44,740 nt of DNA, taken from the NCBI GenBank assembly GCA_026386845.1, contig JAPLMW010000025.1, positions 1 through 44,740 of the forward strand, written 5' to 3'. Made by a program: the position numbers and the translations under genes. The notes under the pieces were generated by a model. It saw nothing but the letters and a program-made list of their open reading frames with translations, did no database searches and was not told where the DNA came from. The DNA is from Phycisphaerae bacterium (GTDB lineage Bacteria > Planctomycetota > Phycisphaerae > Sedimentisphaerales > UBA12454). Of this stretch, positions 1 to 44,740 are shown in pieces. Numbering within the stretch: the stretch's first letter is position 1; every line of letters begins with the position of its first letter.

Positions 1-1
1 A

Positions 2-808
2 GACGTGGAAAATATATTTAATAAGGAAGGCGTTTTCGCACTCGAAAAACAATCTTACGACCATTCATACCGTATCCTCCAGAAATACGGCGGAGATTTG
101 CTGTTCAGCGAAGAATACTCGGTTTTTGCCGTTACCAATTATCAGGGAGACCCGGACCAGTTTCTCAAGCACAGGGAGGCCATTGTTTCACTTTTGAAAT
201 CCGAAATACTGGACCTTGACCCGCAGGAAGTGCAGTACACATTGGGCAGCAGGATAAAATACGGCAATAATGATTTGTCGATAATCGACTGGGATGGTGC
301 GTTTCTTTTCGACCCTATCGGCGACATCGAAGAAGATTTGGAACTGCTAACGCTTGCGAATCTGCAGCTTCTGCGGCACAGAATCCTTGACCATCAGCTC
401 GACGCCAGATTAGCCAGAATGGCGGAGTTGGTACACAACATTCCGGTCGGTGAAATGCATCTGCGAGGCAAAGATTTGTCACAAAAAATGAAAGAAACGA
501 TGGAAATACGAATGATTTCCATTTCGGAACTGCAGCGGTTGGAACGCGATATAAAACTCATCGGCGACTGGTACTCGGCACGGTTTTATGAATTGGCTGC
601 GGCAAAATTCAAAATCGACGACTGGAGAAAAACTATCCGCAGCAAACTCGAATCACTGGAAGATACTTATTCATTAGTGGTTGAAAACTTCACCGTCTCG
701 GCAAAACACCGTGCGGAATGGGTGCAGATCATCGCTTTCTTTATCCTGCAAATAGGCTGGTTTGTGCTGCTCGTTATCGAACTTTTGCACTTTATAAAAA
801 ATCCGTGA
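2..808 (+). CDS. RMD1/DUF155-like C-terminally anchored membrane protein (5' end cut by window)
   Basis: The reading frame is already open at the left edge, so the true start may lie outside; the first in-window candidate is a GTG at position 5. The 267 visible residues are soluble and acidic-to-mixed for about 235 residues. They end in one strongly hydrophobic segment (about residues 240-262), preceded by a helical, charge-rich stretch with the pattern W-Y-S-A-R-F-Y-E, then R-S-K-L-E-S-L-E-D-T-Y. This layout (long helical hairpin, then an E/W-containing C-terminal membrane anchor) resembles the RMD1/YagE (DUF155) family, which is known from mitochondria and bacteria but poorly understood biochemically. 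Family assignment is from pattern memory only. It converges on the histidine kinase gene across a terminator-like hairpin. Confidence 0.5.
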   Translation, partial: DVENIFNKEGVFALEKQSYDHSYRILQKYGGDLLFSEEYSVFAVTNYQGDPDQFLKHREAIVSLLKSEILDLDPQEVQYTLGSRIKYGNNDLSIIDWDGAFLFDPIGDIEEDLELLTLANLQLLRHRILDHQLDARLARMAELVHNIPVGEMHLRGKDLSQKMKETMEIRMISISELQRLERDIKLIGDWYSARFYELAAAKFKIDDWRKTIRSKLESLEDTYSLVVENFTVSAKHRAEWVQIIAFFILQIGWFVLLVIELLHFIKNP

Positions 809-817
809 CAAAAGAAA

Positions 818-844
818 AAATCAGGAGCAGACAAGCTCCGATTT
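818..844. terminator. bidirectional hairpin terminator between convergent genes
   Basis: GGAGC (824-828) pairs with GCTCC (835-839) around a six-base loop. The stem extends through one mismatch by AAATC/GATTT, with an A-rich 5' flank and a T-run 3' flank. It lies in the 35-bp gap between two convergent genes, so it can serve both strands. Confidence 0.6.
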
Positions 845-2802
845 TATGAATTTGCGGCCCCTGCGCCCGAAGCGGCCATTGCCTTATCTTCCGCCTCCGC
901 TGCAAGCGGCAGGATAAACCATACTACAGTGCCCTGGTCGTAAATCGACCTTATACCAATCTGTCCGCCATGCCGCTCAACGATTTTTTTGCAAATAGTC
1001 AGACCAATGCCGACACCTTCATAACTTTGCTCTGTGTGCAGACGCTTGAATGGATTAAAAGCATAATTAAGGTATTCTTCCTTGATGCCAATGCCATTAT
1101 CTTCCACCTCTATGCAAACCATTTGATTATCCCGCGGATATGCCCGTATAACAATTTCCGGCGGAATATCATTTTTGTGATACTTCAAACTATTTGTTAT
1201 AAGCTGATGCATAACCTGGCGTATTTGAACAAAACGGCCTTTAATCAAAGGCAGCAACTGAGGCACCACAATGGTCCCGCCTGTCTGCTCAAGCTCATTT
1301 GCCAGGTCAAACTTTTTTATCTTCTGCAAAATTAGATTTAAATCGATATCCTCAAATTCAATCTTGTCCACTGATGCTTCAAGATAAAGCTTAAGCCCTC
1401 TTATCATCTGCTCTATCCTGCTGGCGCCGTCAATCATAAAATCAAGATTCTCCCGCTGGTCGCCGCTTAATTTATCCCCCAGAGAATCGGCCAACAATCT
1501 TCCGAATATGGATATTTTTCTGACCGGCTCTCTTAAATGATGAGAAGTAATAAAGGCAAACTGCTCAAGTTCATGGCCGGCTGCTGTCAACCTGTCAACT
1601 GTAAGTCCCATTTCCTCATTAAACTGCTGCAGCACCTGTTCTGCTTTGGTTCGCTCGGCGACTTCTCTGCTTAATTCACGAGTGCGTTCCTGCACCGTAG
1701 CCTCCATCCGGTCATAGGCATCCCGCAATTGTCCCTCAACCTGTTTCCTTTTTTCTATCTGGTCATTAAGACTCGTATATACACCTGTTAATTTCAACTC
1801 TATTCGTCGTATATACACATAAAACAAAATGCACAATGCGGAGCCAACGATAAGCCATACAGAAGCCAGCACTGTTAAGAATATTCTCAGCGATGCTTCC
1901 ATATCCGTAACATCTTTTATTACGACAATATCACCGACATGGCGACCGCCGGCATCAACTAAAGCCACAAGACCGCCGTTGTATTTATGATTATCAATTG
2001 TTATCCCAAACAAAGACCTGCCGCCACCGTCAAGAGCTTGCTTTATGCTTTGCAGGGATTTTTGCGAAAGGTTTTTAAATGTAGAATCCGCTATGACCTC
2101 ATCCTTCAAAAAATCCCAGTTGGCCTCACTGCGTCCCATCATCCGCGTTCCTTCTTCCCAGTCTTTGCGGACAAGATACTGCTTTTTGATAACAGTAAAA
2201 AGCTCAACGTCAAAAACTTCTTTCAACGCCGGCATAATATGCACAATTTCTTCACCGAGTTCAACGTAACCGGTCAATTTGCCGTCAATAAACCAGGGAT
2301 GGACTACGCGCAACGTAAAGATACCGTACTTGCCCAGCTCAATGCCCCATATAGGCTTTTTCTGGGCCACTGCCGAATCTAATGTAGCTCTCTCTATAAG
2401 GTCATCATATTGAGTCGGGCTATGCACCCGTAAAAAACAAATCTGCTCGAGACTGAGAAAATACAGATGGGTTATATTATATTTCGAACGTATATCCTCA
2501 AAAAACGGCGATGAAAGCTCAAGCAGGCGAGGACGATTTTTCTCGAGCCAGGCCTGCTGCAGGTCAGTTCTTTCTTTTAAAAAGTCGAGTGTATTGTCCA
2601 TTAAATGCGCATCTTTAAGCATATTCCTGCTGAAAAGCTTACGTGTACCTTCAATTTTCGTCTGGACCCTGTCGGCATAGTTGCGATGTTGCAGCCAGTA
2701 AGAGCCAAGAACTGAAAAGCTCAGCAGAATTAAAATCGCCAGGCTTAATGGAACAAAAACTGGTATTTTTACCTTCTGGTCATTAGTTTCCATTTTTAAC
2801 AC
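844..2802 (-). CDS. membrane sensor histidine kinase with periplasmic Cache-like sensor
   Basis: Predicted autophosphorylating sensor kinase of 652 residues. A first membrane helix (about 17-36) and a second (about 317-337) enclose a roughly 280-residue extracytoplasmic region that looks like a double-Cache-type ligand sensor. After TM2 comes a long coiled coil (about 345-400) with no obvious HAMP domain. A HisKA domain follows, with the phospho-acceptor in FITSHHLREPV (His near residue 420). The HATPase domain has an N box (LITNSLKYH), a G1 box (VEDNGIGI) and a G2 box (GVGIGLTICKKIVERHGG). No response regulator is adjacent, so it is an orphan here. The start is GTG 2802, suited by a GGGG motif about six bases upstream; ATG at 2793 is an in-frame alternative but lies further from that motif. 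The ligand is unknown. Confidence 0.9.
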   Translation of the reverse strand: MLKMETNDQKVKIPVFVPLSLAILILLSFSVLGSYWLQHRNYADRVQTKIEGTRKLFSRNMLKDAHLMDNTLDFLKERTDLQQAWLEKNRPRLLELSSPFFEDIRSKYNITHLYFLSLEQICFLRVHSPTQYDDLIERATLDSAVAQKKPIWGIELGKYGIFTLRVVHPWFIDGKLTGYVELGEEIVHIMPALKEVFDVELFTVIKKQYLVRKDWEEGTRMMGRSEANWDFLKDEVIADSTFKNLSQKSLQSIKQALDGGGRSLFGITIDNHKYNGGLVALVDAGGRHVGDIVVIKDVTDMEASLRIFLTVLASVWLIVGSALCILFYVYIRRIELKLTGVYTSLNDQIEKRKQVEGQLRDAYDRMEATVQERTRELSREVAERTKAEQVLQQFNEEMGLTVDRLTAAGHELEQFAFITSHHLREPVRKISIFGRLLADSLGDKLSGDQRENLDFMIDGASRIEQMIRGLKLYLEASVDKIEFEDIDLNLILQKIKKFDLANELEQTGGTIVVPQLLPLIKGRFVQIRQVMHQLITNSLKYHKNDIPPEIVIRAYPRDNQMVCIEVEDNGIGIKEEYLNYAFNPFKRLHTEQSYEGVGIGLTICKKIVERHGGQIGIRSIYDQGTVVWFILPLAAEAEDKAMAASGAGAANS

Positions 2803-3067
2803 TTTGTCCCCTGTCCAAATCCATAGTATCCATACCGTTTAATTACTATATTCGGTTATATCCTTATCTGCCTTAACTTTAAACAGAGTCTGCCCTTGCG
2901 CCTCGAATCATAAGCATATCAGACAATTTATTGAACAATTTTATGGGACGAAAAACAAATTGGAGCTCTGGATACAGAAATGATACAGCCAATCGCCTAT
3001 AATAGGCGCAGAAAAGCCATTCTCCTCTTATGGGATTACAAAAACAATACGATATGGAATTTACTTT

Positions 3068-3421
3068 CTAATCCTGAAAGCGACTTTGTCCGCCGCCGCG
3101 AGGACCTCTGTTGCCGCCACCGCCGCCGAAACCGCCGCGACGCGGGCCGCCTCTGCTGCCGCCCCTGCCGTCTCTGCTGCCTCGTTCATTCGCTTCACTG
3201 ACTTTGACTGCCCTGCCGCTTACTTCTTTGCCGTTCAATCCATCAATGGCTGCCTGAGCCTCATCTTTCGAAGGCATTTCAATAAAACCAAATCCCCTCG
3301 ATTCGCCGCTGAATTTATCCTTTATAATGCTTGCAGACCCGACTTGGCCATACGCTTCAAAAGTCTGTCGCAGCAGCTCTTCCGTCACTTCTCTTGCTAA
3401 ATTACCTACATAAATGTTCAT
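3068..3421 (-). CDS. RRM-domain RNA-binding protein with RGG-rich tail
   Basis: Small 117-residue protein of the bacterial glycine-rich RNA-binding type. A single RRM fold occupies about residues 1-78. RNP2 is MNIYVGNL at the N terminus, and RNP1 is SRGFGFIEM at about 41-49, with the aromatic residues that stack on RNA. The last 35 residues are almost only Gly, Arg, Ser and Asn (RGG/GGNRG), a flexible nucleic-acid-binding tail. Such proteins are often cold-induced RNA chaperones in cyanobacteria and planctomycetes; that role is family knowledge and is not shown here. A clear Shine-Dalgarno GAAGGA precedes the ATG. It is monocistronic, with long flanking intergenic regions. Confidence 0.93.
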   Translation of the reverse strand: MNIYVGNLAREVTEELLRQTFEAYGQVGSASIIKDKFSGESRGFGFIEMPSKDEAQAAIDGLNGKEVSGRAVKVSEANERGSRDGRGGSRGGPRRGGFGGGGGNRGPRGGGQSRFQD

Positions 3422-4031
3422 ACCAAATCCTTCAAAATTAAATTAAACGCTTACGCCGGACGCCCGGCCGATATTCCGGAAAAAATTTCAAATAACACTG
3501 CCAAATAAGAGATGACTTAGCGGAAAGTTCCTTCGGAAAATCCTACCTTAACATGCTATTTCATCAGCCTATTACGCAAATATTTATTTGTGGAATAATA
3601 CCCTTTTTGACCTTTTATAGCAACAGAATATTTTTTATATCTACTTTTTTTCAGATAATTTAAGGCTGTTTGGCAGTTTAGCGAGGCATTTAACGACCCA
3701 AAATGTCTTTTTTCGCTTGTTTTGACCTGCCCTGAACGGTGTTGAGAGGCAAGTTAAAAACTAAAAGTGAAAAATAGTTATTGGTTATCAGAAAAACGGT
3801 TATTTGTTGTCGGTTTTTTCGGTTGAGTTTGGAAAGCAAGAGGGATATAATTTTTATCGAATTTATAAAAATGTAATGAACTGAGGCCCCGATGAGATAG
3901 TTTAAGAGGTATGCAATGAGGTAGTCCAAGAAACATCTCACGGGGTAAAGAAAAATTATGGATGATGACAACTGTCAAACAAAGTATAAATATTAAGTAA
4001 TAGTCAAGGATAATAAAATAGAAGGGCTAAA
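3422..4031. other. 610-bp intergenic region: RRM leader and left edge of accessory island
   Basis: This holds the upstream region of the RRM gene (minus strand) and the leader of the methyltransferase gene (plus strand). A GC-rich palindromic patch lies near 3454-3480, and the DNA becomes strongly AT-rich from about 3590. The inverted palindromic repeat (separate entry) lies at 3884-3949. Short minus-strand frames of 66-93 codons here run through that repeat and have no Shine-Dalgarno or recognisable domain, so they are not called. No convincing sigma-70 promoter for the methyltransferase gene was found, although A/T-rich -10-like hexamers occur around 3985-4015. Confidence 0.5.
3884..3949 (-). 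repeat. palindromic repeat, copy A (left boundary of island)
   Basis: On the plus strand this reads AGGCCCCGATGAGATAG (3884-3900), a 33-base middle, then CATCTCACGGGGTAAA (3934-3949). Its reverse complement matches copy B at 9853-9894 over both arms (16 and 17 bases, identical). Only the middle differs (33 versus 9 bases). Each copy can fold into a hairpin, CCCCG-TGAGAT pairing with ATCTCA-T-CGGGG. Confidence 0.85.
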
Positions 4032-5312
4032 TTGGCACTCATGGAACGAAATAAAGTAACTTTAGATTTAAAATCTATCAAATCAGACATACGTTGGTCA
4101 TTTGCTGATATTAGCCGAAAAGAAACACTTTATGCAACACATGGTTATCACCGTTATCCTGCAAAATTTATTCCCCAGTTAGTAAAAAAAGTAATAATTA
4201 AATATTCTAAACCTGGGGATATTGTTCTCGACAGTTTTGGAGGGTGTGGAACGACTTTGGTTGAATCTAAGCTCAGTGGACGTGAAAGTATTGGCTTGGA
4301 TGTGAATAAAATTGCAGTTCTTATTGCTAAAGCAAAAACAGAGGAGATAGAACCATGTTTTTTGGAACAAAATAATAAATTATTATTGGAAAAAATTAAA
4401 AGTAGTAAAGATAAACGCAATTACTATGAAAAAGCAAATGAACGATTACGCTATTGGTTTAAGGCATCTGCATTCAATAAATTAAAAATAATTCATGATT
4501 GTATTCAAGAAGAAAAAAATAGTAAAACAAGGCGATTTTATAATTGCTGCTTTTCAAATATACTGAAAAATTGCTCAATCTGGTATTCAAGAAGCATTAA
4601 GCCAATGCGTGATAATACTAAAATAATAGAAAAGCCATTTTCTGCATTTACCGAACATTTAAATTACATGACACAAAGGAACAAAGATTTTTTTAATTTA
4701 ATAAAAATAAAAAAAGTTCAAGAAATATGCTGTCATATGAAAAAAGGGGATGCACGCAAAATAAAACTTCCAAGTGAATATGTTGATTTAATTGTTACAT
4801 CGCCACCTTATGTTACTTCCTACGAATATGCCGATTTGCATCAGCTTTCTATATTATGGTTTAACTTTACTGATGATATAAAAAAAATCAAAAAAGATTT
4901 TGTGGGAACTTCTTCTAGAAAAAAAGCTAAAAGAAATATCGATAGCGAATTGGCGAAAGCAACCATTCAAAAATTGAGCGATATTGAAAGAAGCCATGCA
5001 AAACATGTAAGCAATTATTATTCCGATCTTTCGCGTTGTTATAAAGAAATGTATCGTGTACTTAAGAAGGGTAAACATGCCTGTATTATAATCGGGAACA
5101 CAGAATACAAGAATATTAAGATTCCTAATGCAGAAGTAACTGTCGAGTTGCTAAAAAATATTGGTTTTAAATATATAAAAATCTTAAAAAGAAAATTGTC
5201 TTCAAAAATTTTTACTCCATATAGGGATGAATCCGGAAAATTTACGGATGCTGGGCATGGAGGAAAAAGAAGAATATATCAATATGAATATCTCATTTTT
5301 GCCAAGAAATAA
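4032..5312 (+). CDS. predicted N4-cytosine DNA methyltransferase (first gene of island cassette)
   Basis: SAM-dependent DNA methyltransferase of about 426 residues. Near the N terminus is the segment YHRYPAKFIPQLV, typical of site-specific amino-methyltransferases. Motif I is VLDSFGGCGTT (residues 65-75, SAM binding). Catalytic motif IV is TSPPY (residues 256-260); the S-P-P-Y form is the usual sign of m4C enzymes, in contrast to D/N-PPY of adenine enzymes. About 180 residues separate motifs I and IV, enough to hold a target-recognition domain as in the alpha order. Start: a GAAGGG motif lies five bases before TTG 4032 and fourteen before ATG 4041, so TTG is weakly preferred; ATG would give 423 residues. 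It is AT-rich compared with the surrounding core genes. No restriction nuclease is adjacent; the next two genes follow closely in the same direction. Confidence 0.88.
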   Translation: MALMERNKVTLDLKSIKSDIRWSFADISRKETLYATHGYHRYPAKFIPQLVKKVIIKYSKPGDIVLDSFGGCGTTLVESKLSGRESIGLDVNKIAVLIAKAKTEEIEPCFLEQNNKLLLEKIKSSKDKRNYYEKANERLRYWFKASAFNKLKIIHDCIQEEKNSKTRRFYNCCFSNILKNCSIWYSRSIKPMRDNTKIIEKPFSAFTEHLNYMTQRNKDFFNLIKIKKVQEICCHMKKGDARKIKLPSEYVDLIVTSPPYVTSYEYADLHQLSILWFNFTDDIKKIKKDFVGTSSRKKAKRNIDSELAKATIQKLSDIERSHAKHVSNYYSDLSRCYKEMYRVLKKGKHACIIIGNTEYKNIKIPNAEVTVELLKNIGFKYIKILKRKLSSKIFTPYRDESGKFTDAGHGGKRRIYQYEYLIFAKK

Positions 5313-5345
5313 GATTCCATTTATAAATTTGGAAAGAGAGTTGTA

Positions 5346-7592
5346 ATGATAAAACAGGGAATTTTTAAACCTAGGCCACATGCTCGCATTATCACCATGA
5401 TAGGTGAGCAGCTTATTAGAAATGAAAAAGTTGCCTTAATGGAGCTTATAAAAAATTCTTATGATGCAGATGCTTCTTGGGCGCAAGTACGCTTTATCAA
5501 TTTTAAAAAAGATGAAGATGGTAATCTGGAAATTAAAAAAAATTCTGTAATTGAAATAGAGGATGATGGTATTGGAATGTCTTTCGATATTATTCAGAAG
5601 TCTTGGGTAAATCCTGCCTCTCCATATAAATTTTTGATGAAAAAGGGAGGCATAGATACTACAAAAAAAGGAAGAATTATCCAAGGCGAAAAGGGCATAG
5701 GTAGGTTTGCGGTTTATAAACTTGGCTCGACTGTTGAAATTTTTACCAGACCAGAAAAAGACAATACAGATGAAGTCTATTTGAAGAGCGATTTATCTAT
5801 TTATGACGATGAACTTATAGGTGAAAAAAAGCAGAAATCTGATAAACCGCTTTATTTGGATGATATCGAATATAGCTATGAAATCAGAATGCCTGAGACC
5901 ATTAAGCAGAAAGAGATTGTATTTAAAAACAGCAAGACTAAAAGACCTAATCATGGGACCCTTATTAGGGTAACTAATCTAAAAGGACATTGGACAGAGA
6001 GTAAAATCAAAGAAATATTCAATGATTGCTTGAAATTAATTTCTCCATTTAACAATACTGATTTTAGTTGTGATATTGTTGTTAATGGTGCTACTTATTT
6101 CACTGAGAAAGAACAGGAGCGTTTGAGAGGTTTATTAGAACTGGCTCCGATTAAAATTGAAGGGCGAGTTGATGATAAAGGTAATGTAAATTATACGCTT
6201 GGTCGTAAGAAAAAAGGGCAGATAACTTTAAGGGATATGTCAGAAGATGAAGAAGTGAAAGAACAATTTTTCGATAAACAAGGAAAATTGAAACGAAAGC
6301 CAGAAAGTGGTCCCTTTGGTTTTAGATTCTACGTCTTTGATCTTGACCGTAAAGCTTCTCTTGAATCATCTTTATCAAAAGATGATAGGGATATCATTAA
6401 AAGTCATAGGGTCTATCTCTATAGAGATGGTGTCAGGGTTTATCCTTATGGAGATCCTACTGATGATTGGCTTGGAATTGATATCAAAAGAGGAACTGTT
6501 AAGGCGGGGAGTTATTTGAGTAATGATCAAGTCATTGGCTATGTTGAAATTAGTAATGAACACAACCCTGCCCTAAGGGATAAAACTAATCGTGAAGGGT
6601 TAATGGATATAGGTTACAGCTACGAAGATTTTAAAGCAATTATCTTTGGGATTTTAGGATTCCTTAGGACGCAGTTCAAAAAATATAAGAGTGATCAGCA
6701 AGATAAAAGAGAAAGGCTTGCCGAGGAAGAAGGTATATTGGGTACTGAGAAGAAAGTTAAGGACGATATAGATGTTCTCAAAAAATATTTAGAAGACAAA
6801 GAAGACGCCAAGGGCAAAAAACTGGTTAAATTTATCGAAGAAAATTATGTCAAAGAAAAAAGTGTATTAAATGAAAGAGTCGAGATCGTTGAGGACCTTG
6901 CCGGTGTTGGAATGACAGTAGATGCCGCTTCTCATGATTTGATGATTATGATGGAGCGAGCCAAAGAAACGCTTAATCTACTTTTTGAAATGATGCAAGG
7001 CAAGGAGATTGATATTCCAAGGTTAAAAGAAACCACAGAGAAAGTTAGAGGGCAATTTGCATTTATTGAGGATCAATTGCATGGCATTCAACCTTTATTT
7101 AGATCTTCTAGGAGACATAGCAAAAATTGGAGAATAAAAGAAATTATGGAGAAAGTAAAGCTGTACTATAGCGTGCCTATTAAAGATAGAAAAATTAAGG
7201 TGGTTGTTGAAGAAAAAGGATCGCCCCTTGTTGTAAAATGCTCTGAGGGTATTCTTTTACAGGCTTTCATTAATCTAATAGATAATGCGGTTTATTGGTT
7301 AACAACAGCAGATAGAAAAGACAAAACAATAAAGGTTGTAATGGACGGAAATAAATCAGAGGTCATTTTCGCTGACAATGGTCCGGGGATAAAGAAAGAT
7401 GATCAACCATATATTTTCAAACCATTTTTTACGACAAAAGGCGTTAGAGGAAGAGGGCTGGGATTGTATATAACAAGACAGTTGCTTGGACGGTATGATT
7501 TCTCTGTAGATCTTATAACAAAAGACAAAAGTAAAATTTTGTCTGGTGCAAATTTTATAATAAATTTTAGTGATATCGAAACTGAAGATTAA
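5346..7592 (+). CDS. dual GHKL ATPase: Hsp90/MutL/MORC-like N domain plus histidine-kinase-like C domain
   Basis: A 748-residue soluble protein with two GHKL ATP-binding modules. The N-terminal module has an N box ELIKNSYDADA (33-43), DDGIGM (73-78) and GEKGIGRFAVYKLG (114-127), the pattern of Hsp90, MutL and MORC ATPases. A middle region (about 200-440) is followed by a charged coiled coil (about 455-510). A HisKA-like helix follows, with DAASHDL (candidate phospho-His at about 530). The C-terminal module has an N box INLIDNAVYW (about 642-651), DNGPGI (677-682), an F box FKPFFTTKG and GRGLGLYI, as in sensor kinases. There is no membrane segment. It starts at ATG 5346 after a purine-rich GGAAAGAGAG tract. 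It lies 33 bp after the methyltransferase gene and 16 bp before the receiver gene, so an operon is likely. Function is inferred: an ATP-driven DNA or protein clamp coupled to a cytoplasmic phosphorelay. Confidence 0.85.
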   Translation: MIKQGIFKPRPHARIITMIGEQLIRNEKVALMELIKNSYDADASWAQVRFINFKKDEDGNLEIKKNSVIEIEDDGIGMSFDIIQKSWVNPASPYKFLMKKGGIDTTKKGRIIQGEKGIGRFAVYKLGSTVEIFTRPEKDNTDEVYLKSDLSIYDDELIGEKKQKSDKPLYLDDIEYSYEIRMPETIKQKEIVFKNSKTKRPNHGTLIRVTNLKGHWTESKIKEIFNDCLKLISPFNNTDFSCDIVVNGATYFTEKEQERLRGLLELAPIKIEGRVDDKGNVNYTLGRKKKGQITLRDMSEDEEVKEQFFDKQGKLKRKPESGPFGFRFYVFDLDRKASLESSLSKDDRDIIKSHRVYLYRDGVRVYPYGDPTDDWLGIDIKRGTVKAGSYLSNDQVIGYVEISNEHNPALRDKTNREGLMDIGYSYEDFKAIIFGILGFLRTQFKKYKSDQQDKRERLAEEEGILGTEKKVKDDIDVLKKYLEDKEDAKGKKLVKFIEENYVKEKSVLNERVEIVEDLAGVGMTVDAASHDLMIMMERAKETLNLLFEMMQGKEIDIPRLKETTEKVRGQFAFIEDQLHGIQPLFRSSRRHSKNWRIKEIMEKVKLYYSVPIKDRKIKVVVEEKGSPLVVKCSEGILLQAFINLIDNAVYWLTTADRKDKTIKVVMDGNKSEVIFADNGPGIKKDDQPYIFKPFFTTKGVRGRGLGLYITRQLLGRYDFSVDLITKDKSKILSGANFIINFSDIETED

Positions 7593-7608
7593 ATCTGAGG
7601 AAGTAAAT

Positions 7609-8823
7609 ATGGATTTATTAAAGGGTGTGGGAGTTGTTATTGACGATGGAATCGGTGAACAGGATAACATTAACAAAATAATTGAAAAAGTTCACGAAAA
7701 AGGGATTCCAACAACAGAATTTAAAGACATCGATTCAGCAGAGAAATGCGTTCAAAATCTTCTTGCAGTGAATTTTATAATTCTCGATTGGAAGATGGAT
7801 TCTGTATCAGTTGAAGCGCCTATAGGTGTAGGAGCAGGACAAGAATTAGTTACAAATACTAAACAGAAAGTTATAGAATTTATAAAGGAACTGAAAAAAT
7901 ATTGTTTTGCGCCCATCTTTATATTTACGAATGAAGCGCAAGCAGATATCGAATCTGATATATTAGCAAAGTTACGGAGTGCAGGATTATATTTTGATCA
8001 AGAGGGAAAAGATTTTATATATGTAAGAAATAAAAAAGAAATCTTGAAGTATGGCCGATTGTTCAAGGAGATTAATAAATGGATTAATAAAATGCCATCG
8101 ATATACATTTTAAAAGCATGGGATAAGGAATTTTTTGAGGCGAGGAACGAGATATTCTGGGATTTATATAATAGAAGCCAAGGCGGTTGGCCAAAAGTTC
8201 TATGGGACCATTATAAAGAAGAAAACGAAATTCCTTATATCTGTATTAACGAATTAATATGCCAGATAATATCTGGTAAAATAACATTGCGGGATGTTGA
8301 TGAAAATATAATTGTTAGGTATCGCAAAAAACCTGCTTTGAAAGAAATAAAAGATATTTTCAAAAGAGTTATGTTTCAAGACGGTGAATTATCTAACTAT
8401 AAGTTGGAAGGAATTAAGCCCGGAGATATATTTAAGGATAACGGTAAGTATTACTTAAATATTAGACCTGAATGCGATACGGTGGGGGGAAGAGCTGGAG
8501 CTAGATTAGTCTATTTACTCGAGGGAAACAGGGTTGCTAATACAGATTTGAAAAAACTGAAGAAAAGGCAATATTCGTTTTCTGGTTTGAATGCGAAGAT
8601 TAACGAAGCTTTCGTATGGTTGCTAGAAGGAGACGGGATTGTCAAGTTTGATTTCCGAAATATTGAAGCAAAAGATTTCTCTGGAATCGAAAAAAAGCGG
8701 CTATGCAGGTTGCTTCCTCCATATATCACAAATATTCAACAAAGATATTCTTCTTTTTTGGGGAGATTTGGTGTGCCTAGATTGCCCAAAACAATCGAGG
8801 TCGATATTTTGAAAACCTCCTAA
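7609..8823 (+). CDS. receiver-domain protein with unknown C-terminal half (cassette effector or partner)
   Basis: A 404-residue soluble protein. The first 150 residues look like a divergent response-regulator receiver: acidic pair D12/D13 (VVIDDG), candidate phospho-Asp D60 (IILDWKM), Thr at about 107 (IFIFTN) and Lys at about 142 (RNKKE). The usual pocket is therefore complete, although about 20 extra residues lie between D60 and T107. Residues 165-404 match no family I recognise; they contain an aromatic-rich segment near WDLYNRSQGGWPKVLWDH and a Gly/Arg motif GGRAGARLVYLL. There is no HTH or nuclease signature. ATG 7609 is chosen because GAGG lies eight bases upstream; an extension to 7570 would overlap the previous gene. 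Being 16 bp after the dual GHKL gene, it is the natural phosphotransfer partner (inference). Confidence 0.8.
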   Translation: MDLLKGVGVVIDDGIGEQDNINKIIEKVHEKGIPTTEFKDIDSAEKCVQNLLAVNFIILDWKMDSVSVEAPIGVGAGQELVTNTKQKVIEFIKELKKYCFAPIFIFTNEAQADIESDILAKLRSAGLYFDQEGKDFIYVRNKKEILKYGRLFKEINKWINKMPSIYILKAWDKEFFEARNEIFWDLYNRSQGGWPKVLWDHYKEENEIPYICINELICQIISGKITLRDVDENIIVRYRKKPALKEIKDIFKRVMFQDGELSNYKLEGIKPGDIFKDNGKYYLNIRPECDTVGGRAGARLVYLLEGNRVANTDLKKLKKRQYSFSGLNAKINEAFVWLLEGDGIVKFDFRNIEAKDFSGIEKKRLCRLLPPYITNIQQRYSSFLGRFGVPRLPKTIEVDILKTS

Positions 8824-8859
8824 ATCGTTTTTATTCACATACTAGAGACTTCCATATTT

Positions 8860-8931
8860 GTTAGCTTAATGGCAAAGCCGGAACCCGCCTCAGGCGGGTA
8901 AACACCCCCGACCGCAGGGGTCGGGGCTAAC
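8860..8931. repeat. GC-rich double-hairpin element (intergenic relative of the scpB/pabB inserts)
   Basis: It is flanked by GTTAGC (8860-8865) and GCTAAC (8926-8931). Inside are hairpin ACCCGCC-TCA-GGCGGGT (8883-8899) and hairpin CCCCGACC/GGTCGGGG (8906-8913 with 8919-8926). The plan of TTAGC, hairpin, short spacer, hairpin, GCTAA is the same as in the elements inside pabB and scpB, but the stems differ in sequence. It may also act as a terminator after the cassette. Confidence 0.6.
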
Positions 8932-8932
8932 C

Positions 8933-8971
8933 AAAAAAATCACTTTTTTTAACAAAAAAAATGATTTTTTT
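8933..8971. terminator. long A/T-only hairpin, possible bidirectional terminator
   Basis: AAAAAAATCA (8933-8942) pairs with TGATTTTTTT (8962-8971). Inside it, seven T (8944-8950) pair with seven A (8954-8960) around an AAC loop, with a single C/A mismatch between the two stems. The T-run on the 3' side suits termination of the upstream cassette. Confidence 0.45.
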
Positions 8972-8973
8972 TA

Positions 8974-9002
8974 TTGACAATTGTTAATCAATTTGGTAAA
9001 AT
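8974..9002 (+). promoter_or_regulatory. sigma-70 promoter for the HNH-AP2 gene
   Basis: TTGACA (8974-8979), a 17-bp spacer, then TAAAAT (8997-9002): a perfect -35 box and a near-consensus -10 box. It directs transcription toward ATG 9251, leaving a leader of roughly 240 bases. Confidence 0.7.
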
Positions 9003-9250
9003 ACCCATATAGTTAATTGAAAATTTAATATTTTGTGTTTTATAATAGTAACTTACTAGTGCAAAAGAAGTTACGGCGAATCCTGCCTCGAAAAACACAA
9101 TTCCAAGCCCATTAATTCAAATCAAAAGTCAAATATAAGTATAAAGATATCCTGTTTATTCAAATCCTAATTTCTAATATCTAAATCCTAAATAAATCCT
9201 AATTACCAAAAATGAAAATAAACGATGCCGTTTATTTAAAGGAGTTAATT

Positions 9251-9835
9251 ATGTATCTTAACCTTCGTGTCAAAATTCCGGCTATTATCGAATCCATCGT
9301 TGTTTATTTTTTGCTGCGCTATAGAAAAAAACATTACGGCTTTGCGTTTCGGCGCATCAAACTAATTACAAACGAACACGTCGATGCAAAGCATCAATAC
9401 ACCATCGTTGACCAGGACGATTATCAGAAATTGGCCGGGTATCCGTGGCAGCTTTTTGAAAACAAAAGTGGTAGTTTCTATGCTGTCCAGTTTAACAATG
9501 GAAGATTTATTAAAATGCACAGGGTTATTATGAATGCTCCGCCCGGCAAAATCGTTGACCATAGAAATCACGAAGGCCTCGACAACACTAAACGCAATCT
9601 GCGTTTCGCGACAATCGCCCAGAATAATTATAACAATCGGAAAGTAAAAAACCGCAGTTCAAAATACAAAGGCGTTTGTCGCCGTAAAGAAAGGAATAAA
9701 TGGCACGCATATATAAGTTATAACTGCAAAAAGATACATTTAGGATATTTCGACAATGAGGAAGATGCCGCAAGGGTTTATGATAATGCCGCCAAACTTT
9801 ATCACGGCGAATTCGCGGTTTTAAATTTCCCTTAA
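9251..9835 (+). CDS. HNH endonuclease with C-terminal AP2 DNA-binding domain (homing-type)
   Basis: A 194-residue protein. About residues 40-125 carry an HNH-type nuclease core: the stretch MHRVIMNAPPGKIVDHRN holds the first His residues, followed by H-x-x-x-L-D-N and N-L-R-x-A-T-x-x-x-N. About residues 135-192 form an AP2/ERF-type three-stranded DNA-binding domain (SKYKGVCRRK, W-x-A-x-I, LGYFDNEEDAARVYDNAA). HNH-AP2 proteins are known as mobile homing endonucleases in phages and bacteria. ATG 9251 is preferred over an in-frame ATG at 9212 because AAGGAG lies seven bases before it. It has its own strong promoter and sits at the right end of the island, 17 bp before the right-hand inverted repeat. 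Its composition is less AT-rich than the three-gene cassette, so it may have arrived separately. Confidence 0.92.
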   Translation: MYLNLRVKIPAIIESIVVYFLLRYRKKHYGFAFRRIKLITNEHVDAKHQYTIVDQDDYQKLAGYPWQLFENKSGSFYAVQFNNGRFIKMHRVIMNAPPGKIVDHRNHEGLDNTKRNLRFATIAQNNYNNRKVKNRSSKYKGVCRRKERNKWHAYISYNCKKIHLGYFDNEEDAARVYDNAAKLYHGEFAVLNFP

Positions 9836-9852
9836 TCTTACAATTGTGAAGG

Positions 9853-9894
9853 TTTACCCCGTGAGATGCCGCTTCGGCTATCTCATCGGGGCCT
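9853..9894 (+). repeat. palindromic repeat, copy B (right boundary of island)
   Basis: TTTACCCCGTGAGATG (9853-9868), CCGCTTCGG, then CTATCTCATCGGGGCCT (9878-9894). It folds into a hairpin in which GCCG/CGGC extends the stem. Both arms are identical in inverted orientation to copy A at 3884-3949. Lying between the HNH-AP2 gene and the convergent subtilase gene, it could also terminate transcription. Confidence 0.85.
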
Positions 9895-9905
9895 TAATTT
9901 GACCT

Positions 9906-11549
9906 CTATGGATTGTAATATCGCGCATCGACTTTAAGCCAGTTGTCGGCAAACTCGGTAAAATCCAGCCAATTGACGATACCATCAGGGACTATATCGG
10001 TATCAGGTTCTGCACTGAGCCAATCAATGGCTATTTGATTTAAATCATTCCTATTTACAACATAATCTATATCAAAATCGCCTGTAAGCGGCGGCAAAAT
10101 TTCAAAAGCCAGACCATAATTGCGGCTTTTCGAAGTGGTATTTTTCAGTACCACCGTATAATTACCGTCATTAGGAAGGATTAAATCTATTTTTTCGAGA
10201 TTGTTTACGTTGTTAGCTTCTGAATACACAACCATATCGCAGGGGTCTTTGATAGTTATATCTATATTAAACTTGTTCGGCTCTTCATCTTTATATTCCC
10301 ATGGCCAGGAGGGTTGTTTTCTTGTTCTTGTAACAGCTCTGTTCCATGTAACTGTCAGGACTAATCGTTCTCTGCGCTGAGCGTTTATGAAATATGTATG
10401 TGTTTGCGAATCGCTGAGGGTATTATACGCCCAGCCGCTTGTCGAATTTATCGGTGTGCCGGCAGCGACTTTGCCGGCAGATAATGTAAGATACGCACGG
10501 TAAGCGTCAATTCGGCCGTAACCTCGATTTGGATCCCATACCCGATTCGCCGGGTCTGTAAAATTGCCGCTTTTATCCCGTATATTTGGAAAAGTCGAAT
10601 TGACAATCACAGCTTTTATAACCTCATTATGGCCGTCATTTGGCTCAGTGGTGCTGTCGGCATATCCGAGCAGCAAAGCTGCAACACCGCCGGTCTGAGG
10701 AACGGAAAAACTTGTAGCCCCATCTTTGACGGTAGTGTAAGAGGCCGTGTTGCTTCCGATAGAAGGCGTCGTCTGGCTGCTGCCCGGACAGGATATTTCC
10801 GGTTTTTTTCTGCCGTCAATTGTCGGGCCGAAATTTGATAAATTTCCGACTCTGAGATAAAAATTATTCGGCTCATCAATCAATGCTGCGGTTGTTATGC
10901 CGTTGTAAGCATCACCGAAAATAGAAGGAGTCGACGGACCGTTGCCGCTTGCCAAAGCAAAAATAACATTATTAGTATATGCGAAATAATCATACATTAA
11001 GCTCCAGGAACTTGAACCGTTTGCGTCACCGAATGCGGGCGATGGTAATGCTATAGCAGTAACGAGCACTCTGCAATTATAAGTGTTAATTAATGCTTCT
11101 AACGCATCTTCGACATAGCCGGTCGATATACTGTTATAATCGTTGACGACTCTTGCCGAATAAAGATTACAGTCCGGCGATACGCCGATATCATTAGGAT
11201 GTCCTGTCCAGCCTCTGCTTGCGATAATACCTGCGACCCATGTGTCATGTCCTGGAAATGAGCCTCCCATATAGTTCACATCGCTTCCGGAGTAATCGGA
11301 ATTGAAAACATGAACATTGTTCGGGTCGTTTGGGTCTTTATCTTTAAATGCCTCGTGTGTATCCCGGACGTTGCGTGCACTAATCAACCCGACATTTATT
11401 CCCTGTCCGGTACAACCCAGTTCATGAACTGCCTGAGCATTGGAGCCGTTTTCCGCCGTTGAACCCTGCAAAGCGTAAACATTACCGCAAAAAACCGCCA
11501 ATAACAGCAATGTTATCGGACAATGCCTATATACAAACATCTTCTTCAT
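9906..11549 (-). CDS. secreted subtilase-like (S8) protein with dockerin-like C terminus, catalytic Asp absent
   Basis: A 547-residue exported protein. An N-terminal signal peptide (about residues 1-27) is followed by an S8-like domain. The His motif is PGHDTWVAGIIA (H101), the oxyanion Asn lies in LASGNG and the Ser motif is GATSFSVPQTGG (S280). Where subtilases have the catalytic Asp (usual form V-x-D-[ST]-G), this protein reads NVGLISARN with Ser at position 57. The active site therefore appears incomplete. A beta-rich domain follows (about 355-480). The C-terminal 60 residues form two dockerin-like motifs (GDFDIDYVVNRNDLNQIAIDWL, split at D-x-D, and DGIVNWLDFTEFADNWL). The start is ATG 11549 with AGGA eight bases upstream; GTG 11552 is adjacent. 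It may be a binding protein or a degenerate protease. Confidence 0.82.
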   Translation of the reverse strand: MKKMFVYRHCPITLLLLAVFCGNVYALQGSTAENGSNAQAVHELGCTGQGINVGLISARNVRDTHEAFKDKDPNDPNNVHVFNSDYSGSDVNYMGGSFPGHDTWVAGIIASRGWTGHPNDIGVSPDCNLYSARVVNDYNSISTGYVEDALEALINTYNCRVLVTAIALPSPAFGDANGSSSWSLMYDYFAYTNNVIFALASGNGPSTPSIFGDAYNGITTAALIDEPNNFYLRVGNLSNFGPTIDGRKKPEISCPGSSQTTPSIGSNTASYTTVKDGATSFSVPQTGGVAALLLGYADSTTEPNDGHNEVIKAVIVNSTFPNIRDKSGNFTDPANRVWDPNRGYGRIDAYRAYLTLSAGKVAAGTPINSTSGWAYNTLSDSQTHTYFINAQRRERLVLTVTWNRAVTRTRKQPSWPWEYKDEEPNKFNIDITIKDPCDMVVYSEANNVNNLEKIDLILPNDGNYTVVLKNTTSKSRNYGLAFEILPPLTGDFDIDYVVNRNDLNQIAIDWLSAEPDTDIVPDGIVNWLDFTEFADNWLKVDARYYNP

Positions 11550-11603
11550 CACTCCATTCCTATAGGAAAATTATAGCAGAAAACGTTTTAAAAATCAACA
11601 GAT

Positions 11604-12239
11604 TTACTGTTGCGGCTGCTTGAGTTCCTCTGCCTTTGGGAGGTCTTTGAGGTCATTTAAGCCGAACACTTCGAGAAATTTCCTTGTAGTGCCGTAAAGA
11701 AGCGGCCTGCCGAGTATTTCCGCCTTGCCGACAATCTTGACAAGACCTTTATACATAAGCGAGCGAATCATCTCGCCGCAGGCAACACCTCGAATCGCCT
11801 CAACATCCGCCCTTATTACAGGCTGTTTGTAAGCAACGATAGCAAGTGTCTCTAACGCGGCAGGACTGAGCTTGTTATCGCCCCGTTCGCGCAAGAGTTT
11901 TTTAAGCCAGATATTGTAGTCGGGCAATGTCATCATCTGATAACCGCCCGCAATCTCTTCAATCCGAAATGCCCTGCCGGTCTGCTGATACTGCTGATTG
12001 AGGGTTTCAATACACTTTTTAACCTGCTTTGCACCGCCGTTGAATTCGGCAATATTAATAAGCCTTTCCGCTGAAAGCGGTTCATCAGAAGCGAAAAGTA
12101 TCGCCTCAATTACGGACTCTGTGGTTATAGATTTGGTCTCCGCCGCAAGCGGCGGAGCTTCAAGGCCGCCGTCTTCGGCGGCCGCTAAACTCTTATCTTC
12201 AATATTTGTCAATTCTTCTTCGTGAAATTCTTCGTTCAT
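11604..12239 (-). CDS. scpB: segregation and condensation protein B
   Basis: A 211-residue ScpB, the winged-helix partner of ScpA and SMC in chromosome condensation. The family core begins at about residue 40 (VIEAILFASDEPLSAERL) and includes LAIVAYKQPVIRADVEAIRG, the classic ScpB signature around residues 130-150, and GRPLLYGTT near 180. The first 37 residues are an added low-complexity N-terminal extension. Residues 17-36 are encoded by a double-hairpin palindromic element (separate entry). ScpA is not adjacent. It lies downstream of the Nif3-like gene on the same strand, 90 bp away across an inverted repeat. Confidence 0.95.
   Translation of the reverse strand: MNEEFHEEELTNIEDKSLAAAEDGGLEAPPLAAETKSITTESVIEAILFASDEPLSAERLINIAEFNGGAKQVKKCIETLNQQYQQTGRAFRIEEIAGGYQMMTLPDYNIWLKKLLRERGDNKLSPAALETLAIVAYKQPVIRADVEAIRGVACGEMIRSLMYKGLVKIVGKAEILGRPLLYGTTRKFLEVFGLNDLKDLPKAEELKQPQQ
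12132..12189 (-). repeat. double-hairpin palindromic element inserted in frame in scpB
   Basis: On the plus strand: CTCCGCCGC-AA-GCGGCGGAG (12138-12157, nine-base perfect stem), a six-base spacer, then GGCCGCCG-TCTT-CGGCGGCC (12164-12183, eight-base perfect stem), then GCTAAA (12184-12189). The stem lengths (9 and 8) and loop lengths (2 and 4) are identical to those of the element in pabB. The element is 58 bp against 55 bp in pabB, a difference of one codon. On the coding strand both read TTTAGCGGCCGCCG at the 5' end. Confidence 0.8.
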
Positions 12240-12247
12240 ACCTTCGT

Positions 12248-12344
12248 CCCGTTAGAAAATTCTTTTTTCATCATAACCTTTGATATTTTAAACAAAATTA
12301 GTCCCATTAGAAATATTTATTTTTATTTACTATTTTCTAACGGG
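12248..12344. repeat. 13-bp perfect inverted repeat between scpB and the Nif3-like gene, with a third partial copy
   Basis: CCCGTTAGAAAAT (12248-12260) and ATTTTCTAACGGG (12332-12344) are exact reverse complements around an AT-rich 71-bp centre. A related direct copy, CCCATTAGAAATA, lies at 12303-12315. The right arm overlaps the last codons of the Nif3-like gene, whose stop codon falls inside it. Confidence 0.75.
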
Positions 12345-13457
12345 ATTCGTCCATTCAAAGGGGTCTTTGTCTTTTTTGCTGACGATGATTCTAACATCTC
12401 CACCCCGGCGGACAAGTTTTAAATTTTTTTGTAGCTTTTTTGCAACTTTTTTAAGTATAAATCTCTCCGAAACCGTATGACTAAGACATATAACCGTAAC
12501 TCCCGCTTCCTGAGCGGCAATGGCCTGATGATGCTTTATCTCGCCTGTTAAATAAAGGTCGCATTTCTCGGAAATAACATTCATTATCAACTTGCCGCAC
12601 GAGCCGGCACAAACCGCGGCCTTTTTTATTATGCGATTTTTATTTCCAACAACCCCTGCTGCTTTGGCGCCGGTAGCCGTCTTGATTTTTTTCAGTATCG
12701 CACTAAACTGCATTGGCTTTTCGAGAAAACCTATCCTGCCAAGCCCGATTTTGCCCTCAAAATCGTAAAGTTTTATAACATCAAAGGCAGGCATCTCATA
12801 CGGATGCACATTTCTCATCGCCTTTACAACATCCGCAATCTTTTGGGCAGGCACTATCGACTCAAATCTTATTTCGCCAACTTTTTCGAGCCTGCCTTTT
12901 TTGCCAATCGCAGGTTTAGCACCTTCAAGAGGCAAAAAAGTCCCTTCGCCGGATGAGCGAAAGCTGCAATGACTGTAATTTCCAATCCAGCCGGCGCCGG
13001 CCTTGAAAACTGCTTCAGCAACTTTCTGGAGAAAATCGGCAGGAACAAAAACAACGAGTTTGTAATTATTCTGGTTACTCTCGACAAAATCACCGATGGG
13101 CTGCGGATTTTTTATCCCGATAATTTCCGCAAGGCTGTCATTTACCCCGCCGACTACTGCGTCAAGTGCCGTATGTATCGAATAAACCGAAATCCCGGAA
13201 TTGACAAGCTCGTAAACAGGCGAATCTTTTAAAACAGTCTTTAACCCGTCCCAGATAACCGGATGATAACTTATAATAAAATTACAGCCGGCCTGTTTCG
13301 CTTCTTTTATAACATCCTGCGTTATATCAATAGTCAGCAGAATTTTTTTCACTGTTGAATTGACATCGCCGATAAGCAAGCCTGTATTGTCCCAGCTTTG
13401 AGCTAACTTCGGCGGAGCGATTACTTCAATCTGTTGTATAATATCACTAATTTTCAT
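12330..13457 (-). CDS. Nif3-like dinuclear metal centre protein (YqfO/YbgI family)
   Basis: A 375-residue protein of the NIF3/GTP cyclohydrolase I type 2 family, a hexamer-forming fold with a two-metal site. Metal ligands are visible as ISYHPVIWDG (His near residue 64), IHTALDAVVGGVND (His and Asp near 95-100), and, at the C terminus, TGEIKHHQAIAAQE and CLSHTVSE. The length of about 370 residues fits the long YqfO-type form, with a PII-like insert in the middle (about 130-235). The true biochemical role of the family is unsettled. The last four codons run into the inverted repeat shared with the intergenic region. It is separated from the upstream pabC-like gene by a 133-bp repeat-containing gap. 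Confidence 0.93.
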   Translation of the reverse strand: MKISDIIQQIEVIAPPKLAQSWDNTGLLIGDVNSTVKKILLTIDITQDVIKEAKQAGCNFIISYHPVIWDGLKTVLKDSPVYELVNSGISVYSIHTALDAVVGGVNDSLAEIIGIKNPQPIGDFVESNQNNYKLVVFVPADFLQKVAEAVFKAGAGWIGNYSHCSFRSSGEGTFLPLEGAKPAIGKKGRLEKVGEIRFESIVPAQKIADVVKAMRNVHPYEMPAFDVIKLYDFEGKIGLGRIGFLEKPMQFSAILKKIKTATGAKAAGVVGNKNRIIKKAAVCAGSCGKLIMNVISEKCDLYLTGEIKHHQAIAAQEAGVTVICLSHTVSERFILKKVAKKLQKNLKLVRRGGDVRIIVSKKDKDPFEWTNPVRK

Positions 13458-13501
13458 TTTTCTAAAAACTCCTATAATTTTGACGCATAAAGATAATGAA
13501 G

Positions 13502-13591
13502 ATTGAAAATTGAAGAATGAAGAATTTAAATTAAAAATAGTCCCTCTTAGGGGTTCCTCAAATCTTCAATCTTAAATCTACAATTTTCAAT
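13502..13591. repeat. imperfect long inverted repeat between pabC-like and Nif3-like genes
   Basis: ATTGAAAATTG (13502-13512) pairs exactly with CAATTTTCAAT (13581-13591). The inner arms AAGAATGAAGAATTT (13513-13527) and AAATCTTCAATCTT (13560-13573) pair imperfectly. The centre is CCCT-CTT-AGGG (13542-13552). The whole almost fills the gap between the two genes and may be a dispersed palindromic repeat or a weak terminator. Confidence 0.55.
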
Positions 13592-14445
13592 TATTTCAAG
13601 CCGACTTTTTCATTGAAATATTCGGTATAAATCGCCGCTATTTTTTTAGTCGCTGCTCCCGGCTTGGCATTTCCGACGTTATGCGCCTCAATGCCAATCA
13701 CCGGCAAGACCTGCATACAAACATTCGTAATAAAAACTTCATCTGCCCCGAGCAAGTCATCTATTGTAAGTTCTTTTTCTTCTGCTTTTATGGAATTTTC
13801 GGCCGCCAGATTTAAAACCGTTTTTCTGGCAATCCCCGGTAATATGCCTGTTTTAAGCGAAGGCGTAAAAAGGACCAAATTTTTTACGATAAATACATTG
13901 CTGATACATCCTTCCGCAAGAAGACCATCAACCGTAAACCACAACGTCTCGGCTGCGCGTTTCTGATGAGCTAACGCCAGGGCGGATATTCTTGAAAAAT
14001 AGCTTGTTGTCTTATGACCGCTCAAAACATCTGCAGGATTTTGCCTGTAAGAATTTAATACAACCATTATGCCTTTATCGTAATAGCTTTTCGGATAAGG
14101 CTCAAAATTCACAGCCGTGATAAGCAGCGTCGGCTCAGGTTTCTCTGCACTTATCGGCCCGCTTGTAGCGGTCAGGCGGATTCGGGCTTCTTTTAATTCA
14201 TTGGCATTTAAAGTTTCATACACCGCATCAGCGATAAATTTTTTATCTCCTCGAATATTTATTTTCAGCTTTTCGCCGCTTGCAAAAAGTCTGTCTAAAT
14301 GGTCATCGAGGGCAAATACAACACCATTTGAGGCCCGCATTGTTTCAAACAGTCCGGCCCCATACAAAAACCCGCCATCAGCACAATTTATATGCGCCGC
14401 AGAGTTTTCTATTATTTTGTCGTTTAAAAAAACTTTCTGTGCCAT
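13591..14445 (-). CDS. pabC: class IV aminotransferase fold enzyme, probably aminodeoxychorismate lyase
   Basis: A 284-residue PLP enzyme of fold type IV. The PLP lysine is likely the one in SGHKTTSYFSR (about residue 142), and the PLP-binding Glu is in LLAEGCISNVF (about residue 178). The N-terminal DGGFLYGAGLFETMR block is typical of the family. Its start codon overlaps the pabB stop codon (TAATG), so it is translationally coupled to pabB. That supports conversion of 4-amino-4-deoxychorismate to p-aminobenzoate and pyruvate for folate synthesis, rather than branched-chain or D-amino-acid transamination. Sequence alone does not exclude those relatives. Confidence 0.85.
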   Translation of the reverse strand: MAQKVFLNDKIIENSAAHINCADGGFLYGAGLFETMRASNGVVFALDDHLDRLFASGEKLKINIRGDKKFIADAVYETLNANELKEARIRLTATSGPISAEKPEPTLLITAVNFEPYPKSYYDKGIMVVLNSYRQNPADVLSGHKTTSYFSRISALALAHQKRAAETLWFTVDGLLAEGCISNVFIVKNLVLFTPSLKTGILPGIARKTVLNLAAENSIKAEEKELTIDDLLGADEVFITNVCMQVLPVIGIEAHNVGNAKPGAATKKIAAIYTEYFNEKVGLK

Positions 14446-15851
14446 TATTTCCCTTCAACTGCTTTTATGCCTGCAAGCAACGCCTTTGCTTTAATAAGTG
14501 TTTCCTGCCATTCAGCCTGCGCATCTGAATCCGCTACGATACCGCCGCCGGTTTGGGCGAAAGCGATATTATCCTTTATGATAATTGTTCTTATGGCGAT
14601 ATTCAAGCACGCATTGCCTTTTAAATCTATCCAGCCGATAGAGCCGGTATAAAGTCCCCTTGCCATCGGTTCAAGCTCATTGATTATATTCATTGCGCTG
14701 ATTTTCGGAGCGCCGGATATCGAGCCGCCGGGGAATATCGCTTTTAAACAATCGACAAAATCGATTTTCTCTCTTAACGTGCCTTGTATCGTGGAAACCG
14801 CGTGAAAAACCGTAGCGAATGCCTCTATATCGCGTCTTTTGGCAACCTTAATTGTTCCAGCTCGGCAAATTCTGCCCAAATCGTTTCGCTCAAGGTCGAT
14901 TATCATATCTAATTCTGCTTTTTCCTTTTCGCTTTCAACAAGTTCATTGTAATTTTTCTCATCCAAAGCAGTATTTAATGTCCTCGGTCTTGTGCCTTTA
15001 ATCGGACAGGTTGTAATTGTGCCGTTATTTATATTTATAAAAAGCTCAGGCGATGCGCTTACGATTTTGTAATCGCCCGCGTCAAGGAAAGCTGCGTATG
15101 GACTGGGATTAAATTTGTTTTGCCATAAAAAGAGTTTATACGGCTCTGAATTAAAATCGGCACTGAATCGCTGGGAGAAATTTATCTGATAGACATCGCC
15201 ATCGTAAATGTATTTTTTTATCTTCGCGATGGACTGAAGGTAATAATCCTTTGTTATATTAGATTTGAAATTTTCCGTCATTTCGAGCATACATTTAGCC
15301 CCCGCCACTTGTGGCGGGGTTAGGCCGCCGCTCGCGGCGGCCGCTAAACATATTTTTAACTCTGTAATTTTTTCCTGGCCGCTTTTTGTATCCCCCGGCA
15401 GTTCAATAGCAAAAAGATAAAAGCAATTCTGCAGGTGGTCGAAGCAGATAACCTTATCATAAAACAGGAGTCTGATTAGGGGCAATTTCACATCGTCGAC
15501 GGCAGCGGGAATATCCTCTAAAAAAGTGTTAAGGTCGTAGCTGAAAAAACCAATCCATCCGCCGGTGAATACTCCCTCAACATCGTCTTCGAGACGATAT
15601 TTTTTTAGAACGGCCTTTAATTTTTCAAATGGTTTATTGTTGCCTGCGAAAAATTCAAAAATCTCTGCCGGCTGGGCGGCAAAATAGCTATACCTGTTTC
15701 TTTCGGAAGCGAATTCTGCGCCTCCGAGAATAGAGGGATTATCAAGAGATGAAAAATACTGCGTTAATTTATCAAGCCTGACCTGCCCGGACGCCTTTTC
15801 AAAAACCAATCGGCATCGTTTTGCACAAACAGGCTGGAGGGAAACTGCCAT
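14445..15851 (-). CDS. pabB: aminodeoxychorismate synthase component I
   Basis: A 468-residue chorismate-utilising enzyme making 4-amino-4-deoxychorismate from chorismate and ammonia. The N-terminal domain (1-165) is followed by a linker and the catalytic domain (about 195-465). PIKGTRPR has the Lys (about K285) that marks PabB, whereas anthranilate synthases have PIAGT. Also visible are DLERNDLGRICRAGTIKV and PGGSISGAPKISAM. Residues 168-186 (LAAAASGGLTPPQVAGAK) are encoded by the inserted double-hairpin element and sit in the interdomain linker. The start overlaps the prfA stop (TAATG) and the end overlaps the pabC start. The glutaminase subunit PabA is not in the window. Confidence 0.92.
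   Translation of the reverse strand: MAVSLQPVCAKRCRLVFEKASGQVRLDKLTQYFSSLDNPSILGGAEFASERNRYSYFAAQPAEIFEFFAGNNKPFEKLKAVLKKYRLEDDVEGVFTGGWIGFFSYDLNTFLEDIPAAVDDVKLPLIRLLFYDKVICFDHLQNCFYLFAIELPGDTKSGQEKITELKICLAAAASGGLTPPQVAGAKCMLEMTENFKSNITKDYYLQSIAKIKKYIYDGDVYQINFSQRFSADFNSEPYKLFLWQNKFNPSPYAAFLDAGDYKIVSASPELFININNGTITTCPIKGTRPRTLNTALDEKNYNELVESEKEKAELDMIIDLERNDLGRICRAGTIKVAKRRDIEAFATVFHAVSTIQGTLREKIDFVDCLKAIFPGGSISGAPKISAMNIINELEPMARGLYTGSIGWIDLKGNACLNIAIRTIIIKDNIAFAQTGGGIVADSDAQAEWQETLIKAKALLAGIKAVEGK
15294..15348 (-). repeat. double-hairpin palindromic element inserted in frame in pabB
   Basis: Plus strand: TTTAGC (15294-15299), CCCCGCCAC-TT-GTGGCGGGG (15300-15319, nine-base perfect stem), TTA, GGCCGCCG-CTCG-CGGCGGCC (15323-15342, eight-base perfect stem), GCTAAA (15343-15348). 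The outer TTTAGC/GCTAAA ends are exact inverted repeats. It codes for 18 in-frame residues in the linker between the two PabB domains. Confidence 0.85.
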
Positions 15852-16942
15852 TATAAACTTTCGAGTCGAAGTTTTTTATCGTATTCAATCAGGCCTGCGA
15901 TAAGCTCATCCATTGCGCCAGCCATAACTTTATCGAGAGTATAAAGCGACAAATTTATACGGTGGTCGGTAACGCGATTCTGCGGATAATTATAAGTCCT
16001 TATTTTTTCGGAGCGGTCGCCTGAGCCTATCATTGTCTTGCGGGTCTTTTCGCGTTTTGCGCGTTCGATGCCCTGATAATGGTTATAAACCCTGCTTCGC
16101 AGCAGTCGCCAGGCTTTGTTCCTGTTCTTGTGCTGACTCCTGTCCTCACGCATATTTACCGTTATGCCTGTGGGAATGTGTTCAAGTTTCACCGCACTGT
16201 TTATTTTATTAACAGCTTGTCCGCCCGGTCCGCCGGCCCTGCTGACATATTCAGCCACATCGGCCGGATTTATATAAATATCCACTTCTTCCGGTTCAGG
16301 CAGAACGGCAACGGTAACCGCTGATGTATGTATCCTGCCCTGCGTTTCGGTTTCGGGAACTCGCTGAACACGATGTCCGCCGCCTTCGTAGCCCAGATGT
16401 GCCCATACGCCGGAGCCTTTTATATTGAATATAACCTCGCGAAACCCGCCAAGCTCGCTTGCGCTGAAATCGAGCAATTCGACTTTCCAGTGCTGCTTGT
16501 CGGCGGCGTAGTGCATATACATATCGTATAAATCGCGGGCAAAAAGAGCCGCTTCATCGCCGCCGGTACCTGCCCGTATTTCCATTATGACCGAACCTAC
16601 CGCTTCATCGTCGGACATCACAAGAGAATCTTTTATCTGCTCGAAAAGCGTTTGTTGTTTGCCGTCCAGTGTCTTTAAATCTTCGGCGGCAAGCTGTTTA
16701 AATTCCTCTTCTGCCGCGGCGTCGTCCAGAATTGTCTGTGTCTGCTGAATTTCCGAAAGCAGTTTCTTGTATTCGCGATATTTTGTTACAACAGACCTGA
16801 GTTTGCCCTGCTCCTTGGAAATAGCAATAACCTTTTTAGAATCCATATTCACTGCAGGGTCGTGAAGCTGCTTTTCAAGCTCGGCATATCGGCCGTCAAG
16901 CTCATCGAGTTTTTTTGATACTATTGAATTTGTATCGCTCAT
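15851..16942 (-). CDS. prfA: peptide chain release factor 1
   Basis: A 363-residue class I release factor. The catalytic GGQ motif appears in GGPGGQAVNK (about residue 237), and the codon-recognition P-x-T tripeptide appears as P-E-T in RVPETETQGRIHTS, the RF1 position (RF2 has SPF). The N-terminal coiled coil and the C-terminal helix are complete. It recognises UAA and UAG and releases the finished peptide on the ribosome. It lies 91 bp downstream of rpmE across an intrinsic terminator, and its stop overlaps the pabB start. The usual neighbour prmC (hemK) is absent; pabB takes its place. Confidence 0.97.
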   Translation of the reverse strand: MSDTNSIVSKKLDELDGRYAELEKQLHDPAVNMDSKKVIAISKEQGKLRSVVTKYREYKKLLSEIQQTQTILDDAAAEEEFKQLAAEDLKTLDGKQQTLFEQIKDSLVMSDDEAVGSVIMEIRAGTGGDEAALFARDLYDMYMHYAADKQHWKVELLDFSASELGGFREVIFNIKGSGVWAHLGYEGGGHRVQRVPETETQGRIHTSAVTVAVLPEPEEVDIYINPADVAEYVSRAGGPGGQAVNKINSAVKLEHIPTGITVNMREDRSQHKNRNKAWRLLRSRVYNHYQGIERAKREKTRKTMIGSGDRSEKIRTYNYPQNRVTDHRINLSLYTLDKVMAGAMDELIAGLIEYDKKLRLESL

Positions 16943-16960
16943 AAGGTCTGCTCAAAAGAT

Positions 16961-17016
16961 ATAAAAAAAATTACGCTGCCGGCACATAATCTGTTTGACT
17001 ATGTCCAACAGCGTAA
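16961..17016 (-). terminator. intrinsic terminator after rpmE
   Basis: TTACGCTG (16971-16978) pairs with CAGCGTAA (17009-17016), and inner arms GGCACATA and TATGTCC extend the stem. Read on the minus strand, the hairpin is followed at once by a run of eight T (plus-strand A run at 16963-16970). It separates rpmE from prfA, so prfA must use read-through or its own promoter. Confidence 0.85.
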
Positions 17017-17033
17017 ATTGTAAACAAAAAAAT

Positions 17034-17288
17034 CTACTTTTCTTTCTTTTGTCCCTTTTCGTCTTGTTCTTTTTGTGCCTTTTCCATATAGCCTTGGCCG
17101 TATTTCTTCTGGAAGCGTTCGATTCGGCCTGCGGTATCGACGAATTTATGTTTGCCGGTATAGAAAGGATGGCACATTGAGCATATTTCAGCGTGGATTT
17201 CCTTTACAGTGCTGCGGGTCTCGAAAGTATTGCCGCAGCCGCATTTGACCTTTACAGTCTGATATTTAGGATGTATGTCTTTTTTCAT
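17034..17288 (-). CDS. rpmE: 50S ribosomal protein L31, zinc-binding type
   Basis: An 84-residue L31. It has the paired cysteines of the zinc form, KCGCGNTF (C-x-C, about residues 16-18) and [12 protein letters not shown] (C-x2-C, about residues 36-39), followed by the family motif [16 protein letters not shown]. The C-terminal 20 residues are an unusually Lys/Gln/Glu-rich tail ([16 protein letters not shown]). A strong Shine-Dalgarno AAGGTG precedes the ATG. It is transcribed away from dapB. Confidence 0.97.
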
Positions 17289-17394
17289 CTTTTTTCACCT
17301 TAAAATATAAAGCGCAGTATTATATCGGTTTTTTTAGTCGATGCAAGAGGTTTATAAAATCAACTCCTTGGTAAATCAAATGGCTAAATAATTC

Positions 17395-17423
17395 TTGTCT
17401 AAAGCCTTTTCTTATTCTATACT
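17395..17423 (+). promoter_or_regulatory. sigma-70 promoter of dapB
   Basis: TTGTCT (17395-17400), 17-bp spacer, TATACT (17418-17423), placed about 28 bases before the dapB ATG at 17452. Confidence 0.6.
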
Positions 17424-17451
17424 TATGTAAAATGTCGTGAAAGGCAAAAAA

Positions 17452-18249
17452 ATGAATCCAAAACTTATAATCGTTGGCGCAGCAGGCAGAATGGGCAGAA
17501 AAATCACCTTTCTCGCCCATCAATCCGGAGAATTCGACATCGTCGCAACTATTGAAGATAAAAACTGCCCTGAACTTGGCAAAGACGCCGGCGCTCTTGC
17601 CGGCATAGAGGCAATCGGAACAAAAGTGGACATTCATTACCCCACCGCTGCAGATGTTTTGATTAACTTTTCACTGCCGGCTGCAATTGATAACGTCATT
17701 GACTACTGCGTTAGAAAAACCTGTGCCCTTGTGTCCGGAACAACAGGCTTAACTGCCGAACAATTAAAAAAAATGGATGAGGCCTCCCAAAAAATACCCA
17801 TTATTCACGCTGCAAATATGAGTATCGGCATGAACGTGCTTTTTGAAATTGTCGGCACGTTGGCGCAGAAACTTGGCGAAGACTACGATGTTGAAATCAT
17901 CGAGACGCATCACCGAATGAAAAAAGATTCACCAAGCGGCTCAGCGATGACACTGGCCGAAAAAATTGCGGCAGCAACGAATAAAAAATTTCCGGACTGT
18001 CTCGATATCGGCAGAAAAGGCAAAGAATCGTTGAGGAAAAAAGGTTCAATAGGTATTCAGGCAATCAGACTTGGCGATACGGTTGGCGAACATTCCGTTA
18101 TGTTCGGCACAGTCGGCGAAACCGTAACTATTTCGCACAGCGCACACAGCAGAGATACGTTCGCCGCCGGTGCAATCAGGGCGGCATTATGGCTTGTCGG
18201 CAAAAAACCGGCCAGATATTCTATGGCTGATGTACTGGGATTGAAATAG
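17452..18249 (+). CDS. dapB: 4-hydroxy-tetrahydrodipicolinate reductase
   Basis: A 265-residue NAD(P)H-dependent reductase of the lysine and diaminopimelate pathway. The N-terminal nucleotide-binding motif is VGAAGRMGRKI. Then come SGTTGLT and the substrate-binding and catalytic signature ETHHRMKKDSPSGSA (about residues 150-165, with His-His and Lys). The C terminus is LGDTVGEHSVMFG, ending with the tetramer segment. ATG 17452 is chosen over GTG 17437 because AAAGG lies seven bases upstream of the ATG. It is single and has its own promoter. Its stop lies one base from the stop of the convergent CPBP gene, so there is no room for a separate terminator. Confidence 0.96.
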   Translation: MNPKLIIVGAAGRMGRKITFLAHQSGEFDIVATIEDKNCPELGKDAGALAGIEAIGTKVDIHYPTAADVLINFSLPAAIDNVIDYCVRKTCALVSGTTGLTAEQLKKMDEASQKIPIIHAANMSIGMNVLFEIVGTLAQKLGEDYDVEIIETHHRMKKDSPSGSAMTLAEKIAAATNKKFPDCLDIGRKGKESLRKKGSIGIQAIRLGDTVGEHSVMFGTVGETVTISHSAHSRDTFAAGAIRAALWLVGKKPARYSMADVLGLK

Positions 18250-18250
18250 A

Positions 18251-19123
18251 CTAACTGCCCAGCAGGGCAAACGCTATAGATGCTGAATTAAAGAAAAAAT
18301 GAATAAATATCGAGCGCAAAAGCGAGCCGCTTTTTTCATAGGCATAGCCCATCACAATTGACAAAATCAATAGTGCCGGCAGGTGCATCAGCGGATGAAA
18401 CACTGAAAAAATAATCGAGGCGATGAAAACAGCCCGCCAGGGACCGTAACCGATGTCCCGCAGATAACTTTGCAAAAGTCCCCTGAAAATCAATTCTTCA
18501 AAGACCGGCGTTATAATTGTCGCAAAGAAAATCGTCAAAATTCGCAAACTCAATTGTTTATTTTCAAGAATAACCGCCAGTCCTTCATTCTGCTGCATCT
18601 GAAAGTCCGGCCCTTGGAGGGCTGTGCCGATTTTCACAACCAAAAAAAACGCCCCCAGAACCAGCGGCCAAACCGCGATGAACATCGCTGCGGCAGTGAC
18701 AATATCACCAAAAACTCCTTCTGTCCGCAGACCAAAGCCGCTCAGGCCTTGTTCAAAATATTTTTCCGCTGATGCAAGAACAAATATGACAATGATGACT
18801 TCAATTACAATGAGAAATGAAAAAACTGTAAATTTCTGCTGCCAGTCGGGCATTTGAGCCGTCAGACTTTCCGCCAGATTTGAAGCCGCAAAGGTAAGTC
18901 CCAGCCAGCCGAGAATAACCGCGAAAGGAAGGTAATAAGGCATAAAATTTCGCCGAAATGCCGCATTATCAAGGGTGCCTTTACCAAACTTGTTCTTCGC
19001 CGCCCAGTAAATAAATAATGCCAGACCGGCAAGAGGCAAAATAATCATAAAAGCAGATACAAAATCAGCATACAAACGCCCGTTTGCTGAATCGGCTAAT
19101 GATAAAATTCCGGAAAAAAACAT
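18251..19123 (-). CDS. CPBP-family intramembrane glutamic endopeptidase
   Basis: A 290-residue integral membrane protein with about seven or eight hydrophobic helices. All three conserved CPBP (Abi/CAAX protease-like) motifs are present near the C terminus: FEELIFRGLLQSYL (E-E-x3-R), IFSVFHPLMHLP (F-x3-H) and FIHFFFNSAS (H-x3-N). Family members cleave within membranes or act in bacteriocin self-immunity and protein modification; the substrate here cannot be deduced. It is a lone gene between dapB (convergent) and the sugar-acid operon. Confidence 0.93.
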   Translation of the reverse strand: MFFSGILSLADSANGRLYADFVSAFMIILPLAGLALFIYWAAKNKFGKGTLDNAAFRRNFMPYYLPFAVILGWLGLTFAASNLAESLTAQMPDWQQKFTVFSFLIVIEVIIVIFVLASAEKYFEQGLSGFGLRTEGVFGDIVTAAAMFIAVWPLVLGAFFLVVKIGTALQGPDFQMQQNEGLAVILENKQLSLRILTIFFATIITPVFEELIFRGLLQSYLRDIGYGPWRAVFIASIIFSVFHPLMHLPALLILSIVMGYAYEKSGSLLRSIFIHFFFNSASIAFALLGS

Positions 19124-19184
19124 AAAACAAGAGACTCTTTATTTATTCAGAACTCCACTATGGGATGCCTTACGGCAGGTGCGA

Positions 19185-20285
19185 TTATCTATCCACCCTC
19201 GCAGTGCCGCCTGCCATTACTTTTTCAACATCAGCAAGACTAACAGTAGTCGTATCGCCGGGCGTCGTCATCGCCAGTGCGCCGTGAGCTGCGCCATATT
19301 CAACTGCCTGCTGAGGCGATTTGCCTTCCATCAGGCCGTAAATCAAACCGGAAGCGAAACTGTCGCCGCCGCCGACACGGTCGTAAATCTCAAGATTCTG
19401 CCGCGGTGCCGCTTCGTAAAATTTGCCGTCCATATAAAGTATTGCGCCCCAGTCGTTTATGGTCGCTGTTTTCGCGTTCCGCAGCGTTGTGGCAACAGCC
19501 TTAAAATTCGGAAACTGTTTTACGGTTTCCTGTATCATTTTTTTGAAATTCGACGGGTCGAGATTAGAAAGATGTTTATCGAGACCGGGAACCTGCAGAC
19601 CCAAACAGGCGGTAAAATCCTCTTCATTGCCCATCATAACATCTATATACGGCGCCAGCATACGGTTGACCTGCTGAGCTTTTTTCTGACCGCCGATTGA
19701 TTTCCACAAACTCGCTCGGTAATTAAGGTCGTAAGAAACGATTGTTCCACATTTTCTGGCGGTAATTACCGCCTCCATAATTACATCCGCTGTCGTCTCG
19801 AACAGTGCAGCGAAAATCCCGCCGGTATGAAACCATCTGACACCCGCCCTGCCGAAAATTTCTTCCCAATCTATATCGCCCTTTTTCAGCTGCGACGCCG
19901 CCGAATGACCTCTGTCACTGCAGCCTTTGGCAGCCCTTACGCCGAAACCTCTTTCCGTAAAATTCAGACCTACGCGAACCTGCCTGCCTATGCCGTCAAA
20001 TGGAACCCATTTTACATATTCGAGATTAACGCCGCCTTGCAGCATCAAGTCCTCGAGCAATCTGCCGACAGGATTATCCGGTATCGCAGTTACAACCGCC
20101 GCACGTTTATTGAAACAGCGGCGAAGGCCTCGTGCAACGTTATACTCGCCGCCGCCTTCCCAAACGCGAAAATTCCGAGCCGTATGAATTCTGTCATCGC
20201 CCGGGTCGAGACGAATCATCACTTCGCCAAGTGTCAGGATTTCATATCTGCAATCCGATGCGGGCTTGAGTTCTAATGTTGACAT
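19185..20285 (-). CDS. kdgK: PfkB-family sugar kinase, probably 2-keto-3-deoxygluconate kinase
   Basis: A 366-residue ribokinase-fold kinase. The N-terminal LGEVMIRLDPGDDRI and the GGGEYNVARGLRR substrate segment are typical of 2-dehydro-3-deoxygluconate kinases. The C-terminal anion-hole and catalytic motif is DRVGGGDSFASGLIYGL (catalytic Asp about residue 314), with GGGD in place of the more usual GAGD. It phosphorylates KDG (or a close keto-deoxy acid) to the 6-phospho form used by the aldolase encoded one base upstream in the same operon. It is the last gene of the five-gene unit. Confidence 0.88.
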   Translation of the reverse strand: MSTLELKPASDCRYEILTLGEVMIRLDPGDDRIHTARNFRVWEGGGEYNVARGLRRCFNKRAAVVTAIPDNPVGRLLEDLMLQGGVNLEYVKWVPFDGIGRQVRVGLNFTERGFGVRAAKGCSDRGHSAASQLKKGDIDWEEIFGRAGVRWFHTGGIFAALFETTADVIMEAVITARKCGTIVSYDLNYRASLWKSIGGQKKAQQVNRMLAPYIDVMMGNEEDFTACLGLQVPGLDKHLSNLDPSNFKKMIQETVKQFPNFKAVATTLRNAKTATINDWGAILYMDGKFYEAAPRQNLEIYDRVGGGDSFASGLIYGLMEGKSPQQAVEYGAAHGALAMTTPGDTTTVSLADVEKVMAGGTARVDR

Positions 20286-20286
20286 T

Positions 20287-20964
20287 TTATTTGCCTCCCC
20301 GAATCTGTTTTATCAATTGGATTGTTTCCTTTACCTTTTTAGTTATTCCTGCCCAGTCTTTTGCGGCGACAAGCTCTTTGGTGATGAGTTTTGAACCCAT
20401 ACCGGCACAGACAATTCCCGCATCAAACCATTCTTTAAGATTCTCTTTCGTCGGCGAAACGCCGCCGGTAGGCATAATTTCAGTCCACGGGCAAGGGCCT
20501 TTGACCGCTTTAACAAACGCGGGACCGCCGATGGTATCGGCGGGGAAAATTTTTACAATCTCAACGCCGAAAGTGTGAGCTTTTTGAATCTCGGTAACTG
20601 TGCCGCAGCCGGGACTGTATGGAATTTTTCTGGAATTGCAAAGCTTTGCTGTTTCTTCATCCAGCATCGGCCCGACAACAAAATCAGTTCCCGCCGAAAT
20701 ATACATCGCAGCCGTCGGTGCATCACAAACCGAACCGATGCCTAAAATAATATCCGGCCTTTGGGCATCCCTATACTCCGCAAGTCTGGTAAATATATTA
20801 ACAGCCCTGTCGCCGCGATTCGTAAATTCGACACATTCAGCGCCGCCGTCGGCACAGGCCGCTACTATATTTTTAGCTGTCTCAAAATCAGAATTGTAAA
20901 AAACCGGAACAAGACCGGTCCGCTTCATCGCTGTCAAAACTTCAAGCCTTGAATGCTTGGCCAT
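20287..20964 (-). CDS. eda: KHG/KDPG aldolase
   Basis: A 225-residue class I aldolase that splits 2-keto-3-deoxy-6-phosphogluconate to pyruvate and glyceraldehyde-3-phosphate. The Schiff-base Lys is in VEIVKIFPADTIGG (about residue 145), and the phosphate-binding Gly-rich loop is IMPTGGVSP. It also has the segment LGIGSVCDAPTAAMYISAGTDF, split here as G-x-G-[ST]-V and the following A-G-[AT]-x-F. It is slightly longer than the E. coli enzyme (about 213). It lies 12 bp downstream of the flavoprotein gene and one base upstream of the kinase gene. Confidence 0.93.
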   Translation of the reverse strand: MAKHSRLEVLTAMKRTGLVPVFYNSDFETAKNIVAACADGGAECVEFTNRGDRAVNIFTRLAEYRDAQRPDIILGIGSVCDAPTAAMYISAGTDFVVGPMLDEETAKLCNSRKIPYSPGCGTVTEIQKAHTFGVEIVKIFPADTIGGPAFVKAVKGPCPWTEIMPTGGVSPTKENLKEWFDAGIVCAGMGSKLITKELVAAKDWAGITKKVKETIQLIKQIRGGK

Positions 20965-20976
20965 AACAAAGCCCTT

Positions 20977-23001
20977 TCAATTATAAATTTTGCCCTCTCT
21001 GTAATCGGTCCACGCCGGCTCAAAGGCCTTTCTGTCTTTCGGGGCACTTCTGACAGGAACAGTTTCGCAATCAAACAGATGGTCGGCCTTTTCGTTAAAT
21101 TGTATCCTGATAATTGTATTTCTCAAGTCCTTGTTTTCAGGTTTAAATTTCAGCGGTTTGCCCGTATCAGGGTCTTTAATATCAGGATGAATCTGGCTGC
21201 CATCCTCGCTTAAAACAAGATGCGAACCTCTTGAGCCGCTGCCGGCCTTTAAAAGCTCAATAATCGCTTTCAAATAAGCAATGTTCGAAAAGGCAAGATG
21301 TTCAGCCTGTATCGCTGAAATAAGGTCCTTATGCTCTTTTACCTTCAGGCCGCTGTTTTGTATCTGCCTGTAAATCGCAATTGTCTCCGCAAGAGCTTTT
21401 TCTGCATTTTCCATTTTTCTTATATGGCCGCCGTAAGTTGTCATCCGGTGTTGTATCTGAGAAATCACTTCCTGCGGAACTAATTCGCTGTCCGGATTGC
21501 TTAACTTTTCAATCCTCGCCATAAACTGCTTAATTCCCGCTTCATCCACATTGGTATTTGAAATTTCACTGCCGTAAACATTGGCGATATACTCTGCCGC
21601 CCTGCCGGCGCCGACCTGACCGGCATTGAGAGCCGAGCCGCCGGGACGCTTTACACCGTGAGAGCCTGCCATTTCGCCAATAACAAACGTGTGCTTTACG
21701 TTCGATTCCCACCAGCGATTTATCGCAAAGCCCCCGTTGTTGTGCTGGGCGCAAACGGATATTTCCAGCGGCTCAGAATATAAATCTATATCGTGTTCCC
21801 TGTAAATATCTATCGCAGGCCGATTCATATGCTCAAGCCGCTCTATCGGAAGCTTCTGCATCGCATCGGTTGCCTTCAAATAATTTAAAGCCTCAGGCTC
21901 AAGGTCCTCTATCCGAAATTCAGACATTCCTTTGCCGCCAATCGGGTTATGCAGAAAATCCATAAAGACGCGTCTGCCTTTCTGGTTTTCATTAAAGACA
22001 AGAATATCTACCAGCGAAGACTGGAGATTTTCAATCCTCTGCGGGTCAAAAGGCCATTGATAACCCTTGAGGAAAATATCGGTGGCCATTTTGCTCATCG
22101 TCGGGAAAAACGGAGTCAGAAATTCCTGTTCATCGCCGCCGTTTTTGTCGGTGCTGAATATCCTCGGTATAACCTGCATATATGTGCCGGAGACGTTCCA
22201 GCGGAATTTCGTGCTGGCAAGACCAAATTGCGATTCGGTCAGATTTTCGCCGGCCAGTCCCGCCTTAAAAGCCAAACCGTGGATGCCGACCTGACCGCGG
22301 GGATATACGCTCGTTTCATATAATTCGCCCGGCCCGCCGCCGGCAAGGACAAGATTTTCACAATAAAATATATTAATGCCAAAATCATTTTTGGAAAGAG
22401 ACTTGCTGTCTATCGCAACAACACCGATTATCCGTCTGTTTTCACCATCGCCTGCTGTCAGAAATTCGGCAGCTTCTTTGTTGTCGAAAATCTCAACACC
22501 GTATCTCCGGACAATTTTTCCGAGGCATTCGCTCATAAATTTGCTTGTTTTGGGTCCTGCCGATGTCGCCCTTTCGTATGGGTCGTGGTCGGTTTTGTAG
22601 CCTATATATGTTCCCATCGGGTCGTGCGGAAAAGGAACGCCGGCCTCGACAAGATTATAAAAACCGCGAAGCGAACCAATCGCCTCAGCCAGCGCCAAAT
22701 CGTTATGGCAGCAGCCGGCAGCGGTAAGAGATGCCGCGAAACTTTCGGCACTGTCCGCCACTTCAGGACTTGTGCCCATCTTATAATATGTCTGCTTGTC
22801 GGAGCCGCTCATACGAGATGCACCCAGTGGCAGACCGCGGGTAACAACCGCTATTTTCGACGCAGCATCCTTAACGCCTTTGGTATCGAAAAATTCATAT
22901 AACTTCTTGGCACAATTCATTCCCGCCGCACCGGAACCGATTATAACCGTGTTGTATCTGTAAATTCTTACCTTCTGCTTTCCAATTTGTCTCTGACCCA
23001 T
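20977..23001 (-). CDS. fumarate-reductase/aspartate-oxidase-like FAD oxidoreductase
   Basis: A 674-residue flavoprotein. The N-terminal dinucleotide motif is TVIIGSGAAGMNCAKKL (about 18-34). A second FAD segment is NLVLAGGGPGELY, and the C-terminal FAD-contacting block is FVIGEMAGSHGVKRPGGSALNAGQVGAGRAAEYI (split: G-E-x-A-x-S-x-H-G and G-G-S-A-L-N-A). A helical C-terminal domain (about 510-620) has H-R-M-x-x-Y-G-G, like the SdhA/FrdA/NadB superfamily. It lacks a signal peptide and heme or Fe-S motifs. Substrate is unknown; operon context points to a sugar-acid-derived or alpha,beta-unsaturated intermediate rather than succinate. The Shine-Dalgarno AGGAA precedes the ATG. Confidence 0.85.
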   Translation of the reverse strand: MGQRQIGKQKVRIYRYNTVIIGSGAAGMNCAKKLYEFFDTKGVKDAASKIAVVTRGLPLGASRMSGSDKQTYYKMGTSPEVADSAESFAASLTAAGCCHNDLALAEAIGSLRGFYNLVEAGVPFPHDPMGTYIGYKTDHDPYERATSAGPKTSKFMSECLGKIVRRYGVEIFDNKEAAEFLTAGDGENRRIIGVVAIDSKSLSKNDFGINIFYCENLVLAGGGPGELYETSVYPRGQVGIHGLAFKAGLAGENLTESQFGLASTKFRWNVSGTYMQVIPRIFSTDKNGGDEQEFLTPFFPTMSKMATDIFLKGYQWPFDPQRIENLQSSLVDILVFNENQKGRRVFMDFLHNPIGGKGMSEFRIEDLEPEALNYLKATDAMQKLPIERLEHMNRPAIDIYREHDIDLYSEPLEISVCAQHNNGGFAINRWWESNVKHTFVIGEMAGSHGVKRPGGSALNAGQVGAGRAAEYIANVYGSEISNTNVDEAGIKQFMARIEKLSNPDSELVPQEVISQIQHRMTTYGGHIRKMENAEKALAETIAIYRQIQNSGLKVKEHKDLISAIQAEHLAFSNIAYLKAIIELLKAGSGSRGSHLVLSEDGSQIHPDIKDPDTGKPLKFKPENKDLRNTIIRIQFNEKADHLFDCETVPVRSAPKDRKAFEPAWTDYREGKIYN

Positions 23002-23012
23002 CTTTTATTCCT

Positions 23013-23810
23013 TTATAATCTTCTCAGATGAAAACCACCGTCCACATTTATTACCTGGCCTGTCGAATAATCCAATCGCCCTTCCGCGATAGCGCCAACT
23101 GCCTTTGCGATATCCTCAGGATAGCCCCAGCGTTTTGTCGGCAGAAGACCTTCCGCTATCATTTTGTCGTACTTTCCCTTAACGACGCTGGTCATATCAG
23201 TCATTATTATGCCGGGCCGAATCTCAAAAACGCCAATACCGAACTCGGCCAATCTGTCGGCATAAAGTTTTGTCATCATACTAATCCCCGCCTTGCTGAG
23301 ACAATATTCACCACGGGCAGGACTTGATGTATATGCTGACATACTGCTCGTATTGCATATTCTGAAATTCCTGTCGGGAAATTTTTTCTTCTGTTCAACC
23401 ATCCAGTTTGCGACAAGCTGAGTAAGAAAATACGGACCCCGCAGATTTATATTCATAACGCGGTCATAACTTTCCTGTGTGGCTTCGAGTATATCTATTC
23501 TCTTTGTGGGGGCGACACCAGCATTATTGCAGAGCATATCGCATCTGCCGAACTTTGCCTTTGCCAAATCGACAAGTTTCTTTCTATCCTCTGGATTCGA
23601 GACATCAGCGCGGATTACTTCGCATTCAGCGCCCATTGCCTTGATTTCTTTTTGTGTTTTTTGTCCTGTCGCTTCATCCGGTTTACCTTGCGGGTCGAAA
23701 TCAAAATGACTTATAATAAGATTAAAACCAAGATTCGCCAATTCGACTGCAATGCCTTTTCCGATACCCCGGCTTGCTCCGGTAACTATCGCCAGTGGTC
23801 TATCAGCCAT
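23013..23810 (-). CDS. short-chain dehydrogenase/reductase (FabG-like annotation, likely sugar-acid dehydrogenase)
   Basis: A 265-residue classical SDR. It has cofactor motif VTGASRGIGKGIA, NNAG in LCNNAGVAP, catalytic Ser in NTSSMSAYTSS and Tyr-x3-Lys in GEYCLSKAG, and a C-terminal YSTGQVINVDGG. Overall it resembles 3-ketoacyl-ACP reductases, which is a common default label. Its place between an enoate-reductase-like gene and a flavoprotein gene in a KDG/KDPG operon suggests a sugar or sugar-acid substrate (inference). ATG 23810 follows GAGAGG by seven bases; an upstream TTG extension is less likely. Confidence 0.9.
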   Translation of the reverse strand: MADRPLAIVTGASRGIGKGIAVELANLGFNLIISHFDFDPQGKPDEATGQKTQKEIKAMGAECEVIRADVSNPEDRKKLVDLAKAKFGRCDMLCNNAGVAPTKRIDILEATQESYDRVMNINLRGPYFLTQLVANWMVEQKKKFPDRNFRICNTSSMSAYTSSPARGEYCLSKAGISMMTKLYADRLAEFGIGVFEIRPGIIMTDMTSVVKGKYDKMIAEGLLPTKRWGYPEDIAKAVGAIAEGRLDYSTGQVINVDGGFHLRRL

Positions 23811-23829
23811 AAATTCACCTCTCAAAAAA

Positions 23830-26517
23830 TTAACCTTTAAGAAATTGATTTATCTGCTCGGCAGCTTTTGTGCCATCAGCTACCGCTGTAACAACCATTT
23901 TCCCGCCGTTGATAATATCGCCGCCGGCAAAAACGCCTTTTCGACTTGTCGCAAAGCTGCCGTTTTTAACCGCGACAAGATTATTAGCGGTAAATTCAAC
24001 ACCGGGCAGAATAGTTTTTAAATCCTTCGGCGCCTTCTGTCCGAGAGCTTCGATAATTACATCAACATCTATCGTAAACTGGGCGCCTGGAATTTCAATT
24101 GGTGCGCGGAAACCTTTTTCATCAGGCGGTGCGAGATCGACGTGATTAATTCTAACAGCTTTAACTTTACCGTTGCTGTTGAGATACTCTTTCGGCATAA
24201 ACTGATTCATAAACGACACGTCTTCCGTCAGAGTATGTTGGCGTTCGCTTAGCCATGCCGGCATCGTAACAAAAGACTCAAAGCAAATCATATACACAGC
24301 CTCTGCTCCCGCCTGTTTGGCTGCGACGCAAACGTCCATTCCCGTATTTCCGCCGCCAATTACAGCAACCCGTTTTCCGGCGAAATCAATCTCTTTGCCG
24401 GATTTGACCGCTGCTAAAAATTCGAGCGAGCTCCAAAGACCATTAAGCTTTTCGCCTTTATGCAGCGTCTTTGATTCCCAAAGTCCCATTCCTACAAAGG
24501 CCGCATCGAAACCTTCCGCCATTATCTTATCGAGGTTATAATTAGCGGTAAGGGTCTTGCCGAAACGAAATTCAAGATTCTTTGCCGGAGCCGATTCAAA
24601 TACCGCTTTAAGCTCATTTTCAAGGCTCATCCCCTGTTTTTCGCGGGCAATAACGCCTTTTACCATACCGCCCGGTTCATTTCTTGCTTCAAAGACCGTT
24701 ACCTTATGACCGGATTCAACAAGTCTCGCCGCACAAGACAGTCCTGCCGGCCCTGCGCCGATAACAGCAGCTTTTTTGCCGGTCGATTTGGCAGGTATCC
24801 GCAGTTTCGACCAGCCGTTCCTGTTTGCCTGAACCGCCAGGTACCTTTGAATATCCGATATTGACATCGCCATATCGCCGAGGAAGTTCTGCATACAACT
24901 GCCTTCGCAAAGGTCCTGTGTCGGGCACAGCCACGCGCAGATTTCAGGCAATATGTTCGCTTCTCTTATGACCTCGTAAGCGCCTTTGTCGTCGCCATCG
25001 AGAAACAGCTTGATAAATTTCGGGATATCGATTCCTGCCGGGCAGGCTCTCTTGCAGGTGGCATCGCCGCATTCACGGCAGGCATCAGCAAGACGAACAA
25101 GATTTGTTCTGTCGCCCATTCTGCCCCGCTCGAATATCGGCCCGTAAACTTTGTTATCCCGAACTACGCAGCCTGCCATTCCGCCGTCGCGCATAATCTG
25201 CGTGCAGCCGCTGCAGCCGATACAGCATTTGTCCGGGTCCATTCGGCCTTTTTTAATTATGTCATATGGGAAATCCGGATAGGCAAAACTCATTCTGCCT
25301 GCGCCGACGATGGTAACTCTGCCGTTCTTCTTGCTCGCTGCGCCGACATAAGGCAAAAGCGACCTGAGCCAGCTATAGCCTGTGCCGACTACGGCAAGAT
25401 TCGGTGCCGCTTTTTGAATTTCCGCGGTAATATTGAGAATCCTCGCAAGAGCAATCAGCGGATGCTCAGGCGTTTCATACGACCCGAGAATCGGCTCATT
25501 GAAAGGTCGGCCCATATGCGGAGTGTAATAGGGATTGCCAACCGTCGTATTGATAAACTTTACGCCCTTGTCCTGCAAAAGCTTAAGAAGTTTCTTCGGT
25601 TCCGTAAAATCAGGTTTGGTATAATCGTTCTTATCGACTCCCCAGCCGTATGGATACGGTATCGCATCATACATTGGAAAACGTGTGGTAACTAACTTGT
25701 CTTTGCCGAGCTTTGCGTAAATCCTGTCAATTATTTCAAGCAGAATTTTTGTGCGGTTCTCAAAACTGCCGCCGTATTTGCCGGGGCGATTGAAGCAGGC
25801 AAAAATTTCATTTATCAGATAGCCGTGACAGGACTTTATATCAACAGCATCAAAACCCGCCTCGAATGCTATCTCGGCGGCTTTTACAAAACACTCCTGA
25901 AGCTGGTCAAGATATTCATCGGCTGCAACAGGCCAATCGGGAGCGAGATTCTTTTTGGCATTTGCGTTCGGCGGAAACTGCGGAACCATTACATCTCTGT
26001 ATGGGTCATGCTGCGGAATTATCGGCTCAGAGATGCCTTTCGGTTTTGAATACCTTCCGCTGTGAGTAAGTTGTGCTACGATAATCGGATTATGGTTTTT
26101 GCCCCATCGCTGATAAGCAGCCGCACGAGCCTGTTTTATCATATCTTTAAATGTTTCTTTGCTGTCTTCATTGAACCAAAGCTGGCGTGGATTAGCTCTT
26201 CCCTCCGGAACTACTGCTATTGCCTCAGACCAAATGATACCTGCGCCGCCGGCGGCAAAACGTTTGTAGCGCCTAAATGTCAAAGGGCCGGGCCTGCCCT
26301 GCGAATCGCCGTCGCAGCCTTCCATCGCCTGCGTCGCCATAGAGTTTGGCGCTGTTAGTCTGCCAATCTGAACAGGCTGAGCTAAAATCGAAATGTCCTG
26401 ACTTGTTTCAATTTTGACTGAAAGTGAGTTGGCAAGCTTGTGCAATTGCTCAATACTGCTTAAGTCAAAATCCCATAAATTTTGTTTCTTCGGTCTGATT
26501 CTTAATAATGTTTCCAT
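23830..26517 (-). CDS. fused old yellow enzyme (FadH-like) and GltD-like Fe-S/FAD/NAD(P) oxidoreductase
   Basis: An 895-residue fusion. Residues about 40-400 form an FMN TIM barrel of the OYE/2,4-dienoyl-CoA reductase type (KSCHGYLINEIFACFNRPGK, YGGSFENR). A 4Fe-4S cluster motif CIGCSGC then C-x10-11 to Cys lies near 430-450. Residues about 475-560 form a dihydropyrimidine-dehydrogenase/GltD-type two-cluster region (CRECGDATCKRACPAGIDIP and CAWLCPTQDLCEGSC). Residues 575-895 hold FAD- and NAD(P)-binding Rossmann domains (VIGAGPAGLSCAARL, VAVIGGGNTGMDV, GVFAGGDIING). It probably reduces an activated C=C or related bond using NAD(P)H. It is the first gene of the operon, with AGGAATT before the ATG. 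Confidence 0.9.
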   Translation of the reverse strand: METLLRIRPKKQNLWDFDLSSIEQLHKLANSLSVKIETSQDISILAQPVQIGRLTAPNSMATQAMEGCDGDSQGRPGPLTFRRYKRFAAGGAGIIWSEAIAVVPEGRANPRQLWFNEDSKETFKDMIKQARAAAYQRWGKNHNPIIVAQLTHSGRYSKPKGISEPIIPQHDPYRDVMVPQFPPNANAKKNLAPDWPVAADEYLDQLQECFVKAAEIAFEAGFDAVDIKSCHGYLINEIFACFNRPGKYGGSFENRTKILLEIIDRIYAKLGKDKLVTTRFPMYDAIPYPYGWGVDKNDYTKPDFTEPKKLLKLLQDKGVKFINTTVGNPYYTPHMGRPFNEPILGSYETPEHPLIALARILNITAEIQKAAPNLAVVGTGYSWLRSLLPYVGAASKKNGRVTIVGAGRMSFAYPDFPYDIIKKGRMDPDKCCIGCSGCTQIMRDGGMAGCVVRDNKVYGPIFERGRMGDRTNLVRLADACRECGDATCKRACPAGIDIPKFIKLFLDGDDKGAYEVIREANILPEICAWLCPTQDLCEGSCMQNFLGDMAMSISDIQRYLAVQANRNGWSKLRIPAKSTGKKAAVIGAGPAGLSCAARLVESGHKVTVFEARNEPGGMVKGVIAREKQGMSLENELKAVFESAPAKNLEFRFGKTLTANYNLDKIMAEGFDAAFVGMGLWESKTLHKGEKLNGLWSSLEFLAAVKSGKEIDFAGKRVAVIGGGNTGMDVCVAAKQAGAEAVYMICFESFVTMPAWLSERQHTLTEDVSFMNQFMPKEYLNSNGKVKAVRINHVDLAPPDEKGFRAPIEIPGAQFTIDVDVIIEALGQKAPKDLKTILPGVEFTANNLVAVKNGSFATSRKGVFAGGDIINGGKMVVTAVADGTKAAEQINQFLKG

Positions 26518-26634
26518 AATTCCTGTTTTCTAAATGGGTCTGTAAAAACGCTTAACAATAGAAGTCTAAAGGAAATCCGCCCTTTTGTCTTTGTAAAAGC
26601 GGAAATTATGTATTTGCGTTTTCGGCAATTTTTC

Positions 26635-26662
26635 TTGAAATTTACTAAAATACTGTTATAAT
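26635..26662 (+). promoter_or_regulatory. sigma-70 promoter of the AraC-type regulator, very close to its start codon
   Basis: TTGAAA (26635-26640), 16-bp spacer, TATAAT (26657-26662). The start codon is at 26671, only eight bases beyond the -10 box, so the mRNA may have almost no leader. The divergent operon starts on the other side of this 153-bp gap. Confidence 0.6.
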
Positions 26663-26670
26663 AATTAGTT

Positions 26671-27525
26671 ATGGAAAGTGAAAATGGGCAGAAATGGCAT
26701 ATTTTCAATCCGGACGTAAATCTGCCGGATTATGGAGTGCTGGTCGAAAGTCATATAGAAAGACCGGCAACCACGAACACCGCACACAGACACAACCGTC
26801 CGAGCATCCTTTACATAGTTTCAGGACAGGGGCTTTTCGAATCGGACAACAAAAAATTCTCCGTCAACGCCGATTCGGTTATCACTCTTGAAAAGGAAAA
26901 AATTCACAGGCTGTCGGACAAGCCACGAAAAGCTATGACCGTATTTTCCATTTACTTCGACACGGCCGCCGCAGGCTTGAACAAATACATAATCGACTAT
27001 CTGCTTTCTTCAACGGAACCTTTTACGCTGCCGTTGTACTATTCTGAAGATATCAAAAGATACCTGAGGCAGATTCTCTATGAACAGAACACCAAACGGC
27101 CGGGATACAAATTGTCAATAAAACAACATCTGAATTTGATTATACTGCAAATCTACAGGACTAAAATAGAACGGCGGGGACAAAAAATTTCTGAAAAGAT
27201 GCCCTCCAGCAGTGAAAGAGTAAAAGATGTAATAGATTTTATCGCTCAAAACTGCCACGAACAATACGGTCTTGCGGATGCGGCAAGATTAGGCAATGTA
27301 TCGCAGAGACAATTTACAAATCTGTGCAGGAACCTGACAGGACATAGTTTCATAAAATTTTTGAATTCGATAAGATGTCAAAAAGCCGCCGACCTGCTTA
27401 AACAGACCAACAAATCAGTATCTGCCATTGCCTTTGAGGTCGGCTATGAAGATTTGTCCACTTTCTATCGGGCATTTAAGAAAATTTACAAATCATCCCC
27501 GATGCAGCTTAAAACGTCTCTCTAA
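26671..27525 (+). CDS. AraC-family regulator with N-terminal cupin sensor
   Basis: A 284-residue transcription factor. Residues about 15-110 form a cupin-like beta barrel (HRHNRPSILYIVSGQG and the following G-L-F block) that likely binds a sugar or sugar acid. Residues about 185-284 form the double helix-turn-helix of AraC/XylS proteins (AARLGNVSQRQFTNLCRNL, then SAIAFEVGYEDLSTFYRAFKK). It is divergent from the five-gene KDG/KDPG operon and is its probable activator (inference from position). No Shine-Dalgarno is visible before ATG 26671. The gene end faces the Gfo/Idh/MocA gene seven bases away. Confidence 0.93.
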   Translation: MESENGQKWHIFNPDVNLPDYGVLVESHIERPATTNTAHRHNRPSILYIVSGQGLFESDNKKFSVNADSVITLEKEKIHRLSDKPRKAMTVFSIYFDTAAAGLNKYIIDYLLSSTEPFTLPLYYSEDIKRYLRQILYEQNTKRPGYKLSIKQHLNLIILQIYRTKIERRGQKISEKMPSSSERVKDVIDFIAQNCHEQYGLADAARLGNVSQRQFTNLCRNLTGHSFIKFLNSIRCQKAADLLKQTNKSVSAIAFEVGYEDLSTFYRAFKKIYKSSPMQLKTSL

Positions 27526-27532
27526 AAAAACT

Positions 27533-28744
27533 TTAATCAAAACAAGCAACTGTTGGAAACTTTTTATAATCTTTTAAATCGAATTTATTCGTCTTTTTAG
27601 CCCATTCCGCGCCAAGTTCCGAAAATAATTTGCCTTTCGCTTGTGCAGTTTTAAGAATATTATCTATGTCTTTGATAACGGTCTTAACATCGCCTCCCTG
27701 CTCAAAGCGGTTTACATACTTCTTATCAATTGAATGAACTTTTCCGCTGGATTCAAACGCTCCGTTCACTGAAAGAGTAAATGGCTTGCATATTTCAAGC
27801 GGAACTATATATGGTTGGCCGCTCGTAAAACTGTCCGCCATAATTTTAAGCATATTTGTGCGCGGCTCCCTGTCGCTTGCCATCTTTTCAACGCTGCCGT
27901 CCGAAGCTGTTATTGTTACTTCCTTATAATTGAAATATTCAATTTTCGCTTTTTCGCATTCAATAACAATCATCGGGTCCATTCTCTCATCGGAGCAAAG
28001 CGAAGCATTAAACAGTATTTCTACGCCCTTGTCGGTTATAACTCTGACACTGCTGGTATCTTCGCCGTCAATATTATGAGCATGATACAATTCGGCCTGG
28101 ACGCTTACAGGCTGAGCCATTTTGCCCGGCTCGGCAGAAGCGAGATAGAGTTCATTAGCCAGCATATGAGCGAGCGGATTGTTAATCGTACCATCAAGAA
28201 CCCAGCCTCCATCCACTTTTATCCTGCCGATCCAGCTACTTCGAGTGTAATATGTATCAAGTCTCGGCCAGCCGGCCATAGCTGAGATTCGTTTTACTTT
28301 GCCGTACCGCTCTTCCACTACCCGTTTTTTTAATTCCTGGACGATGTCCGTGGACAGAGACTGAAAACCAATAGGAATTCTGTAGCTGAGTTTATGCTTT
28401 GCCACGTATTCAACCAACTCGTCATATTCCTGGACAACGGGCACCGGCGGTTTTTCAAGACATATATTAAAGCCCGCGTCTATGCATTTTTTCGCAAGGG
28501 CAAAATGAGTATGAATCGGCGTTGGAATATATATCGCATCTACGGAACCTTTAACATTTTTAATAAGCTGGTCAACGTCATCATAAATAGAAACGCCTTT
28601 TGCCTGACAGTCCGCCCTGCCCGTATCCTTCCAGACAGGATTACTAACGACAGCAACCACTTTTATCTTGTCCGGTATTCCCCACATCCACTTAATTAAA
28701 TTATATGCGTATCCGCCCGCGCCAATCATCGCCAACTTAACCAT
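27533..28744 (-). CDS. Gfo/Idh/MocA-family NAD(P)-dependent oxidoreductase
   Basis: A 403-residue protein. It has the N-terminal Rossmann motif AMIGAGGYAYNLIKW, the segment YIPTPIHTHFALAKKCIDAG, and the family catalytic Lys motif CLEKPPVP (E-K-P, about residues 95-97). The C-terminal alpha/beta domain continues to the end. Family members oxidise or reduce sugars, inositols or sugar derivatives; the substrate is unknown. It is convergent with the AraC-type gene and divergent from the TetR gene. It may belong to the neighbouring sugar-acid regulon, but its promoter is separate. GGAG lies five bases before the ATG. Confidence 0.92.
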   Translation of the reverse strand: MVKLAMIGAGGYAYNLIKWMWGIPDKIKVVAVVSNPVWKDTGRADCQAKGVSIYDDVDQLIKNVKGSVDAIYIPTPIHTHFALAKKCIDAGFNICLEKPPVPVVQEYDELVEYVAKHKLSYRIPIGFQSLSTDIVQELKKRVVEERYGKVKRISAMAGWPRLDTYYTRSSWIGRIKVDGGWVLDGTINNPLAHMLANELYLASAEPGKMAQPVSVQAELYHAHNIDGEDTSSVRVITDKGVEILFNASLCSDERMDPMIVIECEKAKIEYFNYKEVTITASDGSVEKMASDREPRTNMLKIMADSFTSGQPYIVPLEICKPFTLSVNGAFESSGKVHSIDKKYVNRFEQGGDVKTVIKDIDNILKTAQAKGKLFSELGAEWAKKTNKFDLKDYKKFPTVACFD

Positions 28745-29159
28745 AATCTCCGTCCATTAAAGTTTAATTCATTCCACCCTGATATATCAACTCTTAATCG
28801 CCAACATCAGAAAATCAGTTGTCCTTAAATACTTTTATTTAAACTCTCCGTCAACCAAAATTCAAAATTTTAAACCTTATATTTTCCTTCAAACAAACAA
28901 TATATAACTGCTTTTAAAACAAGTAATTACAAGAGGCAAAACCTGTAATAATAAAATTTATCTTGACTTTTTATGAATTTATATTCATAATATGAATAGA
29001 TATTCTGGTTACAAATACAGATTCAAACACGTAAATCCAGAGTCAAAATATGACTAATAAAACTATTATATATCATAACATATTTAAAATTAATGACTTA
29101 TACAAGTTAAGCTATGTGGTAAACCAGCCGAAAAGACTATTAAATTAGGAGCAAACGAT
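28745..29159. other. divergent intergenic region with the TetR/RND operon promoter
   Basis: A 415-bp AT-rich gap. It holds the promoter and operator-like palindromes (28963-28997, separate entry) and a leader of about 160 bases before the TetR gene, ending in AGGAG near 29148. Nothing protein-coding was seen. The promoter of the Gfo/Idh/MocA gene on the other strand could not be assigned with confidence. Confidence 0.6.
28963..28997 (+). promoter_or_regulatory. sigma-70 promoter overlapped by palindromic TetR-type operator
   Basis: TTGACT (28963-28968), 17-bp spacer, CATAAT (28986-28991). Two overlapping palindromes cover the spacer and the -10 box: ATGAAT-TTAT-ATTCAT (28973-28988) and ATTCATA-A-TATGAAT (28983-28997, perfect). 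This is the expected place for autorepression by the TetR protein encoded downstream (inference). Confidence 0.75.
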
Positions 29160-29795
29160 ATGACACAGACAACGATGACCCGCAAGGAAAGGGAAAAAAT
29201 AAGGCATAAAGAAGAAATTCTACGGGCTGCCTTGAATCTTTTCTCCAGCAAGGGTTTTCATAACGTCTCTATGCAGGATGTTGCCGGCGAGTCAGAATTT
29301 GCCGTCGGCACACTCTACAATTTCTTCCAGAGCAAGGAACAGCTTTTCACCGAATTATTGAACGATTGCGCTGAAAAAATCTATGAAATACTTTGGCCTA
29401 TTCTTCAAACCCAACTGCCGGAGAATGAAAAAATCAGAGCTTTCATAAAAGCTCACAACAAATTATTAGAGGATAATATCGAATTTATTAAGTTTTACGT
29501 TTCAGAATACGGCACTTTAACAACTGTCCCCGTAACCGCTACGGAAAAAGCAGAACAGACCAAGGCTGATTTATATATGAAGCTCGAAGACATAATAAAA
29601 TCGGGAATAAGGAAAAATATCTTTCGGTGCGTAGATGCAAAGATTACCACAATGTCGCTAACGTCAACTCTTCAATCTTTTATTCTCGAATCGTCAAAAA
29701 ATTTCGTAAAAGCAGAAATCGAAGATGGCCTTGCCAAGATTGAACATCTGTTTCTTGACGCACTACTGCTCTCGGAGAATCGCAATAATGATTAA
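29160..29795 (+). CDS. TetR/AcrR-family repressor of the RND efflux operon
   Basis: A 211-residue regulator. Residues about 15-60 form the TetR helix-turn-helix (ILRAALNLFSSKGFHNVSM, then VAGESEFAVGTLYNFFQSK), and the rest is an all-helical ligand-binding domain. It is the first gene of an apparent five-gene operon. Its stop overlaps the start of the outer-membrane protein gene (ATGATTAA), so the two are translationally coupled. AGGAG precedes the ATG. It probably binds the palindromes in its own promoter and is released by an efflux substrate (family knowledge plus position). Confidence 0.94.
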   Translation: MTQTTMTRKEREKIRHKEEILRAALNLFSSKGFHNVSMQDVAGESEFAVGTLYNFFQSKEQLFTELLNDCAEKIYEILWPILQTQLPENEKIRAFIKAHNKLLEDNIEFIKFYVSEYGTLTTVPVTATEKAEQTKADLYMKLEDIIKSGIRKNIFRCVDAKITTMSLTSTLQSFILESSKNFVKAEIEDGLAKIEHLFLDALLLSENRNND

Positions 29796-31176
29796 AACAG
29801 CAAGAAACATATCGTTTGTTATTTGTCTGTTTTTGCTCCTGTTTGCCGGCTGCAAAAGTTTTAAAGGTCAGGAAATAAGAGAAAAAAATGCCAAAGATTA
29901 CCAGCGAGACCTGGCCGCAGAGACAAACGATGTATTATCAAAGAAAGCGGCTTTTGACCTGAACGACTGTATCCAAACCGCACTGGAAAATAATCTGCAG
30001 ATAAGGGCTTCAAAGATTCAGCAGCAGATAGCTAAACTCGAAAGGAAAATCGCCTTTGCGGCCTTTCTGCCTACTGTAAACCTCGATTATCAATACACAA
30101 GCTGGGACCGACAGCCGAGAATTAAAACAGCTACATCCACAATGGCTACGCATGACCGGACAATAAAGGAAATCACGTGGCAATTTCAGATGTCAATATT
30201 CGACCCGTCAACGTGGTTCTTATACGCAATGCACAAAAGAGGCGAAGAAGTCGCCCAGTTAGTCACAAAATATACCAGACAGATGACTACACTGGAAGTT
30301 ATCATTGATTATTATCACTGCTTAACACTGCAGCAGGTTCAGCAGGCTATGCAAAGCCAGCTTAACGCTACCGGCGAACTGGAAAAGGAAATCGGCGAAC
30401 TTTTTAAGGAAGGACTCGTTACACAATGGCAATATCAACAGGCTCAGGTAATGACTCTGGCGAGAAAAACCGAGCTGAACCGCATACAATACTCAATCAA
30501 ACAGGCCAACGGCGATTTACTCGTTTCAATGGGTTTATCGCCATTGGCTGATATTTCACTAAATACCGAACAGCCGCTGAGCGAACCGAATGAACCTCTG
30601 GAAGATTTGGTATATAGAGCGCTGATTGAAAACCCGCAGCTTCAAATCGCCGACCGTCAGGTAGCTATTGAAGAAGAAAAAGTCAAAGTCGCTCTGGCTG
30701 CATTTCTGCCGAGACTGACAATCTTCGCAAACAGGGGAAATACTTCAGATTCGTTCCAGCTTTATCAGGACTTCTGGACCTTCGGACTGACGGGAACTAT
30801 GGCTATATTCAACGGGTTTGCCAATATAAACGAGTACAAAGCGGCAAAGGAAAGAAAAAAGGCATCGTTTATCGAAAGAGAACAGGAAACTCTTACCCTG
30901 ATACTCGAAGTGTTCAAGGCATATCTGAACCTGCAAAATGCAAAAGACCAGGCAACACTCGCCCAAAAATCTTTCGATGCCGCTTCAAAACATCTCGACG
31001 AGACAAACGAAAAATGGAAGGAAGGATTGGTGCAAAGCTCGGAAATGCTTAACGTCCTTGCCGAAAAAGATAACGCGCAAATGGAGTTGATGAACAGTAA
31101 CTTTCAGCTTCAGGTATGTATCGCCACACTTAACAGCCTGATGGGCACAACTGATACGCCGGGCGAGAAAAAATAA
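29788..31176 (+). CDS. TolC-family outer-membrane efflux lipoprotein
   Basis: A 462-residue outer-membrane factor. The N-terminal hydrophobic signal ends in lipobox LFAGC (Cys 22), so it is probably lipid-anchored. Two OEP repeats with long amphipathic helices follow (about 50-260 and 270-455; typical segments are QEETLTLILEVFKAYLNLQ, split after 19 residues, and EKDNAQMEL near the end). ATG 29788, which overlaps the TetR stop, is preferred to a longer start inside the TetR gene. It forms the exit duct of the tripartite pump with the two downstream products. Confidence 0.93.
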   Translation: MIKTARNISFVICLFLLLFAGCKSFKGQEIREKNAKDYQRDLAAETNDVLSKKAAFDLNDCIQTALENNLQIRASKIQQQIAKLERKIAFAAFLPTVNLDYQYTSWDRQPRIKTATSTMATHDRTIKEITWQFQMSIFDPSTWFLYAMHKRGEEVAQLVTKYTRQMTTLEVIIDYYHCLTLQQVQQAMQSQLNATGELEKEIGELFKEGLVTQWQYQQAQVMTLARKTELNRIQYSIKQANGDLLVSMGLSPLADISLNTEQPLSEPNEPLEDLVYRALIENPQLQIADRQVAIEEEKVKVALAAFLPRLTIFANRGNTSDSFQLYQDFWTFGLTGTMAIFNGFANINEYKAAKERKKASFIEREQETLTLILEVFKAYLNLQNAKDQATLAQKSFDAASKHLDETNEKWKEGLVQSSEMLNVLAEKDNAQMELMNSNFQLQVCIATLNSLMGTTDTPGEKK

Positions 31177-31178
31177 CT

Positions 31179-32435
31179 ATGGAAACGACAGAACAAAATA
31201 TAGAACAAAAACCAAAAAAATTCAATGCCGAAAGAATAATTATAATTGTTATGGCAATTATAATTATCGCTTTGGCAGTCTATTTGGCAGTTTATCATAA
31301 AATGAAAACAAATAGAGATTCTGCCAACCAGCCGAAAATCGAAGAGCCTAAAATCGCTGTTGTTACAATGCCTGTAACTACAAGAACTTTTGAAAGAACA
31401 GTGAATATACAGGGAAATCTTGAATCGAAAAATTTCGCACTTGTTTCGCCGAGGGTCGCGGGGACCATTGAAAAGTTTTTTGTCGATGAAGGCAACAGCG
31501 TTATTGCAAATGAAAGCAAACTGTTCGCCACAGACTCAGTCGCTTTACAGCAAGTCGTTGAGATTCGCAAAAAACTGCTTGATATCGCAAACAGCACGAA
31601 AAAACAGGCACAGGCCAATCTGGAAAAAACTCAGGCCGATTTCAACAAGGCTGAGATTGATTACAACCGATTCAAAAGACTTTATGAAAAAAAGGCAGTT
31701 ACCGCCGACGCTTTTGAACAGCAGGAATCACAATACAAACAACTCATCGCCGCTATAACATCAGCCAAAGCAAATATCGAGTTGGTCCAGGCCAATATCG
31801 AAAAAGCAAAGGCAGACCTTGCCATAGCCGAAAAAGACCTGGCGGACACGATAGTTTATGCCCCGATTACCGGAAAAATCAGCCAGAGGTTCAAAGAGCC
31901 CGGCGAAATGGGACGGCCGGGAGAGCCGGCTGTCCGTATTGATGATAATGCCATTATCGACACAAGTGCGTTCCTGCCGGCCCAGTACTATCCGGAAATT
32001 ACAGAAGGCCAAACCAAAATGAAAGTCGGTGTTTCCGGGCGGGACCTCGGCGAACACAATATTTATTACAAAAGTCCGACAATAAATTCAAAACTGCGAA
32101 CATTTGAAGTCAAATGTCTGCTCGACAATCCGGCTCAAACAATCGCGGCAGGCGAAATGGCAGAAATCAGTGTTGTTCTCGAAACCAGAAAAGGACTGGC
32201 AGTGCCGACGGAATCAATTCTGCGAAGGGAAGAGCAATTTGTTATTTTTGTCGTCGGAGACGGAAAAGCCCATCAGGTTCAGGTGAAAAAAGGCATCGAA
32301 AACAACGGCTGGGCAGAGGTTGTAAGCAGCGAACTAAACGAGCAAAGTATGGTTGTAACAATGGGGCAGAATATGCTCGATGAAGGCAAAGCGGTTTCCA
32401 TTCAGAACTTGTCCGCCTCTGGCGGAGGAGACTAA
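31179..32435 (+). CDS. RND efflux membrane fusion protein (HlyD/AcrA type)
   Basis: A 418-residue periplasmic adaptor anchored by an N-terminal membrane helix (about 20-40, IIIIVMAIIIIALAVY). The order is: first lipoyl half (PRVAGTIEKFFVDEGNSV), a long coiled-coil hairpin (about 125-220), second lipoyl half (IVYAPITGKISQRF), a beta-barrel, and a membrane-proximal domain. It bridges the TolC-like lipoprotein and the RND permease. It starts two bases after the upstream stop. The last residues (LSASGGGD) are encoded by a GC-rich hairpin TCCGCC-TCT-GGCGGA (32412-32426) whose continuation GGAGGAGAC also serves as ribosome-binding site of the next gene. Confidence 0.94.
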   Translation: METTEQNIEQKPKKFNAERIIIIVMAIIIIALAVYLAVYHKMKTNRDSANQPKIEEPKIAVVTMPVTTRTFERTVNIQGNLESKNFALVSPRVAGTIEKFFVDEGNSVIANESKLFATDSVALQQVVEIRKKLLDIANSTKKQAQANLEKTQADFNKAEIDYNRFKRLYEKKAVTADAFEQQESQYKQLIAAITSAKANIELVQANIEKAKADLAIAEKDLADTIVYAPITGKISQRFKEPGEMGRPGEPAVRIDDNAIIDTSAFLPAQYYPEITEGQTKMKVGVSGRDLGEHNIYYKSPTINSKLRTFEVKCLLDNPAQTIAAGEMAEISVVLETRKGLAVPTESILRREEQFVIFVVGDGKAHQVQVKKGIENNGWAEVVSSELNEQSMVVTMGQNMLDEGKAVSIQNLSASGGGD

Positions 32436-32438
32436 ATA

Positions 32439-35400
32439 ATGTTTCTTTCTGACTTTTCCATAAAAAGACCTGTTGCGATGAGCTGTCTGATTATCGGCCT
32501 GTCGCTGCTGGGCTTTAACGCCTATCGCAAAATGGGTCTGGAGCTTATGCCCAAACTCGATATCCCATATATCACAGTAACCACAGTATATCCGGGAGCA
32601 AGTCCGGAGCAAATTGAAACAGATGTCGCCAAGAGAATTGAAGACCAGGTTGTTACTATCGACGGCCTTAAACACGTCAACTCTTCCTGTATGGAAAACG
32701 TCTGCCAGACTATGCTCGAATTTAATCTCGGTATTAATGTGGACATCGCCGCGACGGATGTCCGCGAAAAACTTGACCTTATTAAGACAGATTTTCCTGA
32801 AGATGTCGAAGACCCTAAAATCCTTAAATTCGACATCAACGCACAGCCTATTATTTATCTGGCCCTGACAGGAGAATTACCGCTCGATGAATTATACGAT
32901 TATGCGAATAACGAACTGAAAGACCGGCTGACTATCATATCAGGCGTAGCTGAAGCGGAACTTATCGGCGGAAACATACGGCAGGTGCATATCGTTCTCG
33001 ACAGGGACAAACTTGCCGCAAAAGGTCTGTCAAGCCTCAATGTTATCAAAGCGGTCAGGGAAAGCATTAAACTAATTCCATCAGGCCGCATACAGGAAAA
33101 AGGCACTGAATACGGCGTCAAGGTTGACGCTGATTATTACAATATCAGAGATATTGAATCGCTGCTGATAATAAGCGAAGACGGCGAGCGCTGCTATGTT
33201 AAAGACATTGGAAAAGTTGAGATGAGCACTAAGGAAGTGCGTCAAAAAGCCTTCATCGATGGCAAGCCTGCAATATATATAAAAATCATTAAAAAGGCCG
33301 AATCAAACGCCGTCAAAGTCGTGGATGCCGTTAGGGTAACAGTTGATAAACTCAATAAGGAATTGCCGGGCGGAATGAACCTCGTATGGTTCAACGATGA
33401 AGGCACATTTATCAAAGCGAGCATCGAGAGTACATGGAGTGATATATGGCAGGGTATAGTCCTCACCGCACTGATTCTATTCTTTTTCCTTTATAATATC
33501 CGCTCAACGTTTGTTATTGCCGTAACAATGCCGCTTACCATCGTAATCGGCCTGTTCTTTATGCAATTCCTCGGATATACACTCAATATATCAACTCTGC
33601 TGGCCATAGGTCTGTCGGTAGGTATTCTGGTTACCAACTCCATTATCGTTATGGAAGCCATTGTTGACAGACTCAACAAGACAAAAGACCCTAAAGAGGC
33701 CGCCCGGCTGGGAACTGCGGAAGTTCTTATTGCTGTCGCCGCCAGCGCAGGCACAAACGTCGTTGTGCTTTTCCCAATCGCAATGATGGGCAGCAGAATC
33801 GGACTCTTTATGAGGCCGCTGGCTTTGACAATGCTCATTATGAATGTCGTTTCCCTGTTTATATCTTTTACACTGACGCCGCTGCTTTGTTCAATAATTC
33901 TCAAGCCCCGGCCGGAGAAGAAAACTATTCTTATGCGAGTGGAAGGCGGCTTTAACTATTTTCTGGATGCGGTAACTGAAAGTTATAGAAGACTGCTAAC
34001 GTTTAATGAACAGCATCGGCTCGTCGCAATAGCCATTGTCCTTGTTACAATAGTTATGTTCGTTCACTCATTAAAACTCGCCAAAAAAGTCGGATTCGGT
34101 TTCTTCGCCAATCCAGACAGAGGACAAGTTTATGTCAAACTTGAATATCCGACAAGATATGACCTTGATTTGACGGTAAAACGCGTTCACGACGCCGAAC
34201 AAAAACTAAAAGACCTGCCGGAACTAAAGCATACCCTTACAGCTATCGGCAGAGTCGAGGGCCATATTGGCCAGGCATCAGAAGGCGTTTATCTTGCGCA
34301 ACTGCTGCTTAAATTCTCTGAACGAACCGAGCGGCAGCAAACAATTCAGCAGCTTATGGAATTAACAAGACAAAGACTGGCGAACTATCCGGAATGCATC
34401 ATTACAGTTACTCAGGCTTCGATTATCGGCGGACAAGCGCAGGATATAGAACTTGAAATTTCAGGGCCGGAGCTTGCCGAACTTGATAAACTTGCGCTGA
34501 TGACAAAAGAAATGGCAACCACAGAAAAAGGTTATCTCGACACGGACACAACGGTCCGTCCCGGCAAACCGGAATTGAGGGTCCTGCCGAACAGGGCTGT
34601 GCTTTCCGACATTGATTTTGCCGCGACAAGTCTCGGCACAACTCTTAGAGCCAATATCGAAGGAATCGAGTGCGGCACATTTAAAAAAGGTGCTCGAAAT
34701 TACGATATCGTCGTTAAATTCGAGAAAAAAGAGGGAAAAGAGCAGGTTGAACAATTTCTCTTTCCCGGCGCGCCGGGAAAACCTTTGCTGTTGACGACAC
34801 TTGGTGATATTCAGCAGAAAATCGCTCCTATTCAGATTACAAGAAAAGACAAACAGCGAATCTCGAAATTATTGGCAAGTCCAACTGCCGCAAAACCGCT
34901 CGGTATCGCGGTCGCTGAACTAAGCAAGCAGCTCGATGAAAGCAGAAAATTACCTCCCGGCTATGGTTATTTCTTTGCAGGTGTCGCGGAGTTTATGGGT
35001 GAGGCCGTAGTTGCGTTTGGAGAAGCCGCTATAATCGCGGCGTTATTGTGCTATCTTACAATCGCGGCTATGCTCGAATCGTTCAAACAGCCTTGGCTGA
35101 TTCTCGTAACTCTGCCGCTTGGCATAATCGGAACTGTATGGGCGCTGGCGCTCACCGGCGAAACTATGTCGATGTTTGTGCTGATGGGAATGGTTATGCT
35201 TATCGGTATTGTCGTCAACATCGCCATTTTGATTATGGACCAGTTTAATGTCCACGTCAAAGAAGGCGTTCCGATTCATAAAGCAATGATTAGCGCGGCC
35301 TGCGAAAGATTCAGACCGGTTGCTATGGTTACTCTCGCGGCTGTGCTTGGTATGCTGCCGCTGGCGACCGGAAGAGGAATCGGCTCAGAGATGAGAAATG

Positions 35401-35510
35401 GCGTCGGCATCGCTTCCGTCGGCGGTTTGCTTATCTCAGGTATCATGACTCTTATTGTTATGCCGATATTATATGATTTGTTTACCCGCAAGAAATCGCC
35501 GAAACAGTAA
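32439..35510 (+). CDS. RND efflux permease (HAE1-like) lacking the TM4 proton-relay Asp
   Basis: A 1023-residue inner-membrane pump. It has twelve expected membrane helices in two halves and two large periplasmic loops with porter and docking domains. The N terminus FLSDFSIKRPVAMSCLIIG and YPGASPEQIETDVAKRIE are typical of the family. In TM4, where AcrB-type pumps have V-D-[DN]-[AS]-I-V-V, this protein reads LVTNSIIVMEA (Thr 399, Asn 400), so neither acidic residue is present. TM10 reads GIVVNIAILIMD, with Asn (about 927) at the AcrB Lys position, a variant also common in related pumps. It lies three bases downstream of the fusion protein gene. The substrate is unknown. Confidence 0.93.
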   Translation: MFLSDFSIKRPVAMSCLIIGLSLLGFNAYRKMGLELMPKLDIPYITVTTVYPGASPEQIETDVAKRIEDQVVTIDGLKHVNSSCMENVCQTMLEFNLGINVDIAATDVREKLDLIKTDFPEDVEDPKILKFDINAQPIIYLALTGELPLDELYDYANNELKDRLTIISGVAEAELIGGNIRQVHIVLDRDKLAAKGLSSLNVIKAVRESIKLIPSGRIQEKGTEYGVKVDADYYNIRDIESLLIISEDGERCYVKDIGKVEMSTKEVRQKAFIDGKPAIYIKIIKKAESNAVKVVDAVRVTVDKLNKELPGGMNLVWFNDEGTFIKASIESTWSDIWQGIVLTALILFFFLYNIRSTFVIAVTMPLTIVIGLFFMQFLGYTLNISTLLAIGLSVGILVTNSIIVMEAIVDRLNKTKDPKEAARLGTAEVLIAVAASAGTNVVVLFPIAMMGSRIGLFMRPLALTMLIMNVVSLFISFTLTPLLCSIILKPRPEKKTILMRVEGGFNYFLDAVTESYRRLLTFNEQHRLVAIAIVLVTIVMFVHSLKLAKKVGFGFFANPDRGQVYVKLEYPTRYDLDLTVKRVHDAEQKLKDLPELKHTLTAIGRVEGHIGQASEGVYLAQLLLKFSERTERQQTIQQLMELTRQRLANYPECIITVTQASIIGGQAQDIELEISGPELAELDKLALMTKEMATTEKGYLDTDTTVRPGKPELRVLPNRAVLSDIDFAATSLGTTLRANIEGIECGTFKKGARNYDIVVKFEKKEGKEQVEQFLFPGAPGKPLLLTTLGDIQQKIAPIQITRKDKQRISKLLASPTAAKPLGIAVAELSKQLDESRKLPPGYGYFFAGVAEFMGEAVVAFGEAAIIAALLCYLTIAAMLESFKQPWLILVTLPLGIIGTVWALALTGETMSMFVLMGMVMLIGIVVNIAILIMDQFNVHVKEGVPIHKAMISAACERFRPVAMVTLAAVLGMLPLATGRGIGSEMRNGVGIASVGGLLISGIMTLIVMPILYDLFTRKKSPKQ

Positions 35511-35532
35511 CATAATTTGAGTATTATAGTAT

Positions 35533-36333
35533 ATGCTGCATTACAGAGACAGAGAACGAAATATTCAGATAATAACCTTAAACCCGGTATTCGCATCGGA
35601 TGTCTGCGACAGACTCCATAGTTACCCCGGACTGGAATCGGTGAAAATACTGCTGCCGGGCAATAGTAGTTCCGGCATAAAAGTTGAAGACATTGAAAAG
35701 CTGGCTCACGATACCACGAATTCAGCGATATTAATATTCGATATTTCCAGTTGGTCGAAAATAAGACTTCAGCAGACTTTTAGCGATATAATCAGGTTCA
35801 ATCGGCCGGATTTCAATGAAAACTGCTATTCCGTCGTTATAGGCGATTTGCCAATAGAGTATATAAAAGACGAAAAACTGCGCAATTTTCACACTTACCT
35901 TTCTGATATCAGAGTTGATTTCAATCCGGCTGTTTTATTTATCACTCCTCTTTTTATTTACAGCCCGGAAGAAAAACAGTTAATTATGACAAATCCGGAT
36001 AATCCTTTTCCGGAGAAAATACCCCAGCGTTTCGGCAAATACTTCGAGGAGAAAGAATTGCCTTCTGTAAGACAGGTATCGGCTTTTTTCAGGGCTGCCG
36101 AAGTTGAGAATGATAAAAAACTGAAGAAAAAAAAGAAAAGACAAACAGTTCTAAAAAAATTATATATCCGGATGATGGAGGAAAATTTTCCCTCTATGAA
36201 AGAACTGTTTACAAAAGGATTGACAAAGGAAGGATATTCTATGCCGGGAGAATCGCTTAAAGTTCATTTGTATCCTTTTTTCTTCGAAAAATGGGTATTG
36301 GATTTAATGAGGAAAGCGGAATCGGTAATGTAA
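35533..36333 (+). CDS. uncharacterised protein, last gene of the RND operon
   Basis: A 266-residue soluble protein that I do not recognise. The N-terminal 120 residues alternate beta-like and helical segments (IQIITLNPVFASDV, SVKILLPG, SAILIFDISSW, SVVIGDLP), suggesting a Rossmann-like or flavodoxin-like fold. A very basic run (KKLKKKKKRQ, about residues 197-206) is followed by a helical C-terminal 60 residues. There is no signal peptide or membrane helix. It begins 22 bp after the permease gene, so it is probably co-transcribed with the pump. No good Shine-Dalgarno is seen, but the frame is long and codon use matches its neighbours. Confidence 0.7.
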   Translation: MLHYRDRERNIQIITLNPVFASDVCDRLHSYPGLESVKILLPGNSSSGIKVEDIEKLAHDTTNSAILIFDISSWSKIRLQQTFSDIIRFNRPDFNENCYSVVIGDLPIEYIKDEKLRNFHTYLSDIRVDFNPAVLFITPLFIYSPEEKQLIMTNPDNPFPEKIPQRFGKYFEEKELPSVRQVSAFFRAAEVENDKKLKKKKKRQTVLKKLYIRMMEENFPSMKELFTKGLTKEGYSMPGESLKVHLYPFFFEKWVLDLMRKAESVM

Positions 36334-36601
36334 TAAAAGGACTAAATTATAACACCGCTCTTCTTTCTGTATTTACCTTTAATCTGCTTGCAATATCCAC
36401 AATCTAATTGTAAATTAAATAAAGGGTAGCTCTAATAATTGCTTTTGAGCGGCAAGTAGAAGATTTTTGCTCGCCGGCAAGGAAGACAAATCAGCTTTAT
36501 CCGTAGATAAAGCGGCGTTTGTCTGACGCAGACCGGCGGCAAAAAGATTCGCTTTGCCGCCAAAATGAATTTTTAGAGGTATCCTAAAGCTTTAAACAGC
36601 C
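36334..36601. other. structured intergenic segment between the RND operon and tRNA-Ser
   Basis: AT-rich to about 36440, then hairpin-rich. A nested hairpin is formed by outer AGACAAA (36484-36490) with TTTGTCT (36518-36524) and inner GCTTTATC-CGTA-GATAAAGC (36494-36513, perfect eight-base stem with a tetraloop). A second hairpin is GGCGGCAAA (36535-36543) with TTTGCCGCC (36553-36561). There is no protein frame. It could be a terminator array, a small RNA or another palindromic repeat. Confidence 0.5.
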
Positions 36602-36686
36602 GGAGGAGTGGCCGAGCGGCTTAAGGCGGCGGTCTTGAAAACCGTTGTACCGAAAGGTACCAGGGGTTCGAATCCTCTCTCCTCCG
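36602..36686 (+). tRNA. tRNA-Ser (anticodon TGA)
   Basis: An 85-base class II tRNA. The acceptor stem is GGAGGAG (36602-36608) with CTCCTCC (36679-36685), with G as discriminator. The anticodon loop is CTTGAAA, giving TGA, closed by CGGT/ACCG. The long variable arm has stem GTACC/GGTAC around GAAA. The T loop is GGGTTCGAATCC, with TTCGAAT. CCA is not encoded. It reads UCA and other UCN codons. Confidence 0.95.
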
Positions 36687-37239
36687 TTTTTTACCTGCCA
36701 ACGGCGGGCAAAAACAGAGCAAACAATCTATTGAATAGAGCTTAAGATTATGGAACGTCCGCTGCTGCTGAAAATCTCCGCATTATTAGTCTTCGTGTTG
36801 TCCGGGCAGTATGCTTTTAGCATCGCCGCATCTTGCCGCAAAGGCTCCTTGTCTATGCAGATTTACAAATGGCTATAAAATATATCCAGAATGTTTCTGC
36901 GCAAAAGGATTGAGTAATTGAAAATAGCAAAAATTTAGTGTATTTTAACCAAGCTCTTTGTTTACAAGGACTTGACTTAATGATTAACAGCAAATGGCTA
37001 AAGTTCACTAATTTAATATCTTATGAGTAATATTTTGTGCACAGTGCCAAAATATCCTTGATAGCAGGCGTAACTACCTTTATTTACAGCAGGTTACAAC
37101 TTATTTAAACAAATTTCCTTTTTTGGTTCTGCCTTTGCCGGACTTGCCATATCGGAAAAAACTTGACTTATATAGCAAAATATGTTTGAATATCTACTAA
37201 GAGCTATGCTGAAACGCTATGCTCTAAGGAGGAAAGGCG
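36687..37239. other. 553-bp intergenic region with possible promoter elements
   Basis: A small hairpin CCTGCC-AAC-GGCGGG (36694-36708) follows the tRNA but lacks a 3' T-run. The ten-base word ACTTGACTTA occurs twice (36970-36979 and 37161-37170). A weak sigma-54-like match TGGTTCTGCCTTTGC (37124-37138) has the required GG-N10-GC spacing but a poor core. A direct repeat GCTATGCT (37203-37210 and 37216-37223) lies before the strong ribosome-binding site at 37226. No tRNA, rRNA or protein of usual length was seen. Confidence 0.4.
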
Positions 37240-37452
37240 ATGTTGCTATATTTGAATGGCGAAAAGCCGTTGTGTTTAGTTTTTGTGTGGTTTTCGCTGT
37301 GCGCGTTTGTGTCGCTTCTTATCAACAAGTCAGCAACGACTTTTCTAATCCTACACGGTTTCGGTTCGGCGGTAATAGACATTCCTCGTGTCCCCAATTA
37401 CAGTAAAACAGGGATAGAGTATTACTACCGGAAAGGCCGGACCAAAAATTAG
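37240..37452 (+). CDS. possible small membrane protein or leader ORF
   Basis: A 70-codon frame with an ideal initiation region: AAGGAGG (37226-37232), then seven bases, then ATG. The product has one hydrophobic stretch (about residues 11-28, LCLVFVWFSLCAFVSLLI) and a short basic tail (YYRKGRTKN). I recognise no family. It lies 190 bp before the giant secreted protein gene on the same strand. Either it is a real small membrane protein, or the sequence is a leader that affects expression of the downstream gene. An overlapping 74-codon frame from 37182 has no ribosome-binding site. Confidence 0.35.
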   Translation: MLLYLNGEKPLCLVFVWFSLCAFVSLLINKSATTFLILHGFGSAVIDIPRVPNYSKTGIEYYYRKGRTKN

Positions 37453-37641
37453 TGGTGCTATTTCTACAAGGCCAATCCAATCCAGCCACATGGAAAGTGG
37501 AAGAGACGGCAGATAGTAAAAACTGCGCAATTCGGCCTTGATTTTCCTGCAGGGATGCGAGCATATAGGTTTGTGCATTGTGCGCAACCGGTGCTGGAAT
37601 TTGGTCTATTTAACAAATAAATATTTAGGAGGATGGAAGTA

Positions 37642-40600
37642 ATGAAACGGTTATTAACAACAGATAAAGCAAAAACAATTATTAGTTCGCTGGTCTTATG
37701 CGCTATGGTAACTGCCGCTTTTGTTACACCTGCAAACGCCTATGACTATAAGGCAAAGTTCATACAGGAAGCCAACTGGCTCACCACTCAGCAGGTAACC
37801 AGCGGAGGAAATCTCGGCGGAATAGTGGAAGGTGAAGACTATACCACCGTCGTAGAAACGGATAACACACAAGAAGCTATATGGATATGGTCTCGCTATG
37901 CTGAATTAACCGGAGACTACACAAAATATATAACAAATATAAATAATGCTTGGACTTACTGCCTCGCATTCCCGGCATGGACTGAAGGTGGGACCCCTAC
38001 AACGCCACTGCCTTATTACAGCACATATAACATTGGTTGGGGTTTGCTGGCAGAGATGAAATACAGGCAGGTCTATCTGGGCAGGGCCGAATACGTTAAC
38101 CATACATCCTACGGCACAAGTTGCGCAAACACTCTGGTTAGCTATACCCCCGGCACAAGCAACGCTACGGATGCTTTGTGTCTCGGAATTGCCTCTGGTG
38201 CCCTGTATAAATATGGCGTAGATGTCAACAGTATCACATACAAAAACAGGGCTGTTGTTCTCGGAGGTAGCGTTAGAACGTGGCTCGGTACTACCTCAAA
38301 CTTCGCTGCAGAAAGTTGGGCGGTTTCAGGCGGCATTGCTGTCTGGGGTGTTCTGAACTCATACTATCAAGACCCCTGTAACGCCAGCGGAGCAGCCGCC
38401 TGGGCGGAAACTGCAAACACATATATGCCTCTTAATGCAATGAACGGTTCAACTAACAACTATGAATACGGCATGGATGGATGGTATTCATGGGGCCATT
38501 ATGCTCTCATTCAGTACCGAGGCGCTGATTCATTCACCAAATACAATAATGTCATCAATAAAATCTTAGATTCCGATAACGATCACGATGGCGGCATACG
38601 TCAGGGTCTTACTTATGCCGATACTTCGGATTATGGCTGGGCTACGGACATACCGCAGTTTGGCGTAAACTACGGTCTAATCGGAACAACAACTTACACT
38701 GTTTCCGGTACGATAACATCAGGCGGTTCACCCCTCGCCGGCGTACTGATAAGAGGTCTGCCCGGCACCAACCTTACCGACGCGAACAGTTGGCCTGTTA
38801 CTGATGCAAACGGTTTTTATACCACTCAGGTTCCTGCCGGTTTCTACGGCACAGTAACACCAGCAAAGGTTGGATATTCGTTCTCGCCGGCCAACAGAAC
38901 ATACAGCAATTTATCATCTAATCAAACAGCTCAGAATTATACCGCAGCAACAAGTACCTATGTTCAATTATTAGATTCATGGGTAACAGGTACAACTCAC
39001 ACAAAAGTAACAGGCACTAATCGCGCATTGGTCTTTGTCGCACACGCAAAGACTAGTGGTGTAACCCTAAATACCGTAACCTACGGCGGACAAGGAATGA
39101 CAAAAATCATCGATAAAATTATTGGCTCATCCTCCAGCCGGGCTTATGTTGCAGCATTTATACTCAAGGATGCAAACATTGTTGCTGCAACCAATACCAC
39201 CTTTACTCCCACTTGGAGCGGCACTGCACCTACCACTGTCACATACACCAGTGTACTCCTTCAGGATGTTAATCAAACAACTCTTACAGGCGCTTCTGCC
39301 AGTAACGGTTTAACAACTGTTTACTCAGTAGCAACAACTCCGATTGCCACGAGCAACGGGGATATGATAATTGAAAATGCTGCAAGTTCTGTCGTGGGCA
39401 CATATCTGCCTACAACCGGCTGGACCAAAGATATTGACCTTTCAGCGACTGGTTATGATGGTATGGATGCGCACAGAAACGCTGCGGGTATCAATGAAAC
39501 ACCGGCAATAACCCAAGCTTCGGCTAACCAGTCGATCATTGGTTTCGTGGTCAAGGCTGCACCGCCGTCTGTTACTCGCAAATTGACGGTTTCTTCCTCG
39601 GCGAACGGCACTGTAACTACGCCAGGTATCGGCGATTTCAATTATCCCGACGGCACTTATGCAAGTATCGTTGCATCAGCAAGCGCCAATTATCATTTCG
39701 TTAACTGGACTGGCTCGGCTGTAACGGCAGGCAAAGTTGCTAGCCCAAATTCACCAAGCACGACCGTCCTTATGGATGCCAATTACACAGTCCAGGCTAA
39801 CTTCACCATAGATCAAAAGTCATTGACAACTTCTGCCTCAAGCGGTGGTACTGTAACCACTCCAGGCATAGGAACATACTGGTATGACTATAACAGTCCT
39901 GCAAGTATCGTTGCATCAGCAAACGCAAACTATCATTTTGTTAACTGGACAGGCTCAGCTGTAACGGCGGGCAAGGTTGCCAGTCCAAATTCACTAAGCA
40001 CAACCGTCCTTATGGACGCAAACTATGCAGTCCAGGCCAACTTTGTTAAAGACCAGAGGTCATTGCTAACCTCTGCCTCAGGCGGTGGCACTGTAACCAC
40101 TCCAGGCATAGGAACATACTGGTATGATTACAATACACCTGCCAGTATCGTTGCATCAAATAATGCAAATTATCATTTCGTTAACTGGACAGGTACTGCC
40201 GTAACGGCAGGTAAGGTAGCCAGCCCGACATCAGCAACTACAACAGTTACAATGGATGCAAACTATACTGTCCAGGCTAATTTCGCTATAGATCAAAAGT
40301 CATTGCTAACCTCTGCTTCAAGCGGTGGCACTGTTACAACGCCCGGTATAGGAACATACTGGTATGACTATAACAGTCCTGCTGGCATCGTTGCATCAGC
40401 AGTTGACCCCAATTACCAGTTTGTCAACTGGACAGGCACGGCCGTAACGGCAGGTAAAGTTGCTAATCCAACTTCACCAAACACAACCGTCCTTATGGAT
40501 GCCAATTACACAGTCCAGGCTAACTTCAACCCCATAGTTCCTGACGTCGTAGGTATGACTCAGGCTGCAGCGACCACAGCGATTACCGCGATTGATAATC

Positions 40601-42561
40601 TAACTGTCGGCAATGTAACACAGGAGTGCAGTGACACTGTAGCTGCCGGTCTTGTTATAAGCCAAAGCCCGATTGGCGGAACACAAGTCAATATCGGCTC
40701 ATCCGTTGATATAGTTGTTTCACTCGGCCTGCCGATTATACCTGATGTAACAGGTAAGGCCCAGGCCGTTGCAGAGGCTAATATCGTCGCTGCAACATTT
40801 ACAGTTGGTAATGTAACTACTGCCTACAGCGATACAGTTGCTGTCGGCAATGTAATAAGTCAATTGCCAATCGGAGGCACCGCTGCAACAAGCGGAACTG
40901 CGGTTGATATAGTAGTTTCACTCGGCCTGCCGATTATACCTGATGTAACAGGTAAGGCCCAGGCCGTTGCCGAGGCTAATATCGTCGCTGCAACATTTAC
41001 AGTTGGTAATGTAACTACTGCCTACAGCGATACAGTTGCCGCAGGCAATGTAATAAGTCAATTGCCAATCGGAGGCACCGCTGCAACAAGCGGAACTGCG
41101 GTTGACCTGGTAGTATCCAACGGCCCACAGCCGCTGCAGGTGAGAGACGACTTCAACGATAACAGGCGAGGCGCAATGTGGCTGGTGTCTGTAGAACAGA
41201 ATGCAGGGATAACCGAGGATGCCAACAGGCTAAACATAACGGCTGTCGGCGGCCAGATGGATTTGGTTACTCCATGCATCGGCCACTGGAAGATGAACGA
41301 CAACGCAGCCAATAAAACAGTTCTCGACAGTTCAGATGCCAACCACAACGGCACTGCAGCGCGGGACACGAATGTTCTGGCTACCACAGGCAAAATAAAT
41401 GGTGCGTTGATTTTCAACGGGACTTCTGATTACATCGATGTAGGGAATGTTATAGGTACCGGGGCATATACAAAAGTTGCCTGGGTTAAAAGAGCTGATA
41501 CAAATGGAACAGTTTATAACAATATAATTTCCACAGGTAATACTGATTATTCTCATATTTTCTGGGCTCCAAGTGCTTATTCGTTCAAGCTTTCTGCAGG
41601 GAATATGAATGCCAATCGTGTTCAGGATCCCAATTCGTTAGCGCCTGATGTTTGGTATCAAGTGGCAGTTACTTTTGACCCTAATGTAAGCTCTGGAAAA
41701 ATGGTTTTGTATAAAAATGGGGCTCAGGTAGCTAGTGCCACAAGTGTTCCAACCCAGTCAAGCAGCCCGAAAACTTACATTGGAAGGTATGCTAGTGGCT
41801 ACTACTTCAAGGGCACAATTGACAATGTGATGATATTCAACAAGGCACTAACGGCAGATGAGATAGCAGCTCTATATAACACCGGCAGCGGTACCGAGAC
41901 AATGCCTGCATCTGCCGGCGGCAGCGGTGAGTATTCAGCCAACGGCTGGAGCATCGATGCCAATGAGAACTTCCAGGCCAAAGTCGATTTCCATTACATC
42001 ACCGCCTCCGGTCCGGCCGGCTGGGTTGCGATAACCATCGAGAGCAACTATGATAACTATGTCTCGATTATAGCAGGCGCTGACGGTAACTTGCCGTACT
42101 TCGAGTATGAGAAGGTCGTCGATGGCAATGTAACATCAGCCCAGGCATCGAGAGGCTCGAATGACGGCACACTTTACATCTCTTACGATGCAGCTTTGGA
42201 TGAACTGTATTTAAGCTACAGCGACTATGGTGCCGGCAATGCATGGCAGACCATAACAGGTTTGTTGGCCGGGCAATGGTATTCTGAATCGGTCAGAATA
42301 GCTGTTGGCGGCGGTTCTGCCGGCGATGTCATCGACAACAATCAGGCTTATCTGGACAATTTTGAGGTTACTTCCGGACTGCTTATCGGCTGGCCGCCGG
42401 TAACTGACATTGACGGCAATGGTTATATCGAGTGGCTTGATCTTGAGATAATGTGTGAAAACTGGCTCCAGACCGGTTCGAATGTCCCGGGTGATATTCA
42501 TAAGGATGAGGACAACATTGTGAACTTCCTGGACTTCGCTGACTTTACTTTGGCCTGGTAA
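37642..42561 (+). CDS. giant secreted multidomain protein with InlB repeats, PASTA repeats, nested LamG and dockerin-like end
   Basis: About 1639 residues. The Sec signal peptide (about 1-35) ends in the AxA-type site PANA. Residues 36-350 are an aromatic-rich, probably alpha-helical toroid domain without a clear family. Residues 355-430 form a carboxypeptidase-regulatory-like beta domain (TVSGTITSGGSPLAGVLI). Residues 435-640 form a beta domain (VTYGGQGMTKI). Residues about 646-963 are four InlB-B-type repeats in an exact 240-bp register (GTVTTPGIG, NYHFVNWTG, VQANF). Residues about 965-1160 are three PASTA repeats (PDVTGKAQAVAEANI). A beta-sandwich is interrupted by a LamG domain (about 1210-1420), and a dockerin-like pair closes the chain (DIDGNGYIEWLDLEIMCENW). 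ATG 37642 follows AGGAGG by nine bases. Probable role: extracellular or cell-surface polysaccharide binding or degradation (inference). Confidence 0.88.
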   Translation: MKRLLTTDKAKTIISSLVLCAMVTAAFVTPANAYDYKAKFIQEANWLTTQQVTSGGNLGGIVEGEDYTTVVETDNTQEAIWIWSRYAELTGDYTKYITNINNAWTYCLAFPAWTEGGTPTTPLPYYSTYNIGWGLLAEMKYRQVYLGRAEYVNHTSYGTSCANTLVSYTPGTSNATDALCLGIASGALYKYGVDVNSITYKNRAVVLGGSVRTWLGTTSNFAAESWAVSGGIAVWGVLNSYYQDPCNASGAAAWAETANTYMPLNAMNGSTNNYEYGMDGWYSWGHYALIQYRGADSFTKYNNVINKILDSDNDHDGGIRQGLTYADTSDYGWATDIPQFGVNYGLIGTTTYTVSGTITSGGSPLAGVLIRGLPGTNLTDANSWPVTDANGFYTTQVPAGFYGTVTPAKVGYSFSPANRTYSNLSSNQTAQNYTAATSTYVQLLDSWVTGTTHTKVTGTNRALVFVAHAKTSGVTLNTVTYGGQGMTKIIDKIIGSSSSRAYVAAFILKDANIVAATNTTFTPTWSGTAPTTVTYTSVLLQDVNQTTLTGASASNGLTTVYSVATTPIATSNGDMIIENAASSVVGTYLPTTGWTKDIDLSATGYDGMDAHRNAAGINETPAITQASANQSIIGFVVKAAPPSVTRKLTVSSSANGTVTTPGIGDFNYPDGTYASIVASASANYHFVNWTGSAVTAGKVASPNSPSTTVLMDANYTVQANFTIDQKSLTTSASSGGTVTTPGIGTYWYDYNSPASIVASANANYHFVNWTGSAVTAGKVASPNSLSTTVLMDANYAVQANFVKDQRSLLTSASGGGTVTTPGIGTYWYDYNTPASIVASNNANYHFVNWTGTAVTAGKVASPTSATTTVTMDANYTVQANFAIDQKSLLTSASSGGTVTTPGIGTYWYDYNSPAGIVASAVDPNYQFVNWTGTAVTAGKVANPTSPNTTVLMDANYTVQANFNPIVPDVVGMTQAAATTAITAIDNLTVGNVTQECSDTVAAGLVISQSPIGGTQVNIGSSVDIVVSLGLPIIPDVTGKAQAVAEANIVAATFTVGNVTTAYSDTVAVGNVISQLPIGGTAATSGTAVDIVVSLGLPIIPDVTGKAQAVAEANIVAATFTVGNVTTAYSDTVAAGNVISQLPIGGTAATSGTAVDLVVSNGPQPLQVRDDFNDNRRGAMWLVSVEQNAGITEDANRLNITAVGGQMDLVTPCIGHWKMNDNAANKTVLDSSDANHNGTAARDTNVLATTGKINGALIFNGTSDYIDVGNVIGTGAYTKVAWVKRADTNGTVYNNIISTGNTDYSHIFWAPSAYSFKLSAGNMNANRVQDPNSLAPDVWYQVAVTFDPNVSSGKMVLYKNGAQVASATSVPTQSSSPKTYIGRYASGYYFKGTIDNVMIFNKALTADEIAALYNTGSGTETMPASAGGSGEYSANGWSIDANENFQAKVDFHYITASGPAGWVAITIESNYDNYVSIIAGADGNLPYFEYEKVVDGNVTSAQASRGSNDGTLYISYDAALDELYLSYSDYGAGNAWQTITGLLAGQWYSESVRIAVGGGSAGDVIDNNQAYLDNFEVTSGLLIGWPPVTDIDGNGYIEWLDLEIMCENWLQTGSNVPGDIHKDEDNIVNFLDFADFTLAW
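40723..41118 (+). repeat. 198-bp tandem duplication encoding two near-identical PASTA repeats
   Basis: The units 40723-40920 and 40921-41118 begin with CTCGGCCTGCCGATTATACC and differ at only a few positions (for example GCAGAG/GCCGAG, GCTGTCGGC/GCCGCAGGC). The preceding PASTA copy (40530-40722) is much more divergent, so this pair is a recent duplication. Confidence 0.9.
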
Positions 42562-42584
42562 ATCAGGAATTTAGATTAACGATT

Positions 42585-42619
42585 AACGGCCTGCAGAAAA
42601 ACTTCTGCAGGCCGTTTTT
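42585..42619 (+). terminator. strong intrinsic terminator of the giant protein gene
   Basis: AACGGCCTGCAGAA (42585-42598), loop AAAC, then its exact complement (42603-42616), followed by a T-run to 42619. This 14-base perfect stem lies 24 bp after the stop codon. Confidence 0.93.
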
Positions 42620-42672
42620 ATAGTATTATATCCGATTTACTGCAAATCAGCCGCTGCGGCATCTTCCCAACA

Positions 42673-43722
42673 TCAAAAACCTAATACCCTGTGACAAAAA
42701 GATTCCGGGAGCAACTTTCGAGCAGCACTAATCAGAACAAAACATATTGATATTGTTACCACGATAACAATAAATTGGTATAACAATTGAAATGAATAGA
42801 TATCGCTGCTTTTTCGGACAAAACTGATAACCTTATAAAGAATAGGTGCGTGTATAAGATATATCCCAAAAGAGTAATAGCCAAGGGCTGCCAAAAATTT
42901 AGGCCGATGACTGAGATATCTTTTTATGTGAAGAAAAGCGATTATTATACATATACAATACAAAAACGAAGAAAATTTCACAGGAGCAATTGCAAAATAC
43001 GAATTATCGCATCTTGATAATAAAACGCTTGCCTCCAATCCCGAAATCAGCAAGCTAACTAATATGGCAGGTAAAATAAAAAACTGCACTTTTTTTGTGG
43101 TAAATATATTGTTGTCGGAACTGCCTGTCAGCAGACCGATTTCATAAAAAATAATCCATGAATAAAATGCATAAGAAACCGGAATCCAGTAATGAAAATA
43201 TACCCTCCCCAAATAGGCCGACAGTAAACTTATCCCATTTAATATAAGCACCAGTATTAGGCCGTATCGTTTACGATTGATGTACTGAAAAATAGGAGTT
43301 ATTATATAAAGCTGAGAAATCACCATGATAAAATAATAAATGCTGATTACTCTTCCTGTCAGAAGTTTGAATATTATTTGGTACCCATCAATCTTATGTT
43401 CCCGAAAGGCTGCATATCCAAGCAAAACGACCGACCAGAAAAAATATGGAATAAGGACCCGCGGAAGTCTCTTTACCAAAAAAAACCTGTAATCATTTAA
43501 TGACTCCATCGGATTCGCAGATGCCCAATACCCAGAAATAAAAATAAATGCCGGAATAGCAAAATTTAATAATTGGCGGTAGGTAACAACAAAAAATAGA
43601 TTCCATCCACCCATTGCGGGGCATTCCCACGAAAAAACTTTATCAATCGTGTGTATTGCAACGACAGCAATTATCGCAAGTCCGCGAAATGCATCAAACG
43701 ATACGTCTCTGTCTTTTCGCAT
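42673..43722 (-). CDS. acyltransferase-3 family membrane O-acyltransferase
   Basis: A 349-residue integral membrane protein with about ten hydrophobic helices. The N-terminal FDAFRGLAIIAVVAIHTIDK carries the family R and H (the R-G-x-A block and the H in helix 1). The segment FIFISGYWAS corresponds to the F-x-x-S-G-[FY] motif, and LPRVLIPYFFWS matches the usual R-x10 motif after helix 2. Such enzymes transfer acetyl, succinyl or similar groups to sugars on exported polymers or lipids. It is convergent with the giant secreted protein gene. No good Shine-Dalgarno is visible. A role in decorating surface glycans is plausible but unproven. Confidence 0.92.
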   Translation of the reverse strand: MRKDRDVSFDAFRGLAIIAVVAIHTIDKVFSWECPAMGGWNLFFVVTYRQLLNFAIPAFIFISGYWASANPMESLNDYRFFLVKRLPRVLIPYFFWSVVLLGYAAFREHKIDGYQIIFKLLTGRVISIYYFIMVISQLYIITPIFQYINRKRYGLILVLILNGISLLSAYLGRVYFHYWIPVSYAFYSWIIFYEIGLLTGSSDNNIFTTKKVQFFILPAILVSLLISGLEASVLLSRCDNSYFAIAPVKFSSFLYCICIIIAFLHIKRYLSHRPKFLAALGYYSFGIYLIHAPILYKVISFVRKSSDIYSFQLLYQFIVIVVTISICFVLISAARKLLPESFCHRVLGF

Positions 43723-44153
43723 AATTGTATACCATCAATAAAAAACAGCCGTTTCTACTGGCCCAACGCATAGACCGCTGAGCATAGTATTGCTTGGAAC
43801 CTCAATAATATCAAATTATATACTGTGTGCAACCAAGAGTTCCCGACACTCAGCATACTATTTTCCGAAAGTCCTATAATTTTTCACTTGCAATTCACCT
43901 TTTAATGAGATATAATATAGGGGTTAAGTGGGATGGAGGTTTTAAGAGAACTCTTTACAGGTTTTTTCGTTAATTAAAGCGGGTAGAACTATAACCATTG
44001 CAGGCAATGGTGTGGTTGGTTTTCGTTAATGAAACAAATGACTAAACGGATTGTAAAAGACCTAATTTGTCCATATTCTCACGCAAGGATGTATATGGAT
44101 GATTTGCGTGTTAGGCACAACTATGAAAAAACCTTAATGAGAGAACCACTTAT
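43723..44153. other. 431-bp intergenic region between divergent acyltransferase and SGNH hydrolase genes
   Basis: AT-rich. It contains a hairpin ACCATTGC-AG-GCAATGGT near 43995-44012, flanked by two similar words (TTTTTTCGTTAAT near 43963-43976 and TTTTCGTTAAT near 44020-44030). A 50-codon frame from ATG 44029 overlaps the next gene and has no ribosome-binding site, so it is not called. No clear promoter was assigned. Confidence 0.4.
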
Positions 44154-44740
44154 ATGCCTATCGAAGATTTGAAACAAAAACAAATATCGACGCTGGTCGC
44201 GATAAGCGTAGTGCTATTGGGTTGTTTTTCGGCCCGAACAGTAGCTAACGAGTCCGTAAAAATAATGCCTTTGGGTGATTCCATAACAAGAGGCCGGTAT
44301 GGTTCGCCAAATTCTCATGGTTACCGCAAGCCGTTGTATGACAAACTGACAGACGCAAATTACAATTTCGATTTTGTAGGCGGCCAGACCGACGGCAATT
44401 TTCCGGACCCCCATCACGAGGGACACGATGGCTGGCACGCGGATACTGCAGGCACAAGTGATATTTTAGGACAAGTGTATAACTGGCTTACAGCCAATCC
44501 TGCAGATATCGTCCTGCTGCACATTGGAACAAATGATATCTCCAACGGCGGACAGGATGCCAATGAAGTTAATGATATTCTCGACGAGATTGACAGATAC
44601 AGCACTGATGTCAAGGTTATCCTTGCTCTTATAATAAATCGGCAAACCTATAACCCGCAGACAACACAGTTCAACCACGATGTTAACGATATGGCCCAAA
44701 GTCGCATCGCCGCAGGCGATGATATTATTATCGTGAATAT
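44154..44740 (+). CDS. secreted SGNH/GDSL-type hydrolase (3' end beyond window)
   Basis: An open frame of 195 codons running off the right edge. The N terminus has a hydrophobic export signal ending in a lipobox-like V-L-L-G-C (Cys 24), so it may be a lipoprotein or a plain secreted protein. Block I is IMPLGDSITRG with the catalytic Ser, and block III is LHIGTNDIS with the oxyanion Asn. The catalytic Asp-x-x-His block lies beyond the window. The pattern resembles carbohydrate esterase family 3-like acetyl-xylan esterases and related deacetylases, which fits neighbouring secreted carbohydrate-related proteins. The start is ATG 44154; no strong Shine-Dalgarno is seen. Confidence 0.88.
   Translation, partial: MPIEDLKQKQISTLVAISVVLLGCFSARTVANESVKIMPLGDSITRGRYGSPNSHGYRKPLYDKLTDANYNFDFVGGQTDGNFPDPHHEGHDGWHADTAGTSDILGQVYNWLTANPADIVLLHIGTNDISNGGQDANEVNDILDEIDRYSTDVKVILALIINRQTYNPQTTQFNHDVNDMAQSRIAAGDDIIIVN

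Follow-up and report, generated by a model that had tools for sequence, protein, structure and literature searches.

The closest described relatives of this locus are the HEF_HK (PF19191)/Response_reg_2 (PF19192) pairs. Bellieny-Rabelo et al. (2021; PMC8011034) published the domain order HATPase_c_3, HEF_HK, and HATPase_c for this family, in which 174 of 222 HEF_HK proteins show the double-ATPase architecture. A receiver-like gene was linked in 91.6% of 644 regions, linkage to restriction-modification (R-M) genes was also reported, and the receivers were described as being without any other known domain. A paraMORC origin has been proposed for the architecture (PMC8011034; Iyer et al. 2008, PMC2292703). 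The same domain order occurs in the kinase encoded within the 44,740-nucleotide stretch of DNA analysed here (the window), and the architecture, which the preliminary description treated as new, is therefore not so. The features of the locus are as follows, with window positions for genes and repeats and residue numbers for protein parts:

3879..3949, no strand assigned: dispersed repeat, left copy, inverted relative to the right copy (repeat search of the window)
4032..5312, forward strand: DNA methyltransferase of the N6/N4 class (probable start ATG at 4041; motifs FGGCGT and TSPPY)
5346..7592, forward strand: double-GHKL sensor histidine kinase gene (ORF of 748 aa)
6933..6935, forward strand: codon of H530, the predicted phospho-acceptor His in A-S-H-D (invariant; aligned to LvrB and ZraS)
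7612..8823, forward strand: receiver protein gene (Response_reg_2, E 1.6e-5)
9853..9899, no strand assigned: dispersed repeat, right copy (repeat search of the window)
Kinase residues about 1-150: GHKL clamp
Kinase residues about 176-420: S5-like middle domain
Kinase residues 425-484: long helix
Kinase residues 488-588: DHp hairpin carrying H530
Kinase residues 593-740: kinase-type ATP domain
Receiver residues 1-150, REC; 150-255, helical linker; about 265-390, MazF-fold output domain
Receiver phospho-acceptor set: acceptor D59, acidic pair D11/D12, T106, and K141

The locus resembles the HEF_HK/Response_reg_2 pairs in its HATPase_c_3 domain, in a DHp-like region with a His and an acidic residue, and in its C-terminal HATPase_c domain, as well as in having a receiver-type gene adjacent and a DNA methyltransferase next door. 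However, the window kinase falls under the HEF_HK gathering score (12.2 versus 24.1 bits), with the matched region (521-590) being the correct one, and the window receiver falls narrowly under that of Response_reg_2 (25.6 versus 27 bits). Among the sets scanned, an E value of 0.01 was reached by only 1 of 56 kinases for HEF_HK and by 3 of 78 receivers for Response_reg_2. The branch to which this locus belongs was thus largely invisible to the 2021 description. It also differs in its methyltransferase, which is of the N6/N4 class and fixed upstream, whereas C5 methylases dominate the literature set, and in having an output domain that can now be recognised as having a MazF-type fold, which would give the receivers of the 2021 family a candidate output domain. 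The branch, its fixed three-gene layout, and the MazF-fold output of its receiver are undescribed in PMC8011034 or the other literature examined, and no experimentally tested version of the system was found in the open-access literature searched.

More distant dual-GHKL kinases, from Acinetobacter, Rhizorhabdus, Stenotrophomonas, Enterobacter, and Campylobacter, also score under the HEF_HK cut-off, and their downstream partners vary in length (for example, 357, 633, and 637 aa). The family thus extends beyond its published bounds, with output ends that differ among members. In the relative on a Stenotrophomonas plasmid (L145, 3977-8098), a C5 methyltransferase lies upstream, accompanied by a dual-GHKL kinase in which the position of H530 is not His in the alignment and by a short receiver-like ORF. 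Also present there are an unassigned 226-aa ORF, in which SHG and SCGTA motifs occur, and, on the opposite strand, a SIR2 gene. Pfam and PDB sequence searches gave no support for reading the ORF beside this kinase as caspase-like.

Two ATP sites and a candidate phospho-His in the kinase

Pfam places HATPase_c_3 at kinase residues 28-141 (E 1.8e-15) and HATPase_c at residues 637-738 (E 2.5e-18), both above the gathering score, and all 56 of the scanned kinase relatives carry the first at the N terminus and the second at the C terminus of a single protein. Conservation was assessed in 86 full-length homologues, with identity to the window protein down to about 33%. Mean column identity is only 45% across this alignment, in which 65 positions are invariant, including N, G1, and G2 residues of both ATP sites together with H530. 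At the N-terminal site, the invariant residues are E33, N37, D40, D42, D73, G75, G77, R110, Q113, G114, and K116-R120, giving an invariant G2 motif of GxKGIGR. At the C-terminal site, they are N643, L644, D646, N647, D677, G679, G681, K698, G702, and G704-Y708, with an invariant G2 motif of GxGLGLY. The S5-like middle domain contributes R360, D361, R364, and R416. Judged from the aligned sequences, the invariance of both ATP sites and of H530 is far beyond chance.

The preliminary description had located both sets of boxes correctly, and their key residues are invariant: the N box, G1, and G2 correspond to E33-A43, D73-M78, and G114-G127 in the N-terminal site and to I642-W651, D677-I682, and G702-I709 in the C-terminal one. 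Its HisKA-like His at about 530 is exactly H530, which is present in 86/86 homologues and is the only one of the kinase's eight His residues that does not vary. The following residue, D531, is kept in 85 of the 86 and is Glu in the remaining one. Of the pair D73/D74 proposed for mutation, D73 is the invariant G1 Asp, whereas D74 is variable (D in 38 and N in 38 homologues).

The N boxes of the two sites differ, being ExxxN (E33 and N37) in the N-terminal site and NxxxN (N643 and N647) in the C-terminal site. Among GHKL enzymes, ExxxN with its general-base Glu belongs to ATP-hydrolysing clamps, and NxxxN belongs to histidine kinases. The HisKA-type boxes H, N, G1, F, and G2 are present in order, with the N box of the kinase type.

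A profile built from 79 homologues was compared with solved structures. It matched two groups: HtpG and GRP94 over residues 13-227, and LvrB (E 1.2e-21), ZraS, HK853, and further sensor proteins over residues 479-740. The H530 segment aligns onto the phospho-His motifs MAHEI of LvrB and VAHEI of ZraS. The AlphaFold2 model of the monomer has a mean pLDDT of 84.0 and a pTM of 0.61, the latter leaving the placement of the domains relative to one another uncertain. In this model, there is a GHKL fold at both ends, so that neither site lacks one, with a beta/alpha domain between them, the helix at 425-484, and a helical hairpin (488-551/557-588) that bears H530. Foldseek matches the N half to TRAP1, Hsp90, and DNA-bound MORC2, over about 460-520 alignment columns for MORC2 and TRAP1, and the C half to HK853 in complex with RR468. 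On the evidence of the profiles and the predicted model, the kinase from residue 1 to about 430 groups with Hsp90 and MORC2, and residues from about 488 to 745 group with HK853, LvrB, and ZraS.

The fusion of a clamp-type and a kinase-type ATPase, with a phospho-His lying between the two, as put forward from the letters of the sequence, has held in each of these analyses (Pfam, conservation, profile comparison, and Foldseek). It is plausible, as was further suggested, that autophosphorylation is driven by closure of the clamp: both sites have been kept whole, and the clamp is connected to the DHp hairpin by a long helix (425-484, then 488-551). The function of the kinase can be read only jointly with the methyltransferase gene upstream and the receiver protein gene downstream.

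The receiver protein and its output domain

The receiver gene begins at position 7612, 20 bases past the kinase stop, and its ATG is preceded by a purine-rich stretch. In the alignment of 84 receivers, D11, D59, and K141 are invariant (84/84), position 106 is T or S in all 84, and position 12 is D, N, or E. As far as alignment can tell, the receiver keeps the complete phospho-acceptor set.

The predicted structure (pLDDT 90.7) consists of the REC domain, helices to about residue 255, and a beta-rich domain at 265-390. Foldseek searches of the PDB with this model return receivers and, independently of these, several MazF toxins (probability 1.00, E 1.5e-3 to 4.4e-3, target TM 0.56-0.66), and the overall top match among viral models is a PemK/MazF protein (E 1.7e-4, TM 0.68). 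The MazF match was assigned to residues of about 265-390 by elimination of the REC domain. No Pfam family, including MazF and the DNA-binding families, matches the output domain. Profile alignment with MazF by hhalign, local and global, was not significant (probability 0.7%), and homology to MazF is not claimed. The MazF-type Arg before strand 2 and the Ser/Thr after strand 3 are not conserved in the receiver output domains. The residues that are conserved include GD(I/L)F, N283-I-R285-P-x-C288-D289, and RLLPPYITxxQQ...RxGxPxxP. In a minor subtype, LITPECD replaces NIRPxCD, and a distant homologue on a Campylobacter plasmid retains the CD and RxGxP positions. We conclude from the models that the output domain has a predicted MazF fold without the MazF active site, and a putative action directed at nucleic acid is likely.

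Gene order, distribution, and surroundings of the cassette

The upstream gene matches Pfam N6_N4_Mtase (E 5.7e-22) and the PADLOC model MTase_II (E 1.7e-55). Gene order was compared across 80 loci from the genome collection, with only those loci counted in which the contig was long enough. The order methyltransferase-kinase-receiver on one strand is constant, with the methyltransferase upstream at 77/77 and the receiver downstream at 79/79 of the loci with room, a count that includes two receivers (L100 and L102) too diverged for blast, whose alignment shows all of the invariant residues. The median intergenic gaps are -4 nt. A search for a fourth conserved gene found no family common to more than 9 of about 85 loci, and no cognate restriction endonuclease was recognised in the window cassette. 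A minority of the loci adjoin R-M genes (type III Mod/Res pairs, BsoBI, and Eco57I-type). In three of them (L063, L096, and L103), a type III Mod gene and a Res-like gene flank the cassette, each a few bases away. In seven proteobacterial loci (L044, L046, L052, L067, L073, L076, and L092), the cassette is preceded by a second methyltransferase of another subtype (IHPFPARMAP...), which in most of them is encoded on the other strand. PADLOC models matched neither the kinase nor any of 78 receivers. A single-sequence scan of viral contigs gave no match; the alignment query worked.

By the titles of the records, the hosts include Omnitrophota (with a kinase 83% identical to that of the window), Bacteroidota, Cloacimonadota, Pseudomonadota, Bacillota, Planctomycetota, Verrucomicrobia, Acidobacteria, Nitrospirales, Elusimicrobia, and Actinomycetota, along with two archaeal metagenome-assembled genomes (MAGs; Methanoperedens and Euryarchaeota); because many of the records are MAGs, an individual assignment could reflect a binning error. 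In the window's own phylum, only 6 of 392 genomes have a match at E 1e-30, the window's genome included. The GC content of the cassette is 30-34% versus 43% for the window, and its GC3 is 22-31% versus 44-49%. An AT-rich composition, a patchy distribution, and an occurrence in many phyla fit the expectation for a mobile module of the defence type.

Distances between kinases track those between receivers closely (Spearman 0.87, against a highest value of 0.23 in 500 permutations), and those of the methyltransferases track less (0.44, against a highest permutation value of 0.16). It appears from the sequences as if the signalling pair were a constant core with which different modification specificities are exchanged. 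Covariation between the kinase DHp and receiver REC blocks is about twofold over expectation at an effective depth of 34 sequences, but it was set aside because other blocks are similarly enriched.

A hairpin-like inverted repeat pair, GGCCCCGATGAGATAG ... CATCTCACGGGG, flanks the AT-rich cassette together with an ORF with HNH and AP2 domains. The repeat is found at 9 genome sites at <=2 mismatches versus 0 for the reversed control, and it may be a dispersed element lying at the borders of the insertion. The ORF within the bracketed stretch (window 9212-9835, 207 aa) has HNH_3 and AP2 domains and is homing-endonuclease-like. A gene for a subtilisin-like secreted protease with a C-terminal dockerin-like repeat, recognised by eye, adjoins the cassette (9906-11552). 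Farther along, the window encodes a 1642-aa protein with PASTA, Flg_new_2, and laminin-G-like domains (37633-42561).

A proposed pathway and its relation to known systems

The reading that we favour, with somewhat more confidence than doubt, is that the locus encodes a presumably soluble phosphorelay linked to DNA modification, which runs from H530 to D59, switches a MazF-fold effector, and probably serves to defend against foreign DNA. Its parts do not stand equally firm. The conservation of the residues concerned strongly supports a predicted phosphorelay from H530 to D59, and we infer the trigger of the pathway and the action of the effector. As suggested by its families, the N-terminal GHKL-S5 module would act like Hsp90 and MORC proteins, as a dimer clamp driven by ATP, and its closure would be relayed along the long helix to the HisKA-like hairpin. 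The most likely trigger of closure would be foreign or unmodified DNA, with the clamp closing on DNA itself or on a partner bound to it, a step that we propose with greater reserve. The C-terminal kinase-type ATP domain, whose residues and fold are seen, would then phosphorylate H530, and the phosphoryl group would pass to D59 of the neighbouring receiver, in which the acceptor set is seen. Phosphorylation of D59 may switch the MazF-fold output domain, which would act on nucleic acid or another essential target; the outcome might be attack on nucleic acid or growth arrest, although this is again more weakly indicated. The methyltransferase would mark host DNA and so hold the pathway off. The overall logic would be that of an R-M system with the phosphorelay as its restriction arm. 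The R-M genes that adjoin some loci, and the C5 methyltransferase and SIR2 gene near the Stenotrophomonas kinase, count in favour of this reading. Counting against it are the lack of PADLOC matches for kinase and receivers, a likeness to MazF that is confined to the fold, the indecisive covariation, and the residue other than His aligned to H530 in the Stenotrophomonas relative.

A more specific form of this proposal is that the locus is a self/non-self sensor, in which the MORC-like clamp reads DNA that is without the mark of the neighbouring methyltransferase, and the phosphorelay, rather than a nuclease subunit, acts through the receiver-controlled MazF-fold effector. We hold this form only tentatively and think that it may well prove wrong. 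If it is true, the locus would be an R-M system in which a phosphorylation switch replaces the restriction enzyme, which bears on how a host DNA mark could be read by a signalling pathway instead of a nuclease. The cassette is compact, hops between phyla, and offers a single residue to mutate at each step (E33, H530, D677, D59, and C288/D289), so the idea that closure of the clamp on DNA drives the phosphorelay is directly testable.

Other readings of the same genes have to be weighed. The pair could be an ordinary regulatory two-component system in which the phosphorylated receiver controls the expression or activity of the methyltransferase or of a separate R-M system and does not itself act as a direct effector. 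A regulatory role has been put forward for the related HEF_HK/Response_reg_2 pairs (PMC8011034), and the location of some cassettes in or next to R-M operons of types III and II would suit it. However, the output domain has a MazF-type fold and matches no DNA-binding family, and most loci do not have a recognisable restriction gene as nearest neighbour, so that the methyltransferase is often the only gene locally available for regulation; we consider this reading unlikely. Bellieny-Rabelo et al. suggested nucleotide sensing on the grounds that the N-terminal domain sits at the usual position of a sensor (PMC8011034), in which case that GHKL site would be a mere nucleotide sensor and the level of ATP or NTP, not DNA, would set the kinase. 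We regard this as improbable: the hydrolysis-type site is wholly kept, including the ExxxN Glu and the S5-like domain with its four invariant residues, the N half matches the fold of DNA-bound MORC2, and the linkage to a DNA methyltransferase is universal.

It is also conceivable that the kinase half is a relic retained for dimerisation, the protein being a pure MORC-like clamp and the receiver domain a docking module. Pseudokinases and pseudo-receivers do exist, and the alignment of a residue other than His with H530 in the Stenotrophomonas relative would agree with such a state in one distant case. Within the branch, however, H530, N643, N647, D677, and the G2 box of the kinase and D11, D59, and K141 of the receiver are all invariant, which makes a relic very improbable.

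The proposed phosphorelay shares elements with several known systems. Like the MORC/paraMORC GHKL-S5 ATPases (Iyer et al. 2008, PMC2292703), the window kinase has an N-terminal GHKL domain with ExxxN, an S5-like domain, and an R-M neighbourhood. In the paraMORC families described there, the extensions include nucleases and TIR domains, and the usual neighbour is a helicase (PMC2292703), whereas the extension of the window protein is a histidine kinase and its partner is a receiver protein. The output domain of that receiver resembles the MazF/PemK toxins (PF02452) in fold, but it differs from them in having no Pfam match, no significant profile-profile score, and none of the catalytic positions kept. 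In VcSduA, a paraMORC3-like Shedu protein, a GHKL clamp gates a defence nuclease, and mutation of the ATPase abolishes defence (PMC12137116). The likeness lies in the use of a GHKL clamp as a regulatory domain, with an effector that is putative here; VcSduA fuses its clamp directly to the nuclease, whereas the window clamp would reach its effector via a phosphorelay. Detocs, a two-component anti-phage defence system, consists of the kinase DtcA, the buffer DtcB, and the response regulator DtcC (PMC11728103). The window locus would share its two-component logic and, presumably, its role in defence, but it has no DtcB-like buffer gene, its third gene encodes a methyltransferase, and its sensor is a GHKL clamp. 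If the proposal is correct, what would be new is the combination of a GHKL clamp, as in VcSduA, and two-component logic, as in Detocs, with a modification enzyme.

Follow-up and report, generated by a model that had tools for sequence, protein, structure and literature searches.

Can an RND exporter run once the acidic residues of its central membrane helices are gone? The question is raised by a permease gene in a 44,740-nucleotide stretch of contig from a Phycisphaerae bacterium (JAPLMW010000025.1, assembly GCA_026386845.1; the whole stretch is hereafter called the window), whose fourth transmembrane helix (TM4) reads GX3TNX5E in place of the GX3DX6E motif defined for this helix (PMC5719797, PMC2891726). 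The motif residues G403, D407 and E414 (AcrB numbering) occur in all 254 Burkholderia sequences of one survey (PMC2891726), the hydrogen-bond partner of D407 in AcrB is T978 (PMC8277102), and D407N serves as a transport-dead control (PMC5546932). Loss of K940 likely goes with loss of D408, one acid remaining as the protonation site (PMC5719797).

A tripartite gene set whose permease has Thr-Asn in TM4

The permease gene (32439..35510, 1023 aa) stands at the end of a set of genes on the forward strand, to which all coordinates here refer, in the order TetR-OMF-MFP-RND: a TetR-family regulator identified by a profile match (29160..29795, 211 aa), a TolC-like outer membrane factor (OEP, OMF; 29725..31176, 483 aa) and a periplasmic adaptor (MFP/HlyD_D23; 31179..32435, 418 aa), the last two matched by Pfam and NCBIfam profiles. 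The permease itself matches ACR_tran (PF00873) over its full length (711.6 bits, residues 4-1015 against profile positions 2-1020), as do all 27 members of the alignment A1 used below. Every match to the NCBIfam RND permease models, broad and specific, falls under the curated cut-off, the top one being RND_permease_2 (646.3 bits against a cut-off of 1250). In an AlphaFold2 model of the protein (mean pLDDT 68), the 50 best Foldseek matches in the PDB are RND pumps (TMq 0.58-0.66), with an overlay rmsd of 14-17 Å. Judged by its architecture and its gene neighbours, this HAE-1-type protein is the inner-membrane permease of a putative tripartite exporter.

TM4 spans residues 384-410 (33588..33668). 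HMMER alignments to solved MdtB and MdtF run without gaps through this helix, setting ilvtnsiivme over fvvddaivvie and llvddaivvve, and the register is unchanged when AcrB, MdtB and MdtC are aligned with the protein by MAFFT; the codons ACC AAC (33633..33638) thus place Thr399-Asn400 at AcrB Asp407-Asp408, the assignment made in an earlier sequence-only reading of this DNA. That reading had also put Asn at the Lys940 position in TM10, and the MAFFT alignment bears it out, equating Asn927 (35217..35219) with Lys940. In TM11, Arg957 (35307..35309) and Val964 (35328..35330) align with Arg971 and Thr978, and position 941 is Ile. In the set made up of the window protein and relatives at least 55% identical to it, T at 407 with N at 408 is found in 29 of the 29 rows that cover the site, and N at 940 in 31 of 31.

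The permease gene is under purifying selection: comparison with one relative (L033) gives dN 0.12 and dS 1.7, synonymous sites being near saturation, and a second pair of relatives (L050 and L053) gives dN 0.042 and dS 0.59.

A deep acid-free clade in several phyla

When the 27-row alignment A1 served as query (E <= 1e-230), matches came from 12 of 392 genomes of the window's phylum and 83 of 288 genomes of the phylum of a Verrucomicrobia bin (L051), both lower bounds with two candidates scored per genome, as well as from 32 of 68 genomes of the phylum of a Hydrogenedentota bin (L054) and 4 of the 7 of the small phylum of L057. The L051-phylum search yielded 78 non-redundant rows from 80 of the 91 listed places, and of these 77 are acid-free at 407/408 (TN 46, AN 15, SN 14, AC 2) and one is DN. 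Fourteen loci from the L054 and L057 phyla, three of them repeats of earlier rows, read TN in ten cases, MN in three and MD in one; with the three repeats left out, 11 of 11 further clade members have no acid at 407 and 408.

We aligned 262 non-redundant permeases with AcrB, MdtB and MdtC and built a FastTree phylogeny with columns 407, 408, 940, 970, 971 and 978 left out. In this tree the TN, SN, AN, AC and MD rows fall together, along with a single DN row, in one clade of 119 (support 0.999), which divides into subfamily A (56 rows, including the window protein) and subfamily B (63 rows). No acid stands at 407 or 408 in 117 of the 119. Homologues with Asp at this place, named in the sequence-only reading as a pointer to sequencing error or a dead gene, are thus confined within the clade to L057 (Met-Asp) and L273 (Asp-Asn); both are nested among acid-free rows, and their acids are best read as later changes and look regained. 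L057 also has Ser at 940 and 971, and three loci of its phylum are Met-Asn.

Members of the clade come from Planctomycetota, Verrucomicrobiota and relatives, Hydrogenedentota and one small phylum; one (L066/L281) lies on a single contig of 4,810,751 bases attributed to the cultured Thermogutta terrifontis. The suggestion that T-N marks a conserved planctomycetal subfamily therefore holds in part: freedom from acid is the rule in a clade of 119, but the clade reaches several other phyla. Its sister is a group of nine rows, five NN and four DN, and over the whole tree the fewest changes of the acid at 407 come to six. Within the window's order, 12 of 110 rows (higher-scoring matches, not a random sample) have no acid, seven being TN and five NN. 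The window permease is a member of a deep RND/HAE-1 subfamily in which acid-free central helices are a conserved trait.

L178, L180 and L182 represent another lineage without D407, one that by eye looks heavy-metal-type: position 404 is Lys, 407 is Ser or Gly, and 408 is Gly. In a PN1 hairpin of the window permease lies a cysteine pair, C84/C89 (window 32688-32705, residues 84-89); both cysteines are present in 60 of 119 clade rows, in 0 of 133 controls and in 0 of 9 sister rows, and possibly form a disulfide or a metal site.

The clade also has a consistent partner gene. All 32 contexts examined have an MFP gene adjoining the permease (31 are distinct, L036 and L298 denoting one place), and an OMF gene is present in part of them. 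The window's genome (an assembly of 2.4 Mb in 96 contigs, most closely related among named genomes to bins of Planctomycetes, Sedimentisphaerales and Anaerohalosphaeraceae) holds one other PF00873 permease (L279), with the canonical motif GFVVDDAIV (DD) and K940.

What is lost and kept in the membrane core

How far the loss of acid extends was counted over helix limits that we take to be those of AcrB. The centres of TM4, 5, 6, 10, 11 and 12 are free of acid in 109 of 114 scored clade members (50/52 in A, 59/62 in B), and at least one acid is present there in all 131 D407-bearing controls. Basic residues are absent from the same centres in 51/52 rows of A and 62/62 of B, but also in 83 of 131 controls. 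All twelve helix centres are acid-free in 31/53 rows of A and 57/63 of B; most of the remaining rows have a TM2 acid at AcrB 342-346, like Asp335 of the window protein (33441..33443; AcrB 343). This acid is not conserved in the clade: position 343 is acidic in 13/56 rows of A, 0/63 of B and 2/133 controls. An acid at TM2 position 338 or 339 is found in 61/63 rows of B and 56/133 controls.

The core helices of the window protein itself contain no acid, and the sequence rules out a TM4 relay of the AcrB type. The expectation that proton coupling would need other residues, or that the pump may work differently, is thereby strengthened. The missing Lys940, which the sequence-only reading listed beside the TM4 change, is a different matter: the substitution N927 is real and, of the 117 clade rows that have a letter at 940, 114 carry Asn, but D407-bearing pumps also commonly have Asn there (63 of 135), so that it is uninformative alone. 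N940 by itself is ordinary, in agreement with PMC5719797; here the last remaining TM4 acid is gone too.

Around the vanished acids the two subfamilies differ. Position 407 is a hydroxyl residue in 54/56 rows of A and Ala in 17/63 rows of B. D407-bearing rows have T978 throughout (136/136 with a letter), with R (130) or K (6) at 971. In subfamily A, position 978 is I in 35, V in 18 and L in one of the 54 rows with a letter, and 971, kept as Arg in the window protein, is R in 31, T in 9, Q in 7, E in 5, S in 1 and V in 1 of 54; in subfamily B, 978 is T in 52, S in 8 and I in 3 rows, and 971 is K in 60/63. T978 is thus lost in subfamily A and, to Ala, in the five NN sister rows, and not in subfamily B. 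An initial coupling of T978 loss to D407 loss (38 of 39 clade rows in a 185-row census) was accordingly weakened, failing in subfamily B once Verrucomicrobiota were added. Other motif residues are retained across the whole clade, G403 in 119/119 rows and E414 in 118/118 with a letter. Position 449 in TM5 (Asn440 in the window protein, 33756..33758) is Asn in 116 of 119 clade members against 21 of 135 D407 rows; it is common to the sister group and therefore probably older.

For a membrane acid that might substitute for those lost, the core helices of the window protein offer none, and the acids conserved at the periplasmic end of TM8, described below, are suggestive without being a clear substitute. 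Glu956 of the window protein, beside the residue equivalent to R971, is invariant in 31 of 31 close rows but was rejected as a general substitute: a second planctomycete group has L there in four members, and most of subfamily B has no acid at this site. In the window protein itself, Asp335 and His543 may be titratable candidates. The latter, in TM7 (window 34065-34067; AcrB 550), is His in 57% of subfamily A, and its depth could perhaps allow pairing with Glu862 of TM8.

An acidic ladder on TM8

In TM8 and its periplasmic extension (residues 849-879, 34983..35075), a helix in the model, AcrB positions 864, 868, 872 and 875 correspond to E851, E855, A859 and E862 of the window protein, with the spacing of one helix face. 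At least three of the four sites are acidic in 111 of 117 clade rows versus 3 of 132 controls, and E-E-x-E is found in all 14 loci from the L054 and L057 phyla. The four-acid ladder as a whole is nonetheless a weaker novelty than it looks: the sister group also has the acids at 864 and 868 (9/9), which are common in controls as well (50/132 and 67/132), so that only the acid at 872 or 875 is new in the clade. That acid is present in 115/117 clade rows (54/54 in A, 61/63 in B), in none of the nine sister rows and in 14/132 controls; at 875 alone the counts are 52/54 in A, 18/63 in B and 1/132 in controls.

Since the loss of the central acids and the gain at 872/875 each mark one and the same clade, their association is not independent evidence; it is a lead, not proof. 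The NN sister rows lost D407 without an 872/875 acid. During the AcrB cycle the TM8 helix grows longer and shifts PN1/PC2 (PMC4359379), and a search for a relocated switch would best start with TM8.

Possible modes of working

We tentatively read the window permease as an exporter that works actively through a non-canonical coupling site, a reading to which we give somewhat less than an even chance. AcrB-like cycling would probably be retained, as the profile, the predicted fold and the MFP and OMF partners are kept, and the cycle would not be driven by protonation of TM4 acids. The leading candidate for the site is the acidic ladder E851/E855/E862 (AcrB 864/868/875) on the periplasmic extension of TM8, where protonation or ion binding could directly drive the switch of the helix that moves the porter domain in AcrB. 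That transport occurs, that it is active and that TM8 is its site are all three things that we infer, and the ladder in particular as the coupling site is rather doubtful. The broader proposition, that a deep tripartite RND branch works without central-helix acids, its TM4-TM10 engine moved to the TM8 ladder or given up and its porter cycle running on another energy source or none, seems to us evenly balanced. Probably the family is powered other than by AcrB-type protons, or is unpowered.

Several other accounts of the motif have to be weighed. That it reflects misalignment, sequencing error or a decayed gene is exceedingly improbable, even though many clade members come from metagenome bins and one (L070) has an in-frame stop: the TM4 alignment is gapless, the frame is open, dN lies far below dS, a change from D to T requires two base changes, and the motif is fixed in a clade that spans several phyla and independently sequenced genomes, the attributed complete genome of a cultured organism among them. 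Sequencing error or a dead gene was rejected on the alignment, the T-N in all 29 site-covering rows, dN/dS and the independent genomes. (The stop in L070 is a single TAG, and intact relatives exist.) A more serious contender, though still unlikely, is an uncoupled gated conduit or uniporter, in which substrate would follow its own gradient outwards by way of MFP and OMF and the cycle would be set by substrate binding alone. The disappearance of the core acids is consistent with such a conduit, as is the drift in subfamily A of position 971, essential in AcrB; the deep-pocket phenylalanine cluster of AcrB is not kept, and the substrate is therefore unlikely to be AcrB-like. Clade B Nramp of Bacteroides provides an analogy, though no more than that, Nramp being an unrelated family and an importer: a conserved clade of a proton-coupled family that is without most of the proton pathway and moves metals without protons (PMC12873925). 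The TetR regulator and the full tripartite set look instead like regulated efflux, which would usually run against a gradient, and the conservation of G403 and E414 throughout the clade and of K971 in subfamily B suggests that a conformational engine is under constraint.

Coupling to another ion at the old site, where Thr/Ser-Asn of TM4, Asn440 and Asn927 might form a cluster binding a cation such as sodium with no carboxylate, is improbable. The Na2 site of LeuT binds sodium without a carboxylate, and the enrichment of Asn449, the hydroxyl at 407 in subfamily A and the near-constant Asn940 of the clade would all suit such a cluster; the literature records one RND pump driven by sodium (PMC8277102). 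Yet the hydroxyl is missing from the rows with Ala407 in subfamily B and from four loci of the L057 phylum with Met407, position 941 is Ile in the window protein, and Asn449 is common to the sister group, where 4 of 9 rows keep D407. A heteromeric pump, with mixed trimers whose proton work would fall to a canonical RND subunit that bears D407 and is made in the same cell, is if anything less probable still. Mixed MdtB/MdtC trimers in which one subunit does the proton work have been proposed. A canonical partner is available in the window's genome, and a PF00873 search of 26 genomes gave at least two matches in every one. In one genome (G001, L280) the acid-free TetR-OMF-MFP-RND set is followed directly by a canonical MFP-RND-OMF set. 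But a second RND gene lies within the stretch in only 2 of the 32 clade contexts (L280 and L298), whose flanks are of unequal length, MFP and OMF genes of its own stand beside the canonical permease of the window's genome, and the two permeases of that genome are only 24% identical, unlike the close paralogues MdtB and MdtC. A protein search at 1e-30 had left one genome (G008) with only an acid-free RND, a result that proved unsafe: the PF00873 search found two in G440, which carries L033, by match scores the same sequence as L004 of G008.

Comparison with known systems

The window permease shares with AcrB of E. coli the full-length PF00873 architecture, the tripartite gene set, G403, E414, R973 and the predicted RND fold, but at 21.5% identity it replaces D407, D408, K940 and T978, is without the deep-pocket cluster and has an extra acid on the TM8 extension. 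Where AcrB-type antiporters have GX3DX6E it has GX3TX6E, with neither the D408-K940 pair (N400 and N927 in its place) nor the single-acid form that keeps D407. Its best solved relative by sequence is MdtB (9lyq, E 3.3e-97). MdtB and MdtC of E. coli are close paralogues that work as a two-permease pump; both, at 24-26% identity to the window permease, keep D407, D408 and K940, and the window set has a single permease gene rather than an MdtBC-like pair. NolG of Ensifer canadensis (a plasmid match, 31%) is of the same permease class and of similar length but keeps DD, K940, R971 and T978.

Closer in residues are the D407-N408 single-acid RND pumps, which likewise have N408 and, in 21 of the 23 rows with a letter, N940; they differ in keeping D407, which the window permease has lost, and T978 (23 of 23 rows with a letter). 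Nearest by tree is the nine-row sister group, whose NN rows (L010, L011, L013, L014 and L016), from the same order, are acid-free at 407/408 and have Ala978 in 5/5. The NN rows are set apart by 33-34% identity, Asn-Asn, a retained R971, only two of the four TM8 acids and the existence of close relatives with D407, the DN rows; they are another case of acid loss. BesB of Borrelia, considered as a possible precedent, was set aside, the passages on BesB that we consulted having no bearing on the question.

Among titles and abstract openings in the open-access literature we found no report of an RND family without a TM4 acid, and within that scope the predicted RND exporter subfamily, whose central membrane helices are devoid of acidic residues, is new. 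The replacement is comparable to the transport-dead D407N, made by nature in a whole subfamily and kept under selection. It offers a natural test of the role of the proton relay and of the uncoupling of the RND cycle from it; if the proposed reading is true, the RND porter cycle could run on another energy source or on none. For annotation, the label 'RND permease' can mask a mechanistically different group.

Neighbouring genes

Downstream of the permease, an open reading frame of 266 aa (35533-36333) matches nothing in Pfam or NCBIfam, and blastp gave no match to it in 36 relative loci, some of which are duplicates or have short downstream flanks. Farther along the window, at 37633-42561, lies an open reading frame of 1642 aa whose translation, inspected by eye, looks secreted and contains several near-identical repeats and a dockerin-like C-terminus.
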